Below, in pieces: positions 1-64,000 of a stretch of 64,000 nt of DNA (positions are counted from its first letter, which is position 1; every line of letters starts with the position of its first letter). The notes beneath the pieces were generated by a model, which was given only the letters and a program-made list of their open reading frames with translations, had not been told where the DNA came from and did not search any database. This DNA is from Pholiota molesta (Eukaryota; Basidiomycota; Agaricomycetes; Agaricales; Strophariaceae). The stretch covers positions 1 to 64,000 of the forward strand of contig JACGCK010000069.1 of assembly GCA_014925825.1 (NCBI GenBank), given 5' to 3'. A program made the position numbers and the translations under genes.

Positions 1-491
1 TCAAACTCACTCGAAGTTCTAAACCACTGCGCTAAACACGGCTACACCAGTCTAGCTGATGAAGCTGCCAACCAAGCCATGGGGCAGTCACTCGACATGG
101 TCGCCTCAAAGCTTACAGCACCGGGAGTGTTAGCCACATATGTGTGTTTCTTAGACTCTTTTCTTTGACGTTTGCGGTTATTTACTATGACAAGTTGAAA
201 TACTACAATAAATGGCGCAAAGCCAGCGATGAAGCCGCCATTTGGATTGAAGACACATTGCCGTACAATTGCATTGTCTCGAGCTGCATTTATGGCCTAT
301 ATCTTCGTCAGGTTAACCAAAACCCCTCAACCTTCTGTCTCATACCCTTTATTCCTCCCAATCCTTTGCTGCAATGCAGTACCAAGCGTCCTGACTGTAT
401 ATGCAACAAGTTGCGAGGGCCAGAGCGTTGGCGAAACTGGGAGCTTATTATGTACACGAAACAAGAGAAGATTCCAAAGTTTAGCGTATAA
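1..491 (+). CDS. BTB-domain-type protein, C-terminal part (5' end outside window)
   Basis: Frame 1 is open from the first base and reads a helical stretch (EVLNHCAKHGYTSLADEAA, then LDMVASKLTAPGVLA) like the C-terminal helices after the BTB/POZ fold in Agaricomycete BTB proteins. A short intron beginning near 139 (GTGTGT) appears to shift reading into frame 3, which continues with YYDKLKYYNKW and ends with a short basic tail (KIPKFSV) at 491; the exact acceptor is uncertain. In this family such proteins are probable CUL3 adaptors or transcription cofactors. The BTB fold itself would lie upstream of base 1, so the call rests on recalled resemblance of the tail. It could be another helical protein. 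Confidence 0.5.
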
Positions 492-584
492 TATTTCATC
501 CAAATAATATGCTTGATCTAAGTATGTATCCTTAATCGAGCTTCTCTTCATGCGTCTATCGTTTCCTCCGAAGACCAGTAAAAA

Positions 585-960
585 ATGCCCACCCTCTCCT
601 GCGCCGTACGCGACGATTCTCAATCTAAGCTCCTGCGAGCTACCGCGCAAGCCTTCGTACGAAAAGTACCGCCACTGCCGCGACGCGCACTTTCACGAAA
701 GCGACTTGGAGCTGAGCGCCGCACTTGGGGCGTCCGCATTCGAATGCACTGGCTGCGGACACACTCCGAGACCTTCTGTAACGGACGGACGCCCTCAGCT
801 CTCTGGCTCGCCGTCGGGCGAGGCGCCGGCGCCTTCGCGTCGTCTGACTCGTCGTGTACAGCCATACGCTGTCTGCCATGCACGAATGGTCTCCTCGTCA
901 CCGCCGACTGCTTTCCCAAATTTCACGCGCAGCGCGTCGGCGTGTTCGAGCACGCAATAT
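585..960. pseudogene. Scrambled MYND zinc-finger relic with inverted halves
   Basis: Bases 585-715 on the plus strand match the start and middle of the MYND gene at 19116-19835: an ATG followed by LSCAV, then YRHCRDAHFHESDLEL, equivalent to YRRCRDDNFHEGDLEL in the intact copy. Bases about 900-955 match the same gene in the opposite orientation (antisense of DADALRAKFEGEF). The zinc-ligand region between the start and YRHC is missing. One piece is therefore inverted relative to the other, so this cannot encode a working protein. Confidence 0.6.
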
Positions 961-2003
961 ACATGTCTGTATTTTAAAGTAGGGACGCCGTATAGATCTG
1001 GGCAAAATTGTTATTCCCATATTCACAATACCATCAGCACCCGCGTATAGTCATAATAAATATGCACAGAAGTCGATTATACTTTCAAACTACACAAAAG
1101 AAACGCGCGAAGTCAACTAAAAGACTCGAGAATCACCAACAAATTAGGTTACCCATCCAAAGCCAAACCCAATCCCAGAAAAAAGGAAACAAATCGAGCG
1201 GCGAACGCGAAAGAGATAGTAATGTCCACATCATATGTATATGTAACAAGTAACAACGCAGTACCTACCCGCAGTCCGTGAAAATATCGAGTTTAAAATA
1301 GTACCCTTGCGTCGTATGTATGTCGGAGATAGGGTGTGCAGTCCGTGGTCCAAGTACTGTATATGTGGATAAATAAGTACCCAGCGTCATCCGCGTGCGG
1401 AAAAAAAAGGAACAACTGGGGTTGGGGATGCGATGGGGAATGAATACGATACGAAGAAGCAAGGAAATGGGATACCAATACCAATACCAATACTGATACA
1501 GAACGATAGAGAAGACACATAAACCGATCGAGGAAAACACATAGAAGATAATCCGATCCAAAACATATCCAAAACATAAGCCACCGAAGAACATAGAAAG
1601 AGGAGGAGAAACCGAGAAACCGATGAAAGGAGCGGAAGGCAGGCAGCGTGGTATGGGCTGCGGCGGGGGAAATGAAGTCCGTGGCAATACGCGAGTGTAT
1701 CTGTAGGGTATGCGCGGATGCGGCTGCATGTAGGTAAATGTATGAGGCGAGGATGCGGAAGAGGAGGAAGGTGGATATAAGGATACGAGGGAATTGGCGG
1801 GGACGATGAGGTGGGGTCATAGGCGATAATATCAAATGGCGGCAAAGGTGATTAAGAGGAGCAGGCGACAGGAAGAGCGTTCGGGGCCAGCGCGAGATGG
1901 GCGAGGAAGATGGCCAATCCATATACGCGGCAATAACGATACTGTGGTGACGACGACGCGACAGCGCCGACACTACCACTCCCACTCACCCCAACACCAG
2001 GCC
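961..2003. other. Non-coding stretch with a hexanucleotide microsatellite
   Basis: Several long open frames overlap here on the minus strand, but none has a recognisable domain; they are rich in Ser, Pro and Tyr and look like chance frames. The stretch lies downstream of the minus-strand gene ending at 2004 and probably includes its 3' UTR. A short ACCAAT-type microsatellite (about four units) sits at 1472-1496. Confidence 0.5.
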
Positions 2004-3884
2004 CTACCGCTCCTGCCCAAAATCAACCCGCCACTCCCTCCTCTCCTTCCCACCCAGCTCCCTCCTCTCCGCCTGCCCCGTCGCATTGATCCTCGTATTC
2101 GCCAGGATCTTCAGCTCGACGCCGTTGTCCGTGAACGCCTTCGCCACCGGCAGCACGATGAACAGGCACAGCAGCGCGAGGATCAGCGCCACCAGCGTCG
2201 TCACGTTCACCAGCCCGCGCAGCGAGACCGCCGCGCTCGGCGGCGGGCGGTACGGCGCGCGCTGCTGCGGGTGGCCGGGGCGCAAGGGGGCGCCAGGGGG
2301 CGGGGCGCCGGGCGCCGTGGGCTTGCCTGTTCTGCCAACGGAGGCGAGAGGGGCGGGAGGGGGCGCGCGCGGGGCCTTCTTCAGCTTGCCCACGCCCGCG
2401 TACAGCGCGTTCACCTCCGTCGGGTCGTGCACCCAGTCCTCCATCCGCTTCTCCTCGCGCGCCTTCTTATCCCCGCCATAATAGTCGTCCTCGTAATCAT
2501 CGTCATCCTCGTCCTCGTCGTCGTCCGGGTCGTACACGTACGCGACGAGCCCGCCGTGCGCGCGGCCCAGGCTCGCGAGCTCGTTCGCGCTCGAGCGCAT
2601 GCCCAGCGTCAGCGGGGAGGTCCCGATCGGCGGCCCGCCGGGGCTGCCCGGGCTCCCTGGCGGGCCCGCAGAGAGCCCGAGCACGCTCCCGCGCGGCGTG
2701 GGCAGCCGGCTCGCGCTCGCGCTCGTCCCGTTGCTCCCGTTGGGGAACGGCGGGTACTTGGAGTCGTCGAGCGTGAGCGAGTCCGTCTCCGAGTAGAACG
2801 CGGAGTGCCGCATGGTCGCGCCGTACACGGGCGGCGGGGGGCCGCCTGGCGCGGCGCCGTTGGTAGCGGTGCGGGCGCCGCCGTCACTGCTGAGCATCCC
2901 GTCTTCGCTCGCGGAGAGGCGGTACAGGATCATCGAGCCGCGGTTGGAGACGACGGAGCCCGACGTGGAGCCCTGCAGCTGGCCGTGCTGGTGCCCGTTG
3001 CCCACTGGGACACCGGCGAATGCGAGCCCCGCCATCGGGCGCGTGCCCGGGCGGGCGAACGGCGACACGAACCCGCTGCTCGAGGTGGCGTTGGTGAGCG
3101 GCGGAGACGCGGCGGTGAGCGACGTTGACGCAGACAGGCTGCCGCTGCCGGGGGCGGGGATGGACGAGGCGGAGGAGGACGAGTTCGACAGGCGCGGCGT
3201 GGGCGGGCCGCCCGCGGGCACGATATTCGGGTGGTGTCGTTGGCCGGCGGTGCTGTTGGTCGTGGTGCCTGGGCCCTGGGAGCTGCTCGGGCGCGGGCCG
3301 TCGATCAATGTGCTCCCCCTCTGGCCGCCAGGCGCGGACCCATCTGCGCCGCCGGACGTGAGGACGAGGAACGGGGCCGAGGACACCGAGGGCGATGGCG
3401 ACGGGCCCCCGGCGCCGGCAAGCGGGGACGAAGCGAAGGCCTTGAAGGAGCCCGTGCGGGGCGGAGACTGAGTTCGCAGGACCGCAGGGGATCCTGATCC
3501 TGGTCCGGACACGACGGCGGGTGCTGACACCGATGACGCCAGACTGTAGTAGGTCGGTTTTGGTGGCGTTGGGGGTGGCGTGGTCGACGACGGCGGGGGG
3601 ACCGCCGGCGAGGTGTTGGCCAGCGTCGCCGAGCTAGAGAGGGAGGAAAAGGCGGTCGGCGGGGACTGCTGATACTGTTGTGCGCCCGCAGCGGTGGGAG
3701 GGGTGGCGATAGAGTTATCGGTATAAGCGTTGTATACGTGATAGTCGTACGGATCGTCGCCGCGCTGCATCTGCACCCTTGGCGAACCAGAAGCAGCAGG
3801 CATGAGCTTCGCTGCGGCAGAAGCAGAAGCAGAAGCAGCAGGTGCATCGCCCACAGGCATCCCTGACGTCGAAGTCGAAGCCAT
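2004..3884 (-). CDS. Low-complexity single-pass membrane protein, KRE6/SKN1-like N-terminus without catalytic domain
   Basis: The frame encodes 626 residues from an ATG at 3884, which has A at -3 and G at +4. Residues 1-450 are Ser/Pro/Ala/Gly-rich with poly-Ala-Ser runs. An acidic patch (DDDEDEDDDDYEDDYY) precedes EEKRMEDWVHDP. Near the C-terminus is one hydrophobic helix (LVALILALLCLFIVLPVA), followed by a short tail with INATGQ. RGL.N before the helix and INATGQ after it resemble the N-terminal half of KRE6/SKN1 proteins, Golgi/ER type II membrane proteins of beta-1,6-glucan synthesis. The family's GH16-like catalytic domain should follow but a stop ends the frame, and none is visible down to base 1000. 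An upstream splice pair (donor GTGAGT near 4189, acceptor near 4112) fits a 5' UTR intron. It may be a truncated paralogue or an unrelated tail-anchored protein. Confidence 0.5.
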   Translation of the reverse strand: MASTSTSGMPVGDAPAASASASAAAKLMPAASGSPRVQMQRGDDPYDYHVYNAYTDNSIATPPTAAGAQQYQQSPPTAFSSLSSSATLANTSPAVPPPSSTTPPPTPPKPTYYSLASSVSAPAVVSGPGSGSPAVLRTQSPPRTGSFKAFASSPLAGAGGPSPSPSVSSAPFLVLTSGGADGSAPGGQRGSTLIDGPRPSSSQGPGTTTNSTAGQRHHPNIVPAGGPPTPRLSNSSSSASSIPAPGSGSLSASTSLTAASPPLTNATSSSGFVSPFARPGTRPMAGLAFAGVPVGNGHQHGQLQGSTSGSVVSNRGSMILYRLSASEDGMLSSDGGARTATNGAAPGGPPPPVYGATMRHSAFYSETDSLTLDDSKYPPFPNGSNGTSASASRLPTPRGSVLGLSAGPPGSPGSPGGPPIGTSPLTLGMRSSANELASLGRAHGGLVAYVYDPDDDEDEDDDDYEDDYYGGDKKAREEKRMEDWVHDPTEVNALYAGVGKLKKAPRAPPPAPLASVGRTGKPTAPGAPPPGAPLRPGHPQQRAPYRPPPSAAVSLRGLVNVTTLVALILALLCLFIVLPVAKAFTDNGVELKILANTRINATGQAERRELGGKERREWRVDFGQER

Positions 3885-5504
3885 CTTCGCGGGGGTGGCG
3901 GCGGGGATCGCTGGTGCCACGGCGGGTGAAGGGACGAGGACGGGAAGGGCGTCCAGGGCAGAGCTGGAGGACGAGCTGCGGGTGTGGGCGTACTCGTGCA
4001 CGGCGGCGGGCACGCGCGGGGGCGTGGAGGGGTGGGGGAGGGGCTCGAGAAGGGATCTGTGTTGGGAGGAAGGAAAGAGATGAGAAACAGGACAACAAAA
4101 ATAAAATAGCGTGGCATGCTGCCGGAAAGCTGCGTCTCGCACGCATCAACGGCGATACACGCCGTCGAAACCAATCCAGCCAGGCCCATGGGTATACTCA
4201 CCGTGCAATAATCCTCTTCGCTCGTCCGCACCCAGCCCCGCCCGTTCCTCGTCCAGCCGCACGTCGAACTCCACGTCCTCGTAGGCATGTGTCCACGACA
4301 ACAGTGCCCGCTCCCGCGCTGTACCTCCAGCCCCAAACGTCTCTGTACGGTCCATGCTCGCGCGGCTTGATCTGTTGTGGATGGTGGTGGTGGTGTCCAA
4401 GGTGGCCGAGGTAGCTGAGGACCTGAGGTGGGTCGTACTGGTGGTAGTCGTGAGCGGGGTGGGTGTTGTAAGCGGCGAGGCGATCTTTATCAGATCGAGT
4501 GGGCTGCGGCGACCGAGATCCTGAACGGCGTCCAGAAAATACACCTGGGCGAGTGCAATGGGCGGCGGCGGGCGTCTGTCTCTCCACGTAAGTAAGTGCA
4601 AGTCAGAGCGCAACCCGCTGTGACCACCACGATGTGGCTAGCTCGTATGTTAGTTCCGTTTCGCGGGCGGGAGCGGCCGGCCGGAAGCGAACAATGTCGG
4701 CGGCAGGCTGTGTATGTACCGCTTGCTCAATTCGTCTGTCTCTCGCTGTCCCGCCGTCTGTCTAGCTCTCTGCGCCCGCCGCTTGTCTGTCTACCAGGCT
4801 TTCTATGCACCTTTGATACGTTGTCTCACAGTCCCACAACGAGAACCGAGGCGATCAAAGAACGGCGATAGCTGCCCGTGCGCTCGTATGGCCTGTGCAT
4901 TATATTTTCGGCGATCAGATAAGCTTATCTGTCAAGCCGTAGGATCGCGTGCGCGGTGTCGCTCGGGGTATGAGGGCAGGAGGAACAGAAAAGGCGCAAA
5001 TGAAGTGGGATGGTGTAATATAGAGTCACTAACGGGCATTCGGATCGAGGTGAGCGGCGTGTCACTCTCCAATCCGTCCAGAGTTCGCCAAGAGCTTGCA
5101 GCCTTTCTCTCAAAATAACATGCGGTCCCGCTGAACACCCCATCCGTCTGCAAGTCCACTTCGCATCCTCCGCCGGGACCGCAAAGAAGCCCCTGTATGA
5201 GTATCCTCGCAAGACGCACATAACGCGATGACGTCATCTGATTGTGACATCACACGACACTTGATTTCAAGGGCGTCGAGACGCGCGCTCTTGGCGCGCT
5301 GTGTGTTGGGACTGGGGGCTGTGATTGAGATGACTATCGAAGAGGCTAGCTAGGCCGTCCCTAAGTGCATCATGCTTCTTGACATATACAAATACCGCCC
5401 GAAAACAGATACATACACATGTTCGATGAAACATCGAGCGCCGGGCGCTTATATATAATACACGTGCAGGCGCCCACAAGCAGGGACTTCAGCCTGCCTT
5501 CGGC
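3885..5504. promoter_or_regulatory. Upstream region of the minus-strand gene; no gene seen
   Basis: Bases 3885-4600 hold the probable 5' UTR, with a GTGAGT donor near 4189 and a CACAG acceptor near 4112. Bases 4700-4830 contain a pyrimidine-rich tract (repeated TCTGTCT), as is common in fungal promoters. Further on to 5504 there is no recognisable coding sequence; overlapping frames on both strands lack domain signals. Confidence 0.4.
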
Positions 5505-5759
5505 CTGCAGGTATTAAACAAAACCTTCCACGTAAGAATAGAAACACCATCAATTTGAATGAGAGCGAGCACTTCGATGATACCTTTAACAACCCGGTGC
5601 CATAGCGCGAAGTGTACTACTAAGTCTACCACTATGCGCTACTGTCGACTAACTTATTATCCGCTGAAATCGTCAATGCCAATATCTATGCGTTCAATAT
5701 GCGTTCTCCTTCTGCAGCAAATTGGAAAATAACATTCTTAGCTAATACCAATTGGCACG

Positions 5760-6045
5760 CCAGGTGATCAGCTCCAAGGTCGCCTTCGTGGAAGTTGTCG
5801 TCGCGGCAGCGGCGGTACTTGTCGTACCACTTGCGCGGTATCCCGCAGAAGCGCCTGTGCTTTCTCCAATCGGCGCGTTGGCACTCCCGCCCTAAGCGAA
5901 CGCAGCAGACGGACGCCAAAGTCATTTAGGCGCTTGGCGAAGTTGGCTGACCGCAATGAAATCGGTCTTTGCAGCGAGAGCACTGGAGGATGGCAGCATC
6001 CTCAGATTCAGGCTTGTCGCATACGGAGCAGGAGAGGATGCGCAT
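5760..6045 (-). pseudogene. Truncated MYND zinc-finger gene
   Basis: From the ATG at 6045 the minus strand reads MRILSCSVCDK, then ILQCSRCKDRFHC, an intron (donor GTCAGCC instead of GTAAGCC) and GRECQRADWRKHRRFC. All MYND zinc ligands (three CxxC-type pairs, then HxxxC) are present. After FHEGD an extra C shifts the frame. The sequence matching 19556 down to about 18885 of the intact copy is then absent, so the C-terminal half is gone. The gene is divergent from the HECT gene, with about 150 bp between start codons. Confidence 0.7.
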
Positions 6046-6197
6046 TTTTTTTTGAGTGGCTTTCTGAAGAAGGGACAGACGCGTCGTAAGCCATCTCGGA
6101 GGATGACGAAGGCGGCCGAACGAGATAAGATAAGACCTTGGCACGTGATGATGGGATTACGCACTTGCCTGCGCTATGCAGGGGTGTTAGTCGCTCA

Positions 6198-9100
6198 ATG
6201 ATCAATCCTTTCTCCTCTACCACCATCTTGCCTGCCTTTGGAGACGAATGGAAACGAAAGATAAACCTTGGCGGAGTCTCCTCCGCCAACACGCAAGCCG
6301 CCATCTTCAATCGTGTCCAGGCAGAACGTGCAGCCCGCGCCGAACAGAAGCAGCGCACAGAAAGCGCCATCCGAATCCAGGCGTGGTACCGAGGCCTAGT
6401 CGATGCGCGAGCCACGAGACGGGAGATGCGCAAGGCATTCAACGCCGATGTTATGGCGCTGACGGGACTCCGCTGTCTCGTCCTCATTGGCAAAGACGAC
6501 GAGGTGCTGGGAACATGGACAAGGGCTGTTTTACAACTCGGTCCAGGTGCGTTTACGTTGCTATATGTATTTTACATCATCTAACATCCTGGAAGATCAG
6601 CTGTTTGCTCCGGCAAGAGGCGAACATCGCACGAACTGGTTGGTGCTGATACGGCGTGCCGCTTTGCTCCTCGCCCAGTCTGTTGCCGACTCTCCGGAGT
6701 GAGTAAGCATCTTGGACTTGAGATTCGTGATACTCATCCAGGCGCATAGATCACCTAACTCCGCCTCGTATCTTGAGGTCCTCAACACTTTACTGTCGAA
6801 TACTATCGCTACTAGAGTACTTGGTGCCGACGGTCAACCCACAAGCGCCCAAATTTCTGAATACCTCCTCAATCATCAACTCTACTCGTTACTAAGTCAA
6901 GCCATCCAAAACATTGTACGTTTTATGTATTATAGTTCAACTTTCTTATTCATTCCCACCAGCCTGTAGAATTTAAATCGTCACGTAGCCTGCCTATCAT
7001 TGTCAATATCATCACCTCGCCACTTTCTACATTCGCATCAGCTTCGCCCCAATACGCTCAATCTCTTGCCAGCATTTTCACATCAATATTGACGATACCG
7101 CTCCTACCTAATCGACTACCATTAGATGTACTTCCCAAGTTCACGTCCTCACTACCACTGGTTACGCTCAACACTCTCGACCCGCAAATCCCATACATAC
7201 TCGAGACCACTTCTACCGCCGCCAAGATCCACCTCGCGGCGAACATCTACATGTTCATCTCACCGCAGTACAAGAAACTCCCGTCCCCCGCATTCATGAC
7301 CTACCTCCGCCTCTCCATCCTCCTCTTCAGCAAAATCCCGATCGAGACCATCCAACCTCGCACCGCCAAAAACAAGAAACAGAAAGCCGGCAAGCGGAAG
7401 GCGTCCCAGACACCAACACACGAGGACCCTCGGACTCGGACGCGAGCCTCGCTGCGCGGCAGACGCGCGTCGCCGTCGTGGACGACTTCATCACCGTGCC
7501 GCCGCCGCCACCGCTGCCCACGATCGACGTCAAGACGATGAAGCGCCTGGAGAAGATCATCAGCCAGCCGCATCTGACGGCGCTGATCACGGCGACGCAG
7601 GCGAAGCCCGGGCTGTTTCCGCACCTCATCGCGTATCTGTTCGCGTTGACGGCGTCGTGGCCGTCGGCGCAGGAGCAGATTCTGAACGTCGTGCTGGCGA
7701 GTACGGGTGGGGGGCTGGTGCGGGAGCTGTATCGGGATTTGGTCAGGCGGTCGCCGCTGGGGAAGGAGGAAAATTCTGGGAACTTGATGGGTACGTCAAC
7801 GTCGTTTTTGCTTTTCTTTCATGCAATCTTACCAATCATTTCTTCTAGATCCTGCGAACGCATCTCACTGGCCGCCAATTCTCTTCCTCGCCGACCTCTA
7901 TTCGCAAGCACTCCTGACGATGGGCGACGATGAATTCTTCGGGACCGCGTCCGGCGGACGCGCGGTGCGCAACCCGCTGACGCTCGACGAGCTCGTGGAG
8001 TTCAGCCGGCAGCTGCTGAACATCGCGTTCACTTTGTACTGGCGCGACGAGGGGAGCGTGATGCAGGAGGTGTACATCGCGCCGCAGGTGCGGTGCTCGT
8101 GGGAATCGGTGCGGGATAAGGTGACGCGGTGCTTGCTGGGGATTCATGCGCGAGAGTGAGTTGCTTAGTGTTTTTTTTTCGTGTTTGGGCGTTGCTGATG
8201 GGTGTGTAGTTCGCGGAAGCCGTTCGTCCCTGCGGATCACTGGCTCGTCACATCCCAGCTGGACATGAACTCGTTCGTGGAGGCCGCTCTGTAAGTCCAT
8301 GTCTTCTCCATTCCGTTCCACGATTACTCATGATCCGCTCCAGCCTAGAAGAACAGCAGCTCTCGAAGCCCGACGACCCGCTCCAGGGCCCGCGCCACCT
8401 CTCCAAGCGGCAGCTCGCCGCGATGTCGCCGCGCCTCGGCATCCTCAACAACATCCCCTTCGCGATCCCCTTCGAGGTGCGCGTGTCGATCTTCCGGCAC
8501 TTCGTGCTCAACGACATGGCCGCGCGCGGGACGCTGCGCCACCGCGGCTTCGGGCCGTTCGGGCATAAGGCGCGCGTGCAGGTGCGCAGGGGATGGTCGC
8601 GCAGGACGGGTTCGATAGGCTGGGCGAGGTGGATCTGAAGGCGCCGATTGAGATCACGTTCATTGACCAGTTCGGGCAGGAGGAGTGCGTGTTTTGGTTG
8701 GGATTTTTCGTGGGCGGTGTACTGATTGTTGTTGGTTTTGATAGGGCGGGGATCGATGGAGGCGGCGTGTTCAAGGAATTCTTCACGTCGCTCTGTAAGG
8801 AGGTGTTTGACACCGACCGAGGGCTGTGGCTCGCGAACAAGAAGAACGAGCTGTACCCGAACCCGCATGCGTATGCGACGGAGGGTAAGTTCTTTACGTT
8901 TCTGTATTCCAAGTAGTAAACTGAACAGCGCGGCTTCGCTTATAGCGCATAGCTTAAACTGGTACCGCTTCATTGGGCGAATCTTGGGCAAGGCCATGTA
9001 CGAAGGTATCCTGGTCGACGTCGCGTTTGCTGGATTCTTCTTGGCTCGGGTAAGTAATCGATCCTTTCTACAGGGGGCCACCGTGAAGAACTGATTGCTT

Positions 9101-10121
9101 TCTATCTCTAGTGGCTCGGGCGGCAAAGCTTCCTAGATGATCTATCTTCGCTTGACCCCGATTTGTACAACGGTCTGATCTTCCTGAAGCACTACAGCGG
9201 GAATCCAGAGGACCTGTCGCTCAATTTCACTATGGCAATCGAAGGTAGGTTTCTATCCATGCTTGACGCTATGACGTACCGATACTAATACATTGCTTAG
9301 AATTCGGTGTGACGAAAACCGTCGATCTTATCCCAAACGGCAGCAACATCGCCGTCACCAGGGAGAACCGACTGACGTACATCTACCTCGTCTCGCACTA
9401 TCGCCTGAGCAAGCAGATCAAGCAGCAGAGCGAGGCGTTCTTCGAGGGCCTGTCGGAGATGATCGACCAGAAGTGGCTACGGTATGTTTTCGTCGATCCG
9501 TACTTCTTTGATTTTGTGGGCGCTGATGGGTCGATTGCGATAGGATGTTCAACCAACAGGAGGTGCAGATCTTGATCGGAGGCGTGAATTCGCCTATTGA
9601 TCTTGATGATCTTCGACATAATACCAACTATGGAGGGTTGTATGACGATGCGCATCCGGTCATCGTCACATTTTGGCAGGTTTGTAATGGCTTTTGCCAT
9701 ATTGCATGTACGATGTACTTACTCTTTGCGTCAGGTCGTCAACTCGTTCGATCAAGAGCAGCGTCGTGCGCTTCTGCGGTTTGTGACAAGTTGTAGTAGA
9801 CCCCCGCTTCTGTTCGTACAACTTCTCATCATCCAATCTCAAATAAGCTAACGCGTTCTGTTCTACTTCTCTAGTGGATTCAAAGAGCTGGTGCCCAACT
9901 TTTCTATCCGCGACGCGGGCGAGGACCAACATCGCTTGCCTACGTCAAGTACATGTGTCAATTTGCTCAAGGTAAATCCTCCTCCTCCGCGGTCTGTTGA
10001 TGTAGATGTAAGCTTCTCACGTCGCGTTTTCGTGTAGCTTCCACGGTATACTTCAGAGCGTACGCTGCGCGAGAAGCTATTGCAGGCGATCAATTCGAAT
10101 GCTGGGTTTGACTTGTCGTGA
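6198..10121 (+). CDS. HUL5/UBE3C-like HECT E3 ubiquitin ligase, 15 exons, two apparent frameshifts
   Basis: Exons: 6198-6546, 6596-6698, 6750-6915, 6963-7790, 7849-8155, 8210-8290, 8344-8684, 8745-8884, 8946-9049, 9112-9244, 9301-9481, 9544-9679, 9735-9811, 9875-9971 and 10038-10121. The N-terminus has the UBE3C/HUL5 layout: INLGGVSS, a basic helix and an IQ-like motif (AIRIQAWYRG). The HECT domain runs from IPFEVRVSIFRHF to the end. It contains AGIDGGGVFKEFF, RILGKAMYEGILVD, the catalytic Cys in FVTSCSRPPLL (codon 9792-9794), LPTSSTCVNLLKLP and the C-terminal AGFDLS. This class extends ubiquitin chains on proteasome-bound substrates. The frame breaks by one base in CCC near 7428 and in GGGG near 8591, both homopolymers; otherwise splice sites and domains are intact. 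It may be functional if these are sequencing errors, or a young pseudogene if not. Confidence 0.88.
9792..9794 (+). other. Predicted catalytic cysteine codon of the HECT ligase
   Basis: TGT within FVTSCSRPPL. In HECT ligases the Cys of the TxCxxPP-type motif forms the ubiquitin thioester. Confidence 0.8.
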
Positions 10122-10365
10122 AATTTTTTTTTGTTCGTATGCTAGGTTTCGAAACCCACGTGCAGTCGGTGAGGTAGACTTGGAGTTGGGATGTCGTAGG
10201 GAGTCGTTACTTACTCTATGTGTTGTAATTGTAATAATATGAATGGTTTTGTCAATTCTTGTTGGCATGTCCTCGCTCAACACCATGAGCCACAACCGAA
10301 TCACGTGTCGGCTCCGACTTCAAAATTTAACCATCCACATATTGCCGACCTTTGCCTTTAGAACA

Positions 10366-11781
10366 ATGCTATCGTCAAAATCCAGGTGTTCGACGAAGAG
10401 CCCAATAGGAACGGTCCCTTACGACGTTCTTCTCGAGATTTTCGTCCACTGTCTTCCCCGAGATCGCTTGGAGGTCAATCAGCGCAGAAAAAGGGTCGCA
10501 CCATTGCTCTTATGCCACGTTTGCTCTTCTTGGAGAATGGTCGCACTCGCAACTCGTACGCTATGGACTCACCTGTCATGTTACCTCGAAGTGTGGCATG
10601 TTGATGAAGATCGAAGCCGTAAATCTCTCGAAAACAAAATCGAGTTCATACAATGGTGGAAAAAGAACCATGGTTCAATTGCGCCATTTCTTCACCTTAA
10701 TATCGATATACGTGATGACGACTCAGCAGCCAGACTCAGAGATGCAACGGCATTTGTTATGAACTATGTGACCATGGCGCAGTATCTCGAAATTGGTTCG
10801 CTCTCATGGCACGAAGTTAAAGCCATGTCCGCACTCGGCGACAATGTCACTTACCCAAACCTCCATACTCTGGTGACATATCAATGGAGCGCCCCCATAA
10901 ACGATCACTTCCATCATGCCTTCTCAGCAATACGACGTCTAGCCATCCTCGACGAGAGCATGTGCCTCCTCCATACCACTAGTATCCCTGTCCAATGGTC
11001 GAGGTTGACCCACCTCTCAATCACCACTAGTTACATGCCTTCTGACTTCTGGGTTACCTTAACAATGACCGTTCCGTGTCTACAATGGGTATACATCTCT
11101 TATCAAGGTCTACTCATCGACGAATACACAACAGTCGAACGTACCCTTCCACAACTTTCGGCATTGTTTATTAGATGCAGCGGTTACGAGAAATTCAGCC
11201 GACTCCTTATAGGCCTTCATTTACCCGCTCTCACAAATCTCTTTCTCGCCTCTCCTTGCTCTGAGTGGTGGGACGATGAGGGCATGACTGATATCTACAC
11301 CGTGCTGGAGTCCGCACCTGCGATCAGAAATCTAACCCTGCGGAAACTTGACTTTCTCGACCACACCGAAATAGATTATGCCGAAGGGATGGACGATGAC
11401 GGCGGCGATATCGACATCGAGCCGATCTGGAGTTTGGTGCCTCACTTAGTCCATCTACGACTTGAGCTGTATATCACTTCCGATGGCAGTAAAATCGAGG
11501 TAGAACAAGCATTGGACAAATTCGCTCGCCAAGGCTTCTTTTCCTCGGATAATCGCTGGTTGGATCTCGACAACCCTGCATGCCCTATCAAAATGATCAC
11601 CGTCATTGACCACGGTTCGAAATTTTTCTCGACAAGTTATTCTTACGACCTTGACCGTCAACTCAAAGCATCTATTATTCGGAAATGCACCACAAATGCA
11701 TCCAATATTCCTTTGCACATCATATCGCAACCATTCAACGACTTCGGGAAATCGTGGAAGGAATGGAGTTCAGGAAATTAG
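10366..11781 (+). CDS. F-box protein A (F-box plus leucine-rich C-terminal part)
   Basis: A single exon encodes 471 residues. An F-box of Agaricomycete type spans about residues 14-65: VPYDVLLEIFVHCLP, then APLLLCHVCSSWRMVAL and TLWTHLS. The rest holds irregular leucine-rich segments (PNLHTLVT, LTHLSITT, PQLSALFI, HLVHLRLEL) and ends WKEWSSGN. F-box proteins bind SKP1 and present substrates to SCF ligases. The ATG at 10366 is chosen because it begins MLSSKS directly before the F-box, has A at -3, and matches paralogue C; an in-frame ATG at 10243 also exists. The gene starts about 245 bp after the HECT stop codon. Paralogue C is very similar, so this is a recent duplicate. Confidence 0.85.
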   Translation: MLSSKSRCSTKSPIGTVPYDVLLEIFVHCLPRDRLEVNQRRKRVAPLLLCHVCSSWRMVALATRTLWTHLSCYLEVWHVDEDRSRKSLENKIEFIQWWKKNHGSIAPFLHLNIDIRDDDSAARLRDATAFVMNYVTMAQYLEIGSLSWHEVKAMSALGDNVTYPNLHTLVTYQWSAPINDHFHHAFSAIRRLAILDESMCLLHTTSIPVQWSRLTHLSITTSYMPSDFWVTLTMTVPCLQWVYISYQGLLIDEYTTVERTLPQLSALFIRCSGYEKFSRLLIGLHLPALTNLFLASPCSEWWDDEGMTDIYTVLESAPAIRNLTLRKLDFLDHTEIDYAEGMDDDGGDIDIEPIWSLVPHLVHLRLELYITSDGSKIEVEQALDKFARQGFFSSDNRWLDLDNPACPIKMITVIDHGSKFFSTSYSYDLDRQLKASIIRKCTTNASNIPLHIISQPFNDFGKSWKEWSSGN

Positions 11782-11971
11782 ATTTTTAAATCATCACCGC
11801 TATCTGTACATTGTTGCCTCGTAGCCTAGAGATGTCGCGTTAAAGCACGTATAAAAGTCTACTTAAGCCGTGTTTCTTTATCTTCTGCTCGTAAGTAATT
11901 GTAAATATGTTCCACTCTAGAAATCAAGATCAGTTAGCACTGGCCCTCCGTTCTGTCATTCGCGGTCATGA

Positions 11972-12889
11972 AACCTAGGGACCACGAATCACGGGGAAAG
12001 GCTGACGCGGCCGGGTGGAGACTGGACAGGGACCTGCGATGGCGCTTGCGAAGAACAGTGCCGCACCGAGCCGCAGCGCCAGATGGGACCACCCCAGCCC
12101 CGCCGCCGGTTTGTACACGACTATCGCAGCCCCAGAATCTGTAGCGCGCTCCTTATTTAGTCCACATGATTCGCAAGAGCGTTCTGCAGCACTGTACCGT
12201 CCGCGGGTGCGCGCTAGGCACTGCGATAGCGAGCCAACCGTACTTCTTGACTCTCCGTCTCACGGAAACGACTCTGGACACGAAATAGCGTCAGGGATCC
12301 CTGGACGGGTCCCTCCACGCACATACCAACAGAGGATGCTACATCACGGATCGAGCACCAGGTTCCTCCGCCGCGCTGTCCCTGCCACCCAACTCGTCCC
12401 CGAATGCGCCATGGCCACTGCAATAGCCAGCTCTACATCCTGGCCCTCCTCAGTCTCCAAACGACGAGATCAGGTGCGAATGGGTTCAAGGAGGCGCTCG
12501 TCGCCAGGTCGGGCTTGGGTCGGGCTGGATGCGCCTAAAAAGGCCGTTGACTGGAGGGTGGGGCGTTGGTAGTCGGCTTTTTGTGATGGGGTTGGCGCAC
12601 CGACGACGATGGACAGCGTGCAGTGGTGAGTGTAGGAGGTTGAATGTGCGCGTGAAGTCCTTGCGTGACTAACTGTGACAGAAACTGTAACGCGCCACTG
12701 TATGTACCACACGAAACAAACACACGACAATCTCTTTCAAATCTCTTTCATTTCTCGATGTGATTCTTTTTTAACCTACTCATACTGGATTCCGGGGGAT
12801 CGAAGCGCATCCTAGAGAATTTGGAGGCCCTATACATTATGCGGCGCATGAGCGGGAGACTCAGAGCGGCATGACGTGGACCATGAATG
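11972..12889. repeat. Spacer with one copy of dispersed repeat R1
   Basis: Bases about 12390-12650 match the dispersed repeat R1 found downstream of other F-box genes: CAGGTCGGGC at 12505, then GATGGGGTTGGCGC and GATGGACAGCGTGCAG. The long plus-strand frame at 12015-12572 runs through this repeat and has no domain. I see no gene in the remainder. Confidence 0.45.
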
Positions 12890-13148
12890 ATGGGGGAACT
12901 ATTGCTGCTGTGAGTTTCGAGCTAATGTTGACTCACCGCCCTCTCTCGACAATGCCTTCCTGTACCGGAGACGCCTGAGTGGAGATACCTGTGAGATATG
13001 AGATACGCATAGAATTTTGTCGGCCCCTGACACTTTCCATCGCATTAAGATTAAGGAGGGAGACTGGGAGAGCGAGGGTTTTTGGTTAGGATAGGATTAT
13101 TTAGTAGTAAATTAGTACAAAAATACATGTTCTTGCCAAGTTATTCCT

Positions 13149-13612
13149 AGTCTGAAACATCGTCAAATATCTATCTAGTAGCTGGAGCGACAAGGGGCCT
13201 CGGTAATACACCTCCGTTCACTATTTCCTGCATACTGACGCGCTTCTTTTCTTGGGTTTAGCCCTTGTCGACGTCATTTCAACCAAGGATCCCACTGCCA
13301 TTATCTACGCTGGCGCGCGATTAAAGAAACGGGGCTTCTCAACTTATCCAGGTCGCAGCGCAGTATCCTGGCCGGGTGGAGATTGTGAAATATGTTGCGG
13401 GGGGCAAGGAGGGGAATGATGCGATTGCAAAAGAGATTGGTACAAAGCATGGTAGAGTTTATACTGTTATTAAAAACGCTGGTGCGATCCCGGCCCCATT
13501 GTCCTCTTCCAAGCCTTTCATGATTTGTTAAAAGCCAGCCCGCTTCCATGCTTTGTTCCCAATGCCCCAATGCCCATCAGTTCCATGCGAGGAAGCTTAG
13601 AGCTCGTACCAT
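13149..13612 (+). pseudogene. Short-chain dehydrogenase relic
   Basis: This is homologous to the SDR gene at 32610-33702. It keeps GATRGLG (cofactor-binding glycine motif) split by the same first intron, then LVDVIS, and VEIVKYV. The start codon position reads TAG instead of ATG. Frame is lost in the run after IYAGAR, and a deletion fuses the NAG region directly to the later PLSSS segment. The catalytic Tyr-Lys exon is missing. Confidence 0.7.
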
Positions 13613-13690
13613 CGGCTACATTCAACCGTGTTCCGTATCTACTTTCTGTATTGATTCGTGCAACTGACTTAGGGGATGATCGATGAACAT

Positions 13691-13705
13691 GATCGTGGGT
13701 GTGAT
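13691..13705 (+). promoter_or_regulatory. Conserved 15-mer upstream of F-box B
   Basis: GATCGTGGGTGTGAT ends 133 bp before the ATG and is identical upstream of F-box D (34060-34074) and E (39873-39887) at 121 and 126 bp. It may be a regulatory site, or simply part of the conserved duplicated flank. Confidence 0.25.
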
Positions 13706-13838
13706 GTGTGATGGCTTCAGCGCTTCAAACTCGATTCCAACTCATCCGATTGCATTACCACATTGCTCGAAACTAGCGGCACGTCCTTCCATCGCAAACT
13801 TTTCTTACCATTGGTATATCTACTACCCAGCATTTATG

Positions 13839-15289
13839 ATGCATCCATCAAAATCCGAGCATTCGACAACGAGCCCAGTAGCAAACCTTCCACATGATGT
13901 TTTCCTCGAAATTGTCACACATTGTCTTCCGCGACGTCCTCTTGAGATTCAAACGTCAGACATGACGGTCGCACCAATGCTTCTATGTCATATTTGCTCT
14001 TCCTGGCGAACGATCGCACTCGCCTGTCCTACCCTGTGGTCTCATCTGTCCTATCATCTCACAGTACAGCGAATACCTGAAGAACTGGGAGGATGGACAT
14101 TCCTCCAGAGCGAAATCGAACACATTATGTGGTGGAAGAAGAATCAGGGCTCAATCGCGCCGTTTCTATACTTTGATCTGTGGAATACCGATGATGCTGA
14201 AGTTATGGGTTGACTTTTCTTCTAAAGTACATGTCGTCGGCACAGTACCTCCAACTCCCAGAAATGATCTGGGAAATAGTGGAAAAAAAACTCGAAGACG
14301 GTTATCAGTTTATATGTCCAAATCTACATACCATGGCGACTACCAACCAATGGGCGTATAACAATGGTATTGTTATTGAGGATGCTTTTTATCGTGCACA
14401 AACTCTTATCGACCGGCTCCCAAATCATCCTCCCTCAGTGCTCCGTCGCCTATCCATCGATAAAAATGACCTGTCACCTACAATCAATATTATCCCAACC
14501 CACTGGTCATCATTAACCCATCTGTCATTGAACAACGTTGGCATCAATCTTTCTTTCTGGTTTCCCCTTATTCGCGCAGTTCCCGATTTACAGTGGGCAT
14601 TCATATATTTCAATGAAATCATCGACATTGATGACCATCTCGTACCCACCGAACACCTTGCACCCACCGAACACATCCTTCCCTACCTCTCTACATTGTT
14701 TGTCGGGATGCCAGGGGGGGGCAACCCCAATTTCCGACCAGGTTTGCTCCTTGGTGGCCTTCGTCTACCCGCCCTGCGCACCCTGGCATTTTCATGTTTA
14801 CAAATGGACCACGAGCACATTCCCGATATTCACACCATCCTCCAGTCCACACCCTCCCTCACAACGCTCACCATCAAGGGCTACGACGCGCTTGCCAAGG
14901 GTTCCCCGGAGATGTCCGCCGCTGTGCTGGGTGGCATCGCACCAATCTGGGCCCGTACACTGCATCTGATGCACGTCCAGCTCACCTTGCCCAAAACCAT
15001 GCGCTGCAGCCACGCTGAGACCGGGACGCTCTTAGATGGCTTCGTACGCCATGCCTTCTTCGGCGAGAACAGCCTGTGGGCGATCAACGACCCGAGATGC
15101 CCCCTGCGCACGATCACCCTGATCGACATGGAGTCCGCGACGACTTTGCGGTTGAGCGAGATCGAGAACCTCACGCGGGCGCGCATTCAACAATGGGGTG
15201 GAGGGTCATCAAATATCGTCTTCAAGTTTGTTACCAAAGTGGACGATGCGTCTTTTGAGGAGCCGGAGGCGCCGATATGGAAGTTCTAG
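13839..15289 (+). pseudogene. F-box protein B, broken by a 28-bp deletion
   Basis: The start MHPSKS matches the starts of paralogues D and E. The F-box is intact (LPHDVFLEIVTHCLP, APMLLCHICSSWRTIAL, TLWSHLS). After DLWNTDDAEVM the frame stops at 14211-14213. Paralogue E has 28 extra bases here, encoding residues between VID and DGLTFLL; their loss shifts the frame. Translation resumes at 14210 with TFLLKYMSSAQYLQLPEM and runs open to 15289 (ending PIWKF). The downstream frame still looks well conserved, so the break is probably recent. An N-terminal F-box-only peptide of about 120 residues could still be made. Confidence 0.8.
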
Positions 15290-17699
15290 AGCCTGTGGGA
15301 TCTTTAGTAGCTCGTTTGTATGTATCTGCTCTCAACCTACCAGTATTCCATATAATCGAACAATTTTCTTATTTGCCTCATAGTCGTTTGCATAAGGGGC
15401 AACAATTTAATTCATAAAGAAGAAAAAGACAAAAACACGAAAAAAAAAAAAGCGTAGAATAGAACGCGAGGAATGCCGAGGGACAATGGGAGAGAGCCAC
15501 GCGTAGGGGTATCGCTCCGTCCCCTCCGCACTCTGCACCAGACACCTCTTCCTCACCACCCTCACCTCAGCTATGAAAACCGCTCGCGCCACCTCATCCA
15601 GTCCTCCACCCATCTCCAAGCCATCCTCCGCCTCTGAACGACGACGTCAAGCGCGGTATGGCCGCACGGACCTCAGGACGCGATCTCGAACAGGTCGGGC
15701 TGGCGATGTCAACGGATGGCAGGGCATTGACGCCGTCCGGGTCGTGCGACACGGTCGACGTGCAGACGGTAGTGCACAGTGCACAGCAGACACCGCAGAA
15801 CCCAGAATGCGTGCAGCAGGTGTCACAGTGCGTGATGGAGAAGCAAAGGTGCGCGCTGGTGATGATGCAGTGGGATCGTCGTGTTGCGGTGCATACACCC
15901 TAACCACGGCTATATCCATGGAAAGACATCGGGCACGAGATGACGCCATGGATCCAAGGACGCGACCTGGGATGGGCCGGCCTAGGTGGGGCTGAACGGG
16001 CTGTCGATGGACGGCTGAACGTCGGCGTGGATCAGTCTACGTGATGGGGCCGAGGCGCGGAATGGCCTCATGGACAGGATGGGAGGCGTGCAAGCAGGCA
16101 GGCTCGCATACAGATATCGATGTGGCGCCAGCCTTGCTCTCGTCGCGCATCACAGCGAGATCGGTGACTGAACGCGGCGCACATCAGGACAAGAAAATCA
16201 CGCATAAAGCAAAAGAAAGAAAGACGCACAGATAAACACGGTCACACCTTCATTAGAGGAGAACGACCTCGGTATACCGGGACACGCCAGTAGCTCTGGA
16301 CCTGCGTAACACTTCCTGCAATCACCCGCCTCGCAAAACACCACCGCTGCGACCGCTCCACCCTCGAAAGCACCCTAGTAATCGAGACTCCCAGCCTTAT
16401 CCCCAGGCACTCCTCGGTTTTTGGGCGACGACATCATGCATAGAATGAGGCCCAAGGACGCGATATGGGCTCAGTCGAGCTGGGTGCGGCTGAGCGCGAT
16501 GTCGAATGCGTGGCTGGGTGTGTGCGTAGTCTAGTCTGCGTGATGGGGCTGGCGTACCCACAGCAATGCACAGCGCATATTAGATACTGAAGGACCGAGG
16601 GGGCGCCGAAGGCGTTGCAATGCTGGATGAAGGAGGCGAGGCGGGAGTAGATGACGGAGCAGTGCACGACACAATACCGTCTCCGAGCTACGGGCGAACA
16701 TCAATACAGAATTCATAACCCGAAAAGGCATAGATACACTCACATCCCAAAACCACTCGCCGCCTCATCCAGCCCGCCCATCCTCGAACGCACCCTGGCC
16801 ATGGCCACCGCGATTGCCGGCCTACATCCAGGTATGCCTCCATCTCTGAATGACGACAACATGCGCAGCATGGCTGCACAGACCTCATGACGCGATCATC
16901 ACCAGGTCGGGCTGGGTGGGGCTTAACAAGCTGTCAACGGGCGGCTGGGCGTCGATGGCTGGTTGATAGTCTGCCGTGCGCGACGTAGCCGGTGCACAGA
17001 CGGCGGTGGACAGCGAGCGCGCTCTAGGGAGGTGTAGAACGAGGGCGCCGCAGTGCGTGAGAGGCGCGCGCAGATCCTCAGATGACGCGCGGCACACTGG
17101 TGCAGTGGGGCGTCCTGTTGCGGTGAGGCGGCCGCGGGTGGTGGGCCGTGTTGGCTGGGATGGAATATGGGTTGGTCGACATGGGAGAGAGGGGTCGGGG
17201 GACGCACGCACGGGCAAGCAAGGCGTCAACGGAGGGCGCTGCAGCACCGATCCAGCACCGAGTGCGTACGCCGCCGCGCCGCCTCATCCACCATGCTCGT
17301 CCACGAATGCACCCCGACCACTGTAATAGCCGGGCCCTAGAAGACGATCTTGAATCGGTCGAACCAGGTGGAGTTGAACAGGACGTCGATGGGCGGTTGG
17401 GTGTTGACGTGGTCTAGTCAATGATGAGGACGGCGCGCCGACAGCAATGGCCAGCGTGCGGTAAATACTGAAGGAACTTGGGGGGCGCCGAGGCATTTCA
17501 GTGCGTAGTGATGAAAAATAGGGATAGGCGCGCATAGAAGACAGAGCACGAGTCTTGCCTCACTGTGAGTCGGCGAATGGGCGGGTGGTGACGCCATGTT
17601 GGTCAGGATAGGCTGTGGGCGTAATCAGGAGGGGAATCTAGGGGAGTCAATGGTAGTCTATGGTGGTGAACAGACGTGGAAGTGGGTGTGGCTGCGGTC
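15290..17699. repeat. Dispersed repeat R1 cluster downstream of F-box B
   Basis: Several tandem or overlapping copies of R1 lie here, at about 15580-16030, 16440-16600, 16780-17060 and 17280-17560. Shared words include CAGGTCGGGCTGG (15691, 16903), GGACAGGATGGGAGGCGTGC (16074) and GACAGCGTGCAG-like ends. The same words recur after F-box D and F-box E. No copy holds a continuous frame. Read on the minus strand some copies give LCNACGA-like and DEVAR-like fragments, suggesting a decayed protein-coding origin that I cannot name. Confidence 0.5.
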
Positions 17700-18600
17700 T
17701 AGTTCGAAGAGCTGTTCGCACGCTATCACACTCGTCCGGTCCGGAGGATTCCGAACACCCCTAATTGTTACAGTCGCCAACACGCAAGTTCGACTCGGAT
17801 GCAGCATCTCGTCTGTGCGCCTACTTGGTTCTCACCTCCCCATTTCCCCTTTTACAGCCAGCCTTATGCGTAGTCCATGTCAAGGCACTGTTCCGGTCTA
17901 GGGATTGCTTTGGGCGAGAACGTGGTGCTCATCGCGGCAACCTACATCAACGAAGATAAGTCCCTAAAACATGTGGACGACTGATCACCAGATAGATAAT
18001 AAATGAGCGAAATCGTGACAACAACAGAGCTCGTTCAAAGAGCTGGTTACAAGCACCCCGCGGCGCGCACGACGCATTGCAATCCGTCCCTCCTGCCAGC
18101 CACACTAGCAACCTCGCAGTGACGTCGCCAGTGGACCAGCCAGCTAAGCGCGTTCACCGTCCGACTTTGCCATGTTCCCAAGCTCATATCATCCTAGATA
18201 TCGACTATTATCAGCACAGGAACAGAAGACCGATACTTCACCGAAGAGAAAGCACCTACCACATTCATGAACGTTCGTTCTGGGCACCATCTTCCACGGA
18301 ACCCACACCGACTGTCGACGCCCATCAAAAGTAACTGTAGCGGGCGCTTACGAAAAACCCATATCATTGCTCCGAGATACACGCTGCCACGCAGAGTGAG
18401 ATAATGCACCCCACCCATAACCGAAGCAGCCAGTGTCTTGCCAATTAGTCCAACGAACGCTGAGTTTGCTTGCCCGTCGGCGCCTCGTGTGAGGTCTGAC
18501 GAGCCCAGGTCAAAGAGTGTGACGGCGATTGAAATGCTGGCGTCAAAAGGCTGCGACTAGACCGTCGGTGGCAGGTCGATGTATCACGGGTGCCTGCGTC
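17700..18600 (-). pseudogene. Relic block, U1 copy of the sequence at 44540-46260
   Basis: Bases 17930-18130 match 45590-45810 (for example GACTGATCACCA, CATCCCTCCTGCCA), and 18230-18600 match 45900-46260 (CACGGAACCCACA, TTGCCCGTCGG, GTCGATGTATCACGGG). On the minus strand the U3 copy keeps an open frame of about 80 residues; this copy is interrupted. I do not recognise the protein. Confidence 0.45.
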
Positions 18601-19115
18601 GGTGCAGCTGTAGGTTGAAGTAACTTAGAACTATTTAGAAATACACCTTTAACGGGGCAAAATTTGATATACATGACTTATCTTACCAACAGAACCTTTC
18701 ATGTAAGAATAAAAATACCATCAGTAAGCGAACACTTTGATGGTAATTAAAGCCATTGACGTCACGCGAAGTGTTCCACTATGCGCTGCTGTCGACCAAC
18801 TTATTCTCAGTCAAAATACTCGATGTGCGCCGATATTTCATGCGTTCTCTTTTTGCAACAGATTGGAAGATAATAATTCGGGCCAAAGATTGCAGGACGT
18901 TCTGCGTAGCTGTGTGAAATAGGCCGCGGTGGTTCGAGTTGGCATCGAACTACTGGCACAAGAAGTAGTATAGTTCGAATAGGGAACGACGTGTGATGTG
19001 GGTCAGAGTTATAACAAGCAAAGTAACAAAATAAGCTATTATTTTAAAGTCGGTCAAATCAAAAGAAATTACAATTATTAAGACGGGAGCGAACTCTGTA
19101 GCGAACAGGTCACGA

Positions 19116-19835
19116 TTACATTTGCATCTTCATCATCGTACGATTGACTTCCGTTACAAGGGCAATAGCACGCTGGAAGGATCGCAGATCAGGTCCACGT
19201 CGAAGGTTATGTAGGCCATACCTAGAGGCCGTGCGCTCGTAATAGATGCTCTCCGGTAGAGGTCTTCCCATACTAAAGATACGAACCCCAAATCAGCCCA
19301 ATAACACGAAGAGGAACAAATAAGCACTGGCAGAAATCGCAAGTACACGGCTTGAACCCCGAACCGTGATGGTCGCACCCCCAGTCCATCCCAGCATGCG
19401 TCCCACAGCACGTCCACCGAAACGCGCGCGGAAAATACAGCAGCAGCTTCTCCTGATCCCCGCCGAACTCGCCCTCGAATTTCGCGCGCAGCGCGTCCGC
19501 GTCTTCGAGTGCGCAGTGTCCCCAGCCGGTGGCGGTGCCCTCGAAGTCGGCAGGCCAGGTGATGAGCTCCAAGTCGCCTTCGTGGAAGTTGTCGTCGCGG
19601 CAGCGGCGGTACTTGTCGTACCACTTGCGCGGCATCCCGCAGAAGCGCCTGTGCTTTCTCCAATCCGCCAGTTGGCACTCCCTCCCTAAGCGAACGCATC
19701 AGACTGACGCCGAAGATAGACGCCTGGCTGAGTTGGCTTACCGCAATAAAATCGGTCTTGGCAGCGAGAACATTGGAGGATAGTAGCATCCTCGGATTGC
19801 GACTTGTCACATACAGAGCAGGAGCGGACGGGCAT
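19116..19835 (-). CDS. MYND zinc-finger protein, 3 exons, intact
   Basis: Exons 19742-19835, 19328-19685 and 19116-19272 join into 203 codons (202 residues plus stop) with GT-AG introns of 56 and 55 nt. The MYND finger occupies residues about 6-48: CSVC, then LQCSRC, RFYCGREC and DWRKHRRFC, giving the full C-C-C-C-C-C-H-C ligand set. A second Cys-rich part follows (TCCGTH, then CDHHGSGFKPCTCDFC), which may bind another metal. MYND fingers mediate protein-protein contacts, often with Pro-rich partners, in transcription or chromatin roles; the specific role here is unknown. The gene is divergent from the HECT relic. Its start is the first ATG before the finger, preceded by an A-rich run. Confidence 0.8.
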
Positions 19836-20154
19836 TTTTTTACGTGGCGTTCTCTGGAAGGACAAGACGCGTCGCGAAGTGCACGCGTTGTTGTTTGCGC
19901 GTATTAAGCCCGTTTCTAATCCCGCCCTTGTCTAATTATAACCATCCCAACGACCACCACGACCACCATCGCGCCCTCAACTGCGTAGCCCAATTTCTTC
20001 AGCCTGTCTTCGCTCCCTCCAGCCCCGAATGTCCGCCGTAACCACTAGTTAGAGTAGCGCGTGGGTTTCCCAAGTCGTGAAATGGTAGGTGCAGGCGCGA
20101 AATCTAGGACACGCTATCGACGCTGATGCACAGCAGACCTCCAGAACAGGCGAT

Positions 20155-21600
20155 CTAAGCTGGGGAACAAGGAGAATTCCGAGGCTGTGATGGGTACGTC
20201 GATGTCCTTATTACTTTTCATGGAACATTATGAACATTTTCTTCTAGATCCCGCGAACGCATCGCACTGGCCACCTATCTTCTTCCTGGCCGACCCTTTA
20301 TTTGCAAGCACTCCTTACCATTGGGCGATGACGGATTCTTCAGTACCGCGTCCGGCGGACGCGCGGTGCGGAGCCCGCTGGCGCTCTACGAGCTCATGGA
20401 ACTCAGCCGGCAGCTGCTGGACATCGCGTTCACGCTGTACGTGCGCGACGAGGGTTCAGGAGGTGTACATTGCGCCGCTAGTACCGTGCTCATGGGAGGC
20501 GGTGAGGGATAAGATGATGCGGTGCTTGCTTGGGATCCATGCAAGAGAGTGAGTTTTTGGGTTTTTTTGGGGGTGTGCCGATTGGGTGTAGTTCGCCCAA
20601 GCCGTTCGTCCCTGCGGACTACGACCACACTGGCTCGTCACATCCCAACTAGACATGAACTCGTTTGTGAAGGCGGCTGTGAAAGTTGATATCCTCTTCT
20701 CTCCTTTTTACGATTACTCACATTGACCCACTCCAGCCTAGAAGAACAACAGCTCTCGAAAGCAGACAATCCGCTCCAGGGCCCGCACCACCTGTTCGCG
20801 CAGCAGCTCGCCGCGATGTTGCCGTGCCTCAGCATCCTCAACAACATCCCCTTCGCGAGCCCGTTCGAGGTGCGCGTGTCGATCTTCCGGCACTTCATGC
20901 TGAACGACATTGGCGGGCGCGGGAACAAGAAGAACGAGTTGTACCCAAACCCGCATGCGTATGCGACAGACGGTACGTCGGTAAGTGCATTGCATTTTCG
21001 TCTTCTAAGTAGTAAAATGAACAATGCGACTTCGCTCATAGCGCACCTGAGCTTGAATCGGTATCGCTTTACCGGGCGGATCCTAGGAAAGGCTATGTAT
21101 GAGGGTATTCTGGTCGACGTCGCAGTCGCTGGATTCTTCTTGGCTAGAGTAAGTCATTCGTCCACGTCTACTGCAAGATGGCGCAATAACAGACTGTTTT
21201 CTATTTGATAGTGGCTCGGGTGACAAAGCTTTCTGGACGGTCTATCGTCGCTGGACCCCGACTTGTATATCGGTCTCATTTTTCTGGGCGCTGATGGTCA
21301 ATTGCGATACGATGTTCATTCAGCAGGAAGTGCAGATCTTGATTGGAGGCGTCAACTCACCTATCGACCTCGATGATCTTCGACACAATACGAATTATGG
21401 AGGGCAGTATGATGACGCGCATCCGGTCATTGTCACATTCTGGCAGGTTTGTAATTCATTTCGGCGTATTGCCAGTGCATTTTACTCAGTCTACGTCCAC
21501 GTCAGGTTGTCAACTCGTTTGATCAAGAGCAGTGTCGCGCGCTTCTGCGTTTCGTTACGAGCTGTAGCAGACCACCACTTCTGTTCGTAAATTATCACCT
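20155..21600 (+). pseudogene. HECT ligase relic 2, gutted by internal deletions
   Basis: Homology to the HECT gene begins in its exon 4 (GGGGAACAAGGAGAATTC, like 7760) and continues with DPANASHWPP, a disrupted GGRAVRSPLALYELMELSRQLL, LLGIHARE, VRVSIFRHF, NKKNELYPNPHAYAT, RFTGRILGKAMYEGILVDV and NSPIDLDDLRHNTNYGG. It stops at the exon with the catalytic Cys. Segments equivalent to 8531-8835, about 9187-9527 and about 9815-10200 of copy 1 are missing, removing much of the N-lobe, the middle of the HECT domain and the two last exons. There is no 5' half. It cannot make an active ligase. Confidence 0.8.
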
Positions 21601-21785
21601 CATCTACTTACTATGCGTGTTGTAATTATAATAATACGAACAAATTTGTCAATTCTTGTTGATAATCCTCGCGCAACGTGCAGGCCATAAGGCAGTACCA
21701 AATCACGTGTCGGCTCCTTCAACTGCGAAGTTCCGATTTCAAAAATTTAACCATCACCATATTCCCTACCTTCGCTTTTACACCA

Positions 21786-23186
21786 ATGTTATCATCAAAA
21801 TCCAGGTGTTCGACGAAGAGTCCAATAGGCACGGTCCCTTACGACGTTCTTCTCGAGATCTTCGTCCACTGTCTTCCCCGAGATCGCTTGGAGCTCCGCC
21901 AACCCGAAACGTGGATCGCACCAATGCTCTTATGCCATGTTTGCTCTTCTTGGAGAACGGTCGCACTCGCAGCTCGTACGCTATGGACTCATCTGTCGTA
22001 TTACCTCACAGCGCGGGACGTTGATGACGATCGAAACCTTAAAATTCTCGAGGACAAAATCGAATTCATACAATGGTGGAAAAAGAACCAGGGTTCACTT
22101 GCGCCGTTTCTTCGCCTTCATATCGGGATACGTGATGACGACTCAGGAGTTTCTTTGACCAGACTTGGAGATACAATGACGTCTGTCATGAACTACGTGA
22201 CCACGGCGCAGTACCTGGAAATTGGTCCGATATCCTGGCACGAAGTTAAAGCCATGTCTGGACGCGGAGACAATGCCAATTACCCAAACCTCCATACTCT
22301 GGTGACAGATCAATGGAGCGCCCCCATAAACGATTACTTCCATCGTACCTGCTCAGCGATACGACGTCTAGCCATCCTCGATGAGAGCATGTGCCTCCTA
22401 CATACCACTAGTATCCCTGCCCAATGGTCGACGTTGACCCACCTATCAATCACCACTGATCACATGCCTTTTGACTTCTGGGTCACCTTAACAATGACCG
22501 TTCCGTGTTTACAATGGGCATACATCGCTTTTCAAGGTCTCTTCATAGACGAATACACAACAATGGAACGTACCCTTCCACAGCTTTCGACATTGTTTAT
22601 TGAATGCAGCGGTTACGAGAAATTCAGCCCACTCCTTAAAGACCTTCATTTACCCGCTCTCACAAGTCTCTTTCTCGCCTCTATTTCCACCGAGTGGTTC
22701 GACCGTGAGGGCATGACTGATATCTACACCGTGCTAGAGTCCGCACCTGCGGTCAGAAATCTAACCCTGCGGAAACTTGACTTTCTCTACCACACCGAAA
22801 TAGATTATGCCGACAGCGACATCGAGCCGATCTGGAGTTTGGTGCCTCACTTAGTCCATCTACGACTTGAGCTGTATATCACTACTAACGGCAGTAAAAT
22901 CGAGGTAGAACAAGCATTGGACAAATTCGCTCGCCGAGGCTTCTTTTCCTCAGATAATCGCTGGTTGGATCTCTACAACTCTGCGTGCCCTATCGAAATG
23001 ATCACCGTCATTGACCACGGTTCAGAATTTTTCACGCCAAGCCATTCTTACGAACCCGACCGTGAACTCAAAGCATCTATTATCCGGAAATGCGCCACGA
23101 ATGCATCCAATATTCCTTTGCACATCATATCGCAACCATTCAACGACTTCGGGAAATCGTGGAAGGAATGGAGTTCAGGAAATTAG
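21786..23186 (+). CDS. F-box protein C (paralogue of A)
   Basis: A single exon encodes 466 residues, colinear with F-box A from MLSSKSRCSTKSPIG to the shared end WKEWSSGN. The F-box is VPYDVLLEIFVHCLP...APMLLCHVCSSWRTVAL...TLWTHLS. The leucine-rich C-terminal part follows with the same landmarks (PNLHTLVTDQWSAPIND, YTVLESAPAVRNLTLRKLD). Compared with A it has a short deletion in the acidic loop (A has MDDDGGDIDIEP; C has DSDIEP). No stops or shifts are seen, so it is probably a functional substrate-receptor candidate for SCF ligases. It lies just after HECT relic 2. Confidence 0.85.
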   Translation: MLSSKSRCSTKSPIGTVPYDVLLEIFVHCLPRDRLELRQPETWIAPMLLCHVCSSWRTVALAARTLWTHLSYYLTARDVDDDRNLKILEDKIEFIQWWKKNQGSLAPFLRLHIGIRDDDSGVSLTRLGDTMTSVMNYVTTAQYLEIGPISWHEVKAMSGRGDNANYPNLHTLVTDQWSAPINDYFHRTCSAIRRLAILDESMCLLHTTSIPAQWSTLTHLSITTDHMPFDFWVTLTMTVPCLQWAYIAFQGLFIDEYTTMERTLPQLSTLFIECSGYEKFSPLLKDLHLPALTSLFLASISTEWFDREGMTDIYTVLESAPAVRNLTLRKLDFLYHTEIDYADSDIEPIWSLVPHLVHLRLELYITTNGSKIEVEQALDKFARRGFFSSDNRWLDLYNSACPIEMITVIDHGSEFFTPSHSYEPDRELKASIIRKCATNASNIPLHIISQPFNDFGKSWKEWSSGN

Positions 23187-23377
23187 ATTTTTAAATCATC
23201 ACTGCTATCTGTACATTGTTGCCTCGTAGCCTAGAGATGTCGTATTAAAGCACAGATAAAATTCTACTAGCCGTGTTTCGTTATCTTCTGCTCGTAAGTA
23301 AGTAGTTTATGTTCCGCTCTAGAAATTAAGATCAGTTAGCCCGGCCCTCCGTTCTGTCATTCGCAGTCACGAAACCT

Positions 23378-23727
23378 TCGCACCACGAAACAAAGTCTTC
23401 AGCCTACATATCTTCGCTCCCTCCGGTATCCCCCGCTTGCTGGCTTGACCATTTCGTTACATTGTAAGCATCGCACGCAGTTTTCGCTACAAATCGCAAT
23501 GAACTTATTAACTTGAATGAAAAAGTGTTGTCCTCGAACTTTCAAAGTTTTTGAAGCTTTGCACCGTCTGAGTTCTCGATCGTCCCTTCGGGTCAGTTCA
23601 AGATGAGTTAAAATCCTTTCCTTGCTCTCTTCCTCTCTTCCATCGGCGGTATCGGGAAGTGACTTTCCTTTAAATAACACTAGAACATGGCCTAACTCGA
23701 CCACACGCGTCATAACGAGACACCTCA
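23378..23727. other. Intergenic spacer
   Basis: This lies between the duplication end and the kinase remnant. A 110-residue minus-strand frame covers it but shows no domain. It is probably the 3' flank of the kinase. Confidence 0.3.
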
Positions 23728-25959
23728 TCACCCCATCTCCGCAATCGCCGCGTCGAACCTCACCAACGCACCCGTATGCGTGATCGGTTTGGGCCCATAT
23801 TCCGGCCGCAGCCTCGCCTGCGCCAACCAGCTCTCCAGCCCCTCCAACAGCTCCACCACTGCGGCACTCAGCAGCCCCTCCGCAACGGGCACCACGCCCA
23901 GCAGGGCGTGGCCGCGGTTAAGCAGCCACTGGTCGTCCAGCGACGGGTGCCCGAACGTGGCGCGGGCGAAGCGGCGCAGGCGCGCGTGCACGGCGGGGTC
24001 TGACTCGAATAACTGGGAGTCGCGGAGCAGGCGGCGGGTCAGGGCGTATCCGAGGACGTAGATGATGGACTCGATGTCGTGCTTGGGTTCGTGCGTTATA
24101 GGAGCGCTCATCACTATGGCTGTTAGTATATCCATGGCCATAAAGGGTGCTGTTCCCTATGAACATGATTTTTTTAGACAATAAACATTGCCTCATAGTT
24201 GGATAACCAGGATGCTTACCGACCACGCCGCAGCATGGCTGGGGCTATCCATACCGTCGCCAGGAGCATGATTAATCTGAGAGACAGCTCCCTCTACGAT
24301 ACCAGCCGAGGAGGAGGAGACGGCGATACTCGCGCAATCCAAGTCAAGCAAAAAACCTTCAGCACCCGGCTCAGGCATTGCGTCCGCAGAGAGCACGATA
24401 TTCCCCGCGTTCATATCACGATACCCTGCTCGCACAGGAACTGGTGTGCTGGATACGACATTATATATTCGCCATCAAAAAATCCAGCACCAACGGTGAG
24501 CACGGACACGTACCGCTGAGCGCCGCCGAATCCCCAACAGCAGCTCCTTCTCCGAGCGGTACTCCCATGGCGGGCGGCCGCACGTTTCGAAGAGCACCCG
24601 GTGCAAGACCACGTCCTCCTCTCTCATACCACGCGTCCCGTCAGCATCCAAAGGCTCCCCGCGCAGAGCATGCGCCGCGATACGCCTCCGCCCCAGAGGA
24701 AAGCACACATCTACACCTGTACAGAACTTCGCGATGGCGGGATGCCCTGCGCCTTACATAACGGCTTCCGACACCCGCGACGAGCACCTCCATGTGTTCT
24801 TGAACACGAATACAGGACCCGCGCCGTACTCGCGCACGCGCCACACGGACGTGCAGCGCCCGAAGAGCCGACGGTGTGCCAAGCGTGGCCGTGCATCGAT
24901 ATCACGTACGTCGGGAAAAATCTTGCGGGCGGGTCCGCTTCACGCTCTGGCACTGTTCTGTGCTGCTGCTGGCACAGAGGTCGATGAAGGATGGCGACCG
25001 TTGGATCGTGCCCGAGCTCCACATCCGATAGGAGAACAGCCGCGTATCGGCCCACATATCGCGCATGGGACAGAACTGCGCGCCCGCACGGTCGAAGACG
25101 GCGACGCAGAATCCGGATCCAGATTTGAGGAGTGCGATGGAGAACAACAGGAATGGGCGGGCGGAGAGATGCATCCGCGCATATTCCGCCACTTGGCGTA
25201 CGAGGGACGTCATGCATTTAGGGCTGGGGTCTTGGGTGGGAGGGTGCTGGGGCCCGTGGTGAGGGGAGGGGTGAATAAGGCAGAAACTGCCGCGTGGCCA
25301 GAGCATCAGACTTTTCCATGGGTGTGCAGAAGGGGTGGATGTGGGTTTGGCGATGTTGACGAGGGATGTTCAAAGAGAACGAAGTCTGGGGTACCTTTGG
25401 GCAAACCTTGCGTGTGCTGATCTTCTACGATGACGGCGTCTTTGGGAATGAACGAGCACTTAGGCAGAGCAGAGGATTCCAAGAAATGTATGATATATTC
25501 AAGTATAAGTGTCTATAGGAGAGTTATAGTCAACTATCCTTCAAGGAATGAGAAATGCGACACGTACCAAGGGCTTGTACATCACCTTCTCCGTGCTAAA
25601 GTGCCTCACCTCCCTGTACTCCCGCCCAGAAAACGGATCCCACCTCTCCTCTTCGTCCTGTCTCGTTCCTGAATCCTTCATACTCCATCTCCTCCCTGAT
25701 AACAGACTCGATCGTGCTCTCGACCTCCCTCCTCCCCACGCACATCCTGATCCTGATTCAACGCCTCTACGCATTCGACCAAAGGAGCTGCCACGCGATC
25801 CAAATGAAGCCGCTCGAATACGCGGACGTCGTCGAAAGTGAGCTTCCCATGAAGGTCGGCTTCGAGTTGGAGGCGACGGCCCAGACGGGTTGCGTAGTCG
25901 TCTTCTGGGCCCGGACCGAGCTCCCCGGCAAGGTCGCGGCTAAGGTAGGGGTCATCCAT
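23728..25959 (-). pseudogene. FunK1-type fungal protein kinase, decayed
   Basis: Minus-strand pieces in order: QVAEYARMHLSARPFLLFSI with VFDRAGAQF (about 25200-25070), FGRCTSVWRVRE and FVFKNTW (about 24860-24790), MREEDVVLHRVLFETCG (about 24600), a catalytic-loop piece RDMNAGNIVLS and GFLLDLDCA (about 24430-24350), then after an intron FMAMDIL and HEPKHDIESIIYVLGYAL (about 24150-24060), ending at 23728. The order and the HD-ES-YVL signature fit the FunK1 family of filamentous and mushroom fungi. A TAA interrupts the frame after SEAVM. The catalytic loop reads EQGIV then RDMN in another frame, as if about 7 bases including the HRD histidine codon were lost. The N-terminal part near 25959 is uncertain and abuts the TA of the adjacent transposon. 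Confidence 0.6.
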
Positions 25960-25960
25960 A

Positions 25961-25974
25961 TCGAACCAACGTCA
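25961..25974 (+). repeat. Left terminal inverted repeat of the Tc1/mariner-type element
   Basis: TCGAACCAACGTCA directly follows TA at 25959-25960 and is matched exactly by the right end in reverse complement; weaker similarity continues to about 26020. Confidence 0.85.
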
Positions 25975-26243
25975 GGTGCCGTTACTTTTATGTGACATAG
26001 TCAGCCAAATCCGGATGAATAGGGCTCGGTGAAATATTGGAGCATGCATTGTGAAAGATCCAGGCTATTACAACAGAGGCCAATAGCAATAACGAAATCT
26101 AGTATATATTCAGAGTGTATTTACAAAATCACAGACTGAAATACATTAAATTGGCAGACTAGATGCAAGTTCAAAGTATGTAGTCAGATCAAATTGTGAT
26201 TGATCAGATCAACCGAAATAAAGATATGCCTTCGAAATTCTCT

Positions 26244-28564
26244 TCATACCATCTGTGCTTTCTCAAGCTCCTCCATTAGACTCTCAGGAAGGACACGGTG
26301 ACCACGGTACTTTCTTGCTGCCCACGCGGCTTGGCTACCATTCAATCCACGGCTATAGGCATCCATAAACCGACGAGATCGGTTTGCAAAGCGTCGCATT
26401 GATGCGAGAGGAATGCAATCGAGCGCCTCAAGAGCGAATTTTTCGAGGTGATCTTCTCGAGATGACTCCGGGTTCAAACGGTAAACGCGCTTCGCATACC
26501 CCCAACACTGCTCAATAAAATTCAGCTCACAGTGGAATTTTGGCAGAAACAGAACTCGGAAGCCACGGATTTTGCACGCGGTCTCGAGGATGGATTCGAC
26601 GGAAGTGAAATCGGGTTGGTTATAAAGGATTCGACGACAGCAGCAGTCGGTATGAGGGCTTGGGCATTTGAAGTTTTTACACTGCGCAAGAAGTTTCGAT
26701 GCATTGGAATATCCGCGCTCCTCAAGAATGCGAGCCATGCCTTTGAAAACTCCGGCGCGTTCGTGATCGGGTGGAAAGTATAATGGTTGAGGTGTTCCAT
26801 CAGAGAATTGTGCGTTGCCCATGTCCACTGTCATCTTCAAGTTCTTTCCATCTGGCTTTATCATTGGTTTTCCTGTTAATGGATCGCGCTTATTGATATC
26901 AACACCCCAATTTTTGCCGACCTTTGGAATATTTTTGGGCATATTTCGTGCAGAAATAGAGGTGTCAGGACGCTTGAGGTGAGTCGAAGCATTGTCGTAG
27001 ATGAAGATGTGCTCAAACTGTGGCCAGCGCTCGGAAACAAGATTCATGGCGTCATTTACCTGCGCAATAATGTCATCGCAGGAGAAGTAGCCGTCTCTGT
27101 TCTTCCCAGGTCGCATCATTCGACGAGCAGAGCGATCTCCCCAAACTAGCCATCCAAAATCTGCGGAAACAAAGTCGGCGATCATCAAAGAAGCACCATC
27201 TCCTTTGGCATATGGTTTAGCTGGTGCGTCCTTGTGAATCCATGCTTTCTTCCGACGATCGTGAGCATAGAATATTGATTCATCGTGAAACCAGACAATG
27301 ACTCGACGGCCAGGCACAGGTGGACCAAATTCAGGAAGATTATCGGACGTCCAGTTGTACATCCGTTCCTGGAGTGCACGCCATTCTGGTAAGAATTGCT
27401 GCTCCCGATACCAGACAATGTCTTCACGTTCATGTCCGTCTGCGTACTGTCCCTTTTTTGCAGCTTGCCAACGATAACCCAGAGATGTTAAATAACGACG
27501 AGCTGTTCTTTCCCCAATGGTGCGTGTGATACCATGTTTTGCTTTGACGTCATCGCGAGCTAAAAACTCTACTAGCTTTGCCGCCGTTATTGAGCCCCCA
27601 AGCTCTTGAAGGTAAAGATTGATATCGTTGACTAGATCTTCATCGACAAGCATGGATTCGTTCCAGTCTCCATAAGGATTTACCGGAAGAACCGTTCGAT
27701 CTTTTATAAACTGGCGGGTGAGCCTTCGGAGCTGACGTGCACAGTACAATCCTCATTGAAAGGTTATCGCGATCTGGCATGATGAAGCACCCCAAGCGCC
27801 GTAGGTATTTGATTTTTCATTTGTATAAAGCGCAAGAAGGCCTTTCATCCCCTCCATCCGCGATCTTTTGAATCTGTCAAATCCAGGATCAATGTAGCCC
27901 GCGCCTGTTCTTCGTCGGGGGTAAAGAAGATCTGTAATGTCCTGGAGAGCTGAAATTGCTTGGGTCTGTGTCGGTGCTTCACGTTCTTTTCCAGGCCTAG
28001 TACCCTGAGGTGAGCTGCTACTTGATTCCGATTCCCCATAACGTGAATTATCAGCTGAAGGATTGGATAGATCAGCTTGATCTTCTCCATCAGTGTAGAT
28101 ATTGTGGATATCGTCAGAGCCATCATCTTCGTCATCTGAGTCCGAGTCCGAGTCACTATCTTCGACATCTAAAAGCTCTGGGATTTCGGGGTCGACATCC
28201 TCCACCATATCGTCATGATCAGGCTCGACACTGGTATTGTCCGGCATGTAATCGAAAAAATGGCTGCTTGGAGCACCTTTGATTGGGGATAGTGGGTCAT
28301 CAAGTTGAAATTCATGCTGCATTTTATCGATTTCTGTGGCTTTAGGGCTGTCTATAGGGAGTATTGGACTCGACGGCATGTTTTTCTTCGCTCTCTGGAG
28401 AAGCCAGCGTCTAAATTAGGTTACAATTTGATTTATTTGTAGAAGCTTACTTTGCGGGCCTTCTTTGGAGTGCTTGGAGGTGCTTTTTCTTGTGCAGGTG
28501 CTTCAGATTTAACCTTTGAGAAGTTGTCTATTCGGTTTTGCACACTTTTCTTTCTTTTTGGCAT
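26244..28564 (-). pseudogene. DDE transposase (Tc1/mariner/IS630, DDE_3-like), one in-frame stop
   Basis: Exon 1 (28451-28564, from MPKRKKS, Lys-rich) joins through a 56-nt GT-AG intron to exon 2 (26244-28394). The spliced frame has 755 codons counting stops. After an acidic Ser-rich N-terminus comes RTGAGYIDPGFDRFKRSRM, a helical DNA-binding region, then the catalytic core: VIVWFHDESIFYAHD (first D), HIFIYDNASTH (second D) and FHCELNFIEQCWGYAKR (E). It ends RVLPESLMEELEKAQMV. The frame is broken only by TGA at 27753-27755 (between ITFQ and GLYCARQ), most simply from CGA by C-to-T change. A 39-nt intron could also skip it (GTGCTT...AATGAG). The rest is intact, so the copy is young. Confidence 0.8.
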
Positions 28565-28814
28565 GGTAGGGGATTGTAGAGTACTGGCGCACAATCTGGC
28601 ATGCATTTACCACATGCCTCCAACACGTTTTAGTAATGAACTTTTGATAGAATTCATTTATTTCTAAATCGGCTACAGATTCATACAGAAAAGATACTCT
28701 AGAATAGAATCTTGCAGTTGAATATGCGCTAAGATGTCTCATATCCGCGCAAAGCCCACATCTTCCCCACATTCTGTCATTCTGATGGATTTGGACGATG
28801 TCACATCTGACACG

Positions 28815-28828
28815 TGACGTTGGTTCGA
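28815..28828 (-). repeat. Right terminal inverted repeat of the Tc1/mariner-type element
   Basis: TGACGTTGGTTCGA, followed by TA at 28829-28830. It is the reverse complement of the left end. Confidence 0.85.
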
Positions 28829-28833
28829 TATGG

Positions 28834-29189
28834 GCAGCTTCGCCATTCCCAGGGATTTCTAATTTTACCCACGCGACCGATTTACACCGAGTGACCGAAC
28901 GAAGACCGAATTACACCGAATGAAAAGCACGTGAGCTCACATGATATGACGCACGGTACGCACGGTGCGTTATCTCAACTGGCCGACTCGCCCCTCCCTA
29001 TGCCCACAGCACCCACGACCGTCAACGCGAACGACGACGCGAAGACCATACGAATGACAACACGAACGACGACGCGGATGACGATGCAGGCAACAGCGGG
29101 GCTCGGGCACCACAATGACGATGGCGGCGACCATGTAAGCGGCTCCATCCTTTCAAACTTCACCCACTGACCCCAGCTCCCGCGCGGCG
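28834..29189. other. Flank with short diverged repeats
   Basis: Just outside the transposon lie two similar words, ACCGATTTACACCGAG and ACCGAATTACACCGAA (28880-28920), and CGCACGGTACGCACGGTGCG near 28950. I see no gene. Confidence 0.35.
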
Positions 29190-29955
29190 GCAACGACGAC
29201 GACGAACGAGCAGCACTCGCGAGTCGTTCGTCGACCTGATTGACGCCGCCTTCAACACTCGGCGGCACGGCCATCTGCTCCAGCTCCCCCCACCCAGCGG
29301 CTATGACGACGACGAATGAGCGATCTGCTTGTTCCTTGGCCGCCATCGCCTGCTCCAACCCCTCTCGCTGCGGCTATGACGATTACGAACGAGCAGTGCT
29401 CGCTCGTCTGTCTGGCCGTTTTCGCAAGAGCAAGGTAAGTTTGCCCTCCATGACCGTCCATTCACCTCACTGACCGAGAATTGCAGCAAGTCGGCGCTAG
29501 CGCTCATGTTACGTCGACAACCACTGCCAGGGCCCAGCATCGTCCCATTTACGGGTAACGATGTGTGCTTGCACCGCGCCCCATTACCGCTGACCGCCCA
29601 CCTCGCTATCCCATATCTACAGGAGCCAGTGGCACCACCTCCAGCATATTCGACGACGAACGAGCACTGCTCGTTCGTCTACCTAGCCGCGGCCGCCTGC
29701 TCCAGTCCCCCACCCCAGCAGCTATGACGACGACGAACGAGAGCTTCTCCAGCGCTCGTTCGTCTACCTGGCCGCCTCCGCAAGAACGAGGTAAGTCCGC
29801 CCTCCATCCGTTCATCTCACCAACTGTGAATTGCAGCAAGAACCGGCGCTAGCGCCCGCGCTACGTTGACAACCACCGCCCACGTCCCTCATGACGTCCC
29901 AACTAAGGGTAACGACGTGCACTTGCACCTACAGGAGCCAGTGACACCGCCCCCG
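29190..29955 (+). repeat. Tandem units centred on GACGAACGAG...CTCGTTCGTC palindromes
   Basis: The words CTATGACGACGACGAACGAG and CTCGTTCGTCTACCTGGCCGCC recur at about 29196, 29300, 29375, 29645 and 29722. Palindromes: 29655-29679 (two perfect 12-bp arms around one base), 29732-29741 with 29755-29764, 29201-29209 with 29224-29232, and an imperfect one at 29385-29407. A larger unit is also duplicated, 29385-29650 versus 29750-29955: GAGGTAAGT-like donor, TTGCAG acceptor, GGCGCTAGCGC, GGGTAACGA and CTACAGGAGCCAGTG. This imitates an exon-intron-exon series, but frames do not persist between units. Function unknown. Confidence 0.6.
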
Positions 29956-30123
29956 CCTACTCCAACATATCCATGAGGTCCTGGTGGACGACCTGCTCTC
30001 GCCACCATCCTACTCCTCGCCGCAGAAGCGCACATCGGCGCACCTCCGCCCCGCGTCCGCGCACCCGCACACGTCCAAGGCAGACACCACGAGCGAGGGC
30101 GGGCAGCATGCGCGCAAGCGTGC

Positions 30124-30759
30124 TCAGCCGCGGGCTCGCGCGCTGCGCGGCCTCCTCCATGCACACTGCACGCACCGATGCAGGCGCGAGTGTGGGCAGG
30201 GGTATGGGCGCGGGTGTGACGCGGCGCCCTCGGTGCATAGCCTCGCACCGAGCCACGACAGCACGCTGAGCAGCCGCAGCAGCGTCGCACCGACCGTGGC
30301 GAGCACCGTGAGCACGCTGATGCTCACGTGGTGCACACTGGATCCACCGCCGCGGATGTCGCCTGCGTGCTGGATCGTCGCGGACGATCGGCCGGACTCG
30401 AAGTCGAGGATGGGGTGGGTGCAGAGAAAGAAGATAAGGATGGGGATGAAGAAAGGGATTCCAGCGAACGGAACGCGCCGAGCATCATTGAGCCCGAGGA
30501 CGACTGAATCTGCGGACGGAGAAGCGGGATACAAATCACGGAGTGCGCTTGGGTCTGGGAACAATGGCAAGGACATAGAGTGGGCAGGCGACGGCGATGC
30601 GGCGGCCCCGAGCCCAGTGAGCGCGGTGACGCCGAGGACGAGCAGGGTGCAGACGAGTCCGCCACCAACCCCTCCTGCGCACGCGCACCCCATCTGCTGC
30701 CTCCACTGCGAGCGTCTTGCTGGTGAGCTTGTGCTCACTCGTCCGTCTGCATTGCGCAT
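30124..30759 (-). CDS. Candidate membrane protein of unknown family
   Basis: An open frame of 211 residues has three clear hydrophobic segments: about residues 34-54 (GLVCTLLVLGVTALTGLGAA), 98-117 (FAGIPFFIPILIFFLCTHPI) and 145-168 (SVLTVLATVGATLLRLLSVL). The N-terminus is Ser/Arg-rich and the C-terminus is Arg/Pro-rich and may be a wrong frame. I recognise no family, no intron evidence is visible, and the opposite strand also has a long frame. It is listed because the regular spacing of hydrophobic segments is unlike the surrounding repeats. Confidence 0.35.
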   Translation of the reverse strand: MRNADGRVSTSSPARRSQWRQQMGCACAGGVGGGLVCTLLVLGVTALTGLGAAASPSPAHSMSLPLFPDPSALRDLYPASPSADSVVLGLNDARRVPFAGIPFFIPILIFFLCTHPILDFESGRSSATIQHAGDIRGGGSSVHHVSISVLTVLATVGATLLRLLSVLSWLGARLCTEGAASHPRPYPCPHSRLHRCVQCAWRRPRSARARG

Positions 30760-30769
30760 ATTAGTGTAG

Positions 30770-31959
30770 TTTAGTTTTTTGGGTGTAAATTACATAGTTT
30801 ATGAATAAAATTTGTTTTATCTCAAATTTGAACATTCTTCTAGGCTCAAGCAAGAATTTTAAAGGAAAAAAATAACTGAAGAGAGCAGCGAGCTTGCCCA
30901 GATCCTCCTAGCTAGCTAATAGTAAATCCAAGTAATGTACATTGGAGATATGAACCTGAACCATGGAAAGGGTATCTTTGCTGATGGAGTTGTGTTAAAT
31001 TCAAAGCTTGGCTTGTCCAACTCACTACTGGAATGGCTGTAGCCTCAGAATATATTCAAGGAGGAAAGCACTTTGATCAAATCTCAATACATGTTTCTGT
31101 TTAGAGTTTGCGATCTCTACGAAAAAAATTGTGGAACAGACCGTGAAGAGTCCAGATGCCATAGTTAACTACATGCTAGAAGATCAAGCAGAGTGCTTGC
31201 ATCCCAGATAATTTTTGTTGACGGCCATGAATTCTTCCATCTCTATGTCAATGACCTCGAATTTTTTAGAGGTTGTTGTTTTGAAGATTGAGAGCCGTCA
31301 TTATATTAGAATAGATTGCCTTGAGTTATTTTAAACCTTCTGTCTTGCTCAAATACTGCCATTGTGGCCTGTATAATTAATATACATCTATTTCTAATGG
31401 TAGAGCTCGAGGCCAGCGCCGGCCACCGCTGAGACAATTGGGCGCCAATGGAAATCCCTGGGTACTATTTTTGGGAACGGCCGGGATCTCCCTGGGCCAA
31501 ACAACGCACCACAGGGGCTCCGAACCTCCCTGGGAATGACCAATTTTTCTCGATATGGATGACCCCTACCTTATCATGTGATGGATATTCGGCCAAGTTT
31601 CCTCCGCAAACTCATCGTATTCGTTCTATGTACGCTGCCACTCTGCATGTTTTCAAGGTGGCTGGCACAGATTCACAATCTTCGACCTGATTCACAAAAT
31701 TTCTCTGTCACTGATTTCCTGGAGAACCTAGCGTATCTACGAAGCATGCGCCTCAGATTTGGGGAGCTGGAATACTCTTCGTGTGCACGAAAATTGGGGA
31801 GCTGGTCTAGTCTTCATCGGCCAAAAACATGTAGAAACTTGAAGTGTCAAATTTGCGAGGGCTTGTTGATATGTACGTCCCGCACCGGTAGGCGTAGATT
31901 CTATTTTCTCTCCCCATTCCAATTCTATGGTCTTTTATAAGAATTCGCCCGCCGCATCT
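30770..31959. other. AT-richer stretch without recognisable gene
   Basis: Base composition falls in GC from about 30770 to 31400 relative to its neighbours, with many stops in all frames. Near 31450-31540 the words TCCCTGGG, CTCCCTGGG and CCTCCCTGGGAATG recur as a short degenerate repeat. A 120-residue plus frame at 31578-31940 (FLENLAYLRSMRLRFGELE, LKCQICEGLLIC) has no domain I can name. This may be an old insertion. Confidence 0.3.
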
Positions 31960-32420
31960 TCGAAGACGTTGACTCCATAATTCAAAGCACCGTCCCCCAC
32001 TCATCTGTGCGCTCGTGGATAGTTCTGGCCTTACAGCAACTCTCGTTGATGAGATGCTCTCTACTTGACGCCTGTGATTGTGGGCTTTATGTCGGCGGTC
32101 TAAGCTATCGCTGCTGTGAGTTTTAACCTAATATTATCATGTTGACTCACCACCCTCTCTAGTTTAGGTCATGGGTGCCTATAGACAATGCTTCTTCCGG
32201 CACCGGCGACGCCTTAGCGAAAATACTTGGGAATTACGCATAGGATTCCGTCGGCTCCTGATGCCTTCCATCACATTCTGCATTCGAAAATCCAAGGAGG
32301 GCGAGCAAGGTTATAGGTAGGATAGGATCTTTATTAGTACAGCCATCGATGTCGTTTCCTAATTATTCCTAGACCGGAAAATTGCGCAATCTGTGTATAT
32401 CTAAACTCATGTACCAACGC
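31960..32420 (+). repeat. Leading block of unit U2
   Basis: This matches 39370-39760 and 12890-13150. Shared features are GGAGTTCTGGCC/GATAGTTCTGGCC, CTCGTTGATGAGA, CGCTGCTGTGAGTTT, TGTTGACTCACC, GACAATGCTTCTTCCG and GGATAGGAT. It precedes the SDR gene in U2, the SDR relic in U1, and the F-box gene directly in U3. No frame is conserved among the copies. Confidence 0.6.
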
Positions 32421-32609
32421 TTAGAATCTAAAAGAACCACATTTCTTTATGACTGGGGCTCTACCTTAATAAGCACGAAGGCGGACGTCTTCCGGGTCTG
32501 AACCCACACAGTCGGTGGAGTCAACGCCGGTCCCGCATGGATGACGCATTTATAATCAGAGGACACATTCTCATGTTGGCCACCGCACATTCCATTTCAG
32601 TACTATACT

Positions 32610-33702
32610 ATGTCTGAATCATCGACAAAAATCTATCTCATAGCTGGAGCGACGAGGGGCCTCGGTAACTTTACCTACATACCAACACTACTTCCTGCGC
32701 ACTGACACACTCCTCTTCTTAGGTTTAGCCCTCGTTGACGTCATTGCAACCAGGGATCCCTCTGCCATTATCTACGCCGGCGCGCGCGATCCAGAAAACG
32801 GTGCTTCCTATCTTGTTCAGGTTGCAACGCAGTATCCTGGACGGGTCGAAATTGTGAAATATGTTGCTGGGGACAAGGAGGGAAATGACGCGATTGCAAA
32901 AGAGATCGGTACAAAGCATGGACGCGTTGATACTGTTATCGCTAACGCTGGTGCCATTTCATTCTTCTCTCCGTGGTTCAACTCGTTAAAATTTCCTTCA
33001 TATTGCAAGCATTGCGAATTGCGAAGGAAAGATACACGAAACACCAATTGACAAATTCACAGAACACTTCGCTGTACGTTCGCTCTCGTCGCCACAGTTT
33101 ATTCCTTGCATTCAAGCTTACATTCTCCCGTTCTCATTATAAGGTCAATGCTGTTGGCCCCATTGTCCTCTTTCAATCCATTCGTGATTTGCTGAAAGCC
33201 AGCCCCCTTCCACGCTTCGTTCCCATTAGTTCCACGCGAGGAAGCTTGGAACACGTCGCAACGGCCACATTAACATACCTTATGGGATGAGCAAGGCTGC
33301 GCTCAACTGGGTGACCCGTAAAATTCATTATGAGAACGACTGGCTCGGTAGGTTCTCCGTGTTCCATCTCCACTTTCTGCATTGATTCATGCAGCTGACG
33401 GAATTTTCAGTGGCTTATCCCCAATGTCCTGGGGCAGTCGATACTGACATGGGTGCGTACAACTACTTTACTATGTTAGACCTACATTCAATGACCCATC
33501 ACAATTGCATTAAAAATCCTATTATCTAGTAAAGGAAGCGGTGTCTGCGGACAAGACCGGTGCGATCGCGGAATTACTAAAGGGTATTCTGCGTACGCCC
33601 AATGTGGCCGCAGGTATGGTACTTGATATACTCTGGGCCTCGACGCGCGAGAAGGATGGGGGTCAATTTCACAGCATTAAGGATGGAAGGATTCCATGGT
33701 GA
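32610..33702 (+). pseudogene. Short-chain dehydrogenase/reductase with one frameshift
   Basis: From the ATG at 32610: MSESSTKIYLIAGATRGLG (Rossmann glycine motif), an intron at 32665-32722, then LALVDVIATRDPSAIIYAGAR, GRVDTVIANAG (NAG motif), TPIDKFTEHFAVNAVGPIVLF, PISSTRGS, YGMSKAALNW (catalytic YxxxK), WLVAYPQCPGAVDTDM, and the end DGRIPW at 33702. Introns are short; one (from about 32970) would be only about 37 nt. Between STRGSLE and IPYGMSK one base is missing near 33269-33271: the U1 relic reads ACATTCAAC where this copy has ACATTAAC. All catalytic motifs remain, so this is either a young pseudogene or a sequence error. The likely role is NAD(P)-dependent oxidoreduction of an unknown substrate. 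Confidence 0.75.
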
Positions 33703-34195
33703 TCGATCTCGTGCCGTAGATCTTGTATTGCGTACCTGTAGATTTCGAGATACTTTTTCGCACTAGTTGGATTAATCTCTGAGAGTCTGAATGCATAAAT
33801 CGTCAGTAAACCTATCTGTGGGTAGATTGGAGAGCTCTCCTAGATTAAAAAAGTAAGTTGTATGTCGATTCAGAGACAGGCAATGAGTTTCTGCCAGTGC
33901 GCTTTGGACAAGGTTAAGTAGAAGTAGCGTCCGATCTGTTATGACATCTTCTACATGGGCTACTGCCTATCTACTTAGTGGTTAATTTGAGATAATCGTG
34001 ATGGATAGGTTGAAATATAAAACATGGGAGCCAGTCCATACGCCTTAGGGGCTGAACGTGATCGTGGGTGTGATATATGATGGGAAAACCAAGCTTCACC
34101 GTCAACGCGACTCCGACTCATCATTGCATTATTACATTGCTCGATACTTGACGCCCATCCCTCCAACCTCTGCTGACCATTGGAATATCGACGAC
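33703..34195. promoter_or_regulatory. Spacer and upstream region of F-box D
   Basis: No coding sequence is seen. Bases from about 33950 match 39780-40010 upstream of F-box E, including the 15-mer GATCGTGGGTGTGAT at 34060-34074. Confidence 0.35.
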
Positions 34196-35698
34196 ATGGC
34201 AAGGATTAGGTCGGGTCCAACAAAATCCAAGCATTCGACAACGAGCCCAATAACCAAGGTCCCACGTGATGTTCTCCTCGAAGTTTTCACACATTGCCTT
34301 CCGCGCCGTCCTCTTGCGATTCAAAGGTCGAACATGAGGATTGCGCCAATGCTTCTATGCCATATTTGCTCATCCTGGAGAAGGATCGCACTCGCCTGTC
34401 CTACCCTGTGGTCTCACCTGTCATATTGCCTCACGGTACAACGAATACCTGAAGAACTGGGAGGATGGGCGTTCCTCCAGAGTGAAATTGAACATATTAT
34501 GTGGTGGAAAAAGAATCAGGGTACAATTGCGCCGTTCTTATACTTCGATCTAGACACTGGCAGTGATTGGGGCAATGGAGTTATCGATCGGAACCGTCTG
34601 TTGGCAGGAGATGGGCTGACTTTTCTTCTAAAGTATATGTCATCCGCACAGTACCTCCAACTCCCAGAAATGATCTGGGGGCTGGTAGAAAAGAGACTCG
34701 AAGACGGCTACCAGTTTACCTATCCAAATTTGCATACCATGGCAATTACCAACCAATGGGACTTCGACGCTGGTAGTGCAATCGGGGAGGCTTTCTATCG
34801 CACCCAAACACTCATCGGCCACCTCCCAAATCAGCCTCCCACAGCGCTCCGCCGCCTATCCGTCGATAAAAACGACCTCCCTTTCACAATCAAAGTCATC
34901 CCAACCCACTGGTCATCGTTAACCCATATATCGTTGAACAACGTTGGCATCTATCTCACTTTCTGGTTTCCTCTTATTCGCGCCGTTCCCGATTTACAGT
35001 GGGCGTTCATCTCTTTCAATGAAATCTTCGGCATTGATGATTATCTCGCACCCACCGAACATGTCCTTCCCTGCCTTTCTACATTGTTCGTTGGAATGCC
35101 ATGGGGGGACACGCACCATTTCCGGCCGGCCGTGCTCCTTACCGGCCTTTGTCTACCCGCCCTGCGCACCCTCTCATTTTCATGTTTACAGATGGACCAC
35201 GAGCACATTTCCGACATTCGCACCATCCTTCAGTCGACGCCTGCCCTCACAACGCTCACCATCAAGGGCTACGACGCGCTCGCCAAAGGCGCACCGGAGA
35301 TGCCCGTCTCTGCACTGGGCGGCGTCACACGCATCTGGGCCCGTACACCGCATCTAACGGACGTCCAGCTCGCCTTGCCCAAAACCATGCGCCGGAGCCA
35401 TGCGGAAACGGAAGCGCTCCTAGACGACTTCGTGCGCCATGCGTTCTTCGGCCCTACCAGCCTGTGGGCGATCGACGACCCGAGATGCCCCCTGCGCACG
35501 ATCACGCTGATCGACATGGAGTCATCAACTTCTTTACGGTTTAGCGAAATCAAGACCCTCACGCGGGCGCGCCTTCAGCAATGCGGTGGAGGGCCGTCCA
35601 ATATTGTCTTCAAGTTCAGAACCAAGGTGGAAGATGCGTCTTTTGAGGAGCCGGAGGCGCCGATATGGAAGTTCTCGAGCCTCTGGGAGCTGTGCTGA
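34196..35698 (+). CDS. F-box protein D
   Basis: A single exon encodes 500 residues from MARIRSGPTKSKHS; an in-frame ATG at 34058 would add 46 residues, but paralogues start at this point. The F-box (about residues 17-70) reads VPRDVLLEVFTHCLP, APMLLCHICSSWRRIAL and TLWSHLS. The C-terminal part has leucine-rich segments (PNLHTMAIT, LTHISLNNVG, PCLSTLFVGM, PALRTLSFSCLQMD, HLTDVQLAL), ending FSSLWELC. It is the complete U2 member of the B/D/E subfamily, with the segment (DRNRLLAGDGLTFLL) that B has lost. It is a candidate SCF substrate receptor. No internal stops or frameshifts are seen. Confidence 0.85.
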   Translation: MARIRSGPTKSKHSTTSPITKVPRDVLLEVFTHCLPRRPLAIQRSNMRIAPMLLCHICSSWRRIALACPTLWSHLSYCLTVQRIPEELGGWAFLQSEIEHIMWWKKNQGTIAPFLYFDLDTGSDWGNGVIDRNRLLAGDGLTFLLKYMSSAQYLQLPEMIWGLVEKRLEDGYQFTYPNLHTMAITNQWDFDAGSAIGEAFYRTQTLIGHLPNQPPTALRRLSVDKNDLPFTIKVIPTHWSSLTHISLNNVGIYLTFWFPLIRAVPDLQWAFISFNEIFGIDDYLAPTEHVLPCLSTLFVGMPWGDTHHFRPAVLLTGLCLPALRTLSFSCLQMDHEHISDIRTILQSTPALTTLTIKGYDALAKGAPEMPVSALGGVTRIWARTPHLTDVQLALPKTMRRSHAETEALLDDFVRHAFFGPTSLWAIDDPRCPLRTITLIDMESSTSLRFSEIKTLTRARLQQCGGGPSNIVFKFRTKVEDASFEEPEAPIWKFSSLWELC

Positions 35699-35849
35699 CT
35701 CGTTTGCGTATATCTGTTGTCAATCTACCATAATTAATATAACCGAGAAAATTGTTTATTCGCTTCATATTGAAGGAGCCCTAGGCCAGAAAGAGAAAGA
35801 CCTTAATATCGGCACGAGTATCATTAATGTGCTCTGAGTAGCTGCGTTG

Positions 35850-37530
35850 CCACTGTGCTCCTACTCCATCCCATCTGCGGTCTCTACCAGACGACTTTTC
35901 ACCCCCGACCTCGCGCGAACCACATCCGCGCCACCTCGTCCACAACGCTCGTCCCCAAATGCATCCTGGACATCGCGATTCCCGGTCCTCTCGTTCTCTT
36001 CGCAAAGAAATCAGGCGCGAAACGGTCCCATGGACAGGATGGGAGGCGTGCACGCAGGCAGCCTCACGTATGGATATCGATGCGCCGTCAGCCTTACTCT
36101 CATCGCGCATCAACGCGATATCGCCGACTGAACGAGACGTACGCCAGGCCTAGGAAATCACGAACAAAGAGCCGAAGACGTACAGGTATACACGGTCTTA
36201 TACCGAGACGCGCAAGTAGCTCTCGGTACATGCCTCCCGGATTGTCAAACAGTACACGATGCAACTCGCCTCTGGACTACGAAAGAGCATCAATACGGGA
36301 TGCACAACACCAAACAGCGCATACACTCACATCCTCAAACCGCTCTGCACCACCACCCGCGATCGCCCAACTCGCACAGATCTCCATCCCACCATCCCAA
36401 AATCCACAACGCACTCCATCCCAGCGGTGCCCTTCACCAGACGTCTCCTCCTCCCTCGCACCAACCATTAAACCCCTTCCGCGCCGACCCATCCAGCTCG
36501 CTCGACCACAATACACGCGTAGGCCATCGCGAGTCTCGGCCCTAATACATCCAGGCATGCCTCCAGCTCTTAACAACGCCATCAGGCGCGGCATGGCCGC
36601 ACGCACCGCAGGACGCGATCTTGCACGGGTCGAGCCGGGTGCGGGATGTCGACAGGCGGCTGGGCGTCGATAGCTGATTGATAGTCTGCTTCGCGCGATC
36701 CACTCCGTCGGCGCGCAGACGGCGGTGGACAGCGCGCGCGGGAGGCACTGTAGGATGATGGCGCTGCAGCGCTTGATGGGTGGGGGGGTGAGGCGCAGGT
36801 AAGTCCTCAGACGACGGCCCGCACACCGACGCAGTGGGATCGTCCGGGTGCGGCGGGGCGGCAGCAAAGGACGGCCACGTCGGTAGTGGATGGAATACGG
36901 TTTTACTCGCGAAGGGAGGAAGGGGTCGGGGGACGAACGCGCACGGCACGCAAGGCTGGCGCAACTGGTGACTGCACAGCGCCCTGCGACTCCTGGCCGG
37001 CGAGTCGCAGGCATGGCTCTTGACATGCGAAGGACAGCGTGGGGCAGCCAGCCCTGCAGCACGAGAGGGATGCCTGCGCGCACCGCCGTCGCCGCCGCCG
37101 CTGGACCCACAGCGCGCCCCATTCCGTCCCGACGCGTCACCAGAGGGCCCACCACCCCACCACCCCCACCCCGACTATCGAAACACCCCTTTGACTCCAC
37201 GCCGCCCATCCACCCCGCTCACCCCAAAATGCGGCGTGGCCACCGCAATCCCCAGCCTCCTCCATCTCTTCCCAAATTCAAAGACATCAGGCGCGAGAGG
37301 GCGCGAGAGGGCGCCATGGATCCAAGGAAACGATCGCCGCCAGGTCGGGCTGGGTGTCGCCGAAGTTCGGACGAATCTCGATGGGCGGCGGGGCGCTGAC
37401 GTAGTCGGTCTGTACGACGGGGTCGACGTGCGGATGGCGATGGACAGCGTGCAGCAGATGCCGCGGAACCTAGAGTGGGCGCCGCAGGCGTTGCAGAGCT
37501 TGAGTTGATGGAGGAGGCATGCGGAGATGG
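35850..37530. repeat. Dispersed repeat R1 cluster downstream of F-box D
   Basis: Bases 36010-36345 match 42590-42900 and 16040-16310 (GGACAGGATGGGAGGCGTGC, CGCGATATCGCCGACTGAACGAGAC, CGGTCTTATACCGAGACGCG, AACTCGCCTCTGGACTACGA). Bases 37190-37530 match 12390-12650 and 43380-43670 (CAGGTCGGGCTGGG at 37341, GATGGACAGCGTGCAGCAG). Frames are broken in every copy. The sequence is GC-rich with long spurious frames on both strands. Confidence 0.55.
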
Positions 37531-37589
37531 GCGGGCGCTGGGGCTGGCGCAGTGAGTCGTGCGGTGCGGAGGGGCAGAAACGCTATCAG

Positions 37590-39200
37590 GCAAGGTGAAC
37601 ACTTGAGAAAACGTAAACGAAGGGAAGAAACCGCAATTGACACCGGAGGCGCCAAAAAGCATCGACAGCCGCGCGACATATACCAGATGACCATCCTCGA
37701 TGATCGAGTGTATCGCTTAGAATCGGCCCTTGCGTTACCAAGCTACAACAGTCGTACTCCCGACCGCCCATGATCCACGTCACTCGTCATGCAGATTTGT
37801 CCTCTGCCCTAGACGACGTGGGCATGGGCAAACGAAGGCGATACGAGTGGCGATAGAGTGGCGCAGGGGTAGATTCGAGGTAGCGGAGGACCGAGGATGG
37901 TGAAGGGTACAGCAGATGGTAGAGATGGGTCTGTGAGGGGTGGCACGATAGAAGCCGAGGACCGTGGACGCCTCGAGCAGAGGCATGGTGCTACAAACCG
38001 CTGGGGAATACGGAGGAGATCGTCACACATCACATCACATCACATGCATCGCATCCACTTCTGAGATCATGGCGTACGTCCTAGTCCTCGTCCTTCCATT
38101 GCACGCCCTGGGTATCTGACCGTCGTTCGTTTATTCAGTTACAGCACCCAAGCGCCGCAAACCACACCCTCCAATGTCGACGCTGAATCGCGCCCCACGC
38201 TCAGCGCCATCAACGAAACGTCCCAGCCGCGTTCCGTCGACGCTCCCCGTCCACTCCGATGCTCACCAAGATTGAGCGGGTGCATATATAAAAAAAGAGT
38301 CCGCGCACCCTGAGATGGTGAAAGGTATGCACTTCTTCCTGCCTTATTCAACCCCCCATCCTCAACCGTGTCCAGGCAGAGCGCGCCTCCTACGCTGAAC
38401 CGCACCCACGAACTGAGAGCTCCATCCGGATTCAAGCGCGGCACAGCCGCCCAGCCAATGCACGCGCCGCGAAACGGAGCTGCGTCGGACGTTCGACGCC
38501 ATGTCATGGGTTTGGCGGGCCTCGGCTGCTTGGTACTCGTTGGCGAGGATGATGACGTGCTGAGAACGTGGACAAAGGCTGTTTTCCAATGCCACCCAGG
38601 TGCGTTACGTTGAGATTCATACACTACTCCATCTAACATTCTGCACAAACTAATTGATGCTGTATGGCATGCTGCTATGCCCTCCTCACCCACGCGTCGC
38701 CGTCGCGAACATGATTTCATCACCGGTCCAGCCGCGGCCAACACCAACGATCGACGTCCAAACAATGAAGTCTTTCCAGCCGCCCTCATTTTACAGCATC
38801 GACCCCAGCGCCACGTCATCCAACACCCCATCACACATCCCTTCACCTTCTCGGCATCGCACGAACAGAGGAGTTCAATCAGGAGGGTTGCCGTTGCCGC
38901 TGGGGCAGGACGAAGATGATGAGAATCTGACATTTCGAATGGTACGCTGATGCTTTAGTATCTTGCACGAAGCTTACCGATCGCTCCTCCTAGATGCTGG
39001 GGAAGCATCACACTGGCCGCCCATCCTCTCCCTCCCCGATCTTTCACTCGCAGGGACTCGTACCGAGAGCCATCGACGGATTCGGTGGGACCGCGTCTGG
39101 CGGGGCGCGCGGTGCGGGGCCCGACGCGTTCATAGAGCCCAACCGCGGTCCTGGGACTCGGAGGCGGTCGGGGATGAGGACACCACTCTATCCAAAACAT
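37590..39200 (+). repeat. Block duplicated at 51070-52844, containing HECT relic 3
   Basis: In order, both copies share GCAGATGACCATCCTC-like sequence, CAGTCGTACTCCCGACCGCCCA, CACGTCACTCGTCAT, ATGGCAGAGATGGGTCTG, GTCCCAGCCGCGTTCCGTCG and CGTCCACTCCGATGC, and then HECT exons. The 51-kb copy has in addition a C2-like coding fragment that is mostly lost here. A (CACAT)4 microsatellite lies at 38026-38045. Confidence 0.65.
38340..39190 (+). pseudogene. HECT ligase relic 3 (N-terminal region)
   Basis: Bases 38355-38600 match HECT exon 1 (AACCGTGTCCAGGCAGA, then CTGAGAACGTGGACAAAGGCTGTTTTCCAA with the same intron start). Bases 38700-38780 match the exon 4 stretch coding for proline-rich PTIDV and MK; bases 38985-39110 match GEASHWPPIL and FGGTASGG. 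Frames are broken repeatedly and most of the HECT domain is absent. Confidence 0.65.
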
Positions 39201-39369
39201 TGACTACTCGATAAAAAACACCATTTAAGGTAAGTACACTTGTTATCCACGCTTTGTATTCCCCTTGTTCTTATCCATCCTCGTACCACAGTTGCGCCAG
39301 ACTCTGCCCAACGCAAGCTAGCGAAATTTTAAAGCTCGCAAGATGTGCCTCCTTCCATACATCGCCATT

Positions 39370-39760
39370 CGCCTGGTGTCCCGTGCGTGTGCGCTCTCGG
39401 GGAGTTCTGGCCCTCCAGCACCTCTCGTTGATGAGACGCTCGATATCACGCCTGCGATCGTTGGCATGATGTCGTCAGTCTTGAATCTCGCTGCTGCGAG
39501 TTTCGACCTGATATTGACTCCCTGTCCTCTCTAGTGCATATCGACAATGCTGCTTCCGCCGGCGGCGCCGGAGGCCACCACATTCATCAACGGCAAGTCC
39601 AAGCTGGGCGGGCGAGGGCTGTAGGGTTAGGATAGCATTCTTTGGTACATCAATAGATGTTGTTTCCTATGTAGTTATTCCGAGACTTGGGGACCTGCAC
39701 GGTCTGTGTACGTATCTACCCTTGTTACGCAACACCCAGAATCTGAGAGAATCGCCTCCT
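39370..39760 (+). repeat. Leading block of unit U3
   Basis: This is the counterpart of 31960-32420: CTCGTTGATGAGACGCTCG, GCTGCTGCGAGTTTCGACCTG, ATATTGACTCCC and GACAATGCTGCTTCCG. In U3 the SDR gene that should follow has been deleted; F-box E follows directly. Confidence 0.6.
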
Positions 39761-40013
39761 GGACAACTGAAACTCTGTCGCGAGCAGTTTGAGATCGCCG
39801 TGACGGACAGGGTGGAATATAAAAGATGGGAGATAGCAAAGCACTCGAGTGCTTAACTTAGGGGATGAACGTGATCGTGGGTGTGATATATGATGGGAAA
39901 CCCAGCGTCAACCTCAATGCGATTCATCATCGCATTATCACATTGCTCGATACTCGCGGCACGTCCTCTCATCCTTTTTCGACCGTTGCTATATCTCCTG
40001 CCAAGAATTAACG

Positions 40014-41495
40014 ATGCGTCCTTCAAAATCCGGCCATTCGACGTCGAGCCCAGTCGCAAAGATTCCACGTGACGTTCTCCTGGAAATTTTCACACATTGC
40101 CTTCCGCGCCGTCCTCTTGCGATTCAAAGGTCGAACATGAGGGTCGCGCCAATGCTCCTATGCCATATTTGCTCGTCCTGGAGAAGGATCGTACTCGCCT
40201 GTCCTACCTTATGGTCGCACCTGTCGTATTGCCTCACGGTACAGCGAATACCTGAAGAACTGGGAGGATGGGCGTTCCTTCGGAATGAAATCGAACACAT
40301 TATGTGGTGGAAGAAGAATCAGGGCTCAATCGCGCCGTTTTTATACTTCGATCTGTGGAATACCGATGACGTTGAAGTTATCGATCAGAACTATCTGCTG
40401 GCAGGAGACGGGTTGACTTTCCTTCTAAAGTACATGTCATCGGCACAGTACCTCCAACTCCCAGAAATGATCTGGGAACTGGTGGAAAAAAAAATCAAAG
40501 ATGGTCATCAGTTTATATGTCCAAATCTACATACCATGGCGACTACCAACCAGTGGGCCTATGACATTGGTATTGAAATCAAGGATGCTTTCTATCGCGC
40601 GCAAACTCTTATTGGCCGCCTCCCAAATCAGCCTCCCTCAGCGCTCCGCCGTCTATCCATCGATAAAAATGACCTGCCTCCTACAATCAACATTATCCCA
40701 ACCCACTGGTCATCATTAACCCATCTGTCATTGAACAACGTTGGCATCCGTCTCTCTTTTTGGTTTCCGCTTATTCGCGCAGTTCTCAATTTACAGTCGG
40801 CATTCATCTATTTCAATGGAATCATCGACATTGAAAACTATCGCGCACCCACCGAACACATCCTTCCCTACCTCTCTACATTGCTTGTTGGGATGCCATG
40901 GGGGGCCACGCCCCATTTCCGGCCGGGCTTGCTCCTTACTGGCCTTCGTCTACCCGCCCTGCGCACCCTCTCATTTTCATGTTTACAGATGGACCATGAG
41001 CACATCCCCGAAATTCGCACCGTCCTTCAGGCCACGCCTGCCCTCACAACGATCACCATCAAGGGCTACGACACGCTCGCCAAGAGCACACCGGAGATGC
41101 CCGCCGCTGCGCTCGGAGGCGTCACACCCATCTGGGCGCGTACACCGCATCTGACGGACGTCCAGCTCGCGTTGCCCAAAACCATGCGCCGCAGCCACGT
41201 GGAAACCGGGGCGCTCTTAGACGGCTTCGTGCGCCATGCATTCTTCGGCGCGAACAGCCTGTTCATGATCGACGATCCCAGATGTCCCCTGCGCACGATC
41301 ACCTTGATCGACATGGAGTCCGCGACGACTTTACGGTTTAACGAGATCGAGAGCCTCACGCGCGCGCGCATTCAGCAATGCGGGGGAGGGCCATCCAATA
41401 TCGTCTTCAAGTTCATCACGAAAGTGGACGATAAGTCGTTTGAGGAGCCGGAGGCGCCCAGATGGCAGTTCTCGAGCCTCTGGGGCCTTTATTAA
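40014..41495 (+). CDS. F-box protein E
   Basis: A single exon encodes 493 residues from MRPSKSGHS. The F-box is IPRDVLLEIFTHCLP...APMLLCHICSSWRRIVL...TLWSHLS (about residues 17-70). The leucine-rich part includes PNLHTMATTNQWAYD, LTHLSLNNVG, PYLSTLLVGM, ALRTLSFSCLQMD and HLTDVQLALPKTMRR, ending FSSLWGLY. It is closely related to D and B and is the intact U3 member. The start is set by alignment of the PSKS motif with B and by the absence of any upstream in-frame ATG with F-box-like sequence. The 15-mer shared with B and D lies 126 bp upstream. Confidence 0.85.
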   Translation: MRPSKSGHSTSSPVAKIPRDVLLEIFTHCLPRRPLAIQRSNMRVAPMLLCHICSSWRRIVLACPTLWSHLSYCLTVQRIPEELGGWAFLRNEIEHIMWWKKNQGSIAPFLYFDLWNTDDVEVIDQNYLLAGDGLTFLLKYMSSAQYLQLPEMIWELVEKKIKDGHQFICPNLHTMATTNQWAYDIGIEIKDAFYRAQTLIGRLPNQPPSALRRLSIDKNDLPPTINIIPTHWSSLTHLSLNNVGIRLSFWFPLIRAVLNLQSAFIYFNGIIDIENYRAPTEHILPYLSTLLVGMPWGATPHFRPGLLLTGLRLPALRTLSFSCLQMDHEHIPEIRTVLQATPALTTITIKGYDTLAKSTPEMPAAALGGVTPIWARTPHLTDVQLALPKTMRRSHVETGALLDGFVRHAFFGANSLFMIDDPRCPLRTITLIDMESATTLRFNEIESLTRARIQQCGGGPSNIVFKFITKVDDKSFEEPEAPRWQFSSLWGLY

Positions 41496-42129
41496 TTCAT
41501 TTGCGTTTATCTGTTATAAATCTACCAATATTCATATAACCAATAATTTGTTTATTTGCCTCGTAGTCCATTAGTATCACTCTAGTCATGCTCCATTGGA
41601 CGATGTCGAGCATTTAGTGGTCCCTTGCCATTTATTTGGGTAACACTGCATCAATTTGTCGGTATTTTATACGGCCGAGGACATATTTACCGCCCTCCTC
41701 ACTACTTACGACGACCACAACGAAATCCATCCTGCAAAAGTAAGTAAGTAGTGTGCCCAGTTTCTTTGGGTAGCGCGAGCCTCCCACATCCACACAACGA
41801 ACACCGCGACTGCTCCTTCCCACACCGCCAGCCTTGAACAACTCCGCCGCACCCGTGGCTCCGAGCTCTACTCTCTCAAGTCGCCTGGCGCTGCACGTTC
41901 TTGACACCTGCGAAGGAGGAGTGCGAAACGCCGACTATAGCCGCTCTAGCACTTACCGCTCTGGCACCCCGATGTGCGACACGGTTTGCATTACAGACAT
42001 TTGATCCATTCACAGCAGGGTTGCCAGCGCGATCTAAGAGCGGAGCACCATCAGCAGCGTTCGAACAAGTGGCAACGATTTTTTTTTAAATTGAAAATAC
42101 AAAAAGGGGAGAATAGAATGTTCGCAAGG
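41496..42129. other. Spacer downstream of F-box E
   Basis: No convincing gene is seen. Small frames on both strands lack domain signals. Confidence 0.3.
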
Positions 42130-44130
42130 GATGTGGAGGGAGGATGGGAGGCATATCGCTAGGGCCGTACTCGCATCGCACGTCACCGCGAAATTGCCGG
42201 CTGAACGAGACGCACTCCAAGAAAAGTATGAACGGAAGAAAGACGTACCCTCAGACCCCCGACTGGAAAGAGAACAACCGCAATATCGTAACGCGCAAGT
42301 CGGTCTGGGCACATGCCTCCTGTAACGTCAGACTCTGCGCAATGCGACTACACCTCTGAGCTACAGCACAGCGTCAACACGGAATCCATAACACGACTGA
42401 CAGCCCAGGATCCGCATCGCACTCCGTACCGTCTGCGTTCTCCACCAGATGGCCCTTCAAAGCTTCACCGCCGACCTCACACCGACCACCAAACCACCTC
42501 CGCGCCACCTCGTCCGCACCACTCGTCCCTAAATGCATCCTGGTCACCGCGATTCCCGGCCCTCCTCATTTTTTTCGCAAAGACATCAGGCGCGAAATGG
42601 CCCATATACATGATGGGAGGCGTGCATGCTGGCAACCTCACGTACCAGCCTCGCTCTCATCTCGCATCAACGCGAGATCGCCGACTGAACAAGACGTACG
42701 TCAGGCCAAGAGGACCACGAACAAAAGAACGAAAGACGCACGGATATACACGGTCTTATACCGGGACGCGCAAGTAGCCCTCGGTGCATGCCTCCTGGAT
42801 CGTCGAACAGTGCGCGATGCAACTCGCCTCTGGACTACGAGAAAGCGTCAATACGGAATCTATAACACCAACAGCGCATACACTCACATCGCAAAACCAC
42901 ACCACTCCCCGTGATCGCCTGGCTCTCGAAGATCTCGATCCCAGGATCCACAACGCGCTCCGTTCTGTTAACATTCAGAACGCCGCCATTCTTCCCCAGA
43001 CGTCTCCTCCTCCCCACCCACACACCAATCACCAAGCCGCCCCCTCCGCGCCGACCCACCAGTGGGCTGGGATAGGCGTTGGCTGGAACACGGGATGAGC
43101 GACGGGGTGAAGTGGCGAACGCACGGGCAGACAAGGCGGAGCGGCTGGGCGGAGCCTGCACAGGGATCCCCGCAGTGTCGGGCACGCGCGGCGAAGGCAG
43201 GGAGCATGAGGAGGACAAGACAGCGGCATACCGCGATGCAGCAAGACGGATGGCGCGCGCGCCGTCGCAGCCGCCGCCCTGCTCGCAACGACCGCCGGAT
43301 TCACAACGCGCTCCATTCCATCCACATTCTGCACCAGACGCCTCCTCCTCACCACCCTCCCACCGACCACCAACCCCTCGCGCCACCTCATCCACCCCGC
43401 TCGTCCCCGAATGCGCCTCGGCCAAAACGATGCTCGGCCCTCCATCCAAGCTCTCCTCCGCCACTGCGCAAAGATATCGAGCACGGGGTGGCCCATAGAT
43501 CCAAGGAGACGATCTGCGGCAGGTCGGGCTGGCTGCAGCCGAACGCGATGTCGACGGGCGGCGGGGGCTGGCGTAGTCTGCTCTGTGCGATGGAGTTGGC
43601 GTGCGGATGGCGGTGGACAGCGCGCGGGAGACAACATAGGACGACGGCGCTGCAGTGCTTCTTTCATGGAGGAGAGGCGCGAGTGAGTCCTCGAGGTGAC
43701 GTCCACGCTAGCTCACACGGGATCGTCGTGACGCGGTGAAGTGTGCGCAGGGCATGGCCCTGTTGGCCGTTCATGGAATGAGAGATGATTAACGAGAGAC
43801 ATCGGTGTGTGGGGGACGAACGTACTGGCCAGCAAGGCTGGCGCGGCGCTCCCCCTTCGGTCCGCACGCAGCACACAGGAGGGCGCGTCAGCACCCATGG
43901 ATCGCCGATTCCCGCCGCGGTCATCCATCCCGTGCAGGTCACTGCGACAACCGGCTGTAGGTGACGATCTTGAAAGGGTTGGGCCCGCTTGGTGTTGGCG
44001 TATCTTGATTGGGCGATGGGTGAAGGAGCTAGAGTGGACGCGCTTGACGGAGGAGGAGAGGCGCGCGAGATGACGGGGCAATTGCGCTGGCGCAGTGGGA
44101 TCTTCCTATTGCAGCGGGGCAGGGAGTGCC
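42130..44130. repeat. Dispersed repeat R1 cluster downstream of F-box E
   Basis: Copies match the clusters after F-box B and F-box D: 42140-42400 and 42590-42900 (CGAGATCGCCGACTGAAC, CGGTCTTATACCGGGACGCGC, AACTCGCCTCTGGACTACGAGA), 43380-43670 (GGCAGGTCGGGCTGGC) and 43890-44130 (GATCTTGAAAGGGTTGGGCC). Long frames on both strands exist only because the sequence is GC-rich. Confidence 0.5.
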
Positions 44131-44962
44131 ATGTTGATCAGCATAGGCTGTGGATGGGATATGGGATGAATCGATAATCGAGAAGGGAACATAGGGGGAT
44201 TGGGGAAGGTTGGCGCGGCAGGAGGATAACGGCGGATGACTTACAGCAGGCGACGCCCTGCGCGCTGCCTTGCAGGCATTATTGGTGGAAGAGGTAGAGG
44301 ACGGTGACAGTGGCGGCTCATGGAGAAAGACCGTCGGCGTTGCAAAAGTTCAACCCGCCGGATAACTCCGATCACGCGTTGTTGTCCCTGAATATGCGAA
44401 GCTGCAAGCAAACTACAAGTCTGAATGCGCGACATCCTCAGGGTCTTGACATTTTTCCAAACAATGGCTCCACGACATCCAGGTGCGCTTTGAAAAGCAC
44501 TTTTTTCTCCATGATAATTGATGACATATTAGTTGGGTCATTCCATCATCAAGTCACCAGCGCTTGACCGCGCGATGCTTGCCAAGTCCTGTGCACTGTG
44601 CAATAGGTACCTCGAGACTAGTCTTATTTCTCTCCTACCCAGTTGGCAGCCAGTCTTCTGTGTAATCCATGTCAAGGCGATGTTTTCATCACAAAAAGGT
44701 AACTCAATTGATGTGGTATGGTATATTACCATGTGATGCAGGTTTCTTCTATCTTGCTTCGTTCGATCCACAATTACGTGCATGATGATATATAGATACC
44801 ATGTCCGGTATATAAACCACATCAGTATGTCTCTCACCCAACGCCATTCACAATTTTCGACTCGAAGTACGTCTCCTTCAACGCATCAGATTCTCATCGA
44901 CATCCCTCGCCCCAACTTGCTTCCCCCGCACAACGCCCAATCCAAATCCATCTCCAAAGCCC
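44131..44962. other. 3' block of U3 and start of an inserted segment
   Basis: Bases 44560-44690 match 17765-17895 (CCAGTCTTCTGTGTAATCCATGTCAAGGC versus the U1 wording). From about 44700 U3 carries roughly 0.9 kb not present in U1, which holds the small gene at 44963. Confidence 0.4.
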
Positions 44963-45442
44963 ATGCCCTACTACATCAACGGCTACTTCATGACCATCCC
45001 AGAAGCGCGTAAACTCGGCACCCGCCTCGGGATCGACGTCGCCGAGGACAACAGGTACTACAACGTCCACCTCGAGCTCGTCTTCAACGACTGGCTGTTC
45101 AACCACGACAAACTCGAGACGAAATCTGCGCTCATCTCCTGGCCCCGCGGACAGATCGATGGCATCATCTTCATCTCCCACTTCCGCCTCTGGGCGCCCC
45201 CGCGTGGCGAGAAGGACGAGCCGCGCGAGGAGGATCTAAAGATCAAGGCGTGGCTTGAGGGCTTAGGTGTGGAGGACTTGCAGTGGGTGTCGATGTGGGA
45301 TGAGAGAGGTACGATCACATTGTTAGGGACGGAGCCACGCAGATCATATCGTAATGGGACGGACCCTGTACCTCTCGCATATTACGGTGGCCCTCCTGAC
45401 CCGAACAAGCCTTTCCCATGGAGAAACATGCGCAGGACGTGA
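44963..45442 (+). CDS. Small soluble protein of unknown function
   Basis: A single-exon frame encodes 159 residues: MPYYINGYFMTIPEARKLG at the start, YYNVHLELVFNDWLFNHDK in the middle, and a Pro-rich end (PPDPNKPFPWRNMRRT). It is rich in Trp, Tyr and charged residues and has no signal peptide or membrane segment. Codon use is regular (many C-ending codons) and unlike the decayed repeats around it, which supports a real gene. It lies in a segment (about 44700-45580) that is absent from the paralogous position in U1 (near 17900). I do not recognise the family. Confidence 0.55.
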   Translation: MPYYINGYFMTIPEARKLGTRLGIDVAEDNRYYNVHLELVFNDWLFNHDKLETKSALISWPRGQIDGIIFISHFRLWAPPRGEKDEPREEDLKIKAWLEGLGVEDLQWVSMWDERGTITLLGTEPRRSYRNGTDPVPLAYYGGPPDPNKPFPWRNMRRT

Positions 45443-45589
45443 AATTTTTATTATCATCGCAATGTCAAATGTACCTCTGCTACTTGTGTGTTAATTAACC
45501 ATTTCATGTACTCAAATCAGTGCGGCATGGCGAACAGCGGTTGATGTTCAGAGGTGTCAATGGTTTGCACACAAAAGTAATGCTCATGG

Positions 45590-46260
45590 TGTCAAGCGAC
45601 ATGAAGCGAGGCGAAGATGTGTTACTAAAGCATGAGGATGACTGATCACCAAAGATAGCCACGAACGAGCAGAATCGTGACGGGCAACAGAGCTCAACCT
45701 GCAAGGATGCCAATGAGGCTGGTTGCATGCACACCACGGTGAGCACGACACGGTGATCCATCCCTCCTGCCACATTGGCGACCCTGCGGTGAAATCGCCA
45801 GAGGAGCAACCAATCATTTACATACGTTGTTCTTTCTCGCCACGGTTCCGGCTGCATGGCGTCCAGGATGGCGGTCATCCTCAGCATAGGATCAGCCTAA
45901 CGTCAACGAAGAGAAGGTGCACACCATGTTCATGCATTTTCGATCCAAAACGACCTTGCACGGAACCCACATCAGCTATCTACGCCCATCGAAAGTAGCT
46001 GCATCGGACGCTTACAGAAAAACGCAGATAGCCACTACGAGATCCGCATGCTTCCATGCAGAGCGAGCTTCAAGCACCACATTCGCAGCTTCGACATCCA
46101 TCCAGCGTCTTCCCAGTCCGATGAACGCCGAGTTCTCTTGCCCGTCGGTGCCTAACGCGAGGTCTGACAAGCTCAGGTCAGAGGGGCTGGTGGTGGGGGT
46201 GCTAGCGTCGAAGGATTTTGCGGCGAGACCGTCGTTGCTGGGTCGATGTATCACGGGGGG
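45590..46260 (-). pseudogene. Relic block, U3 copy of 17930-18600
   Basis: On the minus strand, 46254-46012 reads an 80-residue frame (SFDASTPTTSPSDLSLSD, LGTDGQENSAFIGLGRRWM, WKHADLVVAICVFL) that aligns with an interrupted version in U1. A further minus-strand piece near 46000-45940 (SMGVDSRC) is shared too. It looks like the end of a protein-coding gene with one or more lost exons; family unknown. Confidence 0.4.
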
Positions 46261-47122
46261 GCTGCGTCGATGGTGAGTATCATGTTCAGAGTATAAGACG
46301 TTAGAAAAAGTCCTGGCCGTTAACTCCCGTCAAATAAGCAGATCGACGCGATAGAAAACAAAGTTGGTGTGCAAGAAGTTCGAGAATGAATGATGGACAG
46401 ATTAAGAAAATAAAAGTTGCGAGGCAGAGCAGAATAGGCAGCAATCCATCGAATACCAGAAAAACATAAACAATTTGAGCGCATAGACGGAAATAACCCA
46501 AAGGAAAACCGCAAATCAACGTGCAAAACATCCTTAGCTTGCACCAACCAGATAACCATCAACGCTACCAGATCTCCTGCAATAACCACGGCCTCACCCT
46601 CGGTTTAATCCATTGAACGTTCACGATCACCTCTTGTCTGTGTCACCCGCCGTATAAGGAACCCACAGGGGCGGCTTCTCGTCCGGCCTTAGAGTCCTGG
46701 GAGCAACGACGGTGCGAGAAGGCATGAAGAGATCTGCGATGAAACGGAGGGCGTAGGTGGGATAATGAGAAGGTGGTCAAGCGTTCCAGAAATGGCTCGG
46801 GGAGAAAGCCACCACGACCAGTGACCGGTGACCCGTGAAAGCATGTGTCAGCCGAAGTCGAAAGGAGTGTAGAGCTGGGCGAGCTCAGGGCACTGGGGCA
46901 GACGGGATGAAACCAGGTGCAGCCATAGATCGAAGTAGCAGAAAGAAAGGAGCAAACCGGAAGTGTTGTGTTTGCCGTGTTGTAACACACCGCAATCGGT
47001 CCGATGCTTCCGCTCTCAAGCTTTGCATCTCACTTGGCTGCTCGTTCTGCGCTGCCGTCTGCAGCGTGGCAGATCAAACATTTACATCAATTTGTCAATC
47101 AAATATGTAGCAAAATGATGAT
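46261..47122. other. Intergenic stretch, no gene recognised
   Basis: Frames on the minus strand are hydrophobic (46301-46589) or Ser/Pro-rich (46643-46990), without domain signals. It probably contains the 3' flank of the minus-strand F-box F. Confidence 0.3.
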
Positions 47123-48586
47123 TCACAAATCCCATGTCCTCCATGCGCCCGAGCCGGTATCATATACTGCTGACTTGGGAACAATCTCGAAGATAATGTC
47201 CGACGCCTCTCCCGTGCGGCTCAGAATACTCGCCATCGTCCAGTCTCTGATATTTTCATGTTCGGGGTACCATGGATTGCCCGAGATGAATGTGACTCTT
47301 CGAATGGGGTGCGCGCAGTTATCGAGGGCCAACCAGCCAGAATCGGGCCAGAAGAAATTTCGAACAAAGGTGTCCAGTGTTTCTCGTGGGGTCTTGCCAT
47401 CGACGTGGGGCAGGGTGAGTTGGAGGTGTGTCAAGTGAGGCACATAGCGCCAGATTGGCTCAACGTCTCCAATCGCAGAGAGGATGGTGGGATAATTGGG
47501 TTTGTGTAGAGAAAGAAATCCATAATCACATCCACGGAGGGCGAGGGTTGTCACGGCCGGCGTGGAATGTAGTACCGTGTAAAGCTCAGCCATGGTGTGA
47601 TGGTCCTCCCACGATCCCACCAAAGACGATAGTGATAGTGTTTGTAAGGCTGGTAGAGAAAGACCTGTAAAAAGCAAAGCAAACGGGAGCGCTACGTAGT
47701 CACTGCATTGTTTGGAGCAAGTAAGCAGCAACGTAGAAAGTCGGGGAAGGGTAAATTCGGAGGGAGGCTCTTTATAATCCTCGATGGCGTATTCGCCGTT
47801 AAACCCCAAAGAAATGGACGCCCATTGGAGATCTGGAAATGCCCGTATGAAGGAAAACCAGGAAGGCACTGAAATTGTAATATCATGCATCGCTAGATGG
47901 GTCAGCTTTGACCAATGACTCGGAGCGATGGCGTCCACGGGCAGTTTAGAGCGATAACCATTCATATATAGTCGTCGTAGTGCGGATGAAGGAGGAGTTG
48001 GTACACGTCCTATGAGGACTTGCGCACGATAGAACTGTCTGTCGTACGATTGGTCTGCCAGAATAGTATGTAAACGAGGAAATACGACCTGGTCTCCACC
48101 TGCACACTTGTCATGAACTCGTTCCCAAAAGAACGGATCGACTTGTAGGTACTGCGCGGACCTCATATATTGTACAACGAAATTCATTCCGCCTTCGGCT
48201 AGTGGAGGGTCTCGTGAAGGATCCGTGCCTCGTAGCATAGTATGAAAGTGGAGGAATGGCGCCATCGCGCCGTGGTTTCTCTTCCACCAAGTCATGAAGT
48301 CGAGGGCTTTCTGGGTAACTGTCCAGGATTCGGGTTCGCATTCAACGCCATGGTACGAGATCATGAGATATGACAAGTACAACCAAAGGGAAGGAGTGGC
48401 GAGCGCGACCGTTCGCCAGCAAGAGCAGATCCGGCAGAGCAGCATGGGCGCGACACTGGTGTTGGGCTGTGCAATCGGAAGCGGACGGCGTGGAAGACAG
48501 TGGATGAAAATTTCCACGAGAACGTCGTATGGAACCTTGGTTATGGGGCCCCCAGAGGAATGCGTGGATCTCGACGATGGCATCAT
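47123..48586 (-). CDS. F-box protein F
   Basis: A single exon encodes 487 residues from MMPSSRSTHSSGG; an in-frame ATG at 48685 would add 33 residues. The F-box is VPYDVLVEIFIHCLP...APMLLCRICSCWRTVAL...SLWLYLS. The leucine-rich part includes PRLHTILADQ, LTHLAMHDITI, PRLSTLLLTCS, LPALQTLSLSSL, AVTTLALRGCDY and HLTHLQLTLPHVDG. It ends SGAWRTWDL. It belongs to the same superfamily as A-E but differs at most positions and lacks their duplicated flanks, so it is an older or independently acquired member. No defects are seen. Confidence 0.85.
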   Translation of the reverse strand: MMPSSRSTHSSGGPITKVPYDVLVEIFIHCLPRRPLPIAQPNTSVAPMLLCRICSCWRTVALATPSLWLYLSYLMISYHGVECEPESWTVTQKALDFMTWWKRNHGAMAPFLHFHTMLRGTDPSRDPPLAEGGMNFVVQYMRSAQYLQVDPFFWERVHDKCAGGDQVVFPRLHTILADQSYDRQFYRAQVLIGRVPTPPSSALRRLYMNGYRSKLPVDAIAPSHWSKLTHLAMHDITISVPSWFSFIRAFPDLQWASISLGFNGEYAIEDYKEPPSEFTLPRLSTLLLTCSKQCSDYVALPFALLFTGLSLPALQTLSLSSLVGSWEDHHTMAELYTVLHSTPAVTTLALRGCDYGFLSLHKPNYPTILSAIGDVEPIWRYVPHLTHLQLTLPHVDGKTPRETLDTFVRNFFWPDSGWLALDNCAHPIRRVTFISGNPWYPEHENIRDWTMASILSRTGEASDIIFEIVPKSAVYDTGSGAWRTWDL

Positions 48587-49247
48587 CCTAGTCCTAGTGG
48601 TGGAGGTATCGACTGTCGAAGCTATGTGAAAATAGGAATATGGTGGTGAAGTCGAAATTGAGTGCTGAGCAGTCGGGTTTGACACTCGTTCGATTAGCCG
48701 GTTGACCAGTTATGCATTCTCGGCGGTCAATTTAAGTATTTTTATAGCGCATGACTCGCAACGCCTTCTGCTCTGCCGTTCGCAGTGCGGCAAATTTTAT
48801 TTCACGTAAATACCGATAATTGCTATGTCTCCAGGAGGATGGGCTGCCTCCCTTCCGAAATTAACTCAACTCGCATGTGTCAAACACATGTTTTTACCTC
48901 GTTATAGGCCGCATAAAGCCAGGGCATCCTTGCTTCTGGCTAACATTTATTTAGGTCCTGGAACGATGCTGGCTTTGTACTCCTGAGCGAGATCGCAAAT
49001 GTCATGGCAAGGCTTGTGCTTGTCTCTCTTTTTCCTTTAGACGAAGGAAACGCGCATTCCAATTCCATAAATTGCCTACCTGTTGTACGTATGTAGACGG
49101 CACAGATATCATATCTGTCGTAAGTTGCCTACTTTAGCGACCTAGATATCCGTCGATAGTCCCGGCCTCGGTCTAGCTCGGCTTAGATCCGAAATAACGT
49201 GCCCTTTCACATCGATTAGATCACAGGATAACGACCATTTCCCTAGT
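48587..49247. other. AT-rich intergenic region
   Basis: No coding signals are seen. It lies between the divergent F-box F and the small TATA-driven gene and should contain both promoters. Confidence 0.4.
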
Positions 49248-49256
49248 ATAAATACA
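49247..49256 (+). promoter_or_regulatory. TATA box of the small gene at 49301
   Basis: TATAAATACA lies about 50 bp before the ATG, followed by a C/T-rich stretch (ACACCCTCCTTTC), as in strongly expressed fungal genes with short 5' leaders. Confidence 0.5.
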
Positions 49257-49300
49257 AATGTGCGCCGCCAGCTACACCCTCCTTTCGACTAGTACTCGTA

Positions 49301-49513
49301 ATGCTTCTCATCCCACACCTCTCCCCGGACTCATTCTCCCTCCCAAACTTTGATGACATTGACGACTTCTTCCAGGCTCCGATGAACTCTGTACGGCCCA
49401 CGATATGCAGTAAGTCCCCCATCTCCTCAGTCTATTTTTCGATTTTGCCAGTCGCCCGGCCCCGTCAGTCCTCGCACCCGTTCACGGCATTAACGAACAC
49501 AGACCTCATATAG
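49301..49513 (+). CDS. Tiny two-exon gene, 56-residue peptide
   Basis: Exon 1 (49301-49409) starts MLLIPHLSPDSFSLPNFDD and continues with an acidic IDDFFQ. A 42-nt intron (GTAAGT...GCCAG, 49410-49451) joins it to exon 2 (49452-49513), ending NTDLI. The spliced frame is 57 codons with stop. Support: a TATA box at the expected distance, a consensus donor and acceptor that keep the frame, and an AT-rich 3' flank. There is no CaaX box, so it is not a typical lipopeptide mating pheromone precursor, and no clear signal peptide. Function unknown. Confidence 0.4.
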   Translation: MLLIPHLSPDSFSLPNFDDIDDFFQAPMNSVRPTICSKSPISSVYFSILPVARPRQSSHPFTALTNTDLI

Positions 49514-49852
49514 CATCCAATCCAGCAACTCTGATCTCCTCCCGCCGCCATTTTGTATCTATGTAATCTTTGTATCTTCTCAAACCCCGACTCGGTTTAT
49601 CTTATCATAGATATACTTATTCAATACTTATTTGGACATCGCGTCCGCCCCATTCTTTAATTTCCGCTTCCTTTTTTTATTTACTTGTATCATATATCTT
49701 TGACTCTCTTCAGCATCACCGAGGCATTTCGTACACAGCCGCATGGACTCCTCCTCGCCCTCCGCTTAATGTTTACATTTTAGCTTACATTTCTACTGCA
49801 GGCTATTATATGAATCTAATATGTTACGCTGTTCATCAGTGGTGATTTTATG
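49514..49852. other. 3' flank of the small gene
   Basis: This is AT-rich and T-rich on the plus strand, with no coding signal. It probably contains the 3' UTR. Confidence 0.35.
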
Positions 49853-50179
49853 TCACTCCATGTGTCCATAATTTCTTTGATTTTGGAATGCAATTTTATT
49901 ATCATATCTTCTTGGGTCATTAGACGCCCATTCATTGAAAGCAATAGTTAAGAAAACACCTCGGTATGACTTGAAGTCTCCATGTTGTTCGTAGCTAACA
50001 GGAGCATCTACACGAACTTCGTCACAACAATGATGCGCCAACCAGCGGCTCAACGAAGAATCAAATTTGAATGTGTGTGGGAAATAATATGAATGCATTA
50101 GAGCCAATTCGCTATAAGGATACCACAAACCCGCAGGCGGTCTTCGAGCGAGACACATACAACCACCACATCCACACAA
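49853..50179 (-). CDS. Possible C-terminal exon of an unknown protein
   Basis: A 108-residue frame whose later part (FDSSLSRWLAHHCCDEVRV, SYRGVFLTIAFNEWASNDP, ENQRNYGHME-like end) has balanced composition, while its first 20 residues are Cys-rich and look like chance. It may be the last exon of a gene whose 5' part I cannot find, or a fragment. No family recognised. Confidence 0.25.
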   Translation of the reverse strand: MCGCGGCMCLARRPPAGLWYPYSELALMHSYYFPHTFKFDSSLSRWLAHHCCDEVRVDAPVSYEQHGDFKSYRGVFLTIAFNEWASNDPRRYDNKIAFQNQRNYGHME

Positions 50180-51069
50180 GAGGGGCGAATGAAAGCGATA
50201 GACCCGAGGCGCACAACACGCAACGACGGCCAGCTGGGGACCGGGGCGAAACTGTAGCGTTGAGCGTTTCTTCCAGAATCGGACGAGCGAGCGCGTGCTT
50301 ATTACGCATGTCTATCATCCATGATACAGCTGTATGCGGTAAACGTCGGCATCTCGCTAGCCCTACATACCTCCACGCTTCCGTCGAACGCGCAAAGATA
50401 GCATCAAACCCGCACACCTGCACGCCAGCTCTCCCTATTCGTTCACGAACGCTTCAGGCCCAGGGGCGGGGCACAAAGAACACGCGTACACGCCGTTCAT
50501 AGACAGCCAGCCTGTTCCGCGTTCCCACCCGCCGCGCACACCAGCTCGGCGCGGAGGGCCAGCAGCGGACCCCGCCGCGCGGGAATCCCGACCGCGCAGA
50601 CCGACGCGACGCGACCCAGGCGCCGCCTTCGCCATCCACACGGCCGGGAAGAGCGGGCTGCGGCGCCGCGCACCGCGCCACGCCACCACGGGTCACCCCA
50701 ACGCGCTCTGCTCTACTCACGCGCGATCGATGTCGAGTTGCAGGCGAAACGCACGCACAGGTGATATGGACAAAATAAACCCCAGGCTTCAGCAAGGGAG
50801 AGATGTCCAGGCTGGCTGGTGGAGCTAACTTGATAGTAAGGACGTGTCGTGATAGCCTCTGCAAGTTTGCGAGAACATAGGCGCCGAATATGCGCGCGGC
50901 AGGGGACACCGAATATCGCGCAGCAGAGGAGAGCAGGAACGGTGGCGTGACACTGCCTCCAGATTCACGGAAGACGAAACAAAGCCTGCACGGCGCGCGA
51001 ACAACGTCGACTTCAACATTGACCGACATAAACATCGGCGCCAATAGAAACGTAAGTCAAACACTGGAA
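50180..51069. other. GC-rich stretch with long chance frames
   Basis: Bases 50430-50720 are strongly GC-rich. The 196-residue minus frame at 50454-51044 includes SLDISPLLKPGVYFVHIT, which looks protein-like, but the rest does not and no splice pattern supports it. Confidence 0.25.
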
Positions 51070-52844
51070 CAAACGTAAAGGAGGGCAGAAACCGCAGCCG
51101 GTAACGGAGAGGAAAAAAAACGCATCGATAGCCTCACGACTCACAGCAGATGACCATCCTCATCGGAACACCACTTTAAATCTGGGATCTACCCTTGCCG
51201 CAAGTCCAGCGCACAGTCGTACTCCCGACCGCCCACAGTCCACGTCACTCGTCATGTGGATTTCCCATTCCATCTGCCCTGGACACCGACAGACGCCGTG
51301 GGCACGGGCAAGCGAAGCGATACGTGTGGCAACGAGGGCGTGCAGGCAGGGGTAGATCAAGGGCAGTGGCCAGTGGCGGACGGTGGCTGGTGCAGTAGAT
51401 GGCAGAGATGGGTCTGGGAAATGACAGAGAGGTAAGAAAGGGATGGTACGGCCGCTCGAAACCTAGGAACCGATGTTGGTGGATGCGTCCACCCCTTGGT
51501 GGTGGGAGGTAGTGGTGGTACACTTCACACAGTGTGGTGTTTAATTAATTTAATTCCTCGTCACAATGCAAACATCACAATCGATCCGATGTTTCCCACG
51601 TCCATCCTCTTCCAGCCTCTTCCTGACTGGCACGCTCTCAGCTCGAATTCAGTCTTATCATCCGTGGCTCACACTAAAAGTTAAGATTGGGCTGGGAAAA
51701 CCCGAATCTAAATGGTTCCTTCAGCACGAGCCGTCTTTTGACGTCCGCACTCGTCCACTCGACTCACTGCGTGTGGAGTTGGTTGCGCACGGCTGCTTCA
51801 TCGATCATCATATCAGGTGTGTACATCCCAGTCCTTGTCCATCTATTCCATATATTGCGCATTTGACATCGTCGTTCATTCATTCAGTTAGAGGAACCAA
51901 GCGTCGTACACCTACCCCTCCAAGTTCCAACGTTCAATTCCGCCCCCACATTCAGCACCGCCAACGAAGTGTCCCAGCCGCGTTCCGTCGACACCCCCCG
52001 TCCACTCCGATGCCCACCAACACGCCCGTCCTATACCGCCTCTCAGCTTCACTCGAACCGTTACTCACTCCTAAGGCTCGCTATACAGGCCCTGATCGAC
52101 CCGCGACGGCTACGCTGCGTCGTCGTACCGCTCACATGCTGTGCACGAAGAGCATGAGCTGTATGTTATATACGCGTAGTCGATGCACGGGCCATGAATT
52201 GCAGGGAGTTTGACGCGGATATCATCCGGCCGACGCGCCTCCGCTACCTGGGACTCATTGGCGAGGATGCTGAGGCTGGGGAATGACGAGCAGGCGCTTG
52301 CGGCTGGGGACATGGACATAGCCAAGGGCTTGTTCACCAACGCGGTCCAGGTGCGTTACGCTGACTATTCGTATACTACACCATCTCACGCCCTGCACAA
52401 ATTAATCGGTGCTGATACCGCGTGCCAGTATCAACTGCACCCAGAGCGCGTCGCCGCCGTCGCGAACGCGATTGCATCACCGTTCCCAGCCGCGACCGAC
52501 ATCCAACCAATGACGCGCGTAGAGAAGATTACCAGCCCGGCTCACCTCACCCCGCGGCGTCGTGCCCAGCGAGCCAGGCTAAACCCAGACTGTTCCGCAC
52601 CCCACCGCGTATCTTTTCCCTCGACGGCGTCGCGGCCCTCGGCGCAGGAGCCGATCTCCAATGTTGCCTTGGCAAGCACGTTCTCGGGCGGAGGGCTCGT
52701 GCCCGGCCTGTACATACAGCGCGTTGAACACGGACTGGAGGCAGGGATAAGGGGATGAAAAGGAAAAGCCTGCTTGGGATTTATGCGCGGGGTGAGTCGC
52801 GTTGTTGTGTTTCCCGTCCCATCACAACTGGACATAGCTCATAG
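51070..52844 (+). repeat. Second copy of block 37590-39200, with C2-like fragment and HECT relic 4
   Basis: The sequence is colinear with 37590-39200 (shared words listed there). Between 51650 and 51825 it has an extra coding fragment: LTLKVKIGLGKPESKWFL, then SFDVRTRPLDSLRVELVAHG, reminiscent of a C2-type beta-sandwich, followed by an intron (GTGTGT...TTCAG) and EEPSVVHLPLQVPTF. It ends abruptly at the inverted repeat of the next element. Confidence 0.6.
52120..52844 (+). pseudogene. HECT ligase relic 4 (N-terminal region)
   Basis: 52240-52350 matches the end of exon 1 (GGGACATGGACATAGCCAAGG and the exon 1 donor GGTGCGTTAC). 52480-52700 matches the proline-rich to GGGLV part of exon 4 (ATCACCGTTCCC, ACGCGCGTAGAGAAGATTACCAGCC, GCGGAGGGCTCGTG). 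52800-52840 matches exon 6 around SQLDM (CATCACAACTGGACAT). Frames are broken. It is cut off at 52845 by the mobile element. Confidence 0.65.
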
Positions 52845-52868
52845 CGGCCGGATAGCGGTGTCGTTTGC
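52845..52868 (+). repeat. Left inverted repeat of the 5.1-kb element
   Basis: It starts CGGCCGGATAGC and continues with GGTGTCGTTTGC; the latter 12 bases are perfectly repeated, inverted, at the right end. Confidence 0.6.
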
Positions 52869-53342
52869 AAGAAATTAGAAAATAAATCAAAAATCGCGCA
52901 ATCCAAAAAAGGAAAGAGGAAGAAAGAGGGGGAGAGAAAGAGGGGAATTTCAGTATATGCGCATCCATGCCTCAACGAGCGCACTCTGCTGCCAGACTCT
53001 CCCATCAATCTTGATGGGATGATGGAATCTATTCTAAGATTAATCCAGAATTTTTCCATGAACGGAATAAGATTTCGAGCTGGTTCATTGATACTCGCTT
53101 AATGTCGCTTGAGAACCTGCTATTTATGCGCGATTTTGCTCTTTTATGGCAGTAGGTCCGAGATCAAAGCAGGATACTCGCTTAGGAGAATGTCCAGGAG
53201 CTCAGCGTCAACTCGGCGTGCTCGTGGTAATGGTAAGCATGCTGCAAACAACTTGAATGCCTTCGAGGTAATATGTTCAAAGTAATGTATAAGTAATTCT
53301 AATACTAGCAACGAGTAAAGTAAGTAAGGTGATTATAATATA

Positions 53343-56300
53343 CTATTCCCAACCTTCATTGCATTGTCTCTCTGGCTTCTTCGGATTTCGGCCCTTGCAT
53401 ATCACCTTTCCGCAGTCGCGGCAGGCGTTATGACAATTTGAGACCTTTTGGCTACCTGAGCAACCCGGCCTCGCACATTTGCGGCATGTGCGTGTCTTGC
53501 GCCTCTTGTCTCTAGCGCGCGAGTTCTCCACTTGTTGCATCACACGCTGTCGAGCCGCCGCCTCGGCTGTATTTCGAGCATGCACAGCCGCATGCGCAGG
53601 ATCAGGAATGGCAGGTATTGGCGCGGCCGTGGATGTTGTGTCGAAGGTACCAGCAGGGGATGATGACAAAGGCCCAGCCTGGTGGTGATTATCGAGTGAC
53701 GTGAATGGTGGTGGAAGTGCCGTGGTTGTAGGATTGTAGCCCGAAGTGACTTGATGACATTTCAATAAACCTTGAGGTACCACAGGTGCTGCTGTCGAGC
53801 GTGATGGATCGCGCACGGCTTCGTTGATGGGTCGACGGCTTCGTGATGAGAGTGATAAGGACTGTTTGATACTTAGTGTTGTCATCCAATGTGCATGGTA
53901 TGTCTTCAGCTGTTCGACAAGCTGCAAATGAAGATATGAAAGATATCCTTCAACACGCGGCTGTGTATAAAGGTTGGCCACTGGGAAGGAACAGGATCAA
54001 GAATACGGTTTCCCTCTTCAGAACTAATGGGATCTATAACATGGGCCTGGGTGCTTGTTGTGGAAGCCGTGTCGAGATTATCACCAAACATAACGTCAGC
54101 GATTGCGGTAAAATCATCTTGCTTGGGATCGTCGTCAACAGCCTGGAAAGCAGCATCACAGATCATAGGATCAGATACTGCATGAGAAGCAGGTGGCTCT
54201 GCATTCGAAGGGATAGGTTGAATTGGCACAGTCGATGGCAGCTCTGCAAGCCTGAGATGGCTACGAATGACAACTAGATTGAATGGAGCTGGACCAAACA
54301 TGCTCAGTGGTTTCTTCTTGTAGAGCCCGAGTGTAGCGCCTGGCACCAGTATCTTGGTGACTTCAACAACAGTTCTCGTACGCAGAACCTGAACCCCATC
54401 ACACTCGCTATTCTTGTAGTCATGGGATATCTGACCATATGCAATTAGGCGAGTGTTGTCGTCGTGATAAACGTGAACAGGGAGGCCAGGTTCCAGATGA
54501 TCTGGGAGTGGCTGAGGGATAGGAATATGGGAAATAGCATGATAAAGGATTAATGAGACATAGGCATCTCGCGCCGCATAATCAATCTGCTCCTTGGTTA
54601 ATTCCTCATTTTCCCACTGATTACTGAGACGTTCAGGAACATTTTTGTCGAGACGCTTTCCCAAAACTGCTGCGCAGATATCGGAGAGACTGCATTTGGC
54701 CGTCGAGATAAGATTTCGGTCTTTTGCAAGCTTTGCAAGATCTAAACCACCAACGAATGGCTGTGACTCATCACAGGCTTTTTGAAGATACTGAAGATCC
54801 GCGTTAACGAGTCGGCCAACCTTGAGGACATTTGGATTGCAAAGAAGGAGTTTCAGGTGGTGCGGCAGTTTTTTCGAAGCTAATAGCTTTCCAATCTAGG
54901 AGAAATATGGCAACATATAAGCATACATTAAAGAGAGAATTAAACATGACTTACTTGGAGAATAAAGATGGTGTTTTCATATGCAATTTGAATAACTGCC
55001 GTCTTTCCCCGCGAAATAACACCGCCATATGAAGATGCCTCAATGTTCCATTCGGAATCAAAGCCGACTACGATTTGACCTGCTGAGCCATCGAGGGGTA
55101 AGGCATCAAGGATCTTGCGCATATCATCATCAATAGTGGATAGAGTTGTCTTCACTTGGATTTGAACGTGTGGAGGGATGATAAATGGTTCGAGATGAGC
55201 ATATTTCTCGATAGGCGTGATATTGTTGCGTAGCGAAGGGAATGCCCCTTCGAGAAACTGCTTGTCTGCCATATTGTCTGTGTAAAAAACTGATGGCTGG
55301 TTGTGGCCATATCGGTCCAACGAGACTCGCATTTGCTCAAGGGCATGACGGAACGAGTCGTGTGATTTGCTTGCAACAAGATTGCATACACGTATTTCGC
55401 CCTTTTCGTTAGTGACAGTGAGGAGCCCAGTGAAGATTTGGACGCCGTTAACTTTTGCGAGGTGCTTCGTAACCTAGCAGAACAGATGAGAATAAAATTT
55501 TGGATGAAAAAGCAGGCTGGACAGACCTTATGGCTGTGGTCAACAGCACAGATTTCCGCAGAAAGCATTGACATGTGTTGGTTTAGTTCGCTTTGATGAG
55601 CTTCAATGAAGCGGTCATACATATTTCGCAGCCAATTCATGCTAGGTACAAAACCATGCCTCCCTTTCTCCGAGTTGTCATCATAAGGTAAGAATATTTC
55701 AAACTTCCGCCCCTGCCATTTGGCCATGCCTTTTTGTGGTACGAGTGAATGTAGATACTGCAAGTGTAAAGTATCATGGTACTGAAGGTGTTGAATGCGC
55801 AAAGCATCCGAAAATTGCTTTGGTCCCATGCCGTTTTGGAAGCAGGACCTCATCATTGAGAAGACATCCTTTGAGAGGCCGCTCCGATGGCTTAGACATG
55901 CTGGAAATTCGAGAAAGAGAGCATGAGGGAGGACAGAAAGAATGCGGCTATCGTAGCTACGGAAAGTGACAGTGTGCTTTCTGGACTGCGGGTGCTGGCA
56001 GTCTGGACACCTGTAACGATAACCGATAAGCCAAAAGGAGTTGACTAAGTCAACACAACGGCGAGGGTATCGCAGATGACTGTGCCGACGCAGCTTGGCT
56101 TTGCAGTTCGGGCATGGTATGCCGTCTGGGCAGAGAGCCTCTGGATCCCAAAGGAAGAAGCGCGGGTTGTAGAGAAGCTGCGGCGCTGGAGTCGAACGAT
56201 GTAATAGGAAAAAGGTCGATTTCTGTGGGAACCAAAAGGTTTGATGATCACGATAGAGTGGTGGGAGGCCGTCCGGCCCACGGACACTTGATTCCTTGAC

Positions 56301-57658
56301 CTTTGCCTGGAATTCAGAAGATAGCCACTCAGGAAGAGGGCGGCGAGTACGGCGGCCTGGTCCATCCTCTTCGATGGAATGCTCTGCCGGATCTTCTTCA
56401 TCATCTGAACCCTCTGTATCCTGCCCAACCTCGTCGTTCTCTGCCCCTACACCATCTTCAACCAATCCTATATATTCGTCTTCGTTGGCGCCATCGTCGC
56501 ATTCGAGCTCGATAGGGCATTGCGGGTTTTCACCTGGAATGATGCACATTTCGGGTGCTGGCACCGGGGGTGTATCGCGGAGGGCTGGAGGCGCGGAGAT
56601 CGCGCTGGAGGTGCTTCGTGATGCATGGATATTGGGGGGTTGGGGGGCTGGTGTGCATGTTGTGTGTGAATCCTTTGATAAGGCGACAGAATCCGAAACG
56701 GGCGAGATGGCGCCAGATCGTGAGGGGTGTGTGCATCAGGAGTGATCTAAAGGGAGGGTAATCAGTTCGAAGCAGAACGAAGGGCAGAATAAGATGATAA
56801 CTTACAATGTTTTCATCAAAAATGTCTTCTGGGCTGAGAGCGCCCAGCAACGACGGAGTCGCATTCCGTGTACCAGGTATAGACTAGAAGGAAACACAAT
56901 CAGACAGATAACAAATCGAAGAATTGGGGATAGGACTCACAAAGCGACCAAGCTCAACGAGAACTCAGAACACCATCTGGTGCATTGGAACCGGCTTGTT
57001 TCTTTGGTCGTCCTGGGCCTCGCTTGGTTTCTGGAAGAGCAAGAAAGCCCGGATTCTCAGCAAGCGCTAAGGCCTGTGCTCGCTGTTTGGGGCCTGTTCC
57101 AGGAGGGCGCCCTGGCTTGCGACGTGGAGGTTGAGTTGAAGAGGCGGCATCGCCGTTGGCATCGCCGCCTGAGTCATCGTTGTTGTTCTTGAGCTTGTTG
57201 CTGCTTCCTTTTGGCCGGCCTCGCCCACGCTTCAAACTCGTGCTGTTTGATAAGATGGCATCGCTCGTTGATAAGACGGCATTACTCGGTAGTAATGCTG
57301 CGTGCGCAATTGGCTTGTTGGCGGCTACATCAACACATGGGAGAATATGTCAGAAATAGGATGTGTGATGGGAAGTTCAAGTTAGCTTACCGGTTGTTGA
57401 GCTGGTTGGCCCCTGTGGCTCATTCAAAGACGTGTCCGCGTTCAAAGCAGTCTGGCTGATAAACGAAGAATGCGAGTGCCGAGCTCAGTGACTTGGTGCA
57501 GAGAGCTATAATTAATATGCTCACCTGTTCTCCGAGGCAAGCTTCTCGCTGCCGTATGCCGCTTTCTCCAAATGATCCATTGCCTGATGGGCCTCGGCCG
57601 AATTCCAGAATGCGTCTCCTCCGTAAATGTCGTCGAAATCGTCGTGGCCGTCGTCCAT
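53343..57658 (-). CDS. Chimeric protein: AT-hooks, DUF6729-like region, RNase H-like stretch, 3'-5' exonuclease, Cys-rich tail
   Basis: Minus-strand exons, some approximate: 57525-57658 (acidic start MDDGHDDFDDIYGG), 57391-57455, about 56930-57324 with three AT-hooks (KRGRGRPKG, RRKPGRPPG, KRGPGRPKK), about 56820-56890 (LLGALSPEDIFDEN), then to 55527 with the DUF6729-like part (LCPDGIPCPNCKAKLRRH, RRCVDLVNSFWLIGYRYRCP, SHRSGLSKDVFSMMRSCFQN). The exon 54955-55473 begins after CAVDHSHK and holds YTDNMADKQFLE, then exonuclease motif I (VVGFDSEW). From 54895 come motif II (NADLQYL) and motif III (YAARDAY), as in WRN/RNase D nucleases. A 35-nt intron (53922-53956) would join the Cys-rich tail (TCRKCARPGC, CRDCGKVICKGRNP). 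If it is not spliced, the exonuclease frame stops at 53906. Frame near 56930 is unresolved. Because the gene sits inside inverted repeats, it probably belongs to a mobile element. Confidence 0.65.
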
Positions 57659-57783
57659 AATGAGTCTATGCAAGTACGCGAGTGGATATGCGAGAGAGGA
57701 TACGAAGGCAAGTGGCTGTGTTCTATAGGTCACATGGCGATTTTTTTTCTTAGCTAATTGTTTTTCGTATCGGTATCGGTATC

Positions 57784-57920
57784 GCTCACAAACACCGCTA
57801 GCGAGCCGTTCACTCTGGCTCTGACGCGCGGCTCGTGGCTGTGCAGTATTATATTATATAATTCAATTTTCAAACTCAGAATCAGTATCAGTATCCGCAA
57901 ACGACACCAGTAGCGAGCCA
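57784..57920 (-). repeat. Right end of the 5.1-kb element with two end-repeat copies
   Basis: The inner copy 57784-57808 (GCTCACAAACACCGCTAGCGAG) and outer copy 57897-57920 (GCAAACGACACCAGTAGCGAG) are diverged direct repeats, each preceded by a GTATCGGTATCG/ATCAGTATCAGTATC run. The outer copy is the inverted match of the left end. Confidence 0.6.
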
Positions 57921-59075
57921 AAGAATCAGGGCTCAATTGCGCCCTTTCTCCGCCTTGCTATTGACGGAGATCACAACAAATCAAGACCTCTAGCTGGAGA
58001 CGTAACAACTGTTGCTCTTGTTATGAACTATATGAGCACGGCACAGCACCTGGAGATCGAGCCGCTCTTTTGGGACCTAGTCCCAGCCGTGATGTACAGA
58101 ATCGGAGAGCCTGTCACATTATTTCCAAATCTCCATACTCTGGTGGCATATGAATGTCCACCGCGCTCCCGCACAAACCATTATTTCCATCATATGTTCC
58201 CAGCATTGCGACGTCTAGCCATTGTCGACAAAAACCAGTCTCTCAAAGATACCTCTATCCCCGCCCAATGGGCGACGTTGACCCACCTATCCATCACCAC
58301 TTTAATTATCTCTCTCGATTTCTGGGTCCACTTAACATCGGCTGTTCCTCGTTTACAATGGGCGTACATCTACTTCAATCACCACACTCCATCCGACCCC
58401 GACAATTACGCAAACCCTATCCCACGCATTCTCCCGCAACTGTCCACCTTGTTCATTCGGTCCAGCGACAACAACGGCAACGACTCTCTACTCAGTCCAC
58501 TTTTTGTGGGCCTGCGTTTACCTGCCCTCCGTAATCTTTTTCTGGCTTCTGTCATCGGGCAATGGTGGGACCACAGCGGCATCGCCGATATCCATGCCAT
58601 CCTCCAGTCTGCGCCTGCCCTCCAAAATCTCACCCTGCTGAAATACAACTATCTCTCTCGTGCCGAAATGGATTATGCCAAAGGGACCGCCGCCGCGGTC
58701 GGCGGGGTTGCGCCTATCTGGAGCTGCGTGCCTCACTTAGTTCATCTACAACTCGAACTGTATATAGCGCGCGATTACGGTGACCGTGAAAGCGAGGCAC
58801 ACGCAGAGAAAGAGTTGGCTATCTTCGCGCGCAGTGCCTTCTTTTCCAATAATCGCTGGCTGGACCTCGACAACCCCATGTGCCCCATCAAAACCATCAC
58901 CGTCATCGACCCCGGATTGGCATCGCCCAGTCACCAACCTGAGAGCGACACGCACCGGAAACCACCGAGTATTCGAAAATGTGTCGGGAATGCGTCGAAT
59001 ATTGCTTTGCATGTCATATCGCAACCATTCACTGATTTTGCGGACTCGTGGAAGGAATGGCGTTCGGGAAATTAG
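57921..59075 (+). pseudogene. F-box protein G, N-terminally truncated at the element
   Basis: In-frame homology to other F-box paralogues starts exactly at 57921 (KNQGSIAPFLRLAIDG), immediately after the right end of the 5.1-kb element. It runs open to 59075 (ending WKEWRSGN). The F-box and about 100 residues are missing. The leucine-rich part is well preserved: MNYMSTAQHLEIEPLFWD, FPNLHTLVAYE, LTHLSITTLI, PQLSTLFIRSSD, LPALRNLFLASVIGQWWD and HLVHLQLELYIARD. It is closest to copy I. Without an F-box it could not bind SKP1, although an ATG at 58023 could start a 350-residue product. Confidence 0.8.
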
Positions 59076-59439
59076 AATCATAAAACTATTACCCAGATTT
59101 GTACGTTGTTATCTGCCTAATACTGGGAATTGTTCTGCAGAGACTTGGTATGAAGAGCAGTCAAAGGACTTCAGCAATCATAAATTCTAAATATCAAAAT
59201 AACAGAACATTCACTCCTGCCCGAATTAATCAATAAATAGAATCTCGACGCTTTTGGATCCACCTCCTCCAGCCGATTAGATCTATCCAGCGCTCGACAT
59301 CGCGACGCGGCGCGGGTTTCTGGAGCAGGTAGTCGGGTTTTGAGTAGGTATTGAATAGTTATTGGTCTTCGAAGCTGCAAGGGTCCAAGGGATTGTAAGC
59401 GACTATGGTGGCAATGGAGACGTAGTCTACTTACACCGC
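59076..59439. other. 3' flank of F-box G
   Basis: The first 70 bp resemble the 3' flank of F-box I (TTGTACGTTGTTATCTGCCTAATAC). No gene is seen after that. Confidence 0.35.
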
Positions 59440-60650
59440 GGCCTCGAGCAAAGCTCGAGGAATGAGTTCGTGATCAGGGGGGATGTGGCGAGAGAGAGGT
59501 CTGCGGCGATGAACGGGTTACCACGAACGACGCGGCCGTCAGCGATGATCGAATTCAAGGAACACAATGCGCTTACTCTTGTGCATGAGATCCCAAGTAA
59601 GCACATCGCCTCATCCCTGATCGCCTCTTAGGAGCACCGCACCTCGGGGGCGCGATATGTACCCCCTGCATCACACCTCCCGCGCCGCGCCAGTATATTG
59701 GGAAACACGATATTCAGCGGCTGTCGAACGAACCAATCACATTGAGCTCAGTCAATCCCGCACCGCGTCTACCTGACGCGCTCCCAAAGAATTCGTAAAG
59801 AAGTTGTCGAGGGCCCTCGTTGTGAGTGCCTGGGAACGAATGTCGGTGGCGAAGAGAACGGGCGGTCAGCGTGTCCATTCACAGGATCTAGAAGGCGTCA
59901 ATAACATCTTACGCAATGTACTAAACCACGAACATACCCCTCAGATTCCCTCAGTGCTCCTCCTGCCCAAGCGGTGATCCTCCCGACTGAAGTCCCAGTA
60001 TAGGTCCGGCACAAGCCCTCCGCCCACACTCTCCAAGATGGGGTGCAAGTTTTGCTCCTGCGATGCCGCCAAGGAGAAGAGATGCGCGATGGCGTGTCGG
60101 ATGGCGTGGCGCTGGGATCGACGCTGTGAGGGGAAGCAGGCTGATGGTTTTTTTTCCAAACGCTTAGTCGTTTGGATGTCGGTCACGGGTGTCGGTCACA
60201 GCTGGGAGCGGTGATGACATCGTGTTCGCGACGGCGAAGCGGTTCTGGGGTTGACAAGGGATACTGGCATGCCGTAGCGAGGTTGTGCGATTGTCACCAT
60301 TTGCCGGCGTGAGCAGCGGATCTTCCAAGATACTAAATAAATGAAGCAAGAAAATAAATCGACGTAACACACCTAAACCGAGTTGAAAAACAGCCAATTT
60401 CCCTGTCCCCAACGCCTCATCGTCCATGCTGATGATTCCGAGGCGGCGGAGGCGCGTCAGCCCCACGACATCCGCGTCGAACGCCCGGCACTTCTCCGTT
60501 TCGTGGCTCGTGCATCAGGTGGCTGTTGTGCCCCTTGATTCGGATGACGCTCTCAGTTCGCTGGGTACGTTCGGCGTAGAAGACGCGCTTCGTCTGGACG
60601 CGGTTGAGGATGGAAGTTGAATGAGGCAGGAAGAGGCTACACACCACGAG
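59440..60650 (-). pseudogene. HECT ligase relic 5 (inverted orientation)
   Basis: Minus-strand order: TSILNRVQTKRVF with RTQRTESVIRIKG (exon 1; about 60630-60530), LRRLGIISMDDEALGTGKLAVFQLG ending in the same intron as the real gene (about 60450-60380), the exon 2 start (ATCCGCTGCTCACGCC), MTDIQTTKRLEKK (about 60180), GGGLVPDLYWDF with LGRRSTE (about 60030-59945), and a piece matching the MQEVYIAPQVRC exon (about 59690-59650) through the VTRCLLGIHARE-like donor. Frameshifts and large gaps make it non-functional. Confidence 0.7.
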
Positions 60651-61180
60651 CGCTGGGAGTGAGTAATGGTTCGAGTGAAGTTGAAAGGCAGCATAGGACG
60701 GAGATCTTTGGGGATGAACTGAAGAGTGTCAACGGAGCGCGCCAGTCGGGTGGAAGAGGATGGAGGGAGAGGAACAGACCCGTGGGTGGCGATTCAAGAT
60801 TGTGATGTGTGACGACGAACTTCTTCCCGCCGTCGCGCACCGTGACACGCGGGGTGCCGCGGCGCGAGCCACGCGCTCACAGGCATGATGAGCGCGCGCA
60901 GGTCTTTCTGCACCATGGGCATGCGAGGATGATGTGCATTGGGGATTGAATATTGAATTTTAATACATCCGAGTCTGCACAGGGATGTTGTACCTCTATT
61001 ACTTTGCAAGACCATGCCGATATTGAGTGATCCAGAGTTTACGCAAAATATAGGATCACAGACACACAATACATAGACCTTTGAGTCGTCGGGTGTCAGT
61101 TCAACGCGCACCTGAAAGCAATTTGGACGCACCCTGATCATATTCATTATTCTCATCCCCCTATATATCCCATATCTCGT
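60651..61180. other. Spacer between HECT relic 5 and F-box H
   Basis: No gene is recognised. The minus-strand frame at 60794-61156 has no domain signal. Confidence 0.3.
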
Positions 61181-62727
61181 CTACCTCAACCCCTCTGCCC
61201 CCCATTCCCTCCCCACACCCTCCGCGCTTGGCCCTACCAGCCCCGCACTCAGCTCCAACACGACCCCCGGCGCCCCCGCCGCACTCGCCCGCACCCGCGC
61301 CATCGCAGCCTCGCCCGTCCGGTGGAAAAACGGCGCGCCGTTGCTGATCTCCACCACGCGCACCGGGCACGCCGGGTTTCGCAGATCCAGCCACGCGCAC
61401 TCCGCGCCGAAGACGTGGCTCACAAACAGCGCGAGGAACGTGTCCCGCTCGGCGACGCGCAGCGCGAGGCGCGCGGGGAGCGCGAGGTGCAGCCGGGCGA
61501 GCGCCGGCGCGTGCTGCCAGATCGGGTGCTCGACGTCGGGCAGCGTGGGCAGGGCGGTCGGGGGCATCTCAAGCGCGGCGTCTGACGGGGCGATGGTGTC
61601 CAGGGGGTCTTCCAGAGAGAGCTCGGTCACCGCCGGCGCGGAGGCGAGGACGGTGCAGAGCTCGCGGACGGCGCGGCGGTCTTCCCACACTCGCGCGCCG
61701 GGCGTGGCGAGCGCCAGCGTGTGCACAGCAGGGAGGTGGAGGGCCGTGAACAGGGCGCTGAGGGGGAATACGGCGCTGCGCTCTAGCGTACTGCGAATGA
61801 CGATGGAGAGGGTCGTCAGCGCTGCGATGGTGCACTGCGGAGGATGAGGGGTCCCGTGCGGGATATCGAACGGCGGAGTGACGAGGGTGAGGTTGAAGTG
61901 CCCCCATCGGAGGCGTGGGACGGCGCGGATCAACGGGAGCCAGGAAAGGAGAGACACTGAAGCGTGCAGGGAGAGGTGGGTGAGGGCAGACCACTGACAG
62001 GGGAAAAAAAGGTGTCCGAGAAGTTGACCTCCGTCAGGGATAGACGACGCAGTGCTGGGAGGGATGAAGATGGAGTCAGGAGGGTCTGGAGCTGGTAGAA
62101 TGCGTGGATTCCGTTCATTGTGGGGTCGCCCTCTGCCAGCACCGTATGGACGCTAGGGAAGTCGATTGGATGTCCAGTTAGAAGCTTCGCAATGATCCAG
62201 TCCCAGAAGAACATATCAAGTTCGAGATATTGCGCCGCTGTCAGATATTCGAAAAGGAATGCCGCGTCGCTCGTCGCTGGCTTCGGGCTTCCGTCGCCGC
62301 GGTCTATCTCACCCACCTTGAAGGCAAGGCGCGGTGGGATCCCACCCTGCTTCGCTTTCCACCAGCGAACAAACTCGATATCGCGCTCGTCAAACTCATA
62401 TGTCCAGAAGGCGGGCCCAAAGGAAGTGCCATGTATCGCTACGACAGGGAACTCATAAGAAAGATGTGTCCAGAGGGCGGGAGAAGCCTGCGCGAGCCGT
62501 CGCCAAGACGAACAGACATGGCAGAGCAGGATCGGCGCTGACGCGGTGCTTGGCTGCTGTTGGAGGAGAGGGTAGCGCGGAAGGCAGTGGATGAAGATCT
62601 CAAGAAGGATCTCGTATGGGAGCGAGGATATCGGGTGAACCGGGGAAGGCGAGGTGGGGGAGGGCATTGGATGGTTTGCGGATGTGGGCAAGATCTGTCG
62701 AGCTTGGTTGTCGATGTAGCGAGGCAT
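61181..62727 (-). pseudogene. F-box protein H with one homopolymer frameshift
   Basis: From MPRYIDNQARQ (62727; alternative ATG at 62667) the frame shows the F-box LPYEILLEIFIHCLP...APILLCHVCSSWRRLAQ...ALWTHLS, then FEYLTAAQYLELDMFFWD and LPALRRLSLTEVNFSD. At 62008-62018 a run of seven T then four C lacks one base; in the next frame the sequence continues smoothly as CQWSALTHLSLHASV and LLSWLPLIRAVPRLRW, running to 61181 (ending GREWGAEGLR). Its C-terminal half is far more GC-rich than copies A-E. The shift in a homopolymer may be a sequencing error, in which case the gene is intact (about 510 residues). Confidence 0.75.
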
Positions 62728-62769
62728 TGAGGCCCAGGTCGGGGAGTACGGGCCGGTGGTTTGGACCTT

Positions 62770-62945
62770 GTTTCGGTCTGCTGCTGCTCTTTGGCTGCTC
62801 TGCCAGATCTGGCGAACGGCCGCACTCACCACTCCTTCCCTCTGGTTGCACTTGTCCTATCGCATCTACGCATCGTACTCCGATCGCGAGCTCGGAATCA
62901 GGGGTCACGGATTTTGCTCATTTATTAAGTATATATCATCGGTGA
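62770..62945 (+). pseudogene. Short F-box fragment
   Basis: The plus strand reads LLCQIWRTAALTTPSLWLHLSYRI, the second half of an F-box like LLCRICSCWRTVAL...SLWLYLSY of copy F, followed by FIKYISSV, like the LLKYMSSA segment further downstream in D/E. It lies between two minus-strand F-box genes and has no start or end. Confidence 0.55.
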
Positions 62946-63008
62946 TCAGTCCAATTCTTCGTATTACGCAGATAACAACATACAAATCTTGGTAATAGTC
63001 TCAAAAGT

Positions 63009-64000
63009 CTAATTCCCCCAGCGCCATTCCTTCCAAGAGTCCCCGAGAACAGTCCATGGTCGCGATATAACATGCAAAGCAATATTCGACACATTCCCCG
63101 CGCATTTTTGGATACCCGTTCGTTTCCGGTGCGTCTCGCTCTCGGGTTGATGACTTGATGATCTGTGGTCAATGGCGGTGATTTTTTTGATAGGGCACAT
63201 GGGATTGTTGAGGTCCAGCCAGTGGTTATTGGAAAAGAAGGCACTGTGCACAAAGCTATCCAACTCTTTCTCTGCCTCGCTTTCACTGCGATCACGAGCG
63301 ATAAACAGGTAAAGTTGTAAATAAACTAAATGAGGTGTGCAACTCCAGATGGGCCCACTACCGCAGAGCGCAGCGGCGGGCCCTTGAGCGTAATCTATTT
63401 CGGAAGGAGAGAGTTAGTTGTATTTCCGCAGGGTTAGATTTCTGAGGGCAGGCGTAGACTGGAGGATGGTATGGATATCGATAATGCCACTATGGTTCCA
63501 CCACTCCCTGATAAAAGAACACAAGAAAAGATTGTGGAGGGCAGGTAAATGAAGGCCGACGAAAAGTGGACTGATTAGAGAGTTGTTGCTGTTGTTGTCG
63601 CCGGATCCAATAAACAAGGTGGAAAGTTGCGAGAGGGTACGTTCGATAGGTTTTGTGGATTTGGCTACGTAAATTCGGCTCTGATAGGAGAAATCAACGT
63701 ACATCCATTGTAGACATGGAGCGGTCGATGTCAAGTGAACCCAGAAGTCATGAGAAATGAATTCGACGGTAATGGACAGGTGGGTCAATGTCGACCATTG
63801 GGCGGGGATAGTGCTATCTTCGATTTCCGTGTATATGTCAACAATAGCTAGACGTCGCAGTGCTGAGAAAGTATGACGGAAGTAATGGTCTGCGCGGTAG
63901 TCCAGTAGATATTCGTATGTCACGAGAGTGTGGAGGTTTGGGAAAGTGAGATGGTCTTCGTGCACGGCTGGAACCCGTTCCCAAAATTGCGGATCGATCT
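63009..64000 (-). pseudogene. F-box protein I, 5' end outside window, one nonsense codon
   Basis: The minus strand reads FPNLHTLVTYEYLLDYRADH, LTHLSITVEFISHDFW, QLSTLFIGSGDNN, LPALHNLFLCSFIREWW and NLTLRKYN, then TAA at 63414-63416. In paralogue G the same place reads KYNYLS, so TAT became TAA. Translation continues in the same frame with LSPSEIDYAQG and SCTPHLVYLQL, ending WKEWRWGN at 63009. No other break is visible. The F-box would lie beyond 64000. Confidence 0.75.

Follow-up and report, generated by a model that had tools for sequence, protein, structure and literature searches.

The window, by which we mean the whole stretch of 64,000 nucleotides of Pholiota molesta DNA that was analysed, contains one member of a family of DNA transposons that is real and multicopy. 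A first-pass annotation had described the locus as a gene with three AT-hooks, a DUF6729-like zinc-ligand region, a WRN/RNase D-type exonuclease with all three motifs and a Cys-rich tail, and each of these parts was located. The features are as follows, where C389 is an intact copy elsewhere in this genome that encodes 1,618 residues.

52846..57807, minus strand: decayed transposon copy as delimited by the family termini, from homology with C389, C596, C604 and short copies
52846..52868, plus strand: right end (3′ side of the gene), GGCCGGATAGCGGTGTCGTTTGC, matching the family right end GGCTCGATACGGGTGTTGTTGGG by eye
53361..53933, minus strand: C-terminal part with Cys-rich tail, equivalent to C389 residues 1460-1615 (31% identity, tblastn)
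53930..53933, minus strand: internal deletion point, where C389 residues 1126 and 1460 abut
54530..55100, minus strand: WRN-type 3′–5′ exonuclease domain, limits approximate, intron-interrupted, all three motifs present
55261..55547, minus strand: first half of the DDE domain, intron-interrupted, carrying catalytic Asp 1 (in VDHSHK) and Asp 2 (in YTDN)
55611..56249, minus strand: DUF6729 (PF20499), profile match, E 1.3e-14
56957..57349, minus strand: open reading frame bearing three AT-hook cores
57629..57658, minus strand: beginning of the coding sequence (MDDGHDDFDD), which corresponds to exon 1 at C389
57745..57807, plus strand: left end (5′ side of the gene), GTATC repeats and final GCGAGCC, from homology with short copies
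57872..57919, plus strand: second, outer left-end-type terminus, GTATC repeats and GTAGCGAGCC end, by eye

Within these parts, the AT-hook cores lie at 57209-57226, 57101-57115 and 57002-57016, VDHSH at 55530-55544 and YTDN at 55273-55284. The exonuclease matches PF01612 (E 8e-11), and its motifs (55048-55065, 54791-54808 and 54560-54580) are the DxE, D and YxxxD that, within this fold, mark it as WRN-type (DEDDy); the Cys-rich tail lies at about 53397-53486. The locus had also been portrayed as a working mobilisation machine, but the window copy is a relic. Its reading frames are broken, upstream of the internal deletion as well, and comparison of the intact protein with the window by tblastn shows that the counterpart of C389 residues 1127-1459 is missing, and with it the third catalytic residue, a Glu.

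The extent of the element also required revision. An exact span of 52845-57920 had been proposed, but family-wide homology stops at 57807, which rules out a single simple element of that extent; comparison with the family sets the ends at 52846 and 57807. The right end at 52846..52868 also matches, by eye, the AAGAAAT stretch behind the family right end, and the left end at 57745..57807 shares 79-82% identity with short-copy ends at seven places. The outer terminus at 57919 is related to, and 112 bp beyond, the terminus at 57807, and a genome search with 57872..57919 gave no match elsewhere. The flanking inverted repeats do exist, in that 52846-52868 pairs with 57897-57919 over 23 nt (78% complementary), but 57919 is not a family-shared end, and because the same 7 kb also contains an unrelated 22-nt inverted pair (82%), the repeat alone is not clearly above chance. 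The 8 bp adjoining the three candidate ends (CTCATAGC, GTTCACTC and AAAGAATC) differ from each other; thus the window copy shows no target duplication, and a candidate one was ruled out by this mismatch.

The intact protein at C389 contains, in order, AT-hooks, DUF6729, two DDE Asp residues, a WRN-type 3′–5′ exonuclease, a Glu and a Cys-rich tail. Because the second Asp and the Glu flank the exonuclease, the RNase H-fold transposase domain encloses it. This architecture, with an exonuclease inserted after the second of the three DDE catalytic residues and before the third, is well supported, and it bears out the suggestion that exonuclease and transposase are fused in one polypeptide. Structure models predict an RNase H fold for the DDE part and a WRN-exonuclease fold for the insert; specifically, the stretch from VDHSHK to YTDN, for which an RNase H fold had been suspected, is predicted to be RNase H-like. 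Of 105 homologous proteins, 65 entered the conservation count, and among these rows the first Asp is present in 62/65, the second in 63/65 and the Glu in 64/65, in agreement with the D, D, E of an RNase H fold expected of TIR (DDE) DNA transposons. The three DDE residues and five exonuclease residues are jointly retained in 54 of the 59 gap-free aligned homologues, and, with strict motif patterns applied to all 105 proteins, only 17 show the full set of six motifs.

Members of the family are numerous and share termini, short non-autonomous derivatives are among them, and empty sites were found for insertions. Target duplications of 8 bp flank three arrays and three of five short copies, and one of 9 bp is present at C53, such that terminal inverted repeats and target-site duplications occur at several insertions, as in TIR (DDE) transposons. 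At C604, C596 and C5, one or both ends were not found or were lost at a contig end, and the duplication is therefore unreadable there. Related copies occupy separate loci, where inverted repeats and duplications accompany them, in line with the first-pass reading and against a gene fixed at a syntenic site. The shared termini, 8-bp duplications and empty sites identify a mobile element, as the first-pass annotation had proposed, and they bear directly on the idea that the gene is a Werner-type host DNA-repair gene between chance inverted repeats. Public records do label relatives ‘3′-5′ exonuclease’ or ‘Werner syndrome ATP-dependent helicase-like’, and a 23-nt repeat such as this one could by itself occur by chance in 7 kb, but a host gene is contradicted by insertions that have duplications on either side at more than one locus, and by the shared termini, short derivatives, empty sites and conserved DDE triad; we consider it extremely improbable.

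The copies at C389, C201 and C2 form three head-to-tail arrays with intact 8-bp duplications on the outside. All of the internal joints (7/7, derived from only three arrays read from one assembly, and within one array possibly copies of one event) carry 6 bp that correspond to nucleotides 3-8 of the local duplication. The two missing bases are AA in C201 and CC, beside a CC end, in C389 and C2, and the length and side of the loss are the same in all three arrays. Copy-out/paste-in elements are expected to leave end-to-end joints of this kind, in which a short spacer comes from the flank. The end-to-end pattern of C389-type termini has three matches in all, with a real joint at C389; a match at C179 (3 bp between) was rejected as a joint since it is without terminal sequence around it, as was one in the window (22 bp between) with no recognisable right end beside it.

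Array copies are almost without substitutions (1/2926 and 0/1001 aligned positions in C201, 0/4847 in C389), as they might be if the arrays were assembly errors or the products of plain unequal crossing-over and thus uninformative on mechanism. The C201 copies do differ by many 1-base gaps, a sign of read error. Crossing-over between the duplications, however, was rejected as the origin because it would leave 8 bp, and an assembly error would not produce, at each of three sites, a joint made of nucleotides 3-8 of the duplication found there; we regard this explanation as improbable. A second element landing beside the first was also rejected, since it would add two bases at the outer end and the arrays show none.

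The 6-bp joint is what would be expected from an attack by the right end on flanking DNA at a distance of 6 nt from the left end, the reaction that forms copy-out figure-eights, and we infer a copy-out route. In this mechanism, the right terminus would be cut at its 3′ end, which would attack the same strand at a point 6 nt beyond the left terminus, of either a sister or the same copy, to yield a right end–6 bp–left end joint; replication or recombination could then turn this joint into circles and tandem arrays, and each new insertion would duplicate 8 bp. Forks and bubbles are substrates of WRN-type enzymes, and we conjecture that the exonuclease serves to process 3′ ends in the branched copy-out intermediate. 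The window copy is probably, then, the relic of a mushroom DDE transposon family with a single protein, a built-in WRN-type exonuclease and copy-out-type movement. Whether the family is an undescribed eukaryotic DDE superfamily, with an exonuclease permanently built into the catalytic domain and acting on 3′ ends of the branched intermediate, and IS256-like copy-out via such joints, is a broader proposition that we judge to be evenly balanced.

The best transposase match of both structure models, among the matches listed, is ISCth4, although it may lead only as the sole solved structure of its group among them. ISCth4 belongs to the IS256 family and moves by copy-out/paste-in (Kosek et al., EMBO J 2020, PMC7780238). 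In the predicted RNase H fold, as in that of ISCth4, an insertion separates the second catalytic residue from the third; also shared are the 8-bp, often A/T-rich duplications (IS256/ISCth4) and the end-to-end joints with 6-bp flank-derived spacers in which the right end is the donor (PMC7780238). The insertion of ISCth4 is small and helical with a C/DxxH motif, whereas that of the mushroom element is a WRN-type exonuclease with further domains; in addition, the mushroom element is eukaryotic, has additional AT-hooks, DUF6729 and a Cys tail, and gives no sequence-level match. Joint length is variable in ISCth4/IS256 (5-8 and 19 bp; PMC7780238) but uniformly 6 bp in the mushroom arrays.

The same transposon and exonuclease could instead move by MULE- or hAT-like cut-and-paste, with the arrays arising when breaks, made by cutting at one end on sister chromatids, are repaired with the loss of two nucleotides each time. 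This is the dominant route in eukaryotes (PMC7780238), single insertions with 8-bp duplications are compatible with either route, and slippage could remove the CC beside the CC end in C389 and C2. In C201, however, the lost AA is not a slippage repeat, the losses agree in length and side across all three arrays, and the joint is the one that ISCth4, the closest solved transposase among the matches listed, makes in vitro (PMC7780238). We consider cut-and-paste the less likely route. MULE elements are described as eukaryotic relatives of IS256 in the same paper (PMC7780238), and the target duplications of 8-9 bp and the predicted fold of the catalytic domain agree with an IS256/MULE assignment; the C/DxxH motif, in contrast, was found within 40 residues after the second Asp in only 3/65 rows. 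The MULE profile PF10551 gives a weak match to the first half of the DDE domain (E 0.017 and 0.058), with scores of 16.0 and 14.3 bits against a Pfam cut-off of 27.6. Three DDE-only sequences with the exonuclease cut out matched no Pfam family, MULE included, and a PDB sequence search with the exonuclease cut out gave no match.

Kolobok target sites are TTAA; the duplications here are 8-9 bp and not TTAA. KolobokD of animals also encodes a 3′–5′ exonuclease, but a DEDDh (TREX/ERI1-like) rather than a WRN-type enzyme (PMC9587614). KolobokP forms multimers, and the same paper discusses copy-out for it from one-sided footprints, but the multimers share long terminal direct repeats, unlike the 6-bp joints of the mushroom arrays (PMC9587614). 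KDZ transposons are common in mushrooms, and Zisupton duplications are 8 bp (PMC12730594), so that host and duplication length are both shared; no KDZ profile was found for the full proteins P0046, P0002, P0010, P0003 and P0101 at E up to 1, nor any hAT family among the profile matches of these proteins. Structures of hAT and P-element transposases are absent among the matches listed (50 fold-match rows), which does not count against either type. The WRN exonuclease domain differs here from its usual setting in that there is no RecQ helicase and it is embedded in a transposase.

Among viral contigs, 34 stretches fit a pattern and 0 encode a relative. Among the open-licence PMC papers listed for exonucleases with transposons, for IS256 and copy-out and for fungal tandem transposons, we found no description of the transposon family, and none were listed on DUF6729 or on KDZ with an exonuclease domain. 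Copy-out/paste-in is known from bacteria, and eukaryotic DDE transposons are thought to be largely cut-and-paste. Joints that consistently lack the first two bases of the local duplication preserve, in the DNA itself, an asymmetric step of end-to-end joining, and arrays with such 6-bp joints render eukaryotic copy-out directly testable. If our reading is true, an exonuclease fixed within the catalytic domain of a transposase would be a new combination of cutting and end-processing in one enzyme, and this would explain why some mushroom ‘Werner-like’ or ‘3′-5′ exonuclease’ genes are actually transposases.

The minus-strand gene reported by the first-pass annotation is present in the window, with three AT-hook cores, a DUF6729 match in Pfam (E 1.3e-14), the aspartate motifs VDHSHK and YTDN, and a 3′–5′ exonuclease (Pfam E 8e-11) with 3/3 motifs; the stretch between VDHSHK and YTDN hints, below the Pfam threshold, at a MULE transposase domain (E 0.017). 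The inverted repeat said to flank this gene exists (23 nt, 78% complementary) but proves no element by itself, since these 7 kb contain one more pair, 22 nt long, at 82%. The proposed span, 52845 to 57920, is right at one end, which lies at 52846, but the family terminus stops at 57807, not 57920.

52846-57807, minus strand: window copy of the element
57808-57919: outer terminus of the left-end type (the left end being that at the gene's 5′ end), ending at 57919, 112 bp beyond 57807, with its own GTATC repeats
52026-52526 with 60152-60701: inverted pair around the element, 73-86% similar
58122-59137 with 62947-63944: second inverted pair around the element, 73-86% similar

By homology search the outer terminus stretch has no copy elsewhere in the genome; it may be left over from an earlier, related element or array. 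Both inverted pairs are probably paralogous genes, by eye a second F-box/LRR-like gene pair, and the order of the stretches is unlike a simple palindrome.

The idea that the window copy is a working machine has to be given up. Compared with an intact protein encoded on contig C389, it retains counterparts of residues 221-1126 and 1460-1615, residues 1127-1459, including the third catalytic residue, E1276, have none, and, read by eye, the frame is broken twice: close to where the AT-hook exon ends, and by a stop early in the long exon. No target duplication was found at this copy; the 8 bp beside its three candidate ends differ, which argues that it is rearranged or decayed. Judged by its sequence, this copy is dead.

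That the element belongs to a mobile family is nevertheless well founded: the 65.6-Mb assembly (625 contigs, window included) contains a multicopy family with common ends, 8-bp target duplications and paralogous empty sites. Relatives on contigs C389, C596 and C604 are 69-78% identical in DNA to the window element, a further one lies on C5, and more distant ones lie on C53, C201 and C2. Short copies of ~858 bp have the same ends; three of the five full ones carry, by eye, exact 8-bp target duplications (GTTTTTAT, GATAAATT and CAACTTTG), the C274 short copy (L026 3970) has an exact 8-bp duplication, TTTCTTGT, with three extra bases between duplication and element, and the remaining one has a 7-bp duplication within an A-run (by eye). 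A single copy on C53 has a 9-bp duplication, GGTTTAATT (by eye). The C389 elements, which form an array, sit in a ~155-bp repeat (L021 3280-3434) of which nine further copies exist, 86-90% identical. Two of these, on C90 and C179, are paralogous empty sites in which the flanks are joined with a single duplication copy and one extra T; the respective scores are 133 and 156 under a one-copy model, 129 and 152 under a two-copy model, and 109 and 132 under a model with no duplication. A separate repeat, inverted and 90% identical over 1.7 kb, is shared by C29 (L027 4291-6000) and C5 (L031 79-1766).

One C389 copy has nine exons, modelled by eye on the basis of splice signals and reading frame, that encode 1,618 residues. 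The protein comprises, in order, AT-hooks, DUF6729, D625 (VDHSHK), D695 (YTDN), the exonuclease (residues roughly 750-925, between D695 and E1276), E1276 (GTNQTEG) and a Cys-rich tail; the distant C201 family keeps this order (IDDSHK, FSDD, LDAEW, NVKGDL, YAALDVY, GTNNVEGG). The family almost certainly encodes a DDE transposase that houses a WRN-type exonuclease, and inserts with 8-bp duplications.

A homology search (E up to 0.001) returned 105 proteins; wherever a species is named it is a mushroom-forming fungus, and a few of the proteins come from metagenomes. When 65 of them were aligned, all eight catalytic positions were kept in 54 of 59 gap-free rows. Strict motif patterns found all six motifs in only 17/105 proteins; we prefer the alignment because many gene models are partial and the patterns are narrow, one for example accepting HSHK only, yet HSFK occurs in 25/65 aligned rows. 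The query contained the exonuclease, so the 105 matches may favour its carriers. A second search used a profile with the exonuclease cut out and gave 274 matches, of which the best 120 were examined. Among the 215 proteins compared, transposase halves and exonuclease stand in the same order in all 122 that carry the three parts, the other 93 lack at least one part, and none has both transposase halves without the exonuclease; exonuclease-free relatives may exist outside this set. Pairwise dN/dS between C389 and the window, C596 and C604 copies, obtained in 10 of 12 comparisons, is 0.04-0.17, alike for transposase and exonuclease segments, and rough because dS is 0.37-1.43. P0165, a homologue from Suillus ampliporus, has both transposase halves and a first exonuclease motif that looks degenerate (FSIKW vs FDSEW elsewhere); from its sequence, it is possibly a natural exonuclease-dead form.

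Three contigs carry head-to-tail arrays, listed with the gene left to right; a joint is the spacer between the right end (at the gene's 3′ end) of one copy and the left end of the next.

C389, two copies: CCAATTTT outside both sides, AATTTT at the joint
C201, four copies: AACTGGAG outside both sides, CTGGAG at three joints
C2, four copies: CCTCCCGG outside both sides, TCCCGG at three joints

All the joints of the three arrays (7/7) have as their spacer nucleotides 3-8 of the 8-bp duplication at that site; the missing two bases are in every case the ones adjoining the right end. The C2 right flank, fetched after the left had been noted, agreed. Genome-wide pattern searches recovered the six listed joints of the C201/C2 type and no others (control 0 forward, 2 reverse), and for the C389 type that joint plus two unrelated matches (control 0 and 0). 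The agreement of spacer and local duplication shows that each array formed where it now lies. There are almost no substitutions between array copies; the copies are either young or kept alike through recombination. The C2 copies (L065, L069, L070) are 4.2 kb long. Neither the exonuclease nor the D1-D2 stretch finds a match in them, so they look non-autonomous, and their four-copy array suggests that arrays can form in trans.

If crossing-over between duplications had made the arrays, each joint would hold 8 bp, not 6; had another element inserted, extra bases would show at an outer end. The joints seen are exactly those expected if the 3′ strand of the right end is joined to a position 6 nt beyond the left end. 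Such joining would be the figure-eight step of copy-out/paste-in, with a sister copy or a circle as partner in array formation. We lean towards the view that the arrays arose by copy-out-type joining. For the IS256-family transposase ISCth4, which uses this pathway, 8-bp duplications are reported, joint spacers are 6-8 bp, 6-bp joints are the best integration substrate, and the right end is donor in 5/8 joints; IS256 spacers are 5, 6, 7 and 19 bp (PMC7780238). These spacers vary, whereas the mushroom array joints are uniformly 6 bp.

Among eukaryotic elements, KolobokD encodes an exonuclease of the DEDDh type, unlike the WRN-type one here, and for KolobokP copy-out has been discussed on the strength of one-sided excision footprints (PMC9587614); Zisupton, like the mushroom family, makes 8-bp duplications (PMC12730594). 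Our searches of open-licence PMC papers turned up neither a description of this family nor eukaryotic flank-derived joints in arrays.

Because its residues are conserved like those of the transposase and it accompanies both halves wherever these occur together among the 215 proteins, the exonuclease is probably part of the machine, and it is likely to take part in transposition. At forks and bubbles, WRN-type enzymes act on the 3′ ends. A copy-out intermediate would have a branch and, in the flank, a free 3′ end; it may be a candidate substrate for the exonuclease.
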